Shown in pieces: positions 1 through 64,000 of a DNA stretch of 64,000 bases. The translations under genes were made by a program, and so were the position numbers. The notes below the pieces were generated by a model. The model worked only from the letters and a program-made list of their open reading frames with translations, searched no databases and was not told the origin of the DNA. Source of the stretch: a candidate division CSSED10-310 bacterium (GTDB lineage Bacteria > CSSED10-310 > JAFGJC01). The DNA is taken from positions 1-64,000 of the forward strand of contig JAFGLW010000002.1 of the NCBI GenBank assembly GCA_016927905.1. Reading direction: 5' to 3'. How positions within the stretch are numbered: the stretch's first letter is position 1; every line of letters begins with the position of its first letter.

Positions 1-636
1 GCCAAAAAGACCACGTACCTGTTTTCAGGCTACACCTTCTGCCAGTGCGGAAAGAAGATGTATGTGCCGACAAAATCCCCGAAATATACCTGCTACAAGT
101 GCGGGAACAAGATCCGGCTGGACGACCTTGAGGAGATTTTTCATTCCCAACTGAAAAACTTCTTCCTCTCACCCAAAGAGATTGAAGGTTATCTCGGCCA
201 GGCCGACAAAGTGATCCGGGAGAAGGAACAGCTCCGCGATACCATCGCCAGCGAGAGAAAGAAAGTGAAATCGGAGATGGACAAGCTCTACAGCCTGTAC
301 CTGAACGAGAGCATATCGAATGACGGATTCAAGGAGAGATATGCCCCGCTGGAGGAGAGGCTTCATCAAATAGACGACCGGATGCCGGAAATACAGGGGG
401 AGATCGATTTCCTCAGAATACAGTACCTTTCCAGTGATGAAATACTCCATGAAGCCAGGGATCTGTATTCCCGATGGAATCAGCTCTCCTTCGATGAGAA
501 GAGGAAAATCATCGAGACGATCACCGAGAAGATCACCATCGGCAAGGGCGACATAGAAATAAACCTGTGTTATGTACCCATTTCTTTGGAATTGGTCACA
601 AAAGGGCAACACACCCCCAGGGTTGCGTTGCTTTAA
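1..636 (+). CDS. Large serine recombinase, C-terminal part (5' truncated by window edge)
   Basis: Frame open from base 1: ...YLFSGYTFCQCGKKMYVPTKSPKYTCYKCGNKIRLDDLEEIF, a recombinase zinc-ribbon (CxCG...CYKCGN) followed by a coiled-coil C-terminus. Confidence 0.85.
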   Translation, partial: AKKTTYLFSGYTFCQCGKKMYVPTKSPKYTCYKCGNKIRLDDLEEIFHSQLKNFFLSPKEIEGYLGQADKVIREKEQLRDTIASERKKVKSEMDKLYSLYLNESISNDGFKERYAPLEERLHQIDDRMPEIQGEIDFLRIQYLSSDEILHEARDLYSRWNQLSFDEKRKIIETITEKITIGKGDIEINLCYVPISLELVTKGQHTPRVALL

Positions 637-652
637 AGAGCTGAAAAATGGA

Positions 653-898
653 TCAAAGGTACCCCAGGTTTTTCAAGCGCCGGCGCACTTTCTCGACTTC
701 CTGGGCGGTCAGCTGCACGGTGTCGTCCGATGCATCCGCTTTTCGGTCCGCCCGGTCGATCCCCGACGCGATATCCCGCAGGACATAGACCACGAAATCG
801 GTCACGGAATCGAAACCCGAACCGTCGATGATGTCGGTCAGACGCCGGTACAGCGCTCTTGGAATCTTGATCGTCGCTTTGCTTTCCCTGGTGGGCAT
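653..898 (-). CDS. Ribbon-helix-helix (CopG-like) protein
   Basis: MPTRESKATIKIPRALYRRLTDIIDGSGFDSVTDFVVYVLRDIASG...VEKVRRRLKNLGYL; RHH-type N-terminus. Start set at the internal Met of ORF 653..964. Confidence 0.65.
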   Translation of the reverse strand: MPTRESKATIKIPRALYRRLTDIIDGSGFDSVTDFVVYVLRDIASGIDRADRKADASDDTVQLTAQEVEKVRRRLKNLGYL

Positions 899-1050
899 GG
901 TGCAATCAAGATAGTGGAGCGGTCGGGTCAGGTCAAGGGTATCCCCGGACCACAGGATCGGCAACAGCGCTTTGTTGGGAAATCGGCGGGTGCGGTTGGG
1001 TCGTTCACGCCGGTGTGGTACAGTTGCCTCCGGGAAAAAGGCGGTGATGT

Positions 1051-2478
1051 GTGGAGACTGAGTATCGGGATGGAGCCGGATCCGGTGTCGGCGCAGGCTC
1101 GTGGCGCCGGGACCGGGTGTTCCGGATCATTCTGATCGTTTCCGCCCTCATCAAGCTGGGCCTGGCCGTTCATTTCGGGTCGTTGCGGCTGCGCGGAGAC
1201 GAGATGGATTATATCCACACCGCCCGGGTTCTGGTCGTGGAGAACCGGGTGTTCGACATGTACCGTCCGCCGGCGTATCCTTTTCTACAGGCTGCGGTCA
1301 TCTTTCTGGGCGCGGGCAATACGGCAATCCGCATCCTGCAGGTTATTTTCAGCGTTCTGACGACGGTTTTCGTATACCGTATGACCGGGTCCGCTTACGG
1401 GCGGACCGCCGCCCGGTTCGCTTCCGCCATCTTCGCCTTCGATCCCGTCCTGGTCGAGTTTTCGTATATTCTGCTGTCGGAAACGCTGTTCGTTTTTCTG
1501 GTGGCGGCGCTGTTTGACGGCATGGTTTCAGCGAAACGAACCGCTTCCAATCTTCATTGGCTTGGTCTGGGTGCCATCTTCGGACTGGCGGTACTGACCC
1601 GATCTCAGATCATGACCTTTTTCCCGTTTATCTGGTTCTGGGTTTTCATGGAATGGAAAGGCAGCATCCGGATTTCCGTTCGACGGCTGCTGTTTTTTTC
1701 CTTTGGCAGCGCCCTGCTGATCTCTCCCTGGACGATCCGCAATTACCGGGCCAGCGGGGCGTTTGTTCCGGTGGATGTAGTGGGTCCGATGAATCTGCTC
1801 ATGTCGACGCACCCGGACACACTGTATGTTGATAAGGGAACGACCTGGAAGGAAAGCTGGACCGGTGTGGATGGTGTCCGGTACCGGCTGGCCGCCCGGC
1901 GGGACACTGCGCGCGCCATGCGCCGGGCCATGGAAATATCGCTTGCCCGTATCCGGCGAAATCCGGGGGGATTTTTCAGAAAATGTATCTGGGAAGCCGG
2001 CCATCTGTGGACGCTGGACAATCATCTTTTGGTTCATCTGCGCAATGGCTGGTATGGATCGGAAGCCAGAATATGGCTGCTGCCGCCGGCGGCAGTCTTC
2101 ACAGCCCTGTTCACGGTTTGCCTGACCGTATCGGGTGCCGCCGGTATATGTTTTGTCCGGGACGGTCCGATATCCCGCCTGGCGATTCTGGCTTTTCTGC
2201 ATGCAATGCTGCTTTTCGGTCTGGTGTTTTCAACCTCCCGCTACGCGGTTCCGCTCCGCCCGTTTCTGGCAATAGCTGCAGGCGGATGGTGGGCCGCGAA
2301 AATCAGTCCCGGCGGAGACTCCCCGGTCCCGATATGGAATCGAACGAGAATCCTGGTATTTTCTGCTATCGCAATGTGTCTTCTGGCAATCTGGAGTCGG
2401 GATATGCCGCTGATCCGGGACATGCTGATCCGGAATGCTGAAGGACTCACGGCTCCGGAACTGATTATTTTCAGATAG
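1051..2478 (+). CDS. GT39/ArnT-like multi-pass membrane glycosyltransferase
   Basis: DEMDYIHTARVL...MYRPPAYPFLQA N-terminal loop followed by many TM segments; GTG start. Confidence 0.65.
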   Translation: METEYRDGAGSGVGAGSWRRDRVFRIILIVSALIKLGLAVHFGSLRLRGDEMDYIHTARVLVVENRVFDMYRPPAYPFLQAAVIFLGAGNTAIRILQVIFSVLTTVFVYRMTGSAYGRTAARFASAIFAFDPVLVEFSYILLSETLFVFLVAALFDGMVSAKRTASNLHWLGLGAIFGLAVLTRSQIMTFFPFIWFWVFMEWKGSIRISVRRLLFFSFGSALLISPWTIRNYRASGAFVPVDVVGPMNLLMSTHPDTLYVDKGTTWKESWTGVDGVRYRLAARRDTARAMRRAMEISLARIRRNPGGFFRKCIWEAGHLWTLDNHLLVHLRNGWYGSEARIWLLPPAAVFTALFTVCLTVSGAAGICFVRDGPISRLAILAFLHAMLLFGLVFSTSRYAVPLRPFLAIAAGGWWAAKISPGGDSPVPIWNRTRILVFSAIAMCLLAIWSRDMPLIRDMLIRNAEGLTAPELIIFR

Positions 2479-2537
2479 CCTGACACGATTTAAAAAACAA
2501 CTTGAGGTATTTTCAAAAATCGGCATGATAGGGGGAC

Positions 2538-3113
2538 ATGGAGGCAGCGCAGCAGTTTTTGGTTGAATTCGGAATTTGGGCGCTGGCGGCCGGCGCTTTT
2601 TTCGAGGGGTATCTGTTTGTCATCGGTGCCGGGATGCTGGTCAGTCAGTCTCTGCTCTCCCCGCTGGACGCCTTTCTGGCGGCTGCATTCGGAGCTTGGA
2701 CGGGGCATATCTTCTGGTATTACCTGGGCCGGTATCTCGACGGCAGGCGGTTCATGAATCTGCTACCGGGATGGCGCTGGAATCATAAATTCATCAACGA
2801 TATGATTCATCAGAAACCCTGGACATCCATATTTCTGCTGCAGTATGTCTTCGGGGTCCGCCTGGTGGGAGCGATCGAATTCGGTTTGACAAAAATCCCG
2901 ATCGGTTGGTTCGCGGTGGCCCAGATGGTCAACTGCATGATCTGGTCGGCTCTCCTGATGCTACTGGGATACAGTTTCGGTGAACTCATCGAACATCCGG
3001 GAATGAACGCCGCCAAATACTTGTGGATTCTGGGTTCCATCGTCTGTCTCCTGATCGCAGTTCACTGTTACCTGCGCGCCGGTTCGGAATCGAACATCCC
3101 CGACCGACCCTGA
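2538..3113 (+). CDS. DedA/SNARE-associated family membrane protein
   Basis: GAFFEGYLFVIGAGMLVSQSLLSPLDAFLAAAFGAWTGHIFWYYLGRYLDGR; DedA-like topology. Confidence 0.7.
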   Translation: MEAAQQFLVEFGIWALAAGAFFEGYLFVIGAGMLVSQSLLSPLDAFLAAAFGAWTGHIFWYYLGRYLDGRRFMNLLPGWRWNHKFINDMIHQKPWTSIFLLQYVFGVRLVGAIEFGLTKIPIGWFAVAQMVNCMIWSALLMLLGYSFGELIEHPGMNAAKYLWILGSIVCLLIAVHCYLRAGSESNIPDRP

Positions 3114-3214
3114 CCGCAGGATATCCGCTCATTCCCGTTTGGGGCAAACGAAGCATTGTTGGTTCGGATATTGCACACCTCAATGAAGCCATGAGCTATT
3201 GCAGGAGGGTGCCG

Positions 3215-6200
3215 ATGAATATGGGAAAATGGACTTTTATTTCGTTTGTCTGCCTGGCCGTTGTTCTGCCTGTCCAGGCCGGGTATTTTCCGCTGATCGA
3301 CGGGAGTTCTCCAGGAGACCGTGTCACCTGGGTGATTTCAGAGGATGAAAACGGCATATCTCTGGAATTACGGTTTCCAGGATTGACGGTGGACCGCATC
3401 GACCGGGATGAGGGATTGTTTGACCGGATCCGTGTGGCCGGTTGCGGGTTGACCGGGGATGAAGGATCTCCCGATCTGCCATTCAAGGGTATGTTTCTGG
3501 AAGTGCCGGCGGGCGTGGGATTGATGTTGGAGACGGAATCGTTCAACGAGAAGTTGATTCCCGGCCGGTATACCGTGATTCCCAGGCAGCCACCCCAGTC
3601 CGATTGCGCCGGTAATGAACCGGAATTCACGATGGATCCGAAAGTCTACTCGGACGACAAATGGGTCCCGGGCGCTATTGCCCGGATTGCCCGGGACGGG
3701 TTCATCCGGGGCCGGCGGGTGGTTTTTCTGGAGATTCACCCGGTTCATACCAGCCCTTCGGAGGGCCTTCTGAAAGGATATTCCCAGATCGGATTAAGGC
3801 TCCAATACTCAGAAATTCCCGACACACGGGCATCCGAACGCACTTCTCGCCTCCTTTCACCGGCATTCGAGCGTCAGGCGGAAGCGCTGATTGCGAACCA
3901 CCATCCGGCTCAGGGTGCGGGAAATGGCGAGTCATCCAGGGATGGAGCGGATTATTTGATCATCACCCACGATGATTTTGTATTGAATCTGATGCCGCTG
4001 GCGGACTGGAAGTTGTTGAAGGGATACCGCACACGTCTGGTGACGTTGACCGAGCTGGGCGGTTCTACGGCGACCCATATCAAGAATTATCTCCAGACCG
4101 CCTATGATACCTGGAATCCCGCTCCCACCTACGTTCTGCTGGTGGGAGACTCCAACAAGCTGCCGTCGAACACGGTATCCCCGGATGCATACGGCAGCCC
4201 GTTCCCTTCGGATCTGCCGTATTCAATGCTGGAGGGGAGCGATTATTTTCCCGATATCTTCCTGGGCCGAATCAGTGTTCAGACCCAGCAGCAGTGCGAT
4301 GTGGTGGTAAACAAAATTTTAGAATACGACCGGAATCCGGAAGTGGACAACTGGTACAACACCGCCCTGATCGCCGCCTATTTCCAGGACGACTATTCTC
4401 CGTATTGCGAGGCGGATCGATGGTTTTTCGAGACCGGCACCTATGTCATGCAGTATCTGGCTTCCGCTCAGCAAATGAGTATCGTGACGGCGATGTGCAC
4501 AAGCGCCAGCGGCTGCTCGGTCTATCATTTCAGGTCCGACAGCTACCCCCACCGCCCGTCCCACCCGGATCCCGTTCCCCAGGAATGGATTGATCTGATC
4601 ACTTCTTCGTCTCAGGCGACCAGCAATCTCATCAATGGAATCAATGCCGGCGTCGGGCTGGTCCAGCACCGGGATCACGGGGAGGAAACCGGGTGGAATG
4701 ATCCGCCGTTTTTCACCTCCCACGTCAACAGCCTCACCAACGGTTCCCGGACCCCGGTGGTGTTTTCGATCAACTGCCTGACCGGGGCGTTCGATTACGG
4801 GAGCGATTGCTTCGCCGAAGCGCTTCAGAAGAAGGACGGCGGCGGTGCGGTGGGCGTTGTCGCCGCAACGCGGGTCAGCTATTCCGGTTACAACGATCTG
4901 CTGTGTCACGGGACTTATACGGGATTCTTCCCCGACTACGATGCAACCCATTCGGGTAACATCTACGCAGACTCCAAACGGGTCTGCGAAGCGCTCTCCT
5001 TTGGGAAATATTACATGTACATGTATGAAGGCGAGGGATCGAGCACGCTGTATACCTTCCGGTTGTTTCACTGGTTCGGGGATCCGGAAATGGAAATCCG
5101 GACCGACACACCCCTGGCGCCCGGAATCGATCTTCCCCAGACCATTCCAGCCGGGAGCGTTCAGGTGATTCTACCGATAAGCGATGAAGGTGCCCGGGTA
5201 GCGGTCACCCAGGACGGAAATCTGCTGGGTGTGGGAATATCGGCCACGGGGCAGGTGGTGATCGATCTGGATCCGCCGGTGCAGGGGGGCCTGCCGGTCA
5301 CGGTGGTCGTCACCGGGTACAACATCGATCCTTTGGAAACGGATATTCTGACCGGTGCGCCTTCATGCGGCATCATTTTACTCGACCGGGCCGGGTACAA
5401 CTGTGATTCCGATGTGCATGTGACGGTGATGGATTCGGATCTGAACACCAATCCGGGGGTTACGGAACAGCTCGTGATCGTGGTGGACAGCTCCAGTTAT
5501 CCTGCGGGAATCGATGTGACCTGCACTGAAACGGAAGCCGACAACGGCATCTTCGAGGGGGTGTTCCACACATATTCTTTCGGCGGGTCCGGCGATCTAT
5601 TGGTGGCGCACGGCGATCAGATCACCGCATATTACCATGACGATGACTGCGAGGGTGCCCCCGCCGATGTCCAGAAATCAGCCGGGGTGGACTGTCAGCC
5701 GCCGGTCATCAGCAATGTCCGGGTGGTGGATGTCGGGGTGGATTCGGCGGTCATTGCCTGGGACACCAGTGAGAATTCCGAATCGATCCTGGTCTACGGT
5801 TATTCGATTCCGCCGGATATGACGGCGACCGAAACCGGGTACCGCACCGCCCATGAAATGACCCTGGAGGGGCTTTCGGAATGCATGGTGGTTTATCTGG
5901 AGGTGCAGGCTTCGGACGAACACGGGAATGTGGGAATCGACAACAACGGCGGTTCCTACTACCAGTTCACCACGCTGCAGCATTTCGTTATGCTGTCGGC
6001 GGGCATGGACTCCGATCCCGGGTGGACCGCGGAACCGGACTGGGCTTGGGGACATCCCACCGGTCAGGGCGGGGAGCACGGATCGCCCGACCCGGCAGCC
6101 GGGTACACCGGGCTGAATGTATGCGGTTATAATCTGGCGGGCGATTATCCCAACAACATGAGCATCACCCGGTATCTGACCACCGGTTCATTCGACTGCG

Positions 6201-7045
6201 GCCCGGCGGAGGAAGTCCTGCTGGGTTTCTGGTGCTGGCTGGGTGTGGAACAGAACCAGTATGACAAGGCCATGATCGACATCAGTGTCGATGGCGGGTC
6301 GACCTGGCAGAATATCTGGACAAACGCTGAAACCCTGGACGGCGGATTCTGGCAGTACTGGCAATTCGATCTGACTGCTGCGGCGGCCGGCCAGTCCAAT
6401 GTCCGGTTACGCTGGGGAATGGGTCCGACGGATGTGGGCTGGCAGTACTGCGGCTGGAATCTCGATGATGTGACGGTTGAGGGTGCGGCGGAATGCGGCG
6501 CTCCCACTCCCCCACCTACGGCAACGGTCAATCCGGCGACATACACGCCCGTCCCGACCAATACCCAGCTGCCGACCTACACACCCCATTCCACGCCCGT
6601 TCCGCCCACACACACGCCCGCTCCCCCGACCCACACGCCCGTTCCGCCCACGCATACGCCTGTTCCACCCACCGCCACGCCGGCCTACGAAACCGGAATG
6701 GTGTTGATCCTGGAGGATACCGACCTGATCGCGGGGGATGAGTTTTATCTGCACATGTTCTTATCCAATCGGGAAACTCAGCCCTTGTATCTGGATGCCT
6801 ATATTCTGCTGGACGTTTACGGGAATTTCTGGTGCTGGCCGTCCTGGAGAAGCCTGAACACCGGTCTGGACGGCTCATCCTTTATCCTGAATCCCCTGTC
6901 CACCAGCCACGAGGCTGTTCTCCGGTTTGTCTGGCCCGGAAACGTCGGCAATGCGGACGGTCTCTATTTCTATGGAGTTGCCTGCCATGCCGGCAGTTTC
7001 GACATTGTCGGGCCGGTCAATGCCATCTCATGGCGGTACCGGTAG
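3215..7045 (+). CDS. Secreted gingipain-type (C25 family) cysteine protease with P/T-rich linker and C-terminal accessory domain
   Basis: Signal peptide MNMGKWTFISFVCLAVVLPVQAG after AGGAGGG SD; YVLLVGDSNKLPS...PDIFLGRISV; His motif VQHRDHGEETGW; Cys motif PVVFSINCLTGAF; PPTHTPVPPTHTP linker. Confidence 0.85.
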   Translation: MNMGKWTFISFVCLAVVLPVQAGYFPLIDGSSPGDRVTWVISEDENGISLELRFPGLTVDRIDRDEGLFDRIRVAGCGLTGDEGSPDLPFKGMFLEVPAGVGLMLETESFNEKLIPGRYTVIPRQPPQSDCAGNEPEFTMDPKVYSDDKWVPGAIARIARDGFIRGRRVVFLEIHPVHTSPSEGLLKGYSQIGLRLQYSEIPDTRASERTSRLLSPAFERQAEALIANHHPAQGAGNGESSRDGADYLIITHDDFVLNLMPLADWKLLKGYRTRLVTLTELGGSTATHIKNYLQTAYDTWNPAPTYVLLVGDSNKLPSNTVSPDAYGSPFPSDLPYSMLEGSDYFPDIFLGRISVQTQQQCDVVVNKILEYDRNPEVDNWYNTALIAAYFQDDYSPYCEADRWFFETGTYVMQYLASAQQMSIVTAMCTSASGCSVYHFRSDSYPHRPSHPDPVPQEWIDLITSSSQATSNLINGINAGVGLVQHRDHGEETGWNDPPFFTSHVNSLTNGSRTPVVFSINCLTGAFDYGSDCFAEALQKKDGGGAVGVVAATRVSYSGYNDLLCHGTYTGFFPDYDATHSGNIYADSKRVCEALSFGKYYMYMYEGEGSSTLYTFRLFHWFGDPEMEIRTDTPLAPGIDLPQTIPAGSVQVILPISDEGARVAVTQDGNLLGVGISATGQVVIDLDPPVQGGLPVTVVVTGYNIDPLETDILTGAPSCGIILLDRAGYNCDSDVHVTVMDSDLNTNPGVTEQLVIVVDSSSYPAGIDVTCTETEADNGIFEGVFHTYSFGGSGDLLVAHGDQITAYYHDDDCEGAPADVQKSAGVDCQPPVISNVRVVDVGVDSAVIAWDTSENSESILVYGYSIPPDMTATETGYRTAHEMTLEGLSECMVVYLEVQASDEHGNVGIDNNGGSYYQFTTLQHFVMLSAGMDSDPGWTAEPDWAWGHPTGQGGEHGSPDPAAGYTGLNVCGYNLAGDYPNNMSITRYLTTGSFDCGPAEEVLLGFWCWLGVEQNQYDKAMIDISVDGGSTWQNIWTNAETLDGGFWQYWQFDLTAAAAGQSNVRLRWGMGPTDVGWQYCGWNLDDVTVEGAAECGAPTPPPTATVNPATYTPVPTNTQLPTYTPHSTPVPPTHTPAPPTHTPVPPTHTPVPPTATPAYETGMVLILEDTDLIAGDEFYLHMFLSNRETQPLYLDAYILLDVYGNFWCWPSWRSLNTGLDGSSFILNPLSTSHEAVLRFVWPGNVGNADGLYFYGVACHAGSFDIVGPVNAISWRYR
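6520..6688 (+). repeat. In-frame tandem repeat encoding PPTHTPVPPTHTP linker
   Basis: Repeated cccgttccgcccacacacacg-like units within the C25 protease gene. Confidence 0.8.
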
Positions 7046-8488
7046 ACAGGATTTGAACTTCTCCGGGTAAAAAAGGCAGTCCTGCCGGGTGCACCCGTTT
7101 GCCGGGCAGTACCGGGCAGGCAACCGCCGGCACCAGTCGATTTCAGTGATGCACAGCTCCAGCAGATCATCGAGTGGAATTTTGCTGGGTGTCGCGGTGC
7201 TGGCTTTGGGCGACCCGCAGATCAGCAGATTTTCGGACTGGTGGAGAAACCAGCCGTGTACCGTTCCCAGCCTTCGGAGATCCCGCCTGGAAAGCGATTC
7301 GTTCCGTTCAATGCATTCGGCGATGCGGATCTTGGCGGCCATGTTCCGCATATCGAATCCCTTGAGCGGGCCTCTGCGGTTCAGAATCAGGGAGGTTGCG
7401 CCGGATACCGGGTCGCGGTACACCACCATATCGACCCGCCCCCTGAACCGGGCCGCCTTGATCACCATGCCGTTTTCGGATTGGATGCAGCCGATGCGAA
7501 TGTTCCGGCGCAGGTTCACAAAACGTCCGACCCGGTCAATTTCGTCGAGTGCTTCGATCCATTGGTTTTCACGGGCCAAGATGGCATCGAAACACAGCCG
7601 GAGAGACATCCAGATCCGATCCGGATCCCCATTGAAGAGCGCATGAAATCCGGAGACAAGAGAGGAAAGGGATATCAGGCGGTCCAGGGTATCGGATGAA
7701 AACGCCGTTTCCGGCGTTTCGGCCAAGCGCCGGCTCCACAGCACAAAGTTCTTGAATATCTTTGGCGGGTCATCCGGATTGATTTCCCTCTCCGTAAGAT
7801 ACCGGCCGGCCATTCGAGACAGCAGCTCCGTCATGTCCGCCGGATCGGTATCTTTCCGGGTGATATGGGCATAAACGGCTTCGATCAGCTGCATACCGGC
7901 ATCGAGAATTTTGGCGGAGGAATCGGGGCCATCCCCTGCCAGGATGCTCAGTCCGGTCAGGATGGTTGGAATCGTGGGAAGATGGTGGAGAAAATCAGCA
8001 GACAGGATACCCCGGGCCCGGGTATCGTGCTGGCGGGTGAATTCAATGAGATCTTTCCAGCCCGGGTCGCTGGTCAGACCCAATTCAGATGCGACCAGAT
8101 CCGCTGCACACCGGTTCTTTCGAACGGCACCCCGCCGGGGCGTGACCGGGTGGTTGTCGAACCGGCCGCCGCCGATATCCACCGCCAGGACACCCGAATC
8201 CTCCAAAGACATGCCGTCTTGGGAAGAAGGGCATTCGTTTGCCGGATGGAAGATTACGGGAGCCTTGGAAACCCCCGGAAACAGAGGTTCTCCGAACCGT
8301 TTCAGCAGCAGAACGGACAGAATGGCATCCAGGTCCGGATGCTGGTGGGTGATGATTTGTCTGATCTCCGGCGTCACCCTGTCATTGTATACCGATTCCG
8401 GGTGGTTTTGCGAACCGGTATCGATGAAATGGAGCAGTTGAGGTGGACCATCGGATTGAAATCCTGTAACCTTTACCCCGGTGTGCAA
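7028..8488 (-). CDS. MYG1/DHH-like putative metal-dependent phosphoesterase with C-terminal Cys cluster
   Basis: IITHQHPDLDAILSVLLLKRFG...VLAVDIGGGRFDNHP resembles MYG1/DHH metal-site motifs; C-terminus CPANGCTRQDCLFYPEKFKSCL. Confidence 0.45.
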   Translation of the reverse strand: MHTGVKVTGFQSDGPPQLLHFIDTGSQNHPESVYNDRVTPEIRQIITHQHPDLDAILSVLLLKRFGEPLFPGVSKAPVIFHPANECPSSQDGMSLEDSGVLAVDIGGGRFDNHPVTPRRGAVRKNRCAADLVASELGLTSDPGWKDLIEFTRQHDTRARGILSADFLHHLPTIPTILTGLSILAGDGPDSSAKILDAGMQLIEAVYAHITRKDTDPADMTELLSRMAGRYLTEREINPDDPPKIFKNFVLWSRRLAETPETAFSSDTLDRLISLSSLVSGFHALFNGDPDRIWMSLRLCFDAILARENQWIEALDEIDRVGRFVNLRRNIRIGCIQSENGMVIKAARFRGRVDMVVYRDPVSGATSLILNRRGPLKGFDMRNMAAKIRIAECIERNESLSRRDLRRLGTVHGWFLHQSENLLICGSPKASTATPSKIPLDDLLELCITEIDWCRRLPARYCPANGCTRQDCLFYPEKFKSCLPVPP

Positions 8489-8536
8489 TCAAACCTCTGA
8501 AGAAGGGGTAATTCCACAAGGCAGAGGAGATTTTGT

Positions 8537-9067
8537 ATGAAGTTCTGGCATCTGGCGTTGTTTCTGGGAATTTATTTCGCCCTCCAGTTGTGGGTGCTGC
8601 CCAAGATGGGTGTACCTACCTGAATGTCGGCATCCCGCGGAAGGTCTTCCGCTCTATCCAGCCCGGAGCCCGCAGAGCAGACGGGTATTTTTGTTGCGGA
8701 CTCGGGTATTTCAGTCGAGAAAGGGAAACCGATTCATCTTACCGATACCCAGTTTGAAACGCTCATCAAGACCGAAAAACGTCCGGTCCTTGTGGATTTC
8801 TGGGCTGCATGGTGCGCACCGTGCCGGACCTTGGCACCCACCATTGATGATCTGGCCAGGGAGTATGCCGATACGGCGGTCATCGCCAAGCTGGATACCC
8901 AGAAAAACCGGGCGACACCCACCAGATACAGAATTCAGGGTATCCCGACCATCCTGATATTCCAAGATGGCGAACTCAAGGAGACCATTGTTGGCCTGCG
9001 TCCGAAAGCCGTATACCAGGCCGTCTTGAACAAACTGATTTCTAGAGCGGCGACATCCGAAATTTAA
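8537..9067 (+). CDS. Candidate selenoprotein: TM anchor + UGA(Sec) + thioredoxin domain (conservative annotation would start at 8624)
   Basis: SD AGAGGAG before ATG 8537; MKFWHLALFLGIYFALQLWVLPKMGVPT-UGA(8621-8623)-MSASRGRSS...VLVDFWAAWCAPCR in one frame; no good SD for the internal ATG 8624. Confidence 0.6.
8637..8652 (+). promoter_or_regulatory. Candidate bacterial SECIS hairpin
   Basis: GCGGAA-GGTC-TTCCGC: 6-bp perfect stem with GGUC loop starting 19 nt after the in-frame UGA. Confidence 0.55.
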
Positions 9068-9132
9068 GCATCTTCCGGAAATATTCCCAGGGTTCCCGTT
9101 GACCTTCGGGATTTGTTTGCGCATCATCATGC

Positions 9133-10710
9133 GTGATGCCGGAATCATTTCCATCTCCGAAACCCGATCGAACCAGAACAGATATCTTTCTGTTTTTCGG
9201 GATTGCGGTGGCATCGATCGCCATCATCCTGCCGATCCTCATGGTCGATCTTTTGCCGTTTGTCGACTATCCCCTTCACCTGTCTCTTATCGGGATTCTC
9301 CGGGACCTCGATGATCCGGCTGCAAGTGCTGTCCAATATCATGTAAGGTGGTTCACGCCTTATTCGGGTATGTACTGGATTGCAGCATTGATGGTTTCCG
9401 CGGTTCCGATCGAAACCATCGGGAAATTGCTGCTGATTCTGTACATGGTGTTCACGCCGCCTGCGTTCATGGTGTTTCTGCGGGCCACCGGGCAGAATCC
9501 CCGGTACGGTCTTTTGATGTATCCCCTGCTGTATAATTTCAACCTGTCCTGGGGATTCCTTCCATTTCTCATCTCCATGCCGCTCGTTTTTTTGACTCTT
9601 TCCGTAACGGTTGCCGTAGCGCTGCGGAATTCAAAACCCGCAACCGCTGTTCTCCCGGTGCTGCTTATCTTCCTTTTCTTCATGCACCTGTTTGCATTCC
9701 TGGTGACGCTTTTCCTGGTGGCGGTGATCATTTTGTCGGGGACCGGCACATTCCGTCAGAAGTTATGGCTGCTGGTGTGGTTCGGGGCAGCACCGGTTCT
9801 GGTGAACTGGATCTGGTACCGCGGTCTGAGCTATTCCGTTGCGGATCAGGTGTTTTTGTCCAAGAAACTGGTCATTCCTCCGGTTCTTTCCAAGCTGGCA
9901 TTTCTGCCGGAGTATATTCTGAGTGGCGATCCGTTCCGGGGATACGGGGTTGTGCTGGGATCGATGGCTGGAATCATGATCCTGTATTGCATGTTGGACC
10001 GGTTGCGGTCTGAACGGTTGAAATCCGCCGGGTTTCCCGCCGGACTGCGCATCCGCTGGATCGTTCCCGCGGCTGTTCTGGGTGCTTACCTGGCATGCCC
10101 CTATTCATTGCTGACGGCGGTGTGGCTGTTCAACCGGCTGGCATTCCTGGTCCCGGCAACCCTCATCCTGGTTCTCCCGGCAAATCCCCCCAGACGGATG
10201 ATTGCGGATTGTCTTCTGATCCTGATAATCGCGGGATTCGGCCTGTATACGGTACGGTTGTACCTGCTTTTCGAACGGGAAGCAGTCGAAGGGCTGGCAT
10301 GCCTTGAACGGATCGAACCCGGCAAACGGCTTGAAGGCTGTTTCATCGATTCCCGGAGTCGCTATACCGATCACACGGTTTACGATCATTTCGACCAGTA
10401 TTACCAGATCCGGTATGAAGGCGTTGTGCACAATCCGTTTGCAGTGCTGACGCATATGCCTATCCGATATACCGACCCGCATTTCAAGCGGGAAGCTGGA
10501 GTGACGGGATGCAGGGGAAATCCTCCGGGGTGGCGTCTTCCCCGGTTCCGGGAAATCGATTATTTTTTTCTCAGGCAGTATCCCGAAAAAGGCAGCAACC
10601 CGATTCCGTATCTGTTCGGCGACAATCTTTTCGATGTGCGCCAAGCTGTGGTGTCCGGACCCTGGAGTATCTACCAGAAAAAGGATCCAGCCATGGAGAC
10701 CGGTCCATGA
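9133..10710 (+). CDS. Multi-pass membrane protein, possibly glycosyltransferase-like
   Basis: Many hydrophobic segments; C-terminal soluble part; stop overlaps next start (ATGA at 10707). Confidence 0.5.
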   Translation: MMPESFPSPKPDRTRTDIFLFFGIAVASIAIILPILMVDLLPFVDYPLHLSLIGILRDLDDPAASAVQYHVRWFTPYSGMYWIAALMVSAVPIETIGKLLLILYMVFTPPAFMVFLRATGQNPRYGLLMYPLLYNFNLSWGFLPFLISMPLVFLTLSVTVAVALRNSKPATAVLPVLLIFLFFMHLFAFLVTLFLVAVIILSGTGTFRQKLWLLVWFGAAPVLVNWIWYRGLSYSVADQVFLSKKLVIPPVLSKLAFLPEYILSGDPFRGYGVVLGSMAGIMILYCMLDRLRSERLKSAGFPAGLRIRWIVPAAVLGAYLACPYSLLTAVWLFNRLAFLVPATLILVLPANPPRRMIADCLLILIIAGFGLYTVRLYLLFEREAVEGLACLERIEPGKRLEGCFIDSRSRYTDHTVYDHFDQYYQIRYEGVVHNPFAVLTHMPIRYTDPHFKREAGVTGCRGNPPGWRLPRFREIDYFFLRQYPEKGSNPIPYLFGDNLFDVRQAVVSGPWSIYQKKDPAMETGP

Positions 10711-13316
10711 CGCGGCATGAATCTTGGGTGGCGGCCGGATTTATTATCGTCGCCGGAGTGTTGTTCGGGCTGATCCGGCCGCCGGTGCCCCTGTTTCAGT
10801 CATTGGGGATTTTCGGTCTGATTCTGGCAGGATGGATCGCCGCAGGCGACCGGCCGGCCGGTGCGGCAATAATCTCCAGACTTCCTCTTTTTTTTATAAT
10901 AACGGCCGCCATGCTCGATTACCGGGATATATTTCCGGACCGGATTGCCGCCGTTTACGGGCTGACGCCCGTTCTGGCTTGGTTTGCCGGCAGATGTTTC
11001 CGGCGCGGATGGCCATCCCTGGCGGGATTGATCTGTTTTGTGGGCCTTGGATCGGCTCCGTTTACCGAGCTGCACCTTGAATTCAGCCCTTGGCTGCTGG
11101 TCCTGCTTTTGTATTCCGGGATTCAGTCCGTTTTCGGTGACGGGATTCGATTCCGCCGGGGTGAAATGATCGTTTTCGGGATACTGATGGTGTTCTGCGC
11201 AGTTGCACTGGTGGAGATCCGGATGTCCGTTTATCCTTATGCCACGTTCAAACAGGGTATGCTGGTGATTCTGGGCGGGCTGGTGATGATGGCAGCGTTG
11301 AACCATGGGCACCGGATGGAACAGCGAATTGTCCTGGTCGATTTTCTGATATGCCTGGCATCGGTATATGTGGTATTCGCGCTGGCGGGCGGACTGGAGC
11401 GTATCCTCAATATGGGGTGGGCAAGGGGCGTATTTTTCAGGATTTTTGTCTTCAACCGGCATCCCAATTATGTCATCTACCCGATCCTGATGACACTTCC
11501 CCTCTTTCTGCTCCGGCTGGATAGAATCCGAGCGCCGGTCTGCCGGTTTATCGTTGCCGGGTTCATGGCATTGGCTGTTCTTTATCTGGTGGTGTTTTCG
11601 TTTTCCCGTGAGAGCTGGATCGTTCTGGGCATCTATTTCCTTCTTGCAATGGCGATGTTTACCGATAGAAGATCGCGGGAAATCGGTCTGGGCGTCATTA
11701 CCGCTTCCGCGATGGCGGTTGCCGTTACGGCTTTGCTGTCCAGGGGTGTTTATTACCGGCTCGCCACCATTGTTGATTTTGTCCGGACATCCCGGTTTCA
11801 GGCACTGACCGTGTTTGGGGAATTATTCATGGACCGGCCCTGGCTGGGGTACGGTCTGGGAACCAACCGGTATATCTACCCCCAGGCGTACGGGGACCTG
11901 TTTCCGTTGAGCAGTCCGACCCGGCAGTACCTGATCGAGGCGCACAACGCTTATGTGGACGTGCTGATCGGGACCGGCACGATCGGTTTGATTCTGTTTG
12001 CGCTTTTCCTGTCTGGCATTCTGATACAGGTCGTCCGATCCACATCGATTCACCGTCGAATCATGGTCATGACCGCCGCCGGGCTGAGTGTGGATCTGGT
12101 GTTCAATTTCCGCCTGCATGCACAGGATACGCTCATCATGCTGATGGTTCTTCTGGGGCTGGTCCTGTCAACGGGCGGCGATGCCGGCGAACGAGGTGCG
12201 GAAGACCGGAGAGCCGTGCGGATCCGATCGGGAATGGCGGTCCCGGTCTTGATTATCATTTCAGTTGTGTGTTTCCTGCCATGGCTGGGTGATTACCATG
12301 TGGGGAAGGCACAGTCCATGCTGGCCACCGGGGACTGGCCCGCCATCATCAGGACTTTCCGGAAATCCGCTTTTGTCGAACCGCTGAATGCGCACCCCCA
12401 TTATTATCTGGCGCATTGCGGTGTTCAGAGCGGTGATACGGATATGGCCGACCGGGAGTTTACACGGAGTGTCGGGCTGAACCCCAATTATGCCTTTTAC
12501 CGTTACGAACTGGCGCTTCATCTTCTGTCCAGAGGCGAATCCCGGCAGGCAGTGAACCAGTTGAATATCGCGAAGGTTCTGGATCCATTTGACGAAGAAG
12601 GCAGGATCCGTTTCCTGTCCGGTGTTTTGCACCTGGATTTCGGACAGAATGATATCGCCCGGAAAGATTTCTGGATCGCCATGCTGCGAAATCCCAAGCT
12701 GGCCGGGCATCCCTTCTGGCAGGATCATTTCCCGATGTTTCAACGCCTGATTTCGGATTATCAAACCTTTTTCACTCGGGAATCCAGGTATGGGGCCAGC
12801 GTGGTGGAACATTCGGTGCAACTGGATCAGATCGCACGGATATATGAGACAGCCGGGTTTCCCCAATGGCTGTTTGGGATACAGCGGGTTGCGGTTTCCA
12901 GGGCGATCGAAGAGGAATCTGTGGTCATACAGACCGCGGCGTTCTTCATCCGGCAGCGTGAACTGGATCTGGCGGAATCGGTGCTGCGCGATGCCCTGCA
13001 GTATCATCCGGATCGGGCAAGTTACCATAACCTGCTCGGATATGTCCGTCTTCTGGAGGGTAATCTGACCCAGGCTCAGGTTTTTCTGGAGAGCGCTGAG
13101 AGCCTGTATGATCATATTTCTCTGGACAATATCCAGGGCTACGGGTGGCTGAAAACGATTTACGAGACGACGGGTCAGACGGAGCGGCTTGGGGAAGTGG
13201 AACGGCGGCTGGCTTATCTTCAGGGCGGGGTCATCGAAATCCAGAGGAAAGATCTGACCATTCATGCCGGAAGCGAAAACATGCGGTATCAGGTCCCGGA
13301 GGTCGATTCCCCCTGA
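10707..13316 (+). CDS. O-antigen ligase-like membrane protein with C-terminal TPR region
   Basis: Multi-TM; FNRHPNYVIYPILMTLPLFLL, RPWLGYGLGTNRYIYP, LIEAHNAYVDVLIGTGTIGL; TPR-like C-terminus. Confidence 0.75.
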   Translation: MTRHESWVAAGFIIVAGVLFGLIRPPVPLFQSLGIFGLILAGWIAAGDRPAGAAIISRLPLFFIITAAMLDYRDIFPDRIAAVYGLTPVLAWFAGRCFRRGWPSLAGLICFVGLGSAPFTELHLEFSPWLLVLLLYSGIQSVFGDGIRFRRGEMIVFGILMVFCAVALVEIRMSVYPYATFKQGMLVILGGLVMMAALNHGHRMEQRIVLVDFLICLASVYVVFALAGGLERILNMGWARGVFFRIFVFNRHPNYVIYPILMTLPLFLLRLDRIRAPVCRFIVAGFMALAVLYLVVFSFSRESWIVLGIYFLLAMAMFTDRRSREIGLGVITASAMAVAVTALLSRGVYYRLATIVDFVRTSRFQALTVFGELFMDRPWLGYGLGTNRYIYPQAYGDLFPLSSPTRQYLIEAHNAYVDVLIGTGTIGLILFALFLSGILIQVVRSTSIHRRIMVMTAAGLSVDLVFNFRLHAQDTLIMLMVLLGLVLSTGGDAGERGAEDRRAVRIRSGMAVPVLIIISVVCFLPWLGDYHVGKAQSMLATGDWPAIIRTFRKSAFVEPLNAHPHYYLAHCGVQSGDTDMADREFTRSVGLNPNYAFYRYELALHLLSRGESRQAVNQLNIAKVLDPFDEEGRIRFLSGVLHLDFGQNDIARKDFWIAMLRNPKLAGHPFWQDHFPMFQRLISDYQTFFTRESRYGASVVEHSVQLDQIARIYETAGFPQWLFGIQRVAVSRAIEEESVVIQTAAFFIRQRELDLAESVLRDALQYHPDRASYHNLLGYVRLLEGNLTQAQVFLESAESLYDHISLDNIQGYGWLKTIYETTGQTERLGEVERRLAYLQGGVIEIQRKDLTIHAGSENMRYQVPEVDSP

Positions 13317-13322
13317 ATCGAA

Positions 13323-14621
13323 TCAACGGGCGGAAACTATATGTTCAATTTTCGCCCGCATTCGATCCGACATGGTTTCCCATGTTTTTGTCCGTGCGAA
13401 TTCTATTCTTTGAGCAGCGGTGGTTCCGGCCGGATCTGCCGCCAGATTTCGACAGGCTTCAATAAAAGAGCTGTGCGAATCCGTCACCGCTACTATATCC
13501 GAATAGAAACGGACCACGTCGGGCAGCGCGGTGGACACGACCGGCCGGCCCGCGGCAAGGTATTCCAGGATTTTGACCGGGTGAATATCCCGGGTGACCC
13601 GGTTGAGAACATAGGGGAGAAGACACACATCGAACGCTTTCAGGTACGCCGGCAATTGCGTATAAGGCCGGATACCCAGGATATGGATGCTGGACGGGCT
13701 TTTTTTCAGTCCGAATCCCGGGGCCGATGGATCGGGCAGAACGGAAGCCCAGGGATCCGTAAACCGGCTCAACCCGAAGTCCGCGAACACCGGCCCGATC
13801 AGCACAACGGAACCTTCTGGAAACGCTTCCGCCAGTTCCCGCAGCAACTCGGTATCCAGCCGTTCATTCAATCCGCCGAAATAACCGAATACCGGGCGGG
13901 GCAGATTTGCGACATCATCCGGCAGCGCTAAAGCCGGATCGGTTGCTTTCAGAAAATGCTCGACTTCAACGCCGCAAGGAATGAATTCCACATCCGGATG
14001 AAACGACCGCTTCTTTTCCCACAGGCTGTATGTGCCCGTGAAGACGGTTCCGGCGACGGCAAACAATGCCTGTTCCCGGGATCCGGCGTCAGGGGGTGCC
14101 CAGGATGCCGCAATGAAATCATCGATGACGTCGTATGCCACAGTCTCCCATTGAAACCGGCGTGCGATCGAATCGGCAAGGGGCGTGTTGGTAATCAGGA
14201 CCGGCCGGGTCATGTTCAGGAGATTGAGAATCCGTTGCAGATCGGCGAGTATCAGCGCATCATTCAGGCGAATGATCCCGGACCGGGTTTTGCCTCCCGG
14301 AAGCACCCTGGGGCGGAAAACGGCCAGTGAATCGTTGACGCGCGTCAAAACTTCCAGCGCCGAATCTCCGGCGGCAATCACATGCTGCAGTCCCACCGGA
14401 TCGATGTACAGGACTTTCGATGTCTCGGCCAGCCGGACAGCCAGGTGCTGGGGCCGCTGCCAGACGCCCGACCAGGGAATGATTGAATGGATGACAAACG
14501 TAACGGGGCCATCTGAACGGATTGGTGGGTGTTGCGTTCGAATCCGGGAAACAAGGCTCCTGATCAGGCAGCCTGCCGAGAGGGTGACCAGTTTGATGGA
14601 GCGGCCGAGTTTCGAGGTCAT
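13323..14621 (-). CDS. Glycosyltransferase (GT4/GT1-like)
   Basis: SGVWQRPQHLAVRLAETSKVLYIDP...PVFGYFGGLNERLD...VCLLPYVLNRVTRDIHPVKILEYLAAGRPVVSTALPDV. Confidence 0.8.
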   Translation of the reverse strand: MTSKLGRSIKLVTLSAGCLIRSLVSRIRTQHPPIRSDGPVTFVIHSIIPWSGVWQRPQHLAVRLAETSKVLYIDPVGLQHVIAAGDSALEVLTRVNDSLAVFRPRVLPGGKTRSGIIRLNDALILADLQRILNLLNMTRPVLITNTPLADSIARRFQWETVAYDVIDDFIAASWAPPDAGSREQALFAVAGTVFTGTYSLWEKKRSFHPDVEFIPCGVEVEHFLKATDPALALPDDVANLPRPVFGYFGGLNERLDTELLRELAEAFPEGSVVLIGPVFADFGLSRFTDPWASVLPDPSAPGFGLKKSPSSIHILGIRPYTQLPAYLKAFDVCLLPYVLNRVTRDIHPVKILEYLAAGRPVVSTALPDVVRFYSDIVAVTDSHSSFIEACRNLAADPAGTTAAQRIEFARTKTWETMSDRMRAKIEHIVSAR

Positions 14622-15934
14622 TTGGCCGAAAGCTGGTCGGCCAGGGTCCAGCCGGCGTCCAGCGAATGATCCATGTTGTAATACGCCCACTCGGCAAACC
14701 GGCCCGCCAGGTGTATATCGAAGGTCTTGTACCATCTGCGGATGGTTTCGACAGCCGGGCGGCGGTCGTGGGTGGGAACGACGTACCCCACTGGAATGTC
14801 GACCAGATCCACGACGGCAACCCGGTCATCCCGGTTCATCAGGCCGGATTGAATAAGACCGTTCACGGTCTGATCTCCCGCGGTGTTGAAATCGATCCGT
14901 TTGGTGCTGTTATAGGTAATCTCCGCCGTAAACGAGAAGTATTCCTCCGGGCAGACGCCGGGAGCGGCGTTACCCTGGACGAAAACACGGTGAAACAGAA
15001 AATCGGGCTCTGGAAAGTACACCCAGTGACGGTCGGTTGATTGCGCCTGTTCGATTCCCACGTTCACGCACAGGACCGAAAGGTGTTCCAGGGATCGGGC
15101 CGCCCGTTCGATTTCAGCCGGAACGTCCCGTGTGGCGGCGATCATTTCCGGAAGCGGTGCGGTCAGAACCAGATCCCGGTAGGTTATTTCGTCACCCGTA
15201 TCGGTCAGAATCCGTTTCCGGGCCGGATCGATCCCCGTCACCCGGGTTCCCGGGCGGATAACATCTGTTATCGGTTCCGACATTTTGCGGGCCAGTGCTT
15301 CGATTCCCCCTGACAGCGGGTAGCCGAACCGGGCGTTTGGCCCCATGTTTTTATGTCCCGGGCCGAGTGCTCCGTCGACAAACTCCGCCAATCCCGGCCG
15401 GGGAACTCTGCCGCCCAGCCACTCATAATCCATGGTGGATAAATCGCGGGCCCAGATTTTTTCATTGTAGGGGATCAGAAAATGACGGGCGATGCCCGTT
15501 CCGTAAGTCTGATAAATCCAATCACGGAAATTGCCGGGCGGGGTGTTGACATCTTGGTAGGTCGCCTCGATCAATCCCAGGAGACACTCCTTGACAACTT
15601 CCGTGGGCAATCCGTAAGTGTTCGCCTGAAAAGGATAGCGGGTGTAGGTGCTTTTGGAATAAATCCAGGATTCCCGGTCCTGCCAGTGGAAGTTTCCCCC
15701 CATCAGATGTTCCACCCAGGTTCTGATCCGGTCTATCCCGGTGAAAAAGATATGACCGGCCCAGTCGAATGTGAATCCGTCGATCATTTTCGAGCGCATC
15801 AGCCCGCCGGGGCGGTTTTCTTTTTCCAAGATCAGAAAGGGTCGTTTGATGTGACTGGCGATCCCCAGCCCGGCGGGGCCTGCACCGACAATCACAACAT
15901 CAGCTTGATGCACCGGTTGCCTCCATCGGAACAA
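14618..15934 (-). CDS. FAD-dependent amine-oxidase/UDP-galactopyranose mutase-like protein
   Basis: VVIVGAGPAGLGIASHIKRPFLILEKENRPGGLMRS; dinucleotide-binding GxGxxG and GG motif. Confidence 0.75.
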   Translation of the reverse strand: MFRWRQPVHQADVVIVGAGPAGLGIASHIKRPFLILEKENRPGGLMRSKMIDGFTFDWAGHIFFTGIDRIRTWVEHLMGGNFHWQDRESWIYSKSTYTRYPFQANTYGLPTEVVKECLLGLIEATYQDVNTPPGNFRDWIYQTYGTGIARHFLIPYNEKIWARDLSTMDYEWLGGRVPRPGLAEFVDGALGPGHKNMGPNARFGYPLSGGIEALARKMSEPITDVIRPGTRVTGIDPARKRILTDTGDEITYRDLVLTAPLPEMIAATRDVPAEIERAARSLEHLSVLCVNVGIEQAQSTDRHWVYFPEPDFLFHRVFVQGNAAPGVCPEEYFSFTAEITYNSTKRIDFNTAGDQTVNGLIQSGLMNRDDRVAVVDLVDIPVGYVVPTHDRRPAVETIRRWYKTFDIHLAGRFAEWAYYNMDHSLDAGWTLADQLSAK

Positions 15935-15988
15935 TTATAACCGGGTCGAATCATGGAAACCAGGCGGTTCCGTCCGCGCCGGATCCGG

Positions 15989-18967
15989 TCAATCCCGAGC
16001 CTTGTAAATCATCGAGATACCTTTCCGGCCGTCCATCAGAACCGGCAGGGGCCGGTCCATGTGGATGTGGATGCAGTGGGGTGTCCGTTCGGCCGCCGGG
16101 TGGGTGTTCAGCCAGGACCAGTCGATGAAGCTGTCTTGGAGCCCGTAGGGAACACTCAGGTATCCCACGTTCATGGAAGTGATATTGTGAAAGAAATGCG
16201 ATCCCATGGAGGCATCCACCTGGAAATCCTCCAGACCGGCTTCAATAATGACCTTGGCGTTCGAGATCTGGGCCCAGCCGATGGGTATGCCCAGCCACCG
16301 GTCCCGGGTTCCCCAGCGACCCGGTCCGATCAAGATGTATTTTCTCCCCGCCGCCTTAAGTTTCCTGTTCAACCGCTCCAGCTCACCGGTCATGAACACC
16401 ATTTTGGATCGGTTGAAAGTCTCCGGGTCGATATAAACCACATCTTGAATGTCGTCGATCCGGCCGTTTCCCATGCATCTGGATGAAAAAACAAACAGCT
16501 TCGACGGCTCGATCGCATCCGTGTCGATCGAAAACCTGCTCAGATTGGTAATGAAGTGTTTGATCTGCAGTAGGTAGAAGGTGGCGGATTCCGATCTGGT
16601 TCTGTCCGGGAGTTGAACCGCAAATTCGATTTCAACCGGTGTTCCAAGCTGGTCCTTCAGAATCCCCAGGATTTCCCGGAGGATTTCAGCCAAAGGGAAG
16701 GTTTCGTATTTCAGGATGTATTCAAAATTGAGAATTCGGGGGCCGGGGTGGTCCAGGCCGGGCAGTATTCTCTGGTTTTCCTCATCCCACACCGATGCGA
16801 TATGGTTCAGCATCCCGTGTTTTTCGGATTGCCGGATATCGAGAGTGGTCAGAGTGACATCTTCACCATTCAACAGCTCAAAATCCGGGTTTGACATATC
16901 CAGTGCGTAGAGATGATTCTGGGAATGTTTGAGCTGATCGGCTGGAGACAGAATATCCAGCTTGGGATAATTGGGACAGACGTGGTAGGTTTTTTCACCT
17001 TCAACGACATATTTACCCAATCCGGCCGCCAGCATGGCGATGCCGTCGCTCGGTTTCATATAGGATACCGGGTAATAGTTGTAGGATTGGGCAACGCCTG
17101 AAATGTGGGGATAATAGGCGGTTTTGTTGTTCCGACCCACCAGTTCCTGAATGATTACCGCCATTTTTTCCTGTTCGATCTTGTAGTTGACCGCATCGAA
17201 ATAGGTTTTTGCCGAACCGGAAAAAACCGATGCAAATACCAGTTTGATGGCGGTTTCCAGTTGCCTGAGCCGGACGGTCAGATCGGGATGGTTGTTGGGG
17301 AGCAGGTAGGTTGAGTAGACACCCGAAAACGGTTGTGACAGGGAATCCTCCAGCAGGCTGGATGAACGGACGGCCAGAGGGTGGCGGATTTGATAAAGAA
17401 ACTGTTGCAATCGATAGGTCAACTCGGTTGACAGGCTTCCGGAGACGAAGCAGCGTTTGATGGATTCAAAATCGGTTTCTTTCTGGCAGAAATTCCTGGC
17501 TGTATGGGATTCGATGAACCGATCGAATTCCATGGTGCCCACGATGGAGGACCGGGGTATTTGGATGCTCACCCCGTCGATGGCACCGGGCAGGATTTCA
17601 TTCTCGATGAGATAGGCGATGAATGCGATTCCGCGGCCTTTACCGCCCAGCGATCCGTCACTGAGACGTAACACATGGTTTGTGCCGGTCAGGATGGCGG
17701 CATCAAATTCCACCACTTTGCCGCGGGTGGCTTCGGACTGGAGCCGCTGAAAAACCCGGACCAGAAAATCCCGCAATTCACTCAGGGACGGGAATTCCGA
17801 TATTCGGATGGGCTGCAGTTTCTGGGCGATGCGGATTTCTCCCCGGGCCATCAGCCAGGCGGAAAAATGATTCCGGGAACCGTGATATTCGAGTGATTCG
17901 AGGGGCACCTTGTTCAACAGGGCACGGAGTTCTTCCAGGGATCCCGCCCGGGCGATCTCCACGCCGCCGGAGTTTTTGAAGATGAAATCGCCGAATCCGA
18001 GATCATCCACCAGGAAGGCCACCAGGTCCTGGTCGAGTGTGGGGGAGTTCTTGTTGATGAACCGGCTTTTAAATTCAAGAGTTTTGGATTCGTTTTCGGG
18101 TTCCGAAGATTGCAGCACTGCCGGGAGATCTCTCAGGGTGTTCCGGACATGTCGAATGAGTTTGAAACCGGCATCATTGTCCATTGCGCCGTTTTTTTCG
18201 TATTTGACATCGGAGATGACGCAGAGGAGATAATCTTTGTATCTCCGGATGATCCGGACGGCCTCCTCATAATTTTTTGCCAGCAGCACCTTGGGCCGGG
18301 CCCGCATCCGCAGCATCTTCAATTTTTCATAGGGACTTTCCTGGGAAATCAGCTGCTGGACCTGTTTGATGATTTCGGTATACAGAATGGGCAGGTACCT
18401 CGAGATGTACCGGATGGAATCTTCAACGAGCAGGATGATCCGGACCATGCCCATCTGGGTATCGTTATCGGCGTTATACTGGTCTTCAATGCTTTTGATC
18501 ATGGCCACGAAAATTTTCGAATCGCCGTTCCAGACGAACACGTGATCGAAATGACTCGTCTGATTCTTGAACTCGCTGAGCAGGCTGATTTCCGCATTGT
18601 CTTTCAACAGGAGGATGACCGGCAGGTCAGGAAATCTGGTTTTGATCTGCCTGCTGAGCTGGAACGGGGTCATGTCCGGGATGCGCATCATGACGATAAC
18701 CAGGTCAAACCGTTTCGTTTTCAGTTTTTTCTGGGCCTGTGCCGCCGTGGGAACGCTGGTGATCCGGGGAGCGCTGGAGAGATTCAGGGTATAGTATTCA
18801 TTGTAGATCATTTCAGTCAGCTGGCCTTCCTGCTGCAGAATAAAGGCATCGTAATTTGTGGCGACCAGCAGAATTTCCCTGATTCTGAAATGCATCAGGT
18901 CGTGATAAATCTCGTCGTCGGTCCGGTTCCGGTCAACGACTTTGTCTGCCTTGATGCGGGTATCCAT
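15989..18967 (-). CDS. Pyruvate phosphate dikinase N-terminal (PEP/pyruvate-binding) domain protein with N-terminal receiver-like regions
   Basis: SDGSLGGKGRGIAFI...HPLAVRSSSLLEDSLSQPFSGVYSTYLLPN; YILIGPGRWGTRD; N-terminal receiver-like segments. Confidence 0.8.
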   Translation of the reverse strand: MDTRIKADKVVDRNRTDDEIYHDLMHFRIREILLVATNYDAFILQQEGQLTEMIYNEYYTLNLSSAPRITSVPTAAQAQKKLKTKRFDLVIVMMRIPDMTPFQLSRQIKTRFPDLPVILLLKDNAEISLLSEFKNQTSHFDHVFVWNGDSKIFVAMIKSIEDQYNADNDTQMGMVRIILLVEDSIRYISRYLPILYTEIIKQVQQLISQESPYEKLKMLRMRARPKVLLAKNYEEAVRIIRRYKDYLLCVISDVKYEKNGAMDNDAGFKLIRHVRNTLRDLPAVLQSSEPENESKTLEFKSRFINKNSPTLDQDLVAFLVDDLGFGDFIFKNSGGVEIARAGSLEELRALLNKVPLESLEYHGSRNHFSAWLMARGEIRIAQKLQPIRISEFPSLSELRDFLVRVFQRLQSEATRGKVVEFDAAILTGTNHVLRLSDGSLGGKGRGIAFIAYLIENEILPGAIDGVSIQIPRSSIVGTMEFDRFIESHTARNFCQKETDFESIKRCFVSGSLSTELTYRLQQFLYQIRHPLAVRSSSLLEDSLSQPFSGVYSTYLLPNNHPDLTVRLRQLETAIKLVFASVFSGSAKTYFDAVNYKIEQEKMAVIIQELVGRNNKTAYYPHISGVAQSYNYYPVSYMKPSDGIAMLAAGLGKYVVEGEKTYHVCPNYPKLDILSPADQLKHSQNHLYALDMSNPDFELLNGEDVTLTTLDIRQSEKHGMLNHIASVWDEENQRILPGLDHPGPRILNFEYILKYETFPLAEILREILGILKDQLGTPVEIEFAVQLPDRTRSESATFYLLQIKHFITNLSRFSIDTDAIEPSKLFVFSSRCMGNGRIDDIQDVVYIDPETFNRSKMVFMTGELERLNRKLKAAGRKYILIGPGRWGTRDRWLGIPIGWAQISNAKVIIEAGLEDFQVDASMGSHFFHNITSMNVGYLSVPYGLQDSFIDWSWLNTHPAAERTPHCIHIHMDRPLPVLMDGRKGISMIYKARD

Positions 18968-18993
18968 TGGGGGGTTCCGGTGGAGAGGGCGGC

Positions 18994-20367
18994 TTATTTT
19001 GACACAAAAAACACGGGAACCATTCCGCCGCCCTGGTGGACGTTGATGATACTGCCGGTGGCGGCCCGGACGAAAGCTCCGGCAAACTCCCCGTCATGGG
19101 ACCAAAGATTCAGATTCACGTTCTTTGGCTCAAATCCCTCGAATCTGCCGTCCCGAACGATGGGGAAATCTTCCCGCGGAATCTCGACCAGGTCCTGAAC
19201 GGTGTAGACGATTCCCTCGTTCATGGATTTGTCGATGAGTGATTCCCAGTCGCTGGACCGGGCCGACCTGCCGACCATGACACCGAATCCGCCGTAACCG
19301 TCGTTCGGTTTCAGGACAAACCGGTCCTTGTTCCGGCGAACGAACGGAATCATGTCGATTTCGGTTTCGTGGTATGTAGTTGAGCCTTCCAGGAGTGTTC
19401 GGGTCCAGGGAATATGCCGGGCGTGGCAGCTTTGTTCCTCTGCGGAAAAATAATGCGCGTACCGGCTGTCACTCAGTATCTCCAGAATCGATTTCCAATC
19501 CCCGCTGGCAGCGCTGACCGGATTGATGAAACACACCGCCTGATCTCTCAGGGCCTGGACCAGTTGCTGGGAGTCTTCCCAGTAGGGATCCAGAATAACG
19601 TCGTCGATCGCATCCCGGTAAATCAGGTGGATGATGTCCCCGTTCAAAGTCAGGTGACGGCCGTCATATTCGAAATCCCGCGGATCGCCGAACTCCGTTT
19701 TATACCCCATGGCCCGGTAATATTCCACGAACGCCAGGAAATCACCCAGAACAGTGGAGTCCCGCTTGCAGACGAACGAGATATTGGGTTTGGCTTCCGG
19801 TTGAATGCCCTTGTTCCGGCACCACTGCCCGTATTTCTTGAAGAAAGTCCGGAAATGGGATTTCACCAGCCAGTCGACATGGAACCGGTACTGTTTGGCC
19901 ATCTGCTGAATAACCGGTAAACCCAGGAACATTTCCAGCATCTGATCGTGCCATCCCATACCGCTGGGGTCACCGCAGTTGTATTCCAGAAGTTTCAGTT
20001 CGCCGGTCTGGGGAATGTAGAAGACATCCAGCCGGTTGATAATCTGGTGGCCGGGATATCCCGGGTCGATGGATGCCAGGTCTGCGGTACGTCCCGCAAG
20101 CCGGATCTGTTCCTTGAAAAGCCCCTCTTCGAAATACAGCGTTCCGATTTTATTCAGGGAGGCGATCAGCAGGCGGGTCACTTTGTCAAAAAGGGGCCGG
20201 GCCGCCTGTTCGACGAAATAAGGTTTCAAGAACGTGGGAAACAGTTTCCCGTCCATGAACATGTTTTTCCCGGCCATCTGGCCGGCGAGACTTTCCATCT
20301 GGGGACCCGGTCCGGTTTTTTCCAGGGTTTCACCGAAGACGCGGTTTACTTCCTTCAGAAGACTCAT
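18994..20367 (-). CDS. Circularly permuted ATP-grasp-like protein
   Basis: ELKLLEYNCGDPSGMGW...FVLKPNDGYGGFGVMVG...NVNLNLWSHDGEFAGAFVRAATGSIINVHQGGGMVPVF. Confidence 0.6.
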   Translation of the reverse strand: MSLLKEVNRVFGETLEKTGPGPQMESLAGQMAGKNMFMDGKLFPTFLKPYFVEQAARPLFDKVTRLLIASLNKIGTLYFEEGLFKEQIRLAGRTADLASIDPGYPGHQIINRLDVFYIPQTGELKLLEYNCGDPSGMGWHDQMLEMFLGLPVIQQMAKQYRFHVDWLVKSHFRTFFKKYGQWCRNKGIQPEAKPNISFVCKRDSTVLGDFLAFVEYYRAMGYKTEFGDPRDFEYDGRHLTLNGDIIHLIYRDAIDDVILDPYWEDSQQLVQALRDQAVCFINPVSAASGDWKSILEILSDSRYAHYFSAEEQSCHARHIPWTRTLLEGSTTYHETEIDMIPFVRRNKDRFVLKPNDGYGGFGVMVGRSARSSDWESLIDKSMNEGIVYTVQDLVEIPREDFPIVRDGRFEGFEPKNVNLNLWSHDGEFAGAFVRAATGSIINVHQGGGMVPVFFVSK

Positions 20368-20488
20368 GGGATCACTCCTTTCAAAGTCGGTTCTTCAAGT
20401 ATCTCATCACCGGCAGAGAAGGATATCAGCGGACCGGTCAAAATGAAAGGTGCAGGATCCGGAGGAAATCGACGGATCCGGGATTAAA

Positions 20489-22123
20489 TCAAGTTTCCCC
20501 GGCGGGATTCAACACTTTGTATATTATCCTGCCGAGTTCTTCAGCCTGGTATGGTTTGGCCAGAAATCCCTGAAAACCGTAGTTTCTGAAATTGGAAAGG
20601 ATCGGATCGGTCAAATACCCGCTGGAAACAATGGCTTTCAGATCGGGATCGAATGCTTTGAGCCGGGTAACCGCTTCCGCTCCGCCCATCCCTCCCGGAA
20701 CGGTCAGATCCATGATCACCAGATCGAACCGGTCATTCTGCTCGGAAGCCAGGATATAGTTCCGGATCGCCTCCCCTCCGGTGCATGCATATTCCACCCG
20801 GTATCCCAGATCCTTCAGCATCATACCGGCGGCTTCCCGGACGATTTTTTCATCGTCCATGAACAGAATACGGCCTTCTCCCCGTTGCATCCGGCCCTCG
20901 GGAACGATTTTGTCCCGAACCGGTTTGTCTGTCGCCGGGATATACACAACGGCTGTCGTTCCTTTTCCCGGTTTGGAATCCAGGGTGATATGGCCCTGGT
21001 GTCGTTTGATGATGGAATAACTGGTTGCCAGACCCAGTCCGGATCCCATTGTCTTGGTTGTAAAATATGGGTCGAACACTCTGGGCAGGTCCTCCTCTGA
21101 AATTCCGGAACCCTCGTCCCGAATGGAAATGCGGACGTAACGGTCACCGGACAGAAAATCGGAGTATTCGGGAGTGCGTTCAATGTTCTCGCAGCGTATC
21201 GATATATTCCCGGATTCCGGCATTGCCTGGACCGAATTGATAACCAGGTTGTTGATGACCTGACTGATCTGTCCGATATCAATTTCCACCGGCCAGCATT
21301 CCACCGGGAAATCAAATTCGCAGGTGATTGCAGTCCCTCTCAGAACAAGCTCGGTGGAATCCCGAACGACATCATGAAGATAAGTCACGGTCTTGATGGG
21401 TTCGCCGCCTTTTGAAAAGGTCAGCAGCTGACGGGTCAACCCCGTGGCCCTGAAGGAGGCTTCTTCCGCTTTACGGAGCAGTTCCCCGATGCGGGATTCA
21501 GGAGGAGTCAGTTTACCGGCGATGTTGATATAGCCCAGGATCCCGGTCAGGATATTGTTGAAATCATGGGCGATCCCTCCCGCCAGAAGCCCGATGGATT
21601 CCAGCTTGCTGGCGCGGAGCCGCTCCTCTTCCAGCCTCCTGAAATGGGTTATGTCGCGTATGATGCCCACGAGCACCTTGTTGTCCTGGTCATCCCGGAA
21701 AATGGCTTTCTTGGTCTCGATGACATGGGTTTCGCCGGTTGAATCGGTGAACAGCTCCACATTGATGTTTTCTTTTTCGGAACGGAACACCTCGTCGTCC
21801 TTGGCCCAGAACACCTCGGCTTCCTCCTTGGGGAAAAAGTCAAAATCAGATTTCCCCAGAAGCTCTTCTTTGGTATATCCCATGAATTCGCAGTAGGCTA
21901 TGTTCAGGATGATCCACCGGTGCTGTTCGTCTTTCACAAAAATGGGATCCGGGATCGCGTTGATGATATTATCCAGAAACTGCTGCAACTGATTGTTTTT
22001 CAATGAGTTTTCTGTAGTCGGCAGTGTTGACGGGCGGTGATTTCCCGCAGCCTGGATTTTGGCTTTCAGCCGGGCGATCTGCTTCTTCAAGACTTCGATT
22101 GTCGCATCGGCATCGCCGGACAT
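20489..22123 (-). CDS. PAS-domain hybrid sensor histidine kinase/response regulator
   Basis: PAS (YCEFMGYTKEELLGKSDFDFFP), H-box GLLAGGIAHDFNNILTGILG, G-box MGSGLGLATSYSIIKRHQG, receiver LVIMDLTVPGGMGG. Confidence 0.9.
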   Translation of the reverse strand: MSGDADATIEVLKKQIARLKAKIQAAGNHRPSTLPTTENSLKNNQLQQFLDNIINAIPDPIFVKDEQHRWIILNIAYCEFMGYTKEELLGKSDFDFFPKEEAEVFWAKDDEVFRSEKENINVELFTDSTGETHVIETKKAIFRDDQDNKVLVGIIRDITHFRRLEEERLRASKLESIGLLAGGIAHDFNNILTGILGYINIAGKLTPPESRIGELLRKAEEASFRATGLTRQLLTFSKGGEPIKTVTYLHDVVRDSTELVLRGTAITCEFDFPVECWPVEIDIGQISQVINNLVINSVQAMPESGNISIRCENIERTPEYSDFLSGDRYVRISIRDEGSGISEEDLPRVFDPYFTTKTMGSGLGLATSYSIIKRHQGHITLDSKPGKGTTAVVYIPATDKPVRDKIVPEGRMQRGEGRILFMDDEKIVREAAGMMLKDLGYRVEYACTGGEAIRNYILASEQNDRFDLVIMDLTVPGGMGGAEAVTRLKAFDPDLKAIVSSGYLTDPILSNFRNYGFQGFLAKPYQAEELGRIIYKVLNPAGET

Positions 22124-22213
22124 GGCGTTTCCTCCCGGATCATGTATACCATCGATTATATCTGTTCTGATGTATTGTTCAAGGGGGAACCGTTTCACGG
22201 GGGAGTGAGCACT

Positions 22214-22241
22214 TTACCATTCGTGACGGTAAGTTTATAAT
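22214..22241 (+). promoter_or_regulatory. Sigma-70-type promoter for glgC
   Basis: TTACCA-N16-TATAAT. Confidence 0.45.
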
Positions 22242-22257
22242 ACGGGTAGATCTTGTC

Positions 22258-23568
22258 GTGAAAACGAACCGCTGTCGCGGGAAACACGGCGGTGAGGAGA
22301 TCCGGAGAGTGGCGGATTTGTCGGCAGTTGCGATTATCATGGGTGGCGGCAGGGGCACCCGGCTGTATCCCCTGACCCGGAACCGGGCGAAACCGGCGGT
22401 GCCTCTGGCGGGGCAGTACCGGCTGATCGACATTCCCATCAGCAACTGCATCAATTCCGGAATGAAGAAGATCTACATCCTGACCCAGTTTCTCACCACA
22501 TCTCTTCACAAGCACGTTTACAAAACCTACCAGTTCGATATTTTTTCCCAGGGATTCCTGGAACTGCTCCCGGCCGAACAGACGATTACCAGCTCGGAAT
22601 GGTATCAGGGCACGGCGGATGCTGTACGGCGTCAGATGCACCGATTTTTGCATACGGGAGCGGAGGAGGCGCTGATACTGGCGGGAGATCATTTATACCG
22701 GATGGATTACCGGGAGTTTCTCGGGTTTCACCGGGATACGGGCGCGGATTGCACACTGGCTGCCATACCGGTCGGCAGAAGGGATGTATCCTCCTACGGG
22801 ATTTTAAAGGCGGACGGCGAATACCGGGTTACCCGGTTTCATGAAAAACCAACCGATCCCGGGCTTCTGACCGAACTCAAAACCCGTCCGGAGGATGATA
22901 AACCGTGGCTGGCATCGATGGGTATTTATGTGTTCAGGATGAGTGAGCTGGTCAAACTGTTGAATGAAAATCCAAAGGCGGATTTCGGCCGGGATATCAT
23001 ACCGGACGCCATCAAGAACCGGCGCGTGTTTGCATACCCGTTCAAAGGATATTGGGCAGACATCGGGTCGATCTCTGTTTTTTATGAAACGAATATCTCC
23101 CTGACCCGGTTCGATGCGCCGTTTGATTTTTACGATCAGCATAAGCCGATTTATACCCGATCCCGGTTTCTTCCGGCGTCGTGGGCGGAAAAATGCCGTC
23201 TGGACCGGGCGGTCATCTGCAGCGGAAGCCGGTTGCAGAATGCCGAAGTGGAGGAAAGCATCATCGGATTGAGAAGTGTTGTCCGATCAGGTGCATATCT
23301 GAAGCGGGTGGTGATGATGGGTGCGGATTTCTTCGAATCGGATCATGAGAAGGAAACCTGCAGATCCGATGGCGTCCCGCCCATCGGTGTGGGTCGGAAT
23401 ACCCGGATTGACCGGGCGATCATCGACAAGAACGCCCGGATCGGCAACGACGTCATGATCCGTTCACATCAGGGCGAACCAGATCTGGAAAAAGAAAATT
23501 ATGTTATCCGTGACGGTATTGTGGTCATCCCCAAGAACTCGGTGATACCCAGCGGATCTCGGATTTAA
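22258..23568 (+). CDS. glgC: Glucose-1-phosphate adenylyltransferase
   Basis: [53 protein letters not shown]; alternative GTG start at 22309 has a better SD (GAGGAG). Confidence 0.9.
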
Positions 23569-26192
23569 ACGGTTTCTTCGGATTTTCGGGCATCGAAATC
23601 AAACTTCAACCGGTCGTCTTCGACAGAAATCCGCAGGACACCGTTATCCGATACCGTGCCCGCGATGACAGCCCTGCCGATTTTGGTTTCGAGTTCCCGC
23701 TGTATCCAGCGTTTTAAAGGTCGCGCTCCGAACACCGGATCATATCCTTTCAAGGCGATCAGGGATTTTGCTCCAGGTGTGAGTTCCAGCGTGATGTTGC
23801 GGGCGGCGAGTCTGCGGTTCAAATCATTCATCTGCAGACTGACAATCTTCTCTATTTCAGAAAGCGTAAGGGGTTTGAACAGAACGACATCGTCCACCCG
23901 GTTCAGGAATTCAGGCCGGAAATGCAGTCTCAGATCTTTGAGAACGCTTTCCTTGGCGTGCGGTTCGATCTGGCCTTCGGGAGTGATCCCGTCCAGGAGG
24001 TGCTGGGAGCCGATGTTACTGGTCATGATGATGACCGTGTTTTTGAAATCCACGGTGCGTCCGTGACTGTCGGTCACACGGCCGTCATCCAGAATCTGCA
24101 GCAGTATATTGAAGGCATCGTGATGCGCCTTCTCGATCTCATCGAATAAAACGACACAATAGGGTCGCCGGCGAACCGCTTCGGTCAGCTGCCCACCCTC
24201 TTCGTATCCCACATAACCCGGAGGGGCACCGATCAACCGGGACACATTGTGTTTTTCCATGTATTCGGACATATCGATTCGAATAATGTTGTCTTCGGAG
24301 TCAAACAGGGCTTCCGCCAGCGTTTTGGCCAGCTCGGTCTTCCCGACTCCGGTCGGACCCAGAAAGATGAAGGATCCGATGGGTCTGCGGGGATCCTTGA
24401 TTCCCGCCCGGGTTCGAATCACCGCGTCCGCCACCAGCCCGACCGCTTCATCCTGGCCGACAACCCGCCGGTGCAGGATTTCGTCCAGTTTCAACAGCTT
24501 CTCCCGTTCCCCCTCCATCAATCGGCTGACCGGAATACCGGTCCATCTGGATACGATATCCGCGATTTCGTCTTCGGTGACTTCTTCCCGGAGCAGCCGG
24601 TCGCCGTTCTGGCGATCCTGCAGTTTTTTCTCCATTTCCCCGAGCTGTTGTTCCAGGGCGTTCAATTTGCCGTATTTCAGTTCCGCCGCCCGGTTCAGAT
24701 CGTATTCCCGCTCCGCCTTTTCGATGTCCGAACGGACCTGTTCGATCTGTTCCCGCAGTGATTGAACTGCGGAAATTATTTCTTTTTCGGATTCCCATTG
24801 AACCCGCATGGCATCCGCTTCCGTTCTCAAATCGACGATTTCCCTTCGGAGCGTTTCCAGTCGGGATCTGCTGGCCTTGTCTTTTTCTTTTTTCAGCGCC
24901 GCCTCTTCAATCTCCAGCTGCATGATTTTCCGGGTTACCACATCCAGTGCGGTGGGCATGGAATCAATCTCCGTGCGGATCATGGCGCAGGCTTCGTCCA
25001 CCAGGTCGATCGCCTTGTCCGGCAGGAACCGGTCGGAGATGTACCGGTTGGACAGCACGGTGGCGGCGACCAGTGCGCTGTCCTGTATCCGGACGCCGTG
25101 ATGCACTTCAAACCGCTCTTTCAGACCTCTCAGGATGGAAATGCTATCTTCGACTGAGGGCTGTTCCACCTTGACCGGTTGAAACCGGCGTTCCAGGGCG
25201 GCGTCCTTTTCGATGTATCTCCGGTATTCATCCAGGGTCGTTGCGCCGATACAATGAAGTTCACCCCGGGCCAGCATTGGTTTGAGCATGTTTCCGGCAT
25301 CGATAGCGCCCTCCGCCCGGCCGGTGCCCACAATGGTATGCAGTTCGTCGATGAACATCAGAATACGGCCTTCGCTGTCTTTGATTTCCTTCAGGACGGC
25401 TTTCAGGCGTTCTTCGAATTCACCCCGGTATTTGGCGCCGGCTATCAGCGCTCCCATATCCAGCGCAAAAATGGTTTTTTCCTTCAATCCTTCCGGGACA
25501 TCCCGCCGGACGATACGATGTGCCAGGCCCTCCACAATGGCCGTCTTGCCAACCCCCGGTTCCCCGATCAGAACCGGATTGTTCTTGGTTTTCCGGGATA
25601 ATATGCGGATCACCCGTCGGATTTCGGTGTCCCGGCCGATGACCGGATCCAGTTTCCCTTTCTGGGCCTCCTCGACCAGATCCCTACCGTACAGTTTCAA
25701 TGCTTCGTATGTGGTTTCAGGATTGGGGCCCTGAACCCGCTGGGATCCGCGCACGTCAGCGAGCGCTTGCAGAAAACGGTCCCGAGTGATCCCGAATTCA
25801 CGGAACAGCCGCCCCGCAAATCCGGTCTCATCATCCATCATGGGCAGCACGAGATGCTCCACAGATACATACTCGTCATTCAATCTCCGGGCTTCCTGTT
25901 CCGCATCGGCCAGGAGTCGGTTCAATTTCTGGGTGACATACACGTTCCCCGGTTCGGCACCCGGTCCGGAGATCCGGGGTCGGCGTTCCAGTTCTTTGAG
26001 CAACCGATCCAGGAAGGTTTCAAGCGGGATATCCATTTTTTTCAGAAGCCTGGGAAGCAGGCCCTGGGTCTGCTCCAGCAGCGCCAGCAGCAGGTGTTCG
26101 GTGTCGATTTCGACATGATCGTACCGTGCGGCCTTGCCCTGCGCGTCATGCAGGGCTTCCTGGGATTTCTGGGTCAGTCGGTTGATATCCAT
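23565..26192 (-). CDS. clpB: ATP-dependent chaperone ClpB
   Basis: Two Walker A motifs [15 protein letters not shown] and [16 protein letters not shown]; middle coiled coil. Confidence 0.97.
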
Positions 26193-26226
26193 TTCGGAGC
26201 ACTTTCCTGTTGAGAATCCCCGCGGG

Positions 26227-28170
26227 TCATTTCGCGGATTTCTTTCGTCGGGAACCGGTGGAAGACGGTTTTTTCATGGTCAGGGATCGAGACAGAATCG
26301 AATCCATCCGTTTGATCATTTCCCTGGTATCCACGGGCAATCCGGCACTCATGGCGGCATGATCGTACAGCTGTTCCAGGACCGTTTGAGCGAATTCGGG
26401 ATCGGAGTCTTTCATTTTGAAGAGTTTCTGAATGGTCGAATGATCCGGATCGAATTCCAGGGTCCGTTTCATTGCGGGCACTTTGTCATGATTCAGCGAG
26501 TGCAGTAACTGCTGCATGGCGCCGGTGATCCGGCCTTCGGGATTCAGCAGAATCAGGGGGCTTCCCGACAACCGCCCGGATGGACGCGCATCCAGTATTT
26601 TATCCTGGAGAACCTTCCGGAACCAGTCGCCCATCTGTTTGAGATCTTCCCTGCCGGCCCGTTCCCTGCCGGGTTCATCTGTTCCGGTCGGGACGGGCGG
26701 GAGATCCAGTTTTTCAGATTCCGCGGAGATGATATTTTTGTCCCTGTAACTGGCCAGATGGGTCATTACAAAATCGTCCACCGGATCGAAATTGTATATG
26801 ATCTCGATATCCCGGGTCCTGAAAACTTCCATATACGGACCCGAGTCGATCGATTTCCGGTCGAATCCGGTGATGAAATATATTTCTTTCTGGGTATCCG
26901 GCATCCGCTCAACATACTGATCCAGGGATATGGTTTCACCCGGAGCGGTCTTGGAGGTTTCGAAACGCAGCAACCGGCTCAGCGCTTCCCGGTGATCAGG
27001 ATCCGTCACGATTCCCTCCTTGATGAACCCGCCGAAGGTTTTCCAGAAGATGCCGTACTGTTTTGGATCGTCCCGGATCATTTCGTCGAGATGCTTGATG
27101 AATTTGGAAGTGAGAGCCCGGTTAATTTTCCGGACGAGTGCGCTGTCCTGCATGGTTTCCCTGGATATGTTTAGGGGAATGTCCTCGCTGTCGACAATCC
27201 CGTGCAGAAAGCGGAGCCAGGCCGGTAAAATCTCCCTGGCATGCCGCTCGATCAGAACCTTCCGGCAATGCAGATCGACATTCAGATCGAGTTTGCCGAA
27301 ACCGAACCGTTCCAGATTTTCACCGGGAATAAAAAGCAGGGCATTCAGCGAAAGGGGCGCATCGGTTGAAAAATGCAGCCAATCCAGAGGTTCCTCCTGG
27401 ACAGCGGAGATGAACTTGTAAAATTCCACGTATTCCTGCTTCTTGATCTCATTCCGGTTCCGGGTCCAGATGGCTTCCACCGTATTGATCTTTTCCTTGT
27501 TTACCAGAATGGGGAACGGCACGAAATTGGAGTATTTGTTGATGGCCCGGCGTATCCGGTAGGAGCTGGCATATTCCGTGGCGTCAGATTTCAATTCCAA
27601 AATGACGGTCGTTCCTCTGGACAGGCCGTCCCGTGGAACAATGGAATAGCCTCCCGACCCGGTACTGGACCATTCATACCCCTGGGAATCCGGGCGGAAG
27701 GAACGCGTCTTGACTCTGATTTTATCCGCCACCATGAAAGCGGAATAGAAACCGACACCGAACTGCCCGATCAGATTGATATCTTGTTTGATGTTTTCGG
27801 CGAGCTGTTTCATGAATTCGATGGAACCGGAATGGGCAATGCTTCCCAGGTTTTCAATCAGTTCCTCCCGGGTCATGCCGATACCGGTATCGGTGATCGT
27901 GAACAGCCTGTTGGCTTCGTCCAGGTCAATCTCGATCTTGAGGGGAAGATCCGCCACGGTTCTGGATGTGTCGGTAAGGGCCAGATGCCGGATCTTTTCC
28001 AGCGCATCCGCCGCATTCGAAACCAACTCCCGGATGAAAATTTCCCGGTCCGTATACAGGGAATTGATCACGATATCCAGGACATTCGCCACTTCCGCTT
28101 GAAATGTATGGATTTCCACTCCGTTTTCCACCCGGTCCGAAGACTTTTCAGGGTTCGTTTTTTTCGGCAT
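26227..28170 (-). CDS. htpG: Molecular chaperone HtpG (Hsp90)
   Basis: [67 protein letters not shown]. Confidence 0.97.
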
Positions 28171-28202
28171 ATCAATCTCCCTTCATTCCGTTTATTTAGA
28201 TC

Positions 28203-28247
28203 AAAAAACACAGCGGCCGGCAATACCGCTCCGGAAGTATTGCCGGC
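28203..28247 (-). terminator. Rho-independent terminator-like hairpin between hsp20 and htpG
   Basis: Perfect 11-bp inverted repeat gccggcaatac/gtattgccggc (28216-28226/28237-28247) followed on the minus strand by a T-run (28203-28208). Confidence 0.7.
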
Positions 28248-28273
28248 TCCTGCGCCTCCTGATCATTCCGGCA

Positions 28274-28660
28274 TCACCCGAGCTTGACCGGTATTTTCTT
28301 GGGCTTGGCTTGTTCCGCTTTCGGGATGTCGATTTTCAGAACGCCATGTTTTATCTGTGCCTGGATACCGTCCGGATCCACCTGGTCGTTCAGTTCGAAT
28401 TGACGGAAATAATTTGCCAGAGCAAACTCCGTCAGGATCGCTTCGCCTTCGGGATTCAGGCCTGTCCTGCCTTCGATGGTCAGGACGCCCTTGTCGATGT
28501 GAACATTCACATCATCCTGTTTCACTCCCGGCATGTCGCACAGAACAGTGAGGCGATCATCGGTTTCGTAGATATCCACCGGCGGTCGAAGATAGCGTTC
28601 TTCCCCCCGGGTCGCCGGAATGGCTTTCTGTGTTTTCATCGGAACGGTTTTTTCTGTCAT
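28274..28660 (-). CDS. Hsp20/alpha-crystallin family small heat shock protein
   Basis: RPPVDIYETDDRLTVLCDMPGVKQDDVNVHIDKGVLTIEGRT...HGVLKIDIPKAE. Confidence 0.95.
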   Translation of the reverse strand: MTEKTVPMKTQKAIPATRGEERYLRPPVDIYETDDRLTVLCDMPGVKQDDVNVHIDKGVLTIEGRTGLNPEGEAILTEFALANYFRQFELNDQVDPDGIQAQIKHGVLKIDIPKAEQAKPKKIPVKLG

Positions 28661-28691
28661 GATGGTCTCCTTTCAACCCTCCGGAAAGGGA

Positions 28692-29150
28692 TTATCCTTC
28701 CTTGATGGCAATGTATTTGGGTTTTGCCGATTCCGCCTTCGGCAGGCTGATCGACAAGATGCCGTCGGTGTATGTGGCCGATACTTTTTTATCATCCACA
28801 AACGACGGCAGTTCCAGCGTCCGGATGAATTTGCCGGCTGCCCGTTCGCATCGATGGTAGTCATCCTGGTCGACCGCATCGCAGGTGCTGACCTTTTCAC
28901 CTGAAATGGTCAGCGTGTTACCCGTAACCGTCACTTCGATTTTCTTGGGATCCAGACCGGGAGCCAGAGCTTTGATGTCGTAGTGATCGCCATCTTCTGA
29001 GAGATTGATCATCGGGTACTGACGGGCTGCGATACCGGGCAGAAACGAGATCCGGGAAAACGGGAAATCCCAGGTATTCCAATCCCCGAAAATTCTGTCT
29101 AAATCCCGTTTCAACAAGTTCATCTCGTCGAAAACATTGACGTATCTCAT
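28692..29150 (-). CDS. Hsp20/alpha-crystallin family small heat shock protein
   Basis: MRYVNVFDEMNLLKRDLDRIFGD...PMINLSEDGDHYDIKALAPGLDPKKIEVTVTGNTLTISGEK; SD AAGGAGG upstream. Confidence 0.95.
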   Translation of the reverse strand: MRYVNVFDEMNLLKRDLDRIFGDWNTWDFPFSRISFLPGIAARQYPMINLSEDGDHYDIKALAPGLDPKKIEVTVTGNTLTISGEKVSTCDAVDQDDYHRCERAAGKFIRTLELPSFVDDKKVSATYTDGILSISLPKAESAKPKYIAIKEG

Positions 29151-29229
29151 GTGAACACCTCCTTGAATGTTGCAGGGTTTCGGGCAGGTTCTTTCCGAGA
29201 ACACCGCCGCTTTTTCACTCCTCCAATAA

Positions 29230-29245
29230 AGCAACCCCTGTGCCA
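29230..29245 (-). promoter_or_regulatory. Sigma-54 (-24/-12) promoter upstream of hsp20
   Basis: Minus strand TTGGCAC-AGGGG-TTGCT; matches TGGCAC-N5-TTGCW exactly. Confidence 0.75.
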
Positions 29246-29349
29246 ACCGGCACGAAACAATAAAAAACTTAAAATACAATAAGTTATCTAAGCCGATCGT
29301 CGAGTCGGCATTGGAAGTGGGTTTGAGATACGACGCTGCCGCGCCACAT

Positions 29350-29363
29350 CTGCGACGTCGCAG
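29350..29363. other. Perfect 14-bp palindrome ctgcgacgtcgcag in intergenic region
   Basis: Exact inverted repeat between divergent hsp20 and ornithine aminotransferase genes. Confidence 0.5.
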
Positions 29364-29491
29364 GGAAGCAGGACCGTCGCACCTGTCGGGAAATCAGCTT
29401 CCAGGCAGGGGGTTGTTTATTTCAATAGATTGGATACAATCGCCGCGGTTTGCAGTTTTCGGAAAGGATTTTTTTGCGAGGAGGTATCAGG

Positions 29492-30700
29492 ATGAAACTT
29501 ACAGCGAAAGAGTATATTGAAATTGAGGACCGGTACGGGGCGCACAATTATCATCCCCTGGATGTGGTCATTTCGAGGGCGTCCGGTGTCTGGGTGGAAG
29601 ATGTAGACGGCAACCGGTACATGGATTTTCTGGCCGCCTATTCAGCGGTGAACCAGGGGCATTGTCATCCCCGGATCATCTCGGTTTTGAAGGATCAGGC
29701 TGACAGATTGACTTTAACGTCGCGGGCATTTCGGAACGATCAGTGGCCGATGCTGGCCCGGGAAGCCTGTGAATTGCTCGGGTATGAGATGATTCTGCCG
29801 ATGAACACCGGAGCCGAGGCGGTGGAAACGGCAATTAAAGCCGTGCGTCGGTGGGGATACCAGGTAAAGGGGATCCCGTCCGACCGGGCGGAGATCATCG
29901 CATGTGCGAACAATTTCCACGGGCGCACCACGACCATCGTATCCTTTTCCACAGAACCTTCATACCGGGAAAATTTCGGCCCGCTGACTCCGGGATTCAA
30001 GATCATACCTTACAATGACAGTCAAGCGCTGGAGAAAGCCATTTCGCCGCATACCGCCGCCTTCATGGTGGAACCGATCCAGGGGGAGGGCGGTGTGGAT
30101 GTACCGGATGAAGGATATCTGAAGAAGTGTTTCGACACCTGCAGAACCCACAATGTTTTGTTTGTTGCGGATGAAATTCAATCCGGGCTGGGCCGGACCG
30201 GAAAGATGATGGCATGCGACCATGAAGGGATCAAGCCGGATATGGTCATCATCGGGAAGGCCCTTTCGGGAGGTACCGTACCGGTTTCCGCCGTGCTGGC
30301 GTCGAAGGAGATCCTGGGTGTTTTCAAACCGGGAGACCACGGTTCGACCTACGGAGGCGCACCTCTGGGTGCTGCGGTTGCGAGGGAATCGCTGAGGGTG
30401 CTGGTGGAAGAGAAACTGGTCGAAAAAAGCGCCGAACTGGGTGAGTACCTTATGGGGGAACTCCGGAAAATCAACAGCCCTCATGTGGAAAAATACCGGG
30501 GTAAAGGACTGTGGATCGGCATCGTTCTGAAGCAATCCGCCGGCGGCGCCCGACGGTTCTGCGAAGCCCTCATGCAAGAAGGACTTCTCTGCAAGGAAAC
30601 CCATGTGAATATCATCCGGCTGGCGCCGCCACTGGTCATAACCAGGGATGAACTCGACTGGGCGCTGGACAAGATCCGGAACGTCCTGACCCGACTCTGA
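29492..30700 (+). CDS. rocD: Ornithine aminotransferase
   Basis: YIEIEDRYGAHNYHPLDVVISRASGVWVEDVDGNRYMDFLAAYSAVNQGHCHPRI; PLP Lys motif KPDMVIIGKALSGG; AGGAGG SD. Confidence 0.92.
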   Translation: MKLTAKEYIEIEDRYGAHNYHPLDVVISRASGVWVEDVDGNRYMDFLAAYSAVNQGHCHPRIISVLKDQADRLTLTSRAFRNDQWPMLAREACELLGYEMILPMNTGAEAVETAIKAVRRWGYQVKGIPSDRAEIIACANNFHGRTTTIVSFSTEPSYRENFGPLTPGFKIIPYNDSQALEKAISPHTAAFMVEPIQGEGGVDVPDEGYLKKCFDTCRTHNVLFVADEIQSGLGRTGKMMACDHEGIKPDMVIIGKALSGGTVPVSAVLASKEILGVFKPGDHGSTYGGAPLGAAVARESLRVLVEEKLVEKSAELGEYLMGELRKINSPHVEKYRGKGLWIGIVLKQSAGGARRFCEALMQEGLLCKETHVNIIRLAPPLVITRDELDWALDKIRNVLTRL

Positions 30701-30778
30701 AAAAAACCGGACAGCCCGGGTGCCGACCCCGGCGGATACATGGAAAAAGCGTAACGGATCGCTTCCGACCCGTCCGTT

Positions 30779-30807
30779 TTGACAAAAACCGAGAATTTTT
30801 ATATATA
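30779..30807 (+). promoter_or_regulatory. Sigma-70 promoter abutting pcm start codon
   Basis: TTGACA-N17-TATATA(TATAAT) ending about 5-9 nt before ATG 30816. Confidence 0.6.
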
Positions 30808-30815
30808 TAATAATC

Positions 30816-31559
30816 ATGAAAAATCGAACGAAGCCGTTTGGGAAATCATCGGTTGACGGGTTCAGGATATCGGGACTGGTTCTGGTGTTTTTGCTTGGAT
30901 CGAGTTTGACTGCCGAACAACCAAAGGATTTTGCCATGCAGAGAAAACAGATGGTTCGAAGTCAAATTGAGGCCCGGGGTGTTCGGAACCAGGAAGTGCT
31001 CAAGGCATTGCTCAAGGTGGAACGTCACCTTTTTGTCCCGGAAAACGTCCGGTATCAGAGTTACCTGGACGGCCCGCTTCCCATCGGCGAAGGACAGACC
31101 ATTTCCCAGCCTTACATCGTTGCCCTGATGACGGAACTTCTGGAACCCGATTCGGGCATGAAGGTACTTGAAATCGGCACGGGATCGGGATATCAGGCGG
31201 CGATTCTGGGTGAATTGTGCAAGGAAGTCTACACCATCGAGATCGTTCCGTCTCTGTATGCATCGGCCACTGCCACTCTGGAAAAGCTCGAGTATACAAA
31301 TGTTCATACTCGACTCGGGGACGGCTTTGCCGGCTGGCCGGAACAGGCGCCGTTCGACGGGATCATCGTCACCTGCGCTCCTAAAAAAGTTCCGCCGCCG
31401 CTGCTGGATCAAATGGCGGAAGGCGGCCGCCTGGTGATACCGGTGGGCAAGTTCTGGCAGGAACTCAAGGTGCTGGAGAAAAAGGAAGGGAAGATCCGGG
31501 AGCGGGATGTCATTCCGGTCCGGTTCGTTCCCATGACTGGTGAAGCGGAAGAGATGTAA
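30816..31559 (+). CDS. pcm: Protein-L-isoaspartate O-methyltransferase with N-terminal signal/anchor segment
   Basis: PIMT motifs GEGQTISQPYIVALMTELLEPDSGMKVLEIGTGSGYQAAIL, IVTCAPKKVPPPLLDQMAEGGRLVIPVG; N-terminus ISGLVLVFLLGSSLTAEQ hydrophobic. Confidence 0.9.
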   Translation: MKNRTKPFGKSSVDGFRISGLVLVFLLGSSLTAEQPKDFAMQRKQMVRSQIEARGVRNQEVLKALLKVERHLFVPENVRYQSYLDGPLPIGEGQTISQPYIVALMTELLEPDSGMKVLEIGTGSGYQAAILGELCKEVYTIEIVPSLYASATATLEKLEYTNVHTRLGDGFAGWPEQAPFDGIIVTCAPKKVPPPLLDQMAEGGRLVIPVGKFWQELKVLEKKEGKIRERDVIPVRFVPMTGEAEEM

Positions 31560-31634
31560 TTCTGCCGGTCCGGTTATTCCAGCGATCGCCTGCAAGCTGT
31601 AGATTGGTGAAAAAACAGTGTACACTGGCATCCG

Positions 31635-33605
31635 ATGACTGGTCATGCTCGCCTTATCAACCGATCGTCGGCGCAGGCGCTGCTGCGATGGTCGGTCATT
31701 CTGTTCCCGTCGATCGCAATCCGGATCGTTTACGGGCGAATGATCGCGGGGCAGCCCTACTTCGCCAAGTATCTCACTCTGGCCCGGGATCTCTTTGGGT
31801 CGAATGATCCCGGACCGTTCACATCCAGTCCGGTATACATCGTCATTGTCGCTTTTCTGACCAGGGTCCTGGATCTGGACCCGGATCAGATCCGGCTGGT
31901 TCAGTTCCTGACCGGTATCATCTCCATCATCCTGATTGTCAAAATCGGAACGGTGATTTACGGAAGGACCGCGGGGACAGTGGCCGGTATTATCGCCGCC
32001 CTGTTCGGTCCGGCGGTTCTCTATGAGGGCGACCTGGTGACGGCGTCATGGGTCGTGCTGCTGTCTCTCACGGCAGTTCGAATCCTGCTGATCGCCGATC
32101 AACGGCCGGGATACGGGACATGGATTCCGGGTGGAATCATAACGGGTCTGCTGGCCGGGATCCGCCCGACGCTGATTTTACTGATTGTATTGGGTGCGCT
32201 GTTCGGTGTTACGGGAACGGGGGATTTGAGTCGTCGGTGGAAGCGGATTGCGGCTTTTCTGGCTGGAGCGGCTGTCGTCATCGCGCCCGTTACCCTGGCG
32301 AATTATATCCGATGCGGCGAATTGATACCGGTAACGGCCTCCGGCGGCAGCGTTTTCTATTCGTCGAACAACTTCCGGGCAGTCGGGTTGGGTTATTCCC
32401 CTCCGGAAGCGTTGACAGAACTGGAATATCGGGTCATGCAGTCCGGAGATGTCACTGTTCCTGTCGAACATCGGCTTTTCAAGTATCTGGCGGAGAGAGC
32501 GTCCGGGCGTCGGCTGACGTATGGGGAAGTTTCGAAATTCTATTTCCGGGAAGGACTGAATTTCCTGTTGCGGGATATACCGGGAGGATTCAGGCTGTGG
32601 GTCAAAAAAGGCGCTTATTTCTTTAACGGTTATGAAGTCCATGACACGGCATCACTCATTCACGCCAAGATGTTGATGGAATCCCGCCTGCCGTTTTTAT
32701 TCGGTTTCGGATTTCTATGGGTTGCCGGTTCCACCGGCATTCTCATCGGCACCTTCCATTTCAGGCGATGGCTCCTGATGATGATATTTCTGATACCCCA
32801 CTGGATTTCAGGAATCGTGTTTTATGTCAACGGCCGGCTGAGACTGCCTGCCGCTCCTTTCCTGATCATATTTTCCGCTTATGCAGTGGTTCGGTTATGC
32901 GGGGATATCAGAAAGCTCCATCCCAGAGCTTTTCTGATCCTGGTCTGGGTCCTGGGTGCGACCGGTCTGATCAATCTGGATGATGATGCCCTTCGGTGGC
33001 ACCGCGAAATGAAGACGCCGTCGTTTTATGCCTGTATGGAAGGAACCAGACAGCTGAATAGCGGCGATTTTCAGGGCGCAAGCAAGTCGTTTTACCGGGC
33101 AATCAAACTGGATCCCCTCGGTGCCAGGGAAGCGCATTCCGGTCTTGCAGCCATCCTGATGCGCCAGGGAAACCGGATGTCGGCGGAATTGGAGAACCGG
33201 CATGCCGCCGGGATATGGACGGCTGCGGAACTGATCAAGTATCCACCCCGGTATGAAACGGAATGGATTCCACATCAGATGGCACTGGCTGCCGCCTACT
33301 GGCGGGAGAACGATCTGGAGCGGGCGGCCCGGCTGTTTGAGAAAATCCGTGACAAATGTCCCCAGAAACCCGATCCGGAGTACAATCTGGCGGTGTATCA
33401 CATGTCCACAGATCCGCCCGATCGCATCCGGGCTCTGGCTTCCGCACGGCGGGCTCTGGAACTGGGAATGAAACTGGATCTTCATTCAACCCGCGCTCAT
33501 GTGCTGATCAACGGGATCCTGGAGGATCTGGGGCGTGACCGGGAAGCCCTGGAAGTCCGCAAACAGATCGAGTGGGAACGCTCATTCATCTGGGGTCACC
33601 GATGA
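31635..33605 (+). CDS. GT39-like membrane protein with C-terminal TPR-like region
   Basis: Multi-TM N-terminal two-thirds; QLNSGDFQGASKSFYRAIKLDPLGAREAH...PDPEYNLAVYHMS TPR-like. Confidence 0.6.
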   Translation: MTGHARLINRSSAQALLRWSVILFPSIAIRIVYGRMIAGQPYFAKYLTLARDLFGSNDPGPFTSSPVYIVIVAFLTRVLDLDPDQIRLVQFLTGIISIILIVKIGTVIYGRTAGTVAGIIAALFGPAVLYEGDLVTASWVVLLSLTAVRILLIADQRPGYGTWIPGGIITGLLAGIRPTLILLIVLGALFGVTGTGDLSRRWKRIAAFLAGAAVVIAPVTLANYIRCGELIPVTASGGSVFYSSNNFRAVGLGYSPPEALTELEYRVMQSGDVTVPVEHRLFKYLAERASGRRLTYGEVSKFYFREGLNFLLRDIPGGFRLWVKKGAYFFNGYEVHDTASLIHAKMLMESRLPFLFGFGFLWVAGSTGILIGTFHFRRWLLMMIFLIPHWISGIVFYVNGRLRLPAAPFLIIFSAYAVVRLCGDIRKLHPRAFLILVWVLGATGLINLDDDALRWHREMKTPSFYACMEGTRQLNSGDFQGASKSFYRAIKLDPLGAREAHSGLAAILMRQGNRMSAELENRHAAGIWTAAELIKYPPRYETEWIPHQMALAAAYWRENDLERAARLFEKIRDKCPQKPDPEYNLAVYHMSTDPPDRIRALASARRALELGMKLDLHSTRAHVLINGILEDLGRDREALEVRKQIEWERSFIWGHR

Positions 33606-33626
33606 GTATTCCTGGATATCCGGCTG

Positions 33627-33950
33627 TCAATTGAGAACGGCAAGTTTTTTCCGGTCCCGTATTTTCGCCACCGGGACGTCCCGCGCGAACGTCTGGAAAT
33701 TGTGAAACGCCCGGCTGGAGTCCCGGTCGACCACCCTGACCGGCCATTCGTTGTTCAATTCCTCCAGGGTGTTGTCCCAGGTCCTTTCTCCGATGTCTTT
33801 TCTCAAATCACCCAGTTTGTCTTCTGAAATTTCATACAGATTGAAATCTCTGAACCCGCGCCAAATCAGATTCGAAACGGTTTTTTCGGCGTCAAGACGG
33901 GTGACCACCACTGTGGGACCATTACTCACCAGGATGATAAAGGCCTTCAT
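33627..33950 (-). CDS. Small conserved-looking protein of unknown function (107 aa)
   Basis: MKAFIILVSNGPTVVVTRLDAEKTVSNLIWRGFRDFNLYEIS...; AAAGGAGG SD; strong promoter upstream. Confidence 0.7.
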   Translation of the reverse strand: MKAFIILVSNGPTVVVTRLDAEKTVSNLIWRGFRDFNLYEISEDKLGDLRKDIGERTWDNTLEELNNEWPVRVVDRDSSRAFHNFQTFARDVPVAKIRDRKKLAVLN

Positions 33951-33980
33951 ACAATCCTCCTTTAACAATATCCACTTATT

Positions 33981-34008
33981 ATTATATCTTATCTGGAAAT
34001 CACGTCAA
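33981..34008 (-). promoter_or_regulatory. Sigma-70 promoter for the 107-aa gene
   Basis: Minus strand TTGACG-N16-TATAAT. Confidence 0.55.
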
Positions 34009-34029
34009 AAATGGAGATGCCCGGCAGGT

Positions 34030-34785
34030 TTAGAATGTGAAATTGAATCCCAGGGAAGCGCTCAGCTCCGAAAGCGCCTTCAATTCCCCGTATAGATGAA
34101 CCTTTTCGGCGATCTCATAGGTGATACCCCACAAAAGAGAGAAGTTCTGGTCTTCGCGCACATCATAGATCTCCTCGGTTCTGGTCTGGGAACTCCAGTG
34201 ATAGATGGACACCTCATACTCGACATCAACCCCCGAAAACTGGATCCCGGTATATAAAATGACCGGGCGGTAAGCCTGCCAGGAAACGATGGCAGACGCC
34301 TGATATTCCGTCCAGGTGATATCCTCCTGAGTGCTTGTTCCCCGGCTGACGGATTGATCGGAGTAATCCGTTTGAGACCGGAAAGCCTGGCCGTCGAGAC
34401 CGATCCGGATATTTCCCTGCTGAAACTCGGCGATGCAACCCCGGAATCCCATTCCAACTCCCAGGCCCCAGTCGGAATCGTATCCGTCATGGGTATCGGT
34501 CTGGAACAAACCCGCCTTGATGAAAATTCCCAGGCGATTCAAAATGGAATAATTCAGGCTGCCGAGAATGCTGGCGGAGATGACGGTTTCCTCGTTATCC
34601 AGAGTTCTCTGCATGAAATTGAATTCGGCACCCAGCCCCAGCGAATTGGAGCCCGGTCGCAAGGTGGGATCAGCGATTCCGGAGGCCATGCAGGTGAACG
34701 GAGACATCACCGCCACCAGGCTCAGGACAACTGCGCTGAAAAAGATCTTCGATCTGGTCATTTCCACTCCCCCGGGATGAATCAA
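34030..34785 (-). CDS. Predicted outer-membrane beta-barrel protein
   Basis: Signal peptide, alternating strands (GLGAEFNFMQRTLDNEETVISASILGSLNYSILNRLGIFIKAGLF), terminal aromatic ...LGFNFTF. Confidence 0.6.
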   Translation of the reverse strand: MIHPGGVEMTRSKIFFSAVVLSLVAVMSPFTCMASGIADPTLRPGSNSLGLGAEFNFMQRTLDNEETVISASILGSLNYSILNRLGIFIKAGLFQTDTHDGYDSDWGLGVGMGFRGCIAEFQQGNIRIGLDGQAFRSQTDYSDQSVSRGTSTQEDITWTEYQASAIVSWQAYRPVILYTGIQFSGVDVEYEVSIYHWSSQTRTEEIYDVREDQNFSLLWGITYEIAEKVHLYGELKALSELSASLGFNFTF

Positions 34786-34837
34786 ACTGATTTAAAGGAA
34801 CAGTCTTGACTTCTCAGTCTAGCCCGAATTGCCCGCG

Positions 34838-34866
34838 TTGACAATACGAAAACGGAGCCATAATAT
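34838..34866 (+). promoter_or_regulatory. Sigma-70 promoter upstream of rml operon
   Basis: TTGACA-N17-TAATAT. Confidence 0.65.
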
Positions 34867-34910
34867 CCTGATTTGTCATCAGTCTGCAGGACAATTCCCG
34901 GAGGAATCAT

Positions 34911-35975
34911 GTGAAAGGATTAATTTTAAGTGGCGGCAAGGGAACGCGGCTTCGACCGCTGACCTACACCCGGGCCAAACAGCTGGTTCCGGTTGCGAAC
35001 AAACCGGTCCTGTTCTATGGTATTGAAGCCATGGTCGATGCCGGGATCAAAGAGCTGGGCATTATTGTCGGCGATACCAAAGCAGAAATCATGGAAGCGG
35101 TCGGGGACGGCTCCCGCTGGGGATTGAAAATTACTTTCATCGAGCAGTCCGCTCCCCTGGGGCTGGCTCATGCGGTCCTGACAGCCGAACCGTATCTCAG
35201 AGACGAACCATTCGTCATGTATCTCGGAGACAATCTCATCCTGTCGGGAATCCGTTCCCTTGTGGACGAATTCCGGAACGGTTCGGCAAACGCGCAGATC
35301 CTGCTGGCCAAGGTGCCGAATCCGGAGCAGTTCGGGGTTGCGGAACTGGTGGATAACAAGGTGGTCAAACTGGTGGAGAAACCCACGGAGCCTCAAAGTG
35401 ACCTGGCGCTGGTGGGTGTTTACATGTTCGACAAGACCATTTTCCAGGCAGCCAAACGAATCCATCCTTCCGCCCGGAATGAACTGGAAATCACGGATGC
35501 CATACAGGAACTGATCAACATGGGATTTCAAGTCGATCCACACGTCGTCAGGGGATGGTGGAAAGATACCGGAAAACTGGAAGACATGCTGGAGGCGAAC
35601 CGAATGGTTCTGGACAATCAAAACAGCCGGATCCTGGGAAACGTCGATCAATATTCGCAAATCGATCATAAGGTTGTCCTGGAAGACGGCGCTCAGGTGG
35701 TTCGATCCACCATTCGGGGACCGGCGATCATCGGCGCCGAAACGCAGATCATTGATTCCTATATCGGTCCGTTTACGTCCATCCAACATCGGTGTGTGAT
35801 CCGGAAGGCTGAAATCGAGCATTCGATCATCCTGGAACAGGCAATGATCGAGAACATTGCCGGACGAATCGAAGACAGCCTGATCGGCAGATTTGTGGAA
35901 GTGATTAAATCGCCATGCAAACCCAGGGCGTTCCGGCTGGTTCTGGGAGATCGCAGCGTGGTGGGCATGCTTTAA
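34911..35975 (+). CDS. rmlA: Glucose-1-phosphate thymidylyltransferase, long form
   Basis: MKGLILSGGKGTRLRPLTYTRAKQLVPVANKPVLFYGIEAMVDAGI; C-terminal left-handed beta-helix repeats. Confidence 0.88.
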   Translation: MKGLILSGGKGTRLRPLTYTRAKQLVPVANKPVLFYGIEAMVDAGIKELGIIVGDTKAEIMEAVGDGSRWGLKITFIEQSAPLGLAHAVLTAEPYLRDEPFVMYLGDNLILSGIRSLVDEFRNGSANAQILLAKVPNPEQFGVAELVDNKVVKLVEKPTEPQSDLALVGVYMFDKTIFQAAKRIHPSARNELEITDAIQELINMGFQVDPHVVRGWWKDTGKLEDMLEANRMVLDNQNSRILGNVDQYSQIDHKVVLEDGAQVVRSTIRGPAIIGAETQIIDSYIGPFTSIQHRCVIRKAEIEHSIILEQAMIENIAGRIEDSLIGRFVEVIKSPCKPRAFRLVLGDRSVVGML

Positions 35976-35985
35976 AGGGGGAGAC

Positions 35986-36441
35986 ATGATTGATGGCGTC
36001 GGCGTCAAACATTTGAAAGTGATTCCGGACGAACGGGGATATCTGATGGAGATGTTCCGATCGGACTGGCCGGAATTCCATCGTTTCGGACAGGCTTATA
36101 TTACGGCGGTGTATCCGGGAGTGGTCAAGGGGTGGCATTACCACAAGAACCAGACGGACAATTTTATCTGTGTGTCGGGAATGGCCAAAGTGGTTCTGTT
36201 CGACGGCAGGGAGAAATCCCCCACCAAAGGCGAAATCAACGAATTCTTCATCGGCACGCTCAATCCCCAGTTGATCGTCATCCCACCGGGGGTCCTGCAC
36301 GGATTCAAGGGAATCTCCCAGGATATCTCCCTGATCGTCAATATCCCAACCCAGTTATACCGGTATGAGCAGCCGGATGAATATCGTCTGCCGGCACACA
36401 CCCCGGACGTCCCGTATGACTGGAGCAGACAAGATGGGTGA
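35986..36441 (+). CDS. rmlC: dTDP-4-dehydrorhamnose 3,5-epimerase-like
   Basis: IPDERGYLMEMFRSDWPEF...GVVKGWHYHKNQTDNFICVSGMAKVVLFD...VIPPGVLHGFKGI. Confidence 0.85.
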   Translation: MIDGVGVKHLKVIPDERGYLMEMFRSDWPEFHRFGQAYITAVYPGVVKGWHYHKNQTDNFICVSGMAKVVLFDGREKSPTKGEINEFFIGTLNPQLIVIPPGVLHGFKGISQDISLIVNIPTQLYRYEQPDEYRLPAHTPDVPYDWSRQDG

Positions 36442-37453
36442 TCGATATCTGATAACCGGGGGAGCGGGTTTCATCGGATCGAATTTCATCCGGTATCTTC
36501 TCGGTAAATACCCGGATTGCCGGGTGGTCAATCTGGATAAACTCACCTATGCAGGAAACCTGGAAAACGTCGCCGATGTGGCGAATCACCCCGGGTACAA
36601 TTTCATTCACGGTGACATCTGCGACATGGAAACGGTGGCGGCCGTCATAAAGAACGGCGTGGATTACGTGATCAATTTTGCCGCTGAAACCCATGTCGAC
36701 CGGTCGATCATGGATCCATCCGGATTCATCCGGACGGATGTCATGGGAACTTACGTTCTGCTGGAAGCTTCTCGGCGTCATCTTGTTAAGCTGTTTGTTC
36801 AGATTTCCACCGACGAGGTTTACGGATCCATCGCGGAAGGGTCATTTTCGGAAGCGGATCCGGTGAACCCGTCGAGCCCTTATTCCGCTTCCAAGGCCGG
36901 AGCGGAGCTGGTCGTGAAATCGTTTGTCACAACCTATGGATTCCCGGCTGTCATAACCAGGGCTTCGAACAATTACGGGCCCTACCAATATCCGGAGAAG
37001 CTGATTCCCTATTTCGTGACCAATGCGCTGGAGGATCAGCCGTTGCCATTGTACGGTGACGGCCTGAACATCCGGGACTGGCTTTTTGTCGGAGATCACT
37101 GCAGAGCGCTCGATGTCATTCTACGGAAGGGTGTTCCGGGCGAAATATATAATATCGGGGGGGACCGGGAATGTACCAATATTGAAATCACCCGGAAAAT
37201 ACTCGAACTGCTCGACAAACCGGAATCACTGATCCGGAAAGTCAAGGATCGTCCCGGGCATGACCGGAGATATTCCATCGATTCGTCCAAAATGCATGCT
37301 CTGGGATGGTCTCCGGATCATGATTTCAATCAGGGGATGATCGAAACGGTAAGCTGGTATCGGGAAAACCGGGATTGGTGGCGCAGACTCAAGATTCGCA
37401 GCAGCGAGTATTATCGGGATTGGTATGACAAAAAATTGGGCATGAAACCATGA
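36434..37453 (+). CDS. rmlB: dTDP-glucose 4,6-dehydratase
   Basis: YLITGGAGFIGSNFIRYLL...VINFAAETHVDRSIMDPSGFI...ISTDEVYGSI...YSASKAGAELVV. Confidence 0.95.
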   Translation: MGDRYLITGGAGFIGSNFIRYLLGKYPDCRVVNLDKLTYAGNLENVADVANHPGYNFIHGDICDMETVAAVIKNGVDYVINFAAETHVDRSIMDPSGFIRTDVMGTYVLLEASRRHLVKLFVQISTDEVYGSIAEGSFSEADPVNPSSPYSASKAGAELVVKSFVTTYGFPAVITRASNNYGPYQYPEKLIPYFVTNALEDQPLPLYGDGLNIRDWLFVGDHCRALDVILRKGVPGEIYNIGGDRECTNIEITRKILELLDKPESLIRKVKDRPGHDRRYSIDSSKMHALGWSPDHDFNQGMIETVSWYRENRDWWRRLKIRSSEYYRDWYDKKLGMKP

Positions 37454-38322
37454 AATATCTCGTTACCGGAGCTTCCGGAATGCTGGGCAGGGATCTTGTA
37501 TCCTGCCTGTCTGAAACGGGATCGGTGGATGCCGTGGATATCGAGGATTTCGATATCACCGACCTGGCGGCGTGCATGCGTGAAATTCGCGACCGGCGTC
37601 CGGAAACGGTCATTCATGCCGCAGCATTCACCCAGGTGGACCGGTGTGAGACGGATATAGAGCTGGCGATGAAGACGAACGGAGAAGGCGCCGGCAATAT
37701 CGCCCGGGCCTGCCACTTCGTCGGCGCATCCATGGTGTTCTTCTCGACGGATTACGTATTCAACGGTCAGTCGGATCGCCCCTATACGGAATCAGATCGG
37801 CCGGACCCGGTATCGGTGTACGGGCAAAGCAAGCTGGAGGGTGAAACCGAAGTGGTATCGATGCTGCCGGAAGATCATCTGATCATCCGGACAGCATGGC
37901 TTTTCGGAGAATACGGTAAAAATTTTGTAGACACCCTCATCGGACTGGCCCGGAGCCGGGGGGAGGTACGGGTGGTTGACGATCAGCACGGGTGTCCCAC
38001 CTATACCCGGGATCTCGCCCGGGCAACCCGGCAGCTGATTCAGAACGGAATCCGCGGTATCGTCAATGTCACCAACAGCGGGTCAACCACGTGGTTTGGA
38101 TTTGCATCTCATTTCCTATCCCGCATGCAACTTCCCGCCCGTGTTATTCCCGTTTCCACTTCGGAATATGTTCTGCCGGCCCGCCGGCCCGCTTTTTCGG
38201 TTCTGGCCCCGGACAAATTCAACCGCATTGCCGGTACGCCGATGCCCCGGTGGACCGATGCTGTGGACCGTTATCTGGCGGCAAAATATCGGGTTCATAA
38301 CCGGCAGGAGAAGTTTCCATGA
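37450..38322 (+). CDS. rmlD: dTDP-4-dehydrorhamnose reductase
   Basis: MKYLVTGASGMLGRDLVSCL...VIHAAAFTQVDRCETD...FFSTDYVFNG...RTAWLFGEYGKNFVDTLI. Confidence 0.95.
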   Translation: MKYLVTGASGMLGRDLVSCLSETGSVDAVDIEDFDITDLAACMREIRDRRPETVIHAAAFTQVDRCETDIELAMKTNGEGAGNIARACHFVGASMVFFSTDYVFNGQSDRPYTESDRPDPVSVYGQSKLEGETEVVSMLPEDHLIIRTAWLFGEYGKNFVDTLIGLARSRGEVRVVDDQHGCPTYTRDLARATRQLIQNGIRGIVNVTNSGSTTWFGFASHFLSRMQLPARVIPVSTSEYVLPARRPAFSVLAPDKFNRIAGTPMPRWTDAVDRYLAAKYRVHNRQEKFP

Positions 38323-39281
38323 AAGTATTGATAACTGGCGTCACCGGGTTCGTCGGCAGTCACCTGGCCGATTACGTTCTCGAAAACTGCCGCGGGGTGG
38401 AGTTGTTCGGGCTGTACAGGTGGCGAAGCAGAACCGAGAATATCGAGCATTCCCGGCAATTCTTCGAGATGATCGAATGTGACCTGAGGGATGCATCCAG
38501 TGTCCGCAAGGTGATCAACAAAATCCGACCGGACCGGATATTTCATCTTGCAGCCCAGAGTTTCGTTCCGTCATCCTGGAACGCCCCCACCGAAAGCGTT
38601 GTGATCAATGTTATCGGACAGATCAACATTTTCGAGGCGATCCGGGAGGTCGGGATTGATCCGTGGATACAGATTGCATGTTCGAGTGAAGAATACGGGA
38701 TGGTTTACTCAGGTGAAATTCCCATCAAAGAAACCAATCCGCTCCGCCCGTTGTCACCCTATGCGGTCAGCAAGGTCGGGCAGGATCTTCTGGGATATCA
38801 GTACAGCATGAGCTACGGATTGAAGGTGATCCGGACTCGGGGATTCAATCATACCGGACCGCGCAGGGGAGCCGTTTTCGTGTGTTCCGATTTCGCCAGG
38901 CAGATTGTCGAAATAGAGAAGGGTCTGCGCAAACCGGTGATCATGGTGGGAAACCTGGAAGCAAAGCGGGATTTCACGGATGTCCGGGACATGGTTCATG
39001 CTTACTGGCTTGCCCTGGAGGGGAACTGCGTTCCCGGCGAAGTCTACAATATTTCGTCGGGAAAATGCTGGGAGATCAGGGAGGTCCTGGAGATGCTCCT
39101 GGAAATGACGGATGCGGAGATCGAGATCCGCCAGGATAAAAACCGTCTCAGGCCGTCCGATGTCCCGATTCTGCTGGGGGACAATTTCAAATTCAGGCAG
39201 GCAACCGGGTGGGAGCCGATGATACCGTTTCAGAAAACGCTGCGCGATATTCTGGAATACTGGCGGTGCAGAATCAATTGA
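38319..39281 (+). CDS. GDP-mannose 4,6-dehydratase/RMD-like NAD-dependent epimerase
   Basis: VLITGVTGFVGSHLADYVLEN...IFHLAAQSFVPSSWNAP...ACSSEEYGMV...YAVSKVGQDLLGYQY. Confidence 0.85.
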   Translation: MKVLITGVTGFVGSHLADYVLENCRGVELFGLYRWRSRTENIEHSRQFFEMIECDLRDASSVRKVINKIRPDRIFHLAAQSFVPSSWNAPTESVVINVIGQINIFEAIREVGIDPWIQIACSSEEYGMVYSGEIPIKETNPLRPLSPYAVSKVGQDLLGYQYSMSYGLKVIRTRGFNHTGPRRGAVFVCSDFARQIVEIEKGLRKPVIMVGNLEAKRDFTDVRDMVHAYWLALEGNCVPGEVYNISSGKCWEIREVLEMLLEMTDAEIEIRQDKNRLRPSDVPILLGDNFKFRQATGWEPMIPFQKTLRDILEYWRCRIN

Positions 39282-39293
39282 AAGACGGGACCA

Positions 39294-40249
39294 TGAATGA
39301 TCCGGTTGCTGTGACAGGGGGAGCCGGTTTTGCCGGACGGTACCTGGTCAATCTCCTGGCGGCGGAAAACCGCTGTGTGCATGTCCTCGATCGGTCTCCA
39401 GCCCCGGTTGAGGAACCGGTGGATGCCCGGATTACCTTTCACCGGACGGATTTGAACGAACCGTCCGGGCTGGCGGATCTTCTGGCCCGGATCAATCCAG
39501 TGGAAATCTACCACCTGGCAGGCATCGCCAATGTAAAAAATTCCTGGGACGGGGAGGCGCACACTTATGTTGTGAATGTCATCGGTGAAGTCAACCTGTT
39601 GTCGGCACTCCGCAGCACCGGCCTGAAAGCGGATGTTCTCGTCGTCAGCTCAGGGGAGGTTTACGGTCAGGTTCCCGAAGAATTGCAGCCCATCCGGGAA
39701 ACCCGGCCCCCCGATCCCAGAAGCCCATACGCCGCCAGCAAGGTGTGCCAGGAAATTATCGCCCGTCAATACGCACGGCAGATCAAGGGCAGAATCATAG
39801 TGGTTCGTCCGTTCAATCATATCGGTCCCGGACAGCATCCCAGCTTCGTGACATCCGATTTCGCCCGGCAGATTTCCATGGCCGAAAGAGGCATGATCGA
39901 ACCGGTTCTGAAGGTGGGAAACCTGTCCGCATACCGGGATTTTACCGATGTCAGAGACATGGTGAGAGGTTATGTGATGGCCATGCGGTCGGGTCAACCG
40001 GGACAGGTATACAATATCTGTTCCGGTACAACATATCAGATCCGGCATATACTGAATCTGCTGCTGGAAATCAGTTCAACAGATATCGAGATCGTTATCG
40101 AGCCCGAGAAATTCCGTCCTGCCGATATCCCGATTTTGTGTGGGTCATCCGAACAATTCCGACGGCTTACCGGGTGGAAACCCGGGATGAGGATCGAGGA
40201 GACACTGGGGGAAATTCTGAATGACTGGCGGAATCGGATTGACTGTTGA
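39294..40249 (+). CDS. GDP-mannose 4,6-dehydratase/RMD-like NAD-dependent epimerase (paralog of previous)
   Basis: VAVTGGAGFAGRYLVNLLA...VVSSGEVYGQV...YAASKVCQEIIARQYARQ; parallels previous CDS along its length. Confidence 0.85.
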
Positions 40250-41456
40250 CGAACCGGGCTTGCATCGGTATTAACTCCCGATACAGCCGTTCGATCTTCG
40301 GGATCATTGTGGACCAGCCGTGCCGTTCGGTTACCGCTTCAAAACCGTTCCGGCTTAATCCGGCCGCCAGCTCCGGATTCTGGATGATTTGCCGTATTGC
40401 GTCACTCATGGCGTCATAATCGCCTGTCGGAACAGCCAGCAGCTCCCGCCCGGAGATAAAGGATTTGGCCAGATCCTCGAAACACACAACCGGTTTGGAT
40501 GCCGCCAGATAATTCAGGATTTTAATGGGGAATCCGATACATTGAGTCCGCGGGATGACGGCCACATCCGCCGCCGCCAGACTGTGTCGGTCCCATTCCA
40601 GACCGGTTCTTTGAAGGAAATGGATTCGATCGCTGATGCCGGCCTGGTGTGCCAGAGACCGGAGAGATTCGGGTGCGGATCGGGCGACGATCAACAAATG
40701 GGCATCCGGAACATTCCGGTGCAGGAACTTCATTGTTTTGATCAACGCATCGCAATTTTGATAGGGCTGCAATCCGCCTGTATACACGATCAGGGGTTCC
40801 CCGATCAGATGAAATCGATCCCGGATCAATCGACCGTTCCCCTTCAAAAAACTGTCCGGATCAATGGCGGGCGGGATCAGGTGTATTTTCCATCCGGGGA
40901 TACCCGTATCCAGCAGGTATTGATATTGTTCGGCTGAGAGTGCGATGATCCGGTCGGCTCTGGATGGTATCCAGAGATCCAGTTTTCTGCCGGCGGCCCG
41001 GGCGGCGCGTTTTGCCAGGGGATTTCTGAAATAACTGGGCAGTTCGTGAAGCATGGTGTTGTGGGCGTGATACAAAACAGGAACCTGACTGAAATACCGC
41101 GCAAAATAACCCGCAACGGGCGCTTCGTAGTTGTGGGCATGGATAACATCGATATCGGTGGACCGGAGAACATTCAGGAGTTTCCAGCACAACAGCGCGT
41201 CGCAGATCGGTTTACCGGGTGAGATGCCGGAGGATATTTTCCGATAGAACGGCACGCCGGGTATCCGGTGAATTCGTAACCCGTCAACATGATAATCCCG
41301 TAATCCCAGATGGTATGTAATGACATGGATCTCGTGACCCCGGCGGCTCAATTCCAGAGACAATTCACGGATCAGCCCGGACGAAGCGAACGCAGCGGGA
41401 AACGGGCAGGCCGCCACCATGGCGATTTTGTAAGGTCCGGAAAGATCTCGGTTCAT
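40167..41456 (-). CDS. Glycosyltransferase family 4
   Basis: KIAMVAACPFPAAFASSGLIRELSLELSRRGHEIHVITYHLG...VIHAHNYEAPVAGYFARYF...FPIKILNYLAASKPVVCFED. Confidence 0.9.
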   Translation of the reverse strand: MNRDLSGPYKIAMVAACPFPAAFASSGLIRELSLELSRRGHEIHVITYHLGLRDYHVDGLRIHRIPGVPFYRKISSGISPGKPICDALLCWKLLNVLRSTDIDVIHAHNYEAPVAGYFARYFSQVPVLYHAHNTMLHELPSYFRNPLAKRAARAAGRKLDLWIPSRADRIIALSAEQYQYLLDTGIPGWKIHLIPPAIDPDSFLKGNGRLIRDRFHLIGEPLIVYTGGLQPYQNCDALIKTMKFLHRNVPDAHLLIVARSAPESLRSLAHQAGISDRIHFLQRTGLEWDRHSLAAADVAVIPRTQCIGFPIKILNYLAASKPVVCFEDLAKSFISGRELLAVPTGDYDAMSDAIRQIIQNPELAAGLSRNGFEAVTERHGWSTMIPKIERLYRELIPMQARFVNSQSDSASHSEFPPVSPRSSSRVSTR

Positions 41457-41554
41457 CACCTGCCGACTGTAACACATTACAATACCGGATTGACACTTTG
41501 CCGGCTTTATGAAACAATAAATCATGTGGCGAAAATCAGGATGAGAAACCGGGA

Positions 41555-42664
41555 GTGAAACATACAGTCTTTTTAAACCTCATCTTCACGGTCGTGTTGA
41601 TGGTGCCGCCTGCGTTCGTGCAGGTGATCCCGGAAAGTGAGGTTGACTCCGGGGAGATAATTCAAAGACCGCCGATCATTCCATCTCACCAGCCGGTGGA
41701 AAAGGCTTTGGAGAACCAACCCATCCCGATCGGCATATCCGTTCAGGGCGCTCGCCTGGAGGATCGGATTATTTTGAATTTCAGGGAGAAGGGCCGGTTC
41801 GATTTCAATTCGATGGTGATGGGTTACAATCCCACCACTAAAAATTATGAGACCGTGATCGATGAAAATTATCATTCCAACGAGACGTTCGAATATTACA
41901 TTGAGATCTTTCCCCAGGGTGCATCCAAGATCCGGGTCCCGCCGGAGAACAATGCTTATTTTGAGATACGGTCGCACAAGAGCTCGGCCGATATAATACG
42001 GGGTATCCTGATCGCGCTGCTGATCGCTTCCCCGGCCATCGTCGCTTATATCGTGAGCCGCGTTCACAGGGCGCATGTCAAGCGGACCACGATTCATCAG
42101 CAAAAACTCCGGCAGCGAAAGCGGGAGTTGACCAGGCAGCGGGAGAAACACTACAAGGAGTATTTGCGGAAGTTGTCGGGAGGCCGCGGCCCGGTTACAC
42201 CGACCAAGTCGGGAGTCTCCAGGCCGGCCAGAGCCAAGAAAGAAGCCGAACCGGATACCACACCGGCCGTTCAACTGCCCAGACGGGAGACTCCGACACC
42301 GGATCTGGATGAAAAAGTCAGCACCCTTGAATTGAAACGTGAACTGGATGAAATCCTGAGCGGGAGAGAAACACGGGCCCAGACGGGCAGAACAACCCCT
42401 CCCCCGGGGCAATCCGACAATCGGGATCGGTCTGCTCACCCGTCCAGCCGGCAATCAACCCGTCGGCTTCCTCCCCGGCCGGATCGATCCGCGGAAGACA
42501 CGGGGTCTATCGGTGCAAAACAGAAGGAGAAGACAGGCCCCATTCCGAGTGATGCAATTTCGGACAAGTCGAAAAAGGATTCCCAGCCCGTGAAACCCAG
42601 GAAAACGCTCAAGAAAACCGAAAGAGACAAGCTTCTCGATATCCTCGGACTCGATGATCTCTGA
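41555..42664 (+). CDS. Membrane-anchored protein of unknown function with basic/disordered C-terminal half
   Basis: Signal peptide; extracytoplasmic domain; TM IIRGILIALLIASPAIVAYIVS; then R/K/P/S-rich tail. Confidence 0.6.
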   Translation: MKHTVFLNLIFTVVLMVPPAFVQVIPESEVDSGEIIQRPPIIPSHQPVEKALENQPIPIGISVQGARLEDRIILNFREKGRFDFNSMVMGYNPTTKNYETVIDENYHSNETFEYYIEIFPQGASKIRVPPENNAYFEIRSHKSSADIIRGILIALLIASPAIVAYIVSRVHRAHVKRTTIHQQKLRQRKRELTRQREKHYKEYLRKLSGGRGPVTPTKSGVSRPARAKKEAEPDTTPAVQLPRRETPTPDLDEKVSTLELKRELDEILSGRETRAQTGRTTPPPGQSDNRDRSAHPSSRQSTRRLPPRPDRSAEDTGSIGAKQKEKTGPIPSDAISDKSKKDSQPVKPRKTLKKTERDKLLDILGLDDL

Positions 42665-43265
42665 AAACCACCGGTTGCCCGACCCCCGGATTTTACAGAT
42701 GTCTCGGGAATATGACGGGTATTTCAAAATAGACAGGGCGGTAATCAGAATGCCCCGGCTGGACAAGTCCGGCGAACGGACCATCACCCGGTATGTTTTC
42801 GAACGGGGTGATGCCGCTGCCATTCTGCTGCACGATTTTCAGCACCGGAGTCTCCTTCTGGTTCGTCAATACCGTCATCCGGCTGCGGTCCGCGGGGAGA
42901 CCGGATGGTTGTACGAAATTATTGCGGGTTCGATCAAACAGGGTGAAAACCGCGTGGAAGTGATTCGAAGAGAAGTTCTTGAAGAATCGGGAATAACGAT
43001 CGGTTCGATCCGGCCCATGGGGATGTTCTTTCTTTCACCCGGGGGCTCTTCGGAGCGGTGTTTTCTGTATGAGGCATCCGTGGACACGAGAGGTATGCAG
43101 GGCAGAATCTGCGGAGAAGCCGGCTCCGATGAGGATGTATTCGTGGAAATCATGACCCTGGATGTTGCAGCCCGAATGATACGGGACGGGCGGATCGCGG
43201 ATGCCAAGACGATCATTGCCGTTCAACACCTGCTTATGGGGAATGTCGAAAGTTGGGGAAAATAA
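42654..43265 (+). CDS. NUDIX hydrolase (ADP-ribose pyrophosphatase-like)
   Basis: Nudix box: GSIKQGENRVEVIRREVLEESGITIGSI. Confidence 0.9.
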   Translation: MISENHRLPDPRILQMSREYDGYFKIDRAVIRMPRLDKSGERTITRYVFERGDAAAILLHDFQHRSLLLVRQYRHPAAVRGETGWLYEIIAGSIKQGENRVEVIRREVLEESGITIGSIRPMGMFFLSPGGSSERCFLYEASVDTRGMQGRICGEAGSDEDVFVEIMTLDVAARMIRDGRIADAKTIIAVQHLLMGNVESWGK

Positions 43266-45088
43266 TTTTTCTGGGTGTTTTGATCTGTTTTTCCGGAGCG
43301 GCGGCTGCGGATTACTATGTCGATTATTTTTACGGCAGTGACACGGAACCGGGAACAGCCTGGAACCGGGCAAAAAGAACGTTGCTGGCGGCAGTCGAAA
43401 CCGCTTCAGCCAATGACACGGTGCACGTGACCGCTGGAACTTACCGGGACCCGATTTCTTTGAAACCGGGGATGTTGATCCTGGGCGGGTATGCTCCGGG
43501 AGGAGATACCCGAAATCCCGGGATTTATCTGTCGGAATTGAACGGAATGAACATCGTCCAGATCATGCGGGGAGCCGAATCCTGCGAACTGGACGGGCTG
43601 ATTTTCCGGGACGGTTATGCGCCGGCCGGGGGAGCCCTGATCATCAGTTCGGCCAATATGACCGTCCGGAACTGCCGGTTTGAGCAGAACCGGGCATGCT
43701 CGGATGACCCGGACGGCGGCGGCGCCGTTTATATTTTCAATTCATCTCCCGTCTTTCTGGATTGTTCGTTTACCGAGAACGGGATCGAACCCGCCGATCC
43801 GCAGCCCGGTCTGTATTTGACCGGCGGCGCGGTCATGTGCTGGTCCGCATCCCCCGTCTTCATCAGGTGCCTGTTTCAGAGGAATACCGTGCCGGATGGG
43901 GACGGTTCCTATCTGTCCCTGGGCGGTGCCGTTTTCACCATCAATTCGACACCCCATTTCGTCGAGTGTCGGTTTCACGGAAACGAATCGCTCTATGGAG
44001 GTGCCCTGGGCTGGTGGAATCACAGTGCTGCGACGGTTGCGGGCTGTTTCTTCAGCAGTAATATCGCCGGGGAAGGTGGTGGTGCGATCGCTTCCATGAG
44101 CGCTTGCGACTGGCGAGAATCGCGAATCATCGACAGCGTGTTCGAATGCAATCAATCCAATGCAGGCGGGGCTGTCGCCGGTCTCCAGGAAACCGACCTG
44201 CTTCTCTCCGGAAACCTGTTCATCCAGAATACGGCCGCCGATCGGGGCGGCGCGGTATTCGGATTTCACAGATCGGTCATCCGGATCGAAAATTCAACAC
44301 TGAACGGCAATATTCTCCAGGGCGGAAGCGTCCGGGGAGGGGCTGGGATCTACATCGGCGATGATGTGCAATACCATATCGTTTCCAATATCATAACAGG
44401 CGGTGTTTTCGGTGAGGGTATTTATCTCGGTGACGGCGACCATGCCGGAAGCAGCGTCACGCACAACTGCGTCTTTGGGAATACACGGGGCAACTATGGC
44501 GGCAGCATCCCCGATCAGACCGGTTTTAATGGAAATATCTCCAGCGATCCTCTGTTCACCGGGGATGCGACCGGAGATTACCATCTCAGCCAGATCAGTT
44601 CCGGACAGAACCGGGACAGCCCGTGCGTCGATACCGGAACCGATTCGATCGGACGGAGAGGTTCGACCCGGACAGACGGCGGTTTCGATCAGGACCCGGC
44701 GGATATCGGCTATCATTACCGGCGGACCCACTGTCTGATCTACCTGGACCGTTATTACTACCGGGGCGGCGATAGCATGAATGTTGTTCTGCTGAACGCG
44801 GGGAACCGGGCGATTGCGGAAGGAATTCTGTATATCGCCCTTCAGATCGGGGAATCGTTCTGGTTCGTCGAATCAAACGGCGGTTCTTTCGGTTTCAAAG
44901 ACGTTGCCATACCGTTCGATGACCGGTTTGTTCCGTCGTTCGATGCTCCACAGAATATTCTCTCCATCCCGTTTCCGGACGATCCCCTGCCCAGAGTATA
45001 CGGGATCTGGCATTCCGCGCTTCTGGATTCCGGCACCTTGGACCTTCTGGATTACCGCTGGACCGCGTTCGAACTGTATCCGGGATGA
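43253..45088 (+). CDS. Secreted right-handed beta-helix protein with C-terminal accessory domain
   Basis: Signal peptide; repeated NxxxxGGAxxxxxSxPxxxxCxF units (e.g. SLGGAVFTINSTPHFVECRF, AGGAVAGLQETDLLLSGNLF). Confidence 0.8.
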   Translation: MGKIIFLGVLICFSGAAAADYYVDYFYGSDTEPGTAWNRAKRTLLAAVETASANDTVHVTAGTYRDPISLKPGMLILGGYAPGGDTRNPGIYLSELNGMNIVQIMRGAESCELDGLIFRDGYAPAGGALIISSANMTVRNCRFEQNRACSDDPDGGGAVYIFNSSPVFLDCSFTENGIEPADPQPGLYLTGGAVMCWSASPVFIRCLFQRNTVPDGDGSYLSLGGAVFTINSTPHFVECRFHGNESLYGGALGWWNHSAATVAGCFFSSNIAGEGGGAIASMSACDWRESRIIDSVFECNQSNAGGAVAGLQETDLLLSGNLFIQNTAADRGGAVFGFHRSVIRIENSTLNGNILQGGSVRGGAGIYIGDDVQYHIVSNIITGGVFGEGIYLGDGDHAGSSVTHNCVFGNTRGNYGGSIPDQTGFNGNISSDPLFTGDATGDYHLSQISSGQNRDSPCVDTGTDSIGRRGSTRTDGGFDQDPADIGYHYRRTHCLIYLDRYYYRGGDSMNVVLLNAGNRAIAEGILYIALQIGESFWFVESNGGSFGFKDVAIPFDDRFVPSFDAPQNILSIPFPDDPLPRVYGIWHSALLDSGTLDLLDYRWTAFELYPG

Positions 45089-46422
45089 ACGTAAATTGCA
45101 GATATGATCCGCGCATTGCCGATCGTTATCTGAAACTTCCAGTGAAACGCCCGGTGTCAATCTGTCTTCCGATTATCCTGCCGGGTTCGCTTTTTTTCAT
45201 ATTTCTGGCGGGGATGTTCGAACCGTCCGGAGATATGAAATGGGTCATTCCGGTAGCCAGGAGCCTGATCCAGCGCGGCGATTTGAATATCGATGAATAC
45301 ATCGCGGAAGGGGAACAGATTGATTTTTCGGTCGAACCTGTTCGGGGACAGTACTATTCCATATTTCCCTACGGCGTTTCGTTGATCGCCGTCCCGTTCG
45401 TTTTCATCGTCGATCGGATGGTGTCGTCTGTGGAATCCGTCCGGATCGGCTCCGGTCTCCGGGTCGTCTCCGACAAGGGTATCGAGCGGATCGCGGCATC
45501 GTTTCTGATGGCGGTTGCCGCTCTTTTAGTGTACTGGACGGCGCTTAGGCGGACCACCACGATCAAGGCTGTGGTGATTTCCCTGATTTTCTCGTTCTGC
45601 ACGCCGGTATGGTCCACCGCCACCCGGGCGTTGTGGCAGCATGGTCCCTCCATACTGCTGCTGTCCGCTACCCTTGCTCTGCTGGCATACGACGTGAAAA
45701 ACCCCCGGCTCGTTCCATGGAGCGGCATGACGGTGGCGGCTTCCTTCCTGATGCGGCCCACCAACGGCATATCGCTGGCGATCATCACCGCTTTTGTCTT
45801 TATCCGGCATCCCCGGAAATCCGGCTGGTTTCTGTTGTGCCTGATATCGGTTATCGGGCCTTTCTGCATCGCCAACCTTGTGATTTATCGCTGCATTCTC
45901 CCCCCTTACTATATGCCCGGACGCGTCGGAACTTTCGTTCAATTTCCCGAAGCGCTCATGGGCAACCTGTTCAGCCCCGCAAGGGGTCTTTTCGTGTTCT
46001 CGCCTGTTTTCCTGTTTGTGCTTCCCGGAATCGCACTGCTGCTTCGCAGAGGGAAATTCCAGATGCTTCACGGATGCCTGCTGGCCATCATCATGCTGCA
46101 CTGGCTGGTCATTTCAACCTTCAGGCACTGGTACGGCGGATGGTGTTTCGGGCCCCGTTTCTTTTCGGACATGGTTCCATATCTGGTGTTCTTTCTGATC
46201 CCCTGCCTGGACTGTTCATTCAGCCGATTCAAAAACAAGTTGATGTACCTGGTGTTCTGGTTTTCCGTTATGGTCAGCCTGTTTATTCATGCAAGGGGGT
46301 CGCTGTTCTGGGATGCCAACTTATGGAATGCCCGACCGGTCAACGTCGATCAGGATCCCGGCCGAATATGGGACTGGGGCGATCTTCAATTTCTGAGAGG
46401 GCTTGTCGAACCACCCCGATAA
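45085..46422 (+). CDS. Multi-pass membrane protein, glycosyltransferase-like
   Basis: DEYIAEGEQIDFSVEPVRGQYYSIFPYGVSLIAVPFVF; many TM segments. Confidence 0.55.
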   Translation: MNVNCRYDPRIADRYLKLPVKRPVSICLPIILPGSLFFIFLAGMFEPSGDMKWVIPVARSLIQRGDLNIDEYIAEGEQIDFSVEPVRGQYYSIFPYGVSLIAVPFVFIVDRMVSSVESVRIGSGLRVVSDKGIERIAASFLMAVAALLVYWTALRRTTTIKAVVISLIFSFCTPVWSTATRALWQHGPSILLLSATLALLAYDVKNPRLVPWSGMTVAASFLMRPTNGISLAIITAFVFIRHPRKSGWFLLCLISVIGPFCIANLVIYRCILPPYYMPGRVGTFVQFPEALMGNLFSPARGLFVFSPVFLFVLPGIALLLRRGKFQMLHGCLLAIIMLHWLVISTFRHWYGGWCFGPRFFSDMVPYLVFFLIPCLDCSFSRFKNKLMYLVFWFSVMVSLFIHARGSLFWDANLWNARPVNVDQDPGRIWDWGDLQFLRGLVEPPR

Positions 46423-46455
46423 GCTGTCCTTTGAGGCCGGTTCGCTACCGGTTGT

Positions 46456-48111
46456 TTACAGGCCGAAAACATCCATTTTGTCGGGGTATTCGACGATGAA
46501 GGAAAGGATGACGTCGCGTTTTTCGTCCGGTTTCAGCGTCAGGTCCCATTCGATCAGACCCTGGGAGTCCGGTGCGGAAGATTTGGGGTTTGTTTTCAAA
46601 TCGAGGATGCCGATCCGTTCGTCATGGCTGACCGGAACCTGATCCCGGAGCGTCAGGAAAGCGTCGTGATCCAGCCGGTTCTCCAGTTTGATCCGGTATC
46701 CGAACCGGTACCGGACTTTATCCTGAAACAGACCCGCCGATTCGCGGTGACGTTCGGTTTCCTCCCGTTCGACCTTGATCCGGTCGTCTGTGCCCAACGC
46801 CAGATCGAATTCCTCCCCGGGCACGATAACCTCGATCCGTGACGATCCGACATATTCCGTTCCGTTGAATGACCGGACCTCCCCCGGAAGAAACGGGCGG
46901 TCGCTTCCGTTGATTACTTTGGCGGTCAGGTAGGCGTGGGGGGACAGTTTGGGGGTGCTCCGGTAGCTGGTGGCGGTGGTAAAATCGTGGGTCGATATGG
47001 TGACCCGTTTCAGTGTTCCATCGCCCGGAATACTCCAGCGATTGGGTATTTCAAAATGGAGAGAGGAACCGAAGGATGCCACGATGGATTCCATGGGCTG
47101 AGCGGCGGCCGGCGGAACTGCCGAAGTTTCCATTGCCAGCCCCTCTCCTGCCATCTCTTCATCGGCAGCCTTGTCATATCCGGAGTGCATTCGAGCGCGT
47201 TCTTTTTTCTCGTAAACGACAGGCTCCCGGATGCCGAGGACCCAGGGATTTAATTCCGGAGCTCCCGCACCCAGCTCCGGACGGGCCGTGGACAGGATGA
47301 TTTTGACACCCTTCCAGTCTTCCCCGGTCCGCTGCACCACGTTCGCCCCATAGGTCCATTCGAGTTTTTCGGTTCCGGGATCGAATCGCGCGTCGTAAAC
47401 GGGATACCATGAAGCGCCGTGCAGCTGGTAGGAAAGCTCGATCTGATACAGGCCTTTCAGGGTGACAAGAAATGACAGTCCGGCTTCCAGAGATTCACGT
47501 GTGTTCTGGGATTGGAGCTGCCGGAGTTCGTTCTGGAGTTTTGTGATTTCCTTCTGTATACCCCGCCTGGCGATTTCATTAGTTTGCTCCCTGGAAAGAC
47601 TCCCCGCCAGGCCGTCGAAAGCATAGGTCGCGGCAGCCTGGTAATCGGCGACGGAGACGGGTTTGCCGGACAGCTCTTCCTGAGCGCCCCGGGCAGCCAT
47701 GGCGCGGATTGATTGGAAAAACTCCTGCTGGGATTTTACCAAAAGCGCTTCATTCTCGAGTGTTTTCAACCTGTCCTGAGCTTCCTGAAGGCGGATTTCG
47801 AGATCCCGGATCGTTTCTTTCTGGGTTTCCGAATGATACTTCCGGGTGATATCCAGCCCGGCGATTTTCAACCCGGCCGGTCCCGAAGCGTTGATGCGGA
47901 CCGAATTCCGATCGATATGGGGTGGCAGTCCGGTAACCGTGACAGCTTGAATTCCGTGATCCAGAGTCGTTTCAAGGGTGCGAACGATTTCAGCCCGGTC
48001 CTGGAAAACCGTAACCTGTGAAATCGTCCCGGGGTGTTCCCCGGCAAAGCTGCTCAGGTTGCCGGAGCCCAGCAACAAAACAAATGCAACTAATCCTGTT
48101 TTCCGGTTCAT
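46456..48111 (-). CDS. DUF4139 / mucoidy-inhibitor (MuiA)-like protein
   Basis: VTVFQDRAEIVRTLETTLDHGIQAVTVTGLPPHIDRNSVRINASG...LSYQLHGASWYPVYDARFDP. Confidence 0.8.
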   Translation of the reverse strand: MNRKTGLVAFVLLLGSGNLSSFAGEHPGTISQVTVFQDRAEIVRTLETTLDHGIQAVTVTGLPPHIDRNSVRINASGPAGLKIAGLDITRKYHSETQKETIRDLEIRLQEAQDRLKTLENEALLVKSQQEFFQSIRAMAARGAQEELSGKPVSVADYQAAATYAFDGLAGSLSREQTNEIARRGIQKEITKLQNELRQLQSQNTRESLEAGLSFLVTLKGLYQIELSYQLHGASWYPVYDARFDPGTEKLEWTYGANVVQRTGEDWKGVKIILSTARPELGAGAPELNPWVLGIREPVVYEKKERARMHSGYDKAADEEMAGEGLAMETSAVPPAAAQPMESIVASFGSSLHFEIPNRWSIPGDGTLKRVTISTHDFTTATSYRSTPKLSPHAYLTAKVINGSDRPFLPGEVRSFNGTEYVGSSRIEVIVPGEEFDLALGTDDRIKVEREETERHRESAGLFQDKVRYRFGYRIKLENRLDHDAFLTLRDQVPVSHDERIGILDLKTNPKSSAPDSQGLIEWDLTLKPDEKRDVILSFIVEYPDKMDVFGL

Positions 48112-48173
48112 AATGTCCTCCCGATCATTCCATCAGGGTTATAAACGCACGGGATTCCGTAAAGTTTTAGCGG

Positions 48174-49370
48174 TCACATTTTTCCCAGCGCTCCCAGAGC
48201 GGTGCCGATCTGGCGCACGGCCGCATTGAGATTTTCAAGTGATGCTGCGAACGACAACCTCAGAAACCGCTCCGCCCCGAATCCGTCTCCCGGAACCGTA
48301 GCAACCTGGGCGGTATCCAGAAGGTAATCCGCCAGGTCGATGGAATTTCGAATGGTCCGCTGGCCATCTGAAGTGTCGAAATATTCCGATATATCGGGAA
48401 ATATGTAGAATGTGCCTTTCGGTTTGGTACACCGGATGCCGGGAATTCGCAGTAATTCCCCATGGAGAACATCCCGGCGTTCCTGAAACTTTTCGGTGAA
48501 AGCCGCCACATTCCGCTGATCCCCCGAAAACGCCTCCAGAGCGGCGTATTGTGCAATGGAACATGGATTCGAAGTCAGGTGTTCCTGGAACGATTTCATC
48601 CCAGCGATGATTTCCTGCGGTCCGGCGGCGTATCCGATCCGCCATCCGGTCATGGCATAAGCTTTGGAAACGCCGTCAATGGTGATCGTCCGGTCGTAAA
48701 TCTGCTGGCTCAAACCGGCACACCGAACGAACTTGAATCCGTCGAAAACGATCTTCGAGTAGATTTCATCCGCAACGATGTAAAGGTTGTGACGGGTGCA
48801 TATATTGAGTATTTCCATGAGATGCTCGATGTCATATGCCGCACCGGTCGGGTTACAGGGATTGTTGAGAAGGATTGCGCGGGTTCTGGGGGAGATGAGT
48901 GATTGCAGGGCCGGCGGATCGATCAGAAAATGACGCTCCGGTGTTGTTTTCAGGTAAATGGGATTGCCGCCGACCAGTTTCACCTGTTCCGGGTAGGAAA
49001 CCCAGAACGGCGTCGGAATGATGATTTCGTCGCCCGGATTGACGATGGCGGCCAGGGCCAGAAAAATGGAGGCTTTGGCTCCGGGACTGACGATGATCTG
49101 GTTGGGCTGATAGTCCACCTTGTCGTCTTTTTTCAGCCGCTGGGCAATGGCGGTCTTGAGTTCTGGAATTCCATCCGCCTGCGTGTAGCGGGTCTGGTTG
49201 GCTTCGATGGCGTCTTTGGCTTTAGTTTTAATATTCTCCGGAGTATTGAAGTCCGGTTCCCCCACACTCAGGTTGATGATCGGTTTCCCCTGTTTCTTCA
49301 GGCTTTTCGCCTTGGCGGAGATCCCCAGGGTCACCGATGGATTGATGTTGGATATCAGTTTTGAAAGCAT
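48174..49370 (-). CDS. Class I/II aspartate-type aminotransferase
   Basis: INLSVGEPDFNTPENIK...NNPCNPTGAAYD...YIVADEIYSKIVFDG...ITIDGVSKAYAMTGWRIGYAAGP. Confidence 0.92.
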   Translation of the reverse strand: MLSKLISNINPSVTLGISAKAKSLKKQGKPIINLSVGEPDFNTPENIKTKAKDAIEANQTRYTQADGIPELKTAIAQRLKKDDKVDYQPNQIIVSPGAKASIFLALAAIVNPGDEIIIPTPFWVSYPEQVKLVGGNPIYLKTTPERHFLIDPPALQSLISPRTRAILLNNPCNPTGAAYDIEHLMEILNICTRHNLYIVADEIYSKIVFDGFKFVRCAGLSQQIYDRTITIDGVSKAYAMTGWRIGYAAGPQEIIAGMKSFQEHLTSNPCSIAQYAALEAFSGDQRNVAAFTEKFQERRDVLHGELLRIPGIRCTKPKGTFYIFPDISEYFDTSDGQRTIRNSIDLADYLLDTAQVATVPGDGFGAERFLRLSFAASLENLNAAVRQIGTALGALGKM

Positions 49371-49639
49371 CTGTTCCCCCTTGCAGTTAAATAAAAACCT
49401 ATTCCCCCGGCAGGCCTTGAAAAAACCGGCCGGGCGTGATCCGTCGAGAAAAACCGAGTATATCCGAAAATACGTTTCGATGAAATGTTGTGTTGCACAC
49501 GGCATGCACTCCCGCCGGAAGGGAATTAATCGATTCAATTGACAGGAAGCGGTGAATTTACTATGGAGTGGATTTGATTCCGTGCCCGGACGGCATGCCG
49601 CCGGGATTGTCTTAACAATCACCACAGGGAGAACCCATC

Positions 49640-52600
49640 ATGGCGAGATCAAGTGGATATTACCTTGAACCGGATGTGCGGGCGGACAAAATTGTTTTTA
49701 TCAGTGATGATGATCTATGGCAGGTCGGTATTGGCGGGGGAATCCCGGTCAGGTTGACATCCAATCAGGGTATCACAGCAAATCCCTTCATCTCGCCGGA
49801 CGGCAGGCATGTCGCCTTCACCGGGCGGGAAGAGGGCGGACCGGAAGTTTTTGTGCTGGAACTGGAAACGGGAAATTTCAGGCGACTGACCCATACCGGA
49901 GGATTGATAACCAAGGTGGTCGGCTGGGATCCGGCTGGAGATCAGGTTCTGTTCATCACATCCGCTTCAGAACCGTTCATCTCCAATACAGTTTTTCACC
50001 GGATCCACAGGGACGGAGGTGTTCCCCGGAAATTGGACTGCGGGTGGGGATCCAGTATCTCCTTCGGGCCTTCGGGAGGCGTCGTCATCGGAAGGTTCGG
50101 GCGTGATCCGGCTCAGTGGAAACGGTATCGGGGCGGCCGGATGGGCGAAATCTGGATCGACCTGAAAGGATCTGGGAGGTTTCAAAAACTGCTGGATATT
50201 GAATCCAACATAACCCACCCGCTGTGGATCAAGGACAGGATCTATTTCATGGGCGATCATGAGGGTTACGGCAATTTGTATTCCTGCCGGCCGGATGGAT
50301 CCGGTATCACGCGGCATACCGATCATCAGGAGTTTTATGTCCGCAATCCGCGAACCGATCAAACCCATATCGCCTACCATGCCGGCGGAGATATTTATCT
50401 GTTTGATATCAGGAGCGGAACGAGCAGGCGGGTGGAAATCGATTTCAGGTCGCCGCGGCGCCAGCGGCAGCGTAAATTTGTCGATGCCGAGCGGCATTTG
50501 GAATCCTACGACCTGCATCCGCAGGCTCATTCACTAGCGCTGACTGCGCGCGGCAAACCGGTCACGTTTGCCCTGTGGGAAGGTGCCGTCCGCCAGCACG
50601 GCATCGGCGAAGGACCGGTGCGGTACCGCCTTGCCCGGTGGCTCCACGGCGGGAAAAAACTGGCCGTCATTTCTGATGAGAACGGCGAAGAAGCGTTGGA
50701 GATCCACTCCGCCGATATCGGAAAAACTCCCAGGCGCTTGAAAGACATCGATATCGGCCGCCCCATTCTCATGGAAACTTCACCTGTGAAAGATGAGGTC
50801 ATCCTGACCAATCAGCGCCAGGAGCTGATATGGATCGATATCGCATCGGGCACCGGTAAAATCCTGGATCGAAGCCTGTGGCACCGGATCGACGGTTTCG
50901 CTTGGTCACCCGACGGCGAATGGGTCGCCTACAGCTTCGGAATAAGCCGCCGTCGGTCTGCGATCAAATTATGTAAAATCAGCACCGGTAAATCCGAATT
51001 GATCACCGAACCGGTATTGCACGACATCCAGCCGTCGTTTGATCCCGAGGGGAAATACCTGTACTTTCTGTCCCACCGGATATTCGATCCCGTAACCGAT
51101 AACATGGCCTTCGATTACGGTTTCCCCAAAGGTGTCATCCCCATGCTGGTGACGCTTCAGTCGGATACGGTTTCTCCTTTCATCCCCACTCCCAGGGGAC
51201 CCGGGGAAGAACCGGCCGGTGTCGGCGATCCCGGTAAAAAATCCTCCGGATCGGGTAAGGCAGCCAGGATCAAAATCGATCTGAAGGATATCCAGAACCG
51301 GATCGTTGCTTTCCCGGTACCGGAAGGCAGATATTCGGATATAGCCGGGGCTGGAACCAGGGTCTTTTTCATGGATTCACCGGTGGAGGGGACCCTGTCC
51401 CGGAGCTGGCTGGATTCTGTTCCCGGCGCAAAGAATATATTGAAGGTCTACGATTTCGAGAAACAGAACCTGGAGACTTTCGTGACGGAAATCTCCGACT
51501 ACCGGCTCTCCCGGTCCGGTAAAACCCTGGCGTATCAGTCCGGTTCGAAACTGAGGGTCATCAAGGCGGGAATCAAACCGGAAAAGGATCAGGACAAGCC
51601 GGATCCGGGACGGGAAACCGGCTGGATCGATCTGAACCGGATCAAGATTTCGATCGAACCGCAGCTTGAATGGCGGCAGATGTTCCGGGAAACCTGGCGG
51701 TTGCTGCGCGATCAGTATTTTATCGAGGATATGGCCGGTGTGAAATGGGACAGGATACATGACCGGTATGTTCCGCTCGTCGACCGGGTTTCCACCCGCT
51801 TTGAACTGTCGGATCTGCTCTGGGAACTGGGCGGTGAGCTGGGCACTTCCCACTGTTATGAAATCGGCGGGGATTACCGCAGACCGCCCGTATATCCCAC
51901 CGGATTGCTGGGTGTTGACTGGGAATGGGACCGTGCAGCCAGGGAGTATCGCATCACGCACATCGTTCGGGGCGATTCATGGGACGATAAACGGAATTCA
52001 CCGTTCAACCAACCCGGCATGAAAGTGGAAGCGGGTGATCGACTGACTGCCGTCAACGGGCGACCGCTGGACGAAATGAATCCGCCCGGCAAATATTTGG
52101 TCGGTCTGGGTGGAAAGGAAGTCAGCATCACGGTTCGGAAAGCCGGAGGGCGAACCAGGGATGTGACCGTCCGTGCTTTGAATTCGGAACAGCCTGCACG
52201 CCTGATGGAATGGATCAACCGGATGACCCAGTACGTTCATGACAAGAGCAACGGTCGGATCGGGTATATCTACATGCAGGATATGGGATCAACCGGTTTC
52301 TCGCAGTTCCACCGGGCGTTCCTGTCGGAGGTGGAACGGGAGGGTCTGATCATCGATGTACGGCACAATGCAGGCGGGCACGTGTCATCCCGACTGCTTC
52401 AGAAACTATCCCGGAAACGTGTGGGATGGGAAATAACCCGGTACAACCAGGTGGTCCCGTCACCCGGCGATGCGGTGGACGGACCGATGGCAGCCCTGTG
52501 CGATGAGTTCTCCGGATCAGACGGGGATATATTCGCCCATCATTTCAAGCAATTGAAGCTGGGCCTTCTGATCGGAAGGCATACCTGGGGCGGCGTGGTC

Positions 52601-52894
52601 GGACTGAATCCAACCCATCCGCTGGTGGACGGGACCGTCACTACGCAGCCGGAGTTTTTCAACTATTACGATGATGTGGGATGGATGCTCGAAAACAGGG
52701 GAGCGGAACCGGATATCGAAGTTGAATTCCCTCCTCAGGACGCGGCCAAAAACCGCGATCCCCAGCTGGACCGGGCAATCCGGGAAATCATGAAACAATT
52801 GAAAACCCGGAAAAGGAGAATACCGAAACCCCAGGAACGGCCGTCCCGGCAACATCCCGACTGGCCTCCGGTCACCAGACCGAAAAAATCCTGA
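49640..52894 (+). CDS. Tricorn-like S41-family protease (beta-propeller + PDZ + S41)
   Basis: TolB-like propeller repeats (ISPDGRHVAFTG...); PDZ-like region; CDEFSGSDGDIFAHHFKQLKLGLLIGRHTWGGVVG catalytic Ser region. Confidence 0.88.
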   Translation: MARSSGYYLEPDVRADKIVFISDDDLWQVGIGGGIPVRLTSNQGITANPFISPDGRHVAFTGREEGGPEVFVLELETGNFRRLTHTGGLITKVVGWDPAGDQVLFITSASEPFISNTVFHRIHRDGGVPRKLDCGWGSSISFGPSGGVVIGRFGRDPAQWKRYRGGRMGEIWIDLKGSGRFQKLLDIESNITHPLWIKDRIYFMGDHEGYGNLYSCRPDGSGITRHTDHQEFYVRNPRTDQTHIAYHAGGDIYLFDIRSGTSRRVEIDFRSPRRQRQRKFVDAERHLESYDLHPQAHSLALTARGKPVTFALWEGAVRQHGIGEGPVRYRLARWLHGGKKLAVISDENGEEALEIHSADIGKTPRRLKDIDIGRPILMETSPVKDEVILTNQRQELIWIDIASGTGKILDRSLWHRIDGFAWSPDGEWVAYSFGISRRRSAIKLCKISTGKSELITEPVLHDIQPSFDPEGKYLYFLSHRIFDPVTDNMAFDYGFPKGVIPMLVTLQSDTVSPFIPTPRGPGEEPAGVGDPGKKSSGSGKAARIKIDLKDIQNRIVAFPVPEGRYSDIAGAGTRVFFMDSPVEGTLSRSWLDSVPGAKNILKVYDFEKQNLETFVTEISDYRLSRSGKTLAYQSGSKLRVIKAGIKPEKDQDKPDPGRETGWIDLNRIKISIEPQLEWRQMFRETWRLLRDQYFIEDMAGVKWDRIHDRYVPLVDRVSTRFELSDLLWELGGELGTSHCYEIGGDYRRPPVYPTGLLGVDWEWDRAAREYRITHIVRGDSWDDKRNSPFNQPGMKVEAGDRLTAVNGRPLDEMNPPGKYLVGLGGKEVSITVRKAGGRTRDVTVRALNSEQPARLMEWINRMTQYVHDKSNGRIGYIYMQDMGSTGFSQFHRAFLSEVEREGLIIDVRHNAGGHVSSRLLQKLSRKRVGWEITRYNQVVPSPGDAVDGPMAALCDEFSGSDGDIFAHHFKQLKLGLLIGRHTWGGVVGLNPTHPLVDGTVTTQPEFFNYYDDVGWMLENRGAEPDIEVEFPPQDAAKNRDPQLDRAIREIMKQLKTRKRRIPKPQERPSRQHPDWPPVTRPKKS

Positions 52895-52974
52895 TTCCAT
52901 CCGGATTATCCCGGATACGACCATTCTCTGGCATGCCGTCATGACCGACCTTTCCCGCAAAGGGGCGAGGGAAT

Positions 52975-54114
52975 TCATATTTGTCCGGACATCAGCTTCC
53001 GCACGATTTGTTCGGTTTTCGATCTGATCAAATGTGACGCATCCGCCAGCATTCGCTCCAGCGGGATCGGTTCATCGGCGAGGCCATAAACCGCCTTCAA
53101 ACCCATTTCCAGCAACATTGCCTTATCCGATACCCGGCCGGCGATGCCGATAACCGGTATGTCCTGTTTTCGTGCGGCCACGGTCACTCCGTGAACCGTC
53201 TTGCCTGACAGAGTCTGCCGGTCCATGAACCCTTCACCGGTCAGGATCAGATCCGCTCCGGCAATCCGTCTGTGAAATGCACGCCATTCCATCACCAGAT
53301 CGATTCCGGATGTCAAAGGTGCATTCAAAACCGTGGCAAGGGCAGCCCCGATGCCGCCGCCAGCACCGGCCCCCGGCAGTTCCGAAACCGGTTTCCCAAA
53401 CGCTCCGGAAAGAACTTCAGCAAAATTGCGCATTCCGGATTCCAGCAGATCCTGCATTTCACTTGTAGCGCCCTTCTGAGCGCCATAGACCCGTAAGCAT
53501 CCGGTTTCACCCAGGAGCGGATTGAGAACATCGACGGCACCGGTCACCCGGACTCCTGCCAATCCTGGATGCAGTCTGTCCAGGCCGAGCGATCCGATGT
53601 CTCCCAGCCGTCCCCCGCACATCCGCTCCCTGATTTCATGCCCGGATTGATCGAAAAAGCGCACACCGAGTGCCTGCAGCAGGCCGGTCCCGCCATCATT
53701 GGTCGCGGTGTCGCCAACACAGACGATCAGATGACCGGGATTCGGCTTCAGCATCCTGCTGATGATTTCCCCGGTTCCATAGGATGTTGTCCGTAGGGGA
53801 TTTCGATGCGGAATCGGCGCTCGGTCCAGCCCGGATGCACTCGCAGTCTCGACAGCGCCGATGGATCCGTCACCCAGCAGGGCGTAATGTGCATCTACCT
53901 TTTTACCCAACGGGCCGGAGGCTCGAACGGATATCATCCGACCTCCGCTTGATTCCGCCAGGATCCGGACGGTGCCGGAACCGCCGTCCGCCAGGGGGAT
54001 GAGTTCGATTACCGCCCCGGGGACAGCAGCCAGCACACCCTCGGCCATCGCCCGTGCGACGTCGCCCGCCGCCAGGCTCTCCTTGAACGCTCCGGGCGCA
54101 ATCACAATTTTCAT
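52975..54114 (-). CDS. Glycerate kinase
   Basis: MKIVIAPGAFKESLAAGDVARAMAEGVL...ELIPLADGGSGTVRIL...VCVGDTATNDGGTGLLQALGVRF. Confidence 0.92.
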   Translation of the reverse strand: MKIVIAPGAFKESLAAGDVARAMAEGVLAAVPGAVIELIPLADGGSGTVRILAESSGGRMISVRASGPLGKKVDAHYALLGDGSIGAVETASASGLDRAPIPHRNPLRTTSYGTGEIISRMLKPNPGHLIVCVGDTATNDGGTGLLQALGVRFFDQSGHEIRERMCGGRLGDIGSLGLDRLHPGLAGVRVTGAVDVLNPLLGETGCLRVYGAQKGATSEMQDLLESGMRNFAEVLSGAFGKPVSELPGAGAGGGIGAALATVLNAPLTSGIDLVMEWRAFHRRIAGADLILTGEGFMDRQTLSGKTVHGVTVAARKQDIPVIGIAGRVSDKAMLLEMGLKAVYGLADEPIPLERMLADASHLIRSKTEQIVRKLMSGQI

Positions 54115-54499
54115 GTTCCGGCCTCTTTCCTGAACGTCGGGTCAGATATCGAGACGAGACGTTTCACCCGATTCAAGATCCAGGAAATGAATCTCAAATC
54201 CGCTGCATCCCGACGGCAACAGGCGAATCCTGATATCATGATCGACACGAACAGACATAATATATGTTTTGATAACCGGGAATCCATAAGCAGGAAATTA
54301 CAGGATTTCCGTTCCGGATGACAACCGGTCGGGTTCAAGACTCGGGATCGGCCCCGAACAAATACTCAAGTTGAAAACCCGACTGGACGGATTTACTAAT
54401 AATGTAATTCCGGGAAACAATCTGGCCGATAGGCTGTCAGTGGAATAAGTTGTTTATTTTCAGTGAATTATCCGGATTTCGGTTTCATGAGGCCGCCGA

Positions 54500-54515
54500 T
54501 GGCACAGGGCTTGCT
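54500..54515 (+). promoter_or_regulatory. Sigma-54 (-24/-12) promoter upstream of radical SAM operon
   Basis: TGGCAC-AGGGC-TTGCT, about 55 nt upstream of ATG 54570. Confidence 0.75.
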
Positions 54516-54569
54516 TTCCAGGCGGGTGTGGATTGAGATTCAATATGGTTTTCTTAAGGAGAATCGATC

Positions 54570-56030
54570 ATGGGAAGAATGACTCTGGTTAATTTGAACA
54601 TGCTGTACATGCGTTCGACGGATACGATCGAGCGGGAAGTGCATGTGCCGCTGGGGCCGTTGTATCTGACGGCGGCGCTGGAACGGGCCGGTCACGAAGT
54701 CGATTTCAGGGACTATCAGCTGTCTCGTTATGACGATCCATTTGACACGAAGTCGATCGTGGATTTTCTTCAAGATCCCGCCCCGGTGCTGGGAGTATCA
54801 TGTATGGCTAATCTGCTTCCGTTCACCATCCTGGCGTTGCGGGAATTCAAACGGAGATATCCGGAAGTGACCGTGGTGATGGGCGGGGTCGGTCCGACGG
54901 CGGTGGAACGTGAAATATTGACGGAGTTTGACTGGATCGATGTAGTGGTACGGGGGGAAGCGGAGATTTCCGGGCCCATGCTGATGACGGCTCTGGAAAC
55001 GAAAAGACCGCTTGAAAGCGTTCCGGGGATATCCTTCCGGCAGAACGGTCAATGCGTCAGCACTCCGGCGGCACCCCGGCTGGAGGACCTGGATTCGCTC
55101 GGCTTGCCGGCCTATCACAAGATCGACCTGCGGCAGTATCAGGGATACAACATGGTGACCAGCCGGGGATGTCCGTTTCCCTGCACTTTCTGCAGTGTAG
55201 CGCCTATATGGGGACGGCTCCCAAAACTCCGGTCGGTGGACAACATCATCAAGGAGGTTCGGTTTCTATATACCCGTCACGGTGTGGACATGTTTCTGTT
55301 TCAGGATGAATATTTCATTTCCACGGCCGCCCGATGCCGGGAATTCTGCGACAAGCTCCGGGCCACCCGGATGCCGGTCAAATGGAAATGTTTCGGCAGA
55401 ATCAACCTGACCACCCGGGAGATGATGGAGGAGATGACCCGGTCGGGGTGCGTGGAGTTGCGTTTCGGCGTGGAATCCGGTTCCGAACGAATCCTGAAAC
55501 GGACTCGCAAGGGATTCACTCCCGGACAGGCGATCCCGGTCATCAGCGAAGCGGCTCGGTTGTTCAACGGAGTGGATGCCTTCTATATCTGGGGGTTCCC
55601 GTTCGAGACCATGCAGGATTTCGAGCAGAGCCTGTTCCAGATGGTGACTTTCCGGATGATGGGAGTCCGGATTCTGCCATCCATGCTGTGCCTGTTGCCC
55701 CAGACCCAGATATACCGGGATTACATCGATACGGCGCCCCTGACCTTCTGCAAGGAGCTGTTTCCGGATTACATGGTTACCGGGCACGAAATCAAGCGGT
55801 CCGCGAGGATATCCATTCTGGAGAAACACAGGGTGATATTCGATTTCATCGAAAACTATCCACGGATATTCCCCGGATTTTTTCATATCGGTCTGGAGCA
55901 GAACATCCTGCCCAAGCTCCGGAAACTGGAGACTTTCGGGTTTTATACATCCGCTGATCCGGACAATTGCGATGCCGAATCGAGTGCGGTTCAAACCAAG
56001 CACCTGACCACCTCTCCGGTGGTGACATAA
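54570..56030 (+). CDS. B12-binding radical SAM protein
   Basis: N-terminal cobalamin-binding-like fold (VPLGPLYLTAALERAGHEV...VVMGGVGPTA); radical SAM motif TSRGCPFPCTFCSV (CxxxCxxC). Confidence 0.9.
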   Translation: MGRMTLVNLNMLYMRSTDTIEREVHVPLGPLYLTAALERAGHEVDFRDYQLSRYDDPFDTKSIVDFLQDPAPVLGVSCMANLLPFTILALREFKRRYPEVTVVMGGVGPTAVEREILTEFDWIDVVVRGEAEISGPMLMTALETKRPLESVPGISFRQNGQCVSTPAAPRLEDLDSLGLPAYHKIDLRQYQGYNMVTSRGCPFPCTFCSVAPIWGRLPKLRSVDNIIKEVRFLYTRHGVDMFLFQDEYFISTAARCREFCDKLRATRMPVKWKCFGRINLTTREMMEEMTRSGCVELRFGVESGSERILKRTRKGFTPGQAIPVISEAARLFNGVDAFYIWGFPFETMQDFEQSLFQMVTFRMMGVRILPSMLCLLPQTQIYRDYIDTAPLTFCKELFPDYMVTGHEIKRSARISILEKHRVIFDFIENYPRIFPGFFHIGLEQNILPKLRKLETFGFYTSADPDNCDAESSAVQTKHLTTSPVVT

Positions 56031-56043
56031 AAGGAGGATCATC

Positions 56044-57228
56044 ATGGGAATGCCGAGGACAACCATAGTGGGCGGACGGCCTCCGGGCCAAAAAGACACA
56101 ACGGGTAAGATCCCGGTGGGCATGGAACAGCTGGTGCATTTCGCGGCTCAAAGCGGGGAGCGGCATGAGCAGTTTCTGAACGATCCCCTCGGGTTTGCCG
56201 ATCAGTCGGGAATCGTCCTGGATCCGTGCGAGAGGGCGATTCTGCAGGTTATCGAGAAAGACCAGTTGAGAATGTTTGTCGAACAGGTGAGACCCAGGAT
56301 TCCCGAACGCCGTCAGTTCATCAAACAGGCAGCGGGACTGATCGGAGTGTTCAGCGTGGGACTGAGCGGCAGCATCCTGCCGGGAAAGGCCAGAGCAGCG
56401 CTGGGGCTGGCACCCGGTGCTCTGCAGGCGGGTCAGACCGGACGCAAAACCAGGAAACTGGTTTCGGCGGGCATCCTACCCCGTTACCAGGGTCGACCAC
56501 CCTGGCTTCCCATCGCAACCAATACACCGACTCCGACCGATACGCCCACTCCAGCCGGTACCCAACCGCCGACCAGTCCGCCACCGACACCCACCGACTG
56601 GCCGACACCCACGCAATCACCGTTTCCCAGCCCCACCGGTATCCCGACGCCGCCGCCCACTTCAACCTGGAGCACACCCACACCCGCGGGTATCATGACC
56701 GAAACGCCGACACCCCGGCCGCCATCGTCGACACCAACCCGAACGGTGACACCGGCCGGGACCATGACCGGGACCCCCACGGCAACGCCAACGGTCCGAC
56801 CCTGGACACCGACCGGAACGCCGACACCGGTAGGGATCATGACCGAAACCCCGACGCCATCTCCATCACCCACCCTTGCCCAGATGGGCGTCTATATTGA
56901 TATGCCATCCCATTTCTATCGCCCGGGGGATCCGTGCAAACTGAAGGTCAACATATGCAATCCGGGGACGAAACAGGAGGATATTCCACTGTTCATCGTG
57001 CTGCAGATCGGCAGCATGTTCTATTGTGCACCGGATTGGGACGAAGCCAGCTATTACCGCATCACTTTACCCTGGGGATGGACTTCCCTGGTGATCATCG
57101 ACGAATTCAACTGGCCGGGCGACGTCGGAACCATGGACAACCTGTTTTTCTGGGGGGGAATGACATCCAAAAACTTCGATGAAGCCTTGGGACACGTGGA
57201 TTCCTGGAAATTCGGTTATGGGGAATGA
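56044..57228 (+). CDS. Exported protein with N-terminal leader-like region, internal twin-arginine motif, P/T-rich repeats and C-terminal accessory domain
   Basis: ERRQFIKQAAGLIGVFSVGLSGSILPGKARA twin-arginine-type segment at residues ~88-118; P/T repeats; C-terminus ...LFFWGGMTSKNFDEALGHVDSWKFGYGE; AAGGAGG SD. Confidence 0.85.
   Translation: MGMPRTTIVGGRPPGQKDTTGKIPVGMEQLVHFAAQSGERHEQFLNDPLGFADQSGIVLDPCERAILQVIEKDQLRMFVEQVRPRIPERRQFIKQAAGLIGVFSVGLSGSILPGKARAALGLAPGALQAGQTGRKTRKLVSAGILPRYQGRPPWLPIATNTPTPTDTPTPAGTQPPTSPPPTPTDWPTPTQSPFPSPTGIPTPPPTSTWSTPTPAGIMTETPTPRPPSSTPTRTVTPAGTMTGTPTATPTVRPWTPTGTPTPVGIMTETPTPSPSPTLAQMGVYIDMPSHFYRPGDPCKLKVNICNPGTKQEDIPLFIVLQIGSMFYCAPDWDEASYYRITLPWGWTSLVIIDEFNWPGDVGTMDNLFFWGGMTSKNFDEALGHVDSWKFGYGE
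56521..56880 (+). repeat. P/T-rich repeat region including three P(A/V)G(I/T)MT(E/G)TPT units
   Basis: TPTPAGIMTETPTP, VTPAGTMTGTPTA, TPTPVGIMTETPTP within ORF 56044..57228. Confidence 0.8.
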
Positions 57229-57977
57229 ACCGGAAGTGACATTTTCCGGGCGGTAACATCCATCATCCAACAGTCCTTGACCCGGATGTTCAGGTTCACG
57301 AAACCGGCTTCAATGAGATAGTGCCGAAGCAGCTTATCGGTAAACCCGGTGTGATGGAAATCCCCCGAGTCCACCTGGGATCCGAACAGCGCCTGGATCA
57401 GTTTCATCTGCTCCCCGACACTCTCTTTCTCCTTGGATTTCAGCAAATCGAGTAAACCGATCACATTGGGTACCCGGAGATACAAAGTGCCGCCGAGAGT
57501 CAGAACGCGGTTCCATTCTTTCAGTACGGACCCGGTCTCATGCCGGTAGAGATGTTCCAGCAGATCCTGAGCAATGATCTCAGTGGCGAATCCATCCCGA
57601 AACATGGCAAGGGTCCGGGCATCGGCGACGATATCGGGTGCGTGTGAAAATTTGATGTCAATATTGATGCAATCGGGCCGCCGGTCAAATCCGCATCCCA
57701 GATTCAACCGCCGCAACCGGACAGCCGGGTTGACTGCCTGTTCAGGCGGCTCCAGATCGCGAACCCGGTAATACTCATCGGAATTTTGGATAATGGCTTC
57801 GATCCGGGCATAATCATATTCTCCATCCAGGATCTGACGGGTGAAAAACTGCAGGCCCTCCGGATCGGCAGTCCGGTTCAAGAGCTTTTTATACAGCGAG
57901 TTGATCCTGTTTCGGACCCGCCATACTCTGATGCGTTCTCTGAAAGATTCCAATTCAAATCTCCGGTCTGATCGCAA
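57216..57977 (-). CDS. DUF4214-like domain + SAM-dependent methyltransferase
   Basis: INSLYKKLLNRTADPEGLQFFTRQILDGEYDYARIEAIIQNSDEYYRV; RLNLGCGFDRRPDCINIDI; AQDLLEHLY. Confidence 0.75.
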   Translation of the reverse strand: MRSDRRFELESFRERIRVWRVRNRINSLYKKLLNRTADPEGLQFFTRQILDGEYDYARIEAIIQNSDEYYRVRDLEPPEQAVNPAVRLRRLNLGCGFDRRPDCINIDIKFSHAPDIVADARTLAMFRDGFATEIIAQDLLEHLYRHETGSVLKEWNRVLTLGGTLYLRVPNVIGLLDLLKSKEKESVGEQMKLIQALFGSQVDSGDFHHTGFTDKLLRHYLIEAGFVNLNIRVKDCWMMDVTARKMSLPVHSP

Positions 57978-58121
57978 TGATCCTGCCTTAAAGCACCCCG
58001 GTTTTCAAGCGGAAGCGGCCGGTATGTTCCCCTTCATCCAAGTGCATCCCGGACGGCCAGAAAGATTTGCATTTAAACCGGGTTTTGCCAATACTCGGGT
58101 TGAGACATGGGAGAATCTGGC

Positions 58122-58613
58122 ATGAAGAAATGGTCCTGTGCGATACTTGGCATATTGGTTTTATCCGCTGCTGGATGCAGTGTTTTCGACGATGATAATG
58201 GGATAAGTTTTTCCATGGAATTCTGGATGACCGGCCGGGACGGATCGGATACGACGAAGTTTGAGAACGGGGAAAAAATTTATTTCCATTTCAAGGTGAC
58301 CAACGATTCCTGCTGCCCACGTGAATGGAATCTTCCGGACAGCCGCCCGTATGCAAATTTTTATGTCTACCAGGGCAATGCCCTGATCGGTCCGGCATGG
58401 GACGGCCCGGTAATCTATATTCCCCGATCCGGAACACTGCAGCCGGATGAATCACTCGTCTTTGAAATGACCTGGGTGGATGAAACGGGAAGTCACAACC
58501 AGAACACTCCGCTTCCAGCCGGGCAGTACCGCGCCGTCTGTCATTCGGATGTCGATTTCGAAGATATTGAACCGCTGAAGGACAGCAAACTGGATTTTTC
58601 CGTAGCGCCCTGA
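58122..58613 (+). CDS. Lipoprotein with BsuPI-like (proteinase-inhibitor-like) fold, tentative
   Basis: Lipobox LSAAGC; FENGEKIYFHFKVTNDS...LQPDESLVFEMTWVDETG...LPAGQYRAVCHSD. Confidence 0.55.
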   Translation: MKKWSCAILGILVLSAAGCSVFDDDNGISFSMEFWMTGRDGSDTTKFENGEKIYFHFKVTNDSCCPREWNLPDSRPYANFYVYQGNALIGPAWDGPVIYIPRSGTLQPDESLVFEMTWVDETGSHNQNTPLPAGQYRAVCHSDVDFEDIEPLKDSKLDFSVAP

Positions 58614-58633
58614 CCGAAATATGCAGGATCGAT

Positions 58634-59440
58634 ATGAAGGCTTTCAATAATAACCTGATCGAGATACTGATGATCGTGGTTCTGGCGGGTCCGGGAAGAG
58701 TTACCGCACTGGATGCGCCTAAGCCGGTCCATCATCTGGATGCGGTCGAATCCGAAATATTGGTTTCGATCAATGCGGAACGGACCGCATTCAACAAACG
58801 CCTGACTCCGGGATACCGCCCGCTGGTGATGCTGAAACGCGATACGGATTTACAGAGAATCGCGCGGGGACATTCGGACGATATGATCCGCCGGTCGTTT
58901 TTCGAACATGCCGATCCCGGCGGCAGGTCGTTCCAGGAGCGTATCATGTGGGAACACAGGCGGCTGATCACCGCCGGCACCGGAGAAAACATCTGGAAAC
59001 AGGAAAAGCTGGACCCGGAGGATCCCGATACGCTGGCCTGTCGAATCGTGGCGGACTGGATGGGGAGCACCAAACACCGTCTGAACATTCTGTCGAATGC
59101 GTATACCCATACCGGTATCGGCGTATCCTGTGAAGGTCTTGTCATTACGGCAACCCAGGATTTCGCCGGCGTGATAACCTATATCGATCCGCCGCTTCCC
59201 GTGGCTGTGAGGCGCGGGCAATCGCTTCAACTGGTGAACCGGGAGATCGGGCGGCTTGGTTCACTCGAGAAATTCGATTTCTGGGATATCGACAAACAAC
59301 GGGCGGCCAGAAACCCGATCCGGAACAAATCCGGCAAAATCGATGTTCCGACTGGAAATTATCAGTTCCGGTTCTATTTCTCTCAGGCAGACCGCCGGGG
59401 CTGGATCATCTATCCCGGACCATTCGTTCGTGTGGAATAA
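58634..59440 (+). CDS. CAP/SCP-domain exported protein
   Basis: ILVSINAERTAFN...DLQRIARGHSDDMIRRSFFEHADPGGRSFQERI...GENIW...WMGSTKHRLNILSNAYTHTGIGVSC. Confidence 0.85.
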   Translation: MKAFNNNLIEILMIVVLAGPGRVTALDAPKPVHHLDAVESEILVSINAERTAFNKRLTPGYRPLVMLKRDTDLQRIARGHSDDMIRRSFFEHADPGGRSFQERIMWEHRRLITAGTGENIWKQEKLDPEDPDTLACRIVADWMGSTKHRLNILSNAYTHTGIGVSCEGLVITATQDFAGVITYIDPPLPVAVRRGQSLQLVNREIGRLGSLEKFDFWDIDKQRAARNPIRNKSGKIDVPTGNYQFRFYFSQADRRGWIIYPGPFVRVE

Positions 59441-59447
59441 TGGTCAC

Positions 59448-60173
59448 TTACATTCCGGGCGAGATTCCGACCAACGCACTGATCAGTGCGGGTATGTTCG
59501 CGATCATGTGGAGAACGATAGCCGTGACCAGACTTCCGGTGCGTTCCGCATAGTGTCCGGCGACCAGCCCGATCGTCGTGGTCAGCAGCACTATGTGGAT
59601 AACCGGTCCCCAGCCGGCACCGGTGGACAGCACGATGAAATGTCCCAGACCGAACAGAACAGCTCCGGTGACCACCGGCAGGCTCAGTTTCAACTTGAAA
59701 ATCCGTAATGTCACGGGACTCAAAAGCGCCAGGAAATTTTGTAGGAATCCCCGAAACAGGAATTCTTCGCATACGCTGGCATAAATCACGATGAATACAA
59801 ATATCTGACCGGCCGACATCCCCTGCGCCTGACCGCCGGGCGTCCCGCTGCCGGTCAGACGGGAGATCAGATTCGAAACGGGCACCAACACGATGTTGGC
59901 GGCTGCAAATATCAATGCCAGTACCAGAACGGGGCGGATTAGATTACGGAGATTGACCGGTCGAAAACCATAGCGGGAAAGGTTACCGCCGCTGTATCGG
60001 ATCATCAGGCTGAGTGAACAGACCAGGAAAACCGTGTGAGTGGCGAAACTGTCCGGTATCCAGGAATGAAACCGGATGAATTTCCATTCGGAAGCCCAGA
60101 TCCCGAGACCGTAGATTCCCAGACAGATCAGGACTCCCGATACGAAACGGTTACATGGATTGATATGCTTCAA
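59448..60173 (-). CDS. CPBP family intramembrane metalloprotease
   Basis: SVCEEFLFRGFLQNFL; GAVLFGLGHFIV; GLVAGHYAERTGSLVTAIVLHMIANI. Confidence 0.9.
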   Translation of the reverse strand: MKHINPCNRFVSGVLICLGIYGLGIWASEWKFIRFHSWIPDSFATHTVFLVCSLSLMIRYSGGNLSRYGFRPVNLRNLIRPVLVLALIFAAANIVLVPVSNLISRLTGSGTPGGQAQGMSAGQIFVFIVIYASVCEEFLFRGFLQNFLALLSPVTLRIFKLKLSLPVVTGAVLFGLGHFIVLSTGAGWGPVIHIVLLTTTIGLVAGHYAERTGSLVTAIVLHMIANIPALISALVGISPGM

Positions 60174-60220
60174 AACCGGTCCATCTCCCCTCTGGAACCG
60201 GCCGACAATCCGGATGCGGT

Positions 60221-62308
60221 TCAGTTGTAACCAAAGGTCACCACATCCCAGTCATACACCTGCTGGCCGGTTTGATTCAGGGTCGCACCCCAGAAATTCA
60301 GCCCCATTGCCGATCCGCCCACGGCCGGCCATGTGAAATCGAATATTCTCAGGATCTCCGACGCACCGGCGTCCAAGCTCCGGAAATCCGAATCCAGGTA
60401 CTGGGCCCAGGATGGATAGAAGAAGAATTCTCCGTATGCGTCCAGCGCGATGATGAGCATGAACGAAGTGGTCTGGGAAGCGTTGTTCATGAGCCAGGTA
60501 TCGAAGATGAACCGGTCCCCGGAAGAGAATATTTCCTGATTCAAGGTCAGATCGATGGAAACGGGCTCAGGCGGTCCGGCTCCGCCGGTTCCCAACACCA
60601 TGAAATCATCGACATTCCAGCCGCCCAGGTTCATCAACGCATCCGTGATGAACCCGAACTTGAAGGCCACGGTGCCGGAAGCGACCACGGATGCGGGGAC
60701 TTCATACATGAGCCGGGTCCACCACAGGTCGCAATAATCCGCTTCGGGATTGGTAAACAGGACGGTGTCGTTGGCAAAAAAGTCGGCCTGATCAGCGCTG
60801 CGGGGTTCCACGGTCAGGCACCGGGCGAACTGCACGTACACCCGGTCATAACCTGAAACGTTGATGTCGGGTGACCGGAGATGACTGTTCTGGCTTTTCT
60901 TGTGCCTGCCGGTATCTTCCAGTGTATTGCCCCAGAAGCTGGTTCCGGAAAAAGCCGTGTGCGGGTCATAAACCGCCACCTCGGACGCAACGCCATGCTC
61001 CCAGTCGTCGTTGGATCCCACATGCAGCCAGCCGTTGTCATCCGCGGTTTCAAAATCATCATAGAAAATAAGCTCGAACGGACCGGTGATTACGTCGAAC
61101 TGCAGATCGAAATCAAAGGTGTCCGTTGTTACCGCCAGATTGAATACGACGCGTTCGCCCGCCGGGGTCGCCCCGGACAGGGCGACCTGGAAATGGGGGG
61201 ACTGGGTGGCCTGACCGGTGCCCTTGCTGATGACCGGGAAATAAGCCGTATCCTGGATCACGGTCACATAACTGCTGCCGCCGGTGAGTTTCCCGGTGAC
61301 GCCCGTGGCCTGGAGCGTTCCGAAATTGTATAGCGTCACGGCTAGTGAGACGGTTTCACCGGGATCCAGAAAGGCGTCCCCGCTGCCGCCGGACACCTGA
61401 TATCCATCCACCCGCAGGAACGGCCGGCGGACGGGTTTGAACATTGGTTTTACGGAGTTGGAACCGATCCGGCAGGAACCGTATTTGATGTAACCGAATC
61501 CGTTGTCACCCCAGGACGGTCCCCAGGAATTCTTGATCAGCCAGGCACCCTGGCCGCCGCACTGGCTGTCGTCCCACCCGATGATGATCACGGCATGATT
61601 GGTCGGATCGTCGCCCGCGTGTTCATAACACCCGGAAACATAGGCATACCAATCTTCATAGACATGCACCGAACACGGCACCGGGCCTTCCGCCAGTGCG
61701 TTCTTGATTGCATCGACGTTGTTGTTGATGTCCTGGTAACCCATCGTGCCGGAAATCTGGGGACAGGAATGATTGCAGGGGAGATTGTCGACGGCCCGAT
61801 AGGGCATGCAGGCCTCCACAGGGGCACCGCCGACATCCCGGATGTAATTCAGGGCAACCCGGGTGTTCCCGCCGCCACAACCCATTCCGTTCTGATTGCA
61901 TTCAATCAGCCACTGCTCCGACAGATCCACATCCTCATCAAAATAGATCTTGTGCATGTGCTCGATGGTGCCAATGGCCGCGAACGCCCAGCAGCTGCCG
62001 CAGTTTCCCTGGTTCTTGGCATACGTCGTACCGTTCTGATCCCGCCAGTCGAAATTGCTCGGATACCGGCCGTCCGGTTCGTATTCCATGTATGGATCAA
62101 CCTCCACGGCACCTTCCGGTGGAATATAACCGCACATGGCAGCCTTTTCCGCGTCGGAAAGGCGGAAAACCTCCGTGTCGCCCGCCGTCCAGTCATACCC
62201 GTTGTGAAGGATGGATTCCTGGATCTGATCCAGAGTCGGACCCGCCCACGCCGGCAGGATAAATACAAATGAAAAAAGACAAAACAAGGAATTTCTGAGT
62301 AAATTCAT
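60221..62308 (-). CDS. Secreted papain-type (C1) cysteine protease with C-terminal accessory domain
   Basis: FDWRDQNGTTYAKNQGNCGSCWAFAAIGTIEHM; NHAVIIIGWDDSQCGGQGAWLIKNSWGPSWGDNGFGYIKYG; signal peptide. Confidence 0.93.
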   Translation of the reverse strand: MNLLRNSLFCLFSFVFILPAWAGPTLDQIQESILHNGYDWTAGDTEVFRLSDAEKAAMCGYIPPEGAVEVDPYMEYEPDGRYPSNFDWRDQNGTTYAKNQGNCGSCWAFAAIGTIEHMHKIYFDEDVDLSEQWLIECNQNGMGCGGGNTRVALNYIRDVGGAPVEACMPYRAVDNLPCNHSCPQISGTMGYQDINNNVDAIKNALAEGPVPCSVHVYEDWYAYVSGCYEHAGDDPTNHAVIIIGWDDSQCGGQGAWLIKNSWGPSWGDNGFGYIKYGSCRIGSNSVKPMFKPVRRPFLRVDGYQVSGGSGDAFLDPGETVSLAVTLYNFGTLQATGVTGKLTGGSSYVTVIQDTAYFPVISKGTGQATQSPHFQVALSGATPAGERVVFNLAVTTDTFDFDLQFDVITGPFELIFYDDFETADDNGWLHVGSNDDWEHGVASEVAVYDPHTAFSGTSFWGNTLEDTGRHKKSQNSHLRSPDINVSGYDRVYVQFARCLTVEPRSADQADFFANDTVLFTNPEADYCDLWWTRLMYEVPASVVASGTVAFKFGFITDALMNLGGWNVDDFMVLGTGGAGPPEPVSIDLTLNQEIFSSGDRFIFDTWLMNNASQTTSFMLIIALDAYGEFFFYPSWAQYLDSDFRSLDAGASEILRIFDFTWPAVGGSAMGLNFWGATLNQTGQQVYDWDVVTFGYN

Positions 62309-62520
62309 CCGGATACTCCCCTTTCAAGTCGTTGCAGCCAACGGCGATGCGAACCCCTTCTGATTTTGATCTTATCTTCCCGGAATGGAATTTTCAAATT
62401 TAGGAGCATACCGGAAAAATCGCATACCGCATGTCAATATCCGACGCCCTTCGATCCTCCGGTTGGAGTATCCGGGGAAATTGGCTACACTTAGCGCATG
62501 AACCGGGATCCGGAAATTCA

Positions 62521-62967
62521 GTGAAACCGGAAGGCGGAATTGTCATTTCATCGGAACTGATCATCCGGATGGGTGAGTTTCTGTTCGAAGTCTCCCGGAG
62601 TGGCGGCCCGGGCGGTCAGAACGTCAACAAAGTCAGTACCAAAGTGACGCTGCGGTTCAATGTCACCGGTTCGCCTTCGTTGACCGGAGAACAAAAATCG
62701 CTGATAGTTTCCCGTCTGGAAAACCGGATCACCGGATCCGGTGACCTGATCTTATCCTCCCAGCGGTTCCGAACGCAGAAGGAAAATCGTTTGGAAGTCA
62801 TCCGCCGTTTCATCACCCTGCTTCAGACCGCCCTGCTGCCTGAAAAAGAAAGAGTGTCCACCCGCGTGCCTTTCGCTCAGAGACAAAGCCGGCTGGCGGA
62901 TAAGAAATACCGGGGGCGGATCAAATCGAAACGGGGGCGGATCAATCCCGGGGAGATGGACGAATGA
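62521..62967 (+). CDS. arfB: Peptide-release-factor-like ribosome rescue protein ArfB
   Basis: FEVSRSGGPGGQNVNKVSTKVTLRFNV (GGQ motif); basic C-terminus KKYRGRIKSKRGRI; GTG start. Confidence 0.88.
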   Translation: MKPEGGIVISSELIIRMGEFLFEVSRSGGPGGQNVNKVSTKVTLRFNVTGSPSLTGEQKSLIVSRLENRITGSGDLILSSQRFRTQKENRLEVIRRFITLLQTALLPEKERVSTRVPFAQRQSRLADKKYRGRIKSKRGRINPGEMDE

Positions 62968-63350
62968 CGGCGGCAGTCCGGTAAGCGGATACGGGGGTTT
63001 GTCCCTGCCGGTTTCCCGCCCGGGAGCACACTTCGGGATATCCTGTACAGGCCCGGTGTTTTCTCAGTCAATCGAGCATGAAACCCATCGCATCCGCCGC
63101 GGGATGCTCCGGTTGGTAAGAAATAACCGTTGAGACCACATGCGCCAATATTGGCAGGCAGACAGTCATCAAACCGAGGTTTCGCATTGTGTGTCCTCTT
63201 ATTTCCGCATGACGATAGGAAGCGGCATCAAAATTATCAACCACCGAAAATCCTCGACCGTGAACCATATGCCGGGATATACTGCCCGCTCGCGCCGTGT
63301 TTTTCAGGGAGCGGGAAGAACGGTGTGTTTCATCGAAGGGAGAGGGGATT

Positions 63351-64000
63351 TTGGATCTTCGGGACAGTCGCTGGATGGTGCACGGAGCGCTGATTTTTAT
63401 TCAATTTGCTTTCGGCGCATTCCATGTTATGGCGAAATATGTCCTCGGCAACATGCACCCGCTGGCGATCGCTGGTTCAAGGGTCGTTGTCGCCACACCC
63501 CTGCTGCTTGTGATCGCCTCTGCCGTCGACCGGAAAATGCCAACCCTGCGCGATATGCCCCGCTTGGCGCTGCTTGGTTTCCTGGGGGTCTTCACCAACC
63601 AGGTCCTGTTCATTATCGGGCTGCAATATACAACAGCCACCAACGCAGGAATCCTGATGCCGTCCATCCCGGTGTTCGCCGCCGCATTCTCCATTCTCAC
63701 CGGCATCGAGAAAGTCTCCTATCGAAAGCTGACCGGGATTTTGGTGGCTGTGGTCGGAGCCGTTGTCATGCTGGATATCGCGGGGTTTTCGTTCGGAAGA
63801 AGTGTTTTTTTTGGAAATGCTCTGATTCTGGTCAACTGTATGAGTTATTCGCTGTTTCTGGTGCTGCAGAAACCCGTTCTGAACCGCTTGCCGCCCCTGA
63901 CGGTGATCGCCTGGGCGTTTCTGTTCGGCGGCGCCGGAGTCTTTGCGTTGAGTCTGAACGAGTTGATGGAGATGAACCTTGCGGCTCTGCCGATCCGCAC
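63351..64000 (+). CDS. EamA/DMT-family transporter (3' truncated by window edge)
   Basis: LIFIQFAFGAFHVMAKYVLGNMHPLAIAGSRVVVATPLLL...GLQYTTATNAGILMPSIPVFAAAFS; TTG start with AGAGGGG SD, or ATG 63375. Confidence 0.85.
   Translation, partial: MDLRDSRWMVHGALIFIQFAFGAFHVMAKYVLGNMHPLAIAGSRVVVATPLLLVIASAVDRKMPTLRDMPRLALLGFLGVFTNQVLFIIGLQYTTATNAGILMPSIPVFAAAFSILTGIEKVSYRKLTGILVAVVGAVVMLDIAGFSFGRSVFFGNALILVNCMSYSLFLVLQKPVLNRLPPLTVIAWAFLFGGAGVFALSLNELMEMNLAALPIR

Follow-up and report, generated by a model that had tools for sequence, protein, structure and literature searches.

A predicted membrane-anchored selenocysteine-thioredoxin fusion and an apparently new family of selenoprotein microproteins

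The gene at positions 8537-9067 of a contig from a candidate division CSSED10-310 bacterium was predicted to encode a membrane-anchored thioredoxin (Trx) with an in-frame UGA codon (8621-8623), whose decoding as selenocysteine (Sec) is strongly supported by comparative genomics, as opposed to biochemistry (no mass spectrometry, no 75Se labelling). Taken as a whole, the explanation that combines Sec decoding, a membrane-anchored thioredoxin fusion and a proposed redox role of the selenol is, in our opinion, very probably correct. The N-terminal part of the protein belongs to what is apparently a new family of selenoproteins with an unusual location of Sec, found mostly as stand-alone microproteins; isolated annotations of its members may exist, as the NCBI protein database and subscription papers were not covered.

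The gene and its predicted product

In the window (i.e. the whole stretch of 64,000 nucleotides that was analysed), the frame opened by ATG 8537 reads MKFWHLALFLGIYFALQLWVLPKMGVPT, followed by TGA at 8621-8623, and continues in the same frame through MSASRGRSS...DFWAAWCAPCR to the TAA at 9065-9067, with a hydrophobic segment and the sequence LPKMGVPT directly preceding the TGA. The sequence-only reading, which had singled out this gene as a candidate selenoprotein, claimed a strong Shine-Dalgarno sequence for ATG 8537 and no recognisable one for the internal ATG, the loss of the anchor in standard gene calls, and a Sec residue just past the transmembrane helix and outside the WCAPC active site. 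All these details were found to be as described; in particular, no clear Shine-Dalgarno sequence precedes ATG 8624, from which a mechanical ORF caller starts a protein of only 147 aa. The features of the gene are as follows:

8523-8529, + strand: Shine-Dalgarno-like AGAGGAG, 7 nt before ATG 8537 (from the sequence)
8537-9067, + strand: predicted selenoprotein gene (transmembrane helix, Sec, linker, thioredoxin domain; 176 aa including Sec29), from the sequence and from homologues with TGA in the same column
8543-8608, + strand: predicted transmembrane helix, codons 3-24 (AlphaFold2 helix 3-24 with pLDDT ~80; hydrophobicity; net charge in the family indicating N-out/C-in)
8597-8620, + strand: LPxxGhxT motif abutting the Sec codon (P, G and T invariant in 39 aligned members)
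8621-8623, + strand: in-frame TGA, predicted to be read as Sec29 (TGA in 159 of 161 family genes; the sole Cys form, TGT, in a SelA-less genome)
8627-8707, + strand: flexible linker, codons 31-57 (pLDDT <50; poorly conserved)
8637-8652, + strand: SECIS-like hairpin GCGGAA-GGUC-UUCCGC, apical loop 8643-8646, 19 nt from UGA to the loop (conservation, local minimum free energy (MFE) of -8.7, bSECIS model, family tests, covariation)
8732-9028, + strand: thioredoxin domain (PF00085; TIGR01068 above its cut-off; AlphaFold2)
8813-8824, + strand: CAPC redox motif of the thioredoxin domain, Cys93 and Cys96 (sequence and alignment)

Residues 66-164 correspond to the Pfam Thioredoxin family PF00085 (6e-29), and the TIGR01068 score (109.7 bits, cut-off 96.8) together with the presence of the CAPC active site fulfils the criteria for a thioredoxin. 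The AlphaFold2 model (mean pLDDT 77.6) comprises a helix, a disordered linker and the thioredoxin fold, and is silent on any contact between Sec and the thioredoxin domain; membrane anchoring is thus a prediction. No chain similar to the N-terminal segment was found in the PDB.

The source genome (G000; 3.1 Mb, 86.5% complete) encodes the Sec machinery, the absence of which was to have refuted the selenoprotein assignment: we identified selA (E-value 4e-149), a tRNA-Sec (76.8 bits, threshold 47 bits), and selB and selD, both scoring over their cut-offs. The selD product (G000:C25:148819-149751, locus L124) is itself of the Sec type, since its catalytic residue is specified by an in-frame TGA (LTEMSKAAG-U-AGK). 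TGA terminates 28 of the 39 long open frames of the window and hence serves as an ordinary stop in this genome, which indicates that the genetic code is not recoded. Decoding of UGA 8621 by something other than Sec (a suppressor tRNA, insertion of Trp or leaky readthrough) is scarcely credible: we found no evidence in its favor, TGA is used as a stop in the window more often than either of the other stop codons, and the co-occurrence with SelA, the SECIS-like hairpins and the Cys rather than Trp form in a SelA-less genome (see below) all speak against it.

Fused homologues

A search with the full-length protein against 98 relatives yielded convincing alignments across the UGA only in the order to which the window genome belongs. 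Three homologues from independent genera (G001, G003 and G004) exhibit 45-48% protein identity across the UGA, with TGA in the same column, and a fourth, G002, has the same architecture, so that five genomes of the order including G000 encode the transmembrane helix, LPxxGhxT, UGA and thioredoxin in a single frame. When the genome collection was searched with the whole protein as query, most of the matches were to ordinary thioredoxins.

The codon following TGA is ATG in G000 and G001, and CTA, CTT or CTG in G002, G003 and G004. The TGAATG arrangement, and the choice of ATG 8624 by ORF callers, would be compatible with UGA 8621 being a true stop, in which case a 28-residue membrane peptide and a separate thioredoxin would be made by termination-reinitiation. 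We consider this very unlikely, since the CTA, CTT or CTG codons of the other three fused genes, as well as GCN in many stand-alone members of the family, indicate that an ATG is not required there; the invariance of the UGA column and its link to SelA-bearing genomes, the TGT codon in a SelA-less genome, the enrichment of SECIS-like hairpins after the UGA, and the in-frame purifying selection downstream of it, in stand-alone genes too (all described below), also contradict a stop. A related possibility is a selenium-dependent switch, by which one mRNA would yield a membrane-tethered thioredoxin upon Sec insertion and, in the absence of selenium, a soluble thioredoxin through termination at the UGA and reinitiation at ATG 8624. 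TGA does abut ATG in G000 and G001, and the downstream ORF alone encodes a complete thioredoxin; nonetheless, the ATG is not kept in the other three fused genes and ATG 8624 lacks a clear Shine-Dalgarno sequence, hence we deem such a switch improbable, if a little less so than a plain stop.

A family of stand-alone microproteins

The profile of the first 42 residues, run against 386 genomes (set 1, E-value <0.002), matched 41 genomes, and an improved profile matched 121 of 394 further analysed genomes (set 2), of which 118 contained true members. Altogether, ~155 of the ~780 sampled genomes encode the family (161 genes), corresponding to about one fifth of the SelA-bearing genomes in set 1 and a third in set 2. 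Most members are short stand-alone proteins, in which a transmembrane helix ending with LP[KR]hG[VI]xT is followed by UGA and a tail (~28 codons before the UGA and a median of 28 after it). No relative was detected in IMG/VR with a 34-aa profile, and plasmid searches revealed none either; the phylum-wide survey of G065 concerned one genome only.

Conservation upstream of the UGA, whose lack would have counted against the assignment, is evident from the alignment of 39 members, in which P, G, T and U are invariant. At the Sec column, 159 of the 161 genes have TGA, one has CGA and one has TGT, and this retention of TGA in homologues excludes a base error at 8621-8623, also named beforehand as a possible refutation. 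A Cys homologue, regarded in the sequence-only reading as decisive, was found once: the TGT form of G700 (loci L319/L199) occurs in a genome that is 99% complete, yields no SelA match and has no hairpin after the TGT, and it provides a natural control. The CGA (Arg) codon (G252, L163:3162) occurs in a genome with SelA and is one base away from TGA; it may be a sequencing error or a real loss.

SelA was detected in 40 of the 41 member genomes of set 1 as compared to 140 of the 345 others (P-value 1e-13), and in 106 of 116 member genomes of set 2 as compared to 198 of 278 others (P-value 6e-6). Ten set-2 members are found in genomes without detected SelA, most of them incomplete assemblies, but G574 (100% complete) and G500 (95%) are not. 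The set-2 sequences are phylogenetically clustered, therefore the P-values, mainly those for set 2, overstate the independence of the observations.

In 21 close pairs, pN/pS amounts to 0.19 upstream of the UGA and, in frame, to 0.42 downstream of it, compared to 1.23 in the +1 frame. Judging from these substitution patterns, the codons downstream of the UGA are under purifying selection, those of the stand-alone genes included. The tail contains a Cys within 25 residues of Sec in 139 of 159 members, at position U+5 in 77 of them; the U+5 Cys is absent from G001 and from the window protein, which has Arg there. The C-terminal side of the helix carries a net charge of +1.5 and the N-terminal side -0.6, with the C-side more positive in 110 of 133 members and the reverse in 8. 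By the positive-inside rule, this places Sec at the cytoplasmic face of the membrane, in agreement with the match of the fused thioredoxin to TIGR01068, a model of cytosolic thioredoxins.

The SECIS-like hairpin

A hairpin (GCGGAA-GGUC-UUCCGC) is located 14 nt downstream of the UGA, and its 16 nt are identical in four genera; in G002 it is nearly identical (GCGGGA-GGUC-UCCCGC), with one compensatory pair change. The GGUC loop is similar to the loop of the E. coli fdhF SECIS, so decoding by the native E. coli machinery is plausible. The bSECIS model demands a loop of 3-9 nt, a stem of 4-16 bp, G in the first two loop positions, a distance of 16-37 nt from the UGA and an MFE of at most -7.5 (PMC13188914 section 5). 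A SECIS search had been suggested as a check, and the window hairpin meets this model (loop GGUC, 6 bp, 19 nt, -8.7 kcal/mol in the local context, compared to -7.3 for the 16-nt hairpin alone). Its folding energy is by itself unexceptional (z-score 0.07 in a 58-nt window and 0.5 in a 45-nt window) and hence uninformative, so we relied on conservation, position and family-wide tests.

Counting as SECIS-like only hairpins with G in the first two loop positions, we found them after 37 of 41 family UGAs in set 1 as compared to 28 of 228 ORF-terminating TGAs from the same loci (P-value 3e-23), a result replicated in set 2 (107 of 116 versus 62 of 306, P-value 4e-44); for both sets together, the tally is 144 of 157 tested UGAs in the family, as against 90 of 534 UGAs that serve as ordinary stops. 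Moreover, the stem covaries: in 69 dereplicated members, picked by the protein motif UxxxxC only, the mean paired value is 0.79, whereas none of 60 column shuffles exceeded 0.64, and pairing between columns +18 to +22 and columns +28 to +32 is maintained across C-G, G-C and T-A changes. The tests of SelA co-occurrence, hairpin enrichment, covariation and pN/pS address different consequences of Sec decoding and agree with one another, which together with the UGA column and the Cys form in a SelA-less genome lends strong support to the original proposal of a selenoprotein.

Relationship to known selenoproteins

The window protein shares with the Sec-containing thioredoxin (UxxC, PF00085; PMC13188914 Table 1) the thioredoxin fold, Sec and an expected redox role. 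However, in the latter Sec takes the place of the first active-site Cys, whereas in the window protein WCAPC is intact and Sec29 lies outside the fold, at the membrane, 64 residues before Cys93, and thus the UxxC criterion is not met. TsoB (NF045694, a rhodanese/DsbD fusion-like selenoprotein) shows a weak thioredoxin-domain match (38.5 bits) to the window protein; identity with TsoB was rejected, as the curated cut-off is 805 bits and the window protein has no rhodanese/DsbD part, and the Sec motif of TsoB in the catalogue, UxxxxU, differs as well. With TsoA (LULAXC), TsoC, TsoX, TsoY and other small selenoproteins listed in the 2026 catalogue, the family has in common the small size and the presence of Sec.

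Searches of NCBIfam 20 (June 2026) with eight stand-alone members (E-value up to 10) reported only two matches, both to non-Sec families and at chance level, and no selenoprotein model in Pfam matched the stand-alone members (E-value up to 10). The motif LPxxGhxTU is absent from the table of 119 families in the 2026 catalogue (PMC13188914). According to its authors, deep-Sep may miss selenoproteins that lack Cys homologues (PMC12013277); a family with almost no Cys homologues fits this stated blind spot, which would account for its having escaped current finders, and it points to a class of selenoproteins missed by the present discovery strategies. The near absence of Cys counterparts also suggests that the chemistry of the microprotein may truly need selenium.

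Genomic neighborhood and proposed function

Analysis of the genomic neighborhood revealed a gene encoding an FmdB zinc-ribbon protein (PF09723/TIGR02605; a separate, soluble, Cys-rich protein) downstream of the family gene in 46 of 161 loci, in some of them alone and in others behind a thioredoxin gene or a second small Sec protein (see below). FmdB genes number only ~3 per genome, which makes chance adjacency negligible: by our own estimate, fewer than 0.1 cases would be expected in 80 genomes, and ~20 were found among the matches listed. This adjacency provides a selenium/thioredoxin context for FmdB, a protein of unknown function; no FmdB gene adjoins the window gene itself. Literature on FmdB and selenoproteins concerns mostly the FmdB of formylmethanofuran dehydrogenase, a different protein, and otherwise mentions the zinc-ribbon FmdB family only as one predicted selenoprotein family.

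In 11 loci a thioredoxin gene immediately follows the stand-alone gene, with FmdB next, and in G242 only 64 nt separate the Sec codon from the start of a TrxC-like gene, so that thioredoxin is a neighbor in at least 12 loci. With thioredoxin as the next gene elsewhere, the window protein corresponds to a fusion of the first two genes of the thioredoxin-type arrangement; comparison of gene order thus shows it to be a natural fusion of genes that are adjacent in other genomes.

In 17 other loci (L220, L244, L221, L230, L217, L292 and 11 more), another small protein whose frame contains a TGA (CxxC...P[VAL]PTUGxLLWRCxxC...) is encoded after the microprotein and ahead of FmdB, ~140-225 nt beyond the Sec codon of the microprotein. 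It is a sub-threshold relative (18-26 bits, cut-off 40) of the dual CXXC motif small (seleno)protein (NF041197; OS_HP3), which is not related to the transmembrane microprotein.

Based on these associations we lean, if only somewhat, towards the view that the microproteins (transmembrane helix, LPxxGhxTU and a short tail) constitute an undescribed, nearly obligate-Sec family that supplies the membrane part of a widespread selenium-dependent thiol redox module, composed of the transmembrane Sec protein with either thioredoxin and FmdB or the dual-CXXC Sec protein and FmdB. If this is true, the window fusion reveals thioredoxin as a partner of the module.

For the window protein, translation would start at ATG 8537 and UGA 8621-8623 would be read as Sec by SelB and tRNA-Sec, guided by the hairpin at 8637-8652. 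The predicted product spans the membrane once and carries its selenol where the helix reaches the cytoplasm; a flexible stretch of ~35 residues then leads to a thioredoxin domain of the cytosolic type. Its most likely role is that of a cytoplasmic-face selenol exchanging electrons with thioredoxin, though this redox function, the contact with thioredoxin and the direction in which electrons would flow are all inferred. We propose that the selenol acts as a fast redox center that reacts with a membrane-near oxidant or a (per)sulfide/thiol substrate. Its partner in a selenenylsulfide would be a Cys close by (in most members at U+5 or at another tail position) or the CxxC of thioredoxin itself, and thioredoxin, supplied in turn by the thioredoxin reductase pool, would then restore the selenol. 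In the window protein, devoid of the U+5 Cys, the tethered thioredoxin could act directly. A selenol at the membrane face beside a thioredoxin would allow the question of what Sec does that Cys cannot to be tested on a very small system.

It is also possible, though we find it the less persuasive option, that the decoding is right and the role different, with the membrane selenol serving the FmdB zinc ribbon or the second Sec protein as a chaperone or carrier of selenium, persulfide or a metal, and not working as a redox center reduced by thioredoxin. The frequent presence of FmdB downstream agrees with such a function, as do YgaP-like transmembrane proteins (PF11127; 24 matches in 41 genomes, 5 of them within ~1 kb of the Sec gene) and ArsR-type regulators (in seven neighborhoods of family genes). 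However, it is thioredoxin to which the microprotein is fused in five genomes, and which is its neighbor in the loci mentioned above.

In the window itself, the gene is flanked by a divergent ORF of 486 aa (7028-8488, - strand) with no match in Pfam or NCBIfam, which by eye recalls DHH phosphoesterases (ITHQHPDLDAI near its start). Downstream lies an ORF for a predicted membrane protein of 525 aa (9133-10710, + strand), without a match in Pfam, a homologue of which is found at the corresponding position downstream of the fusion gene in G001.
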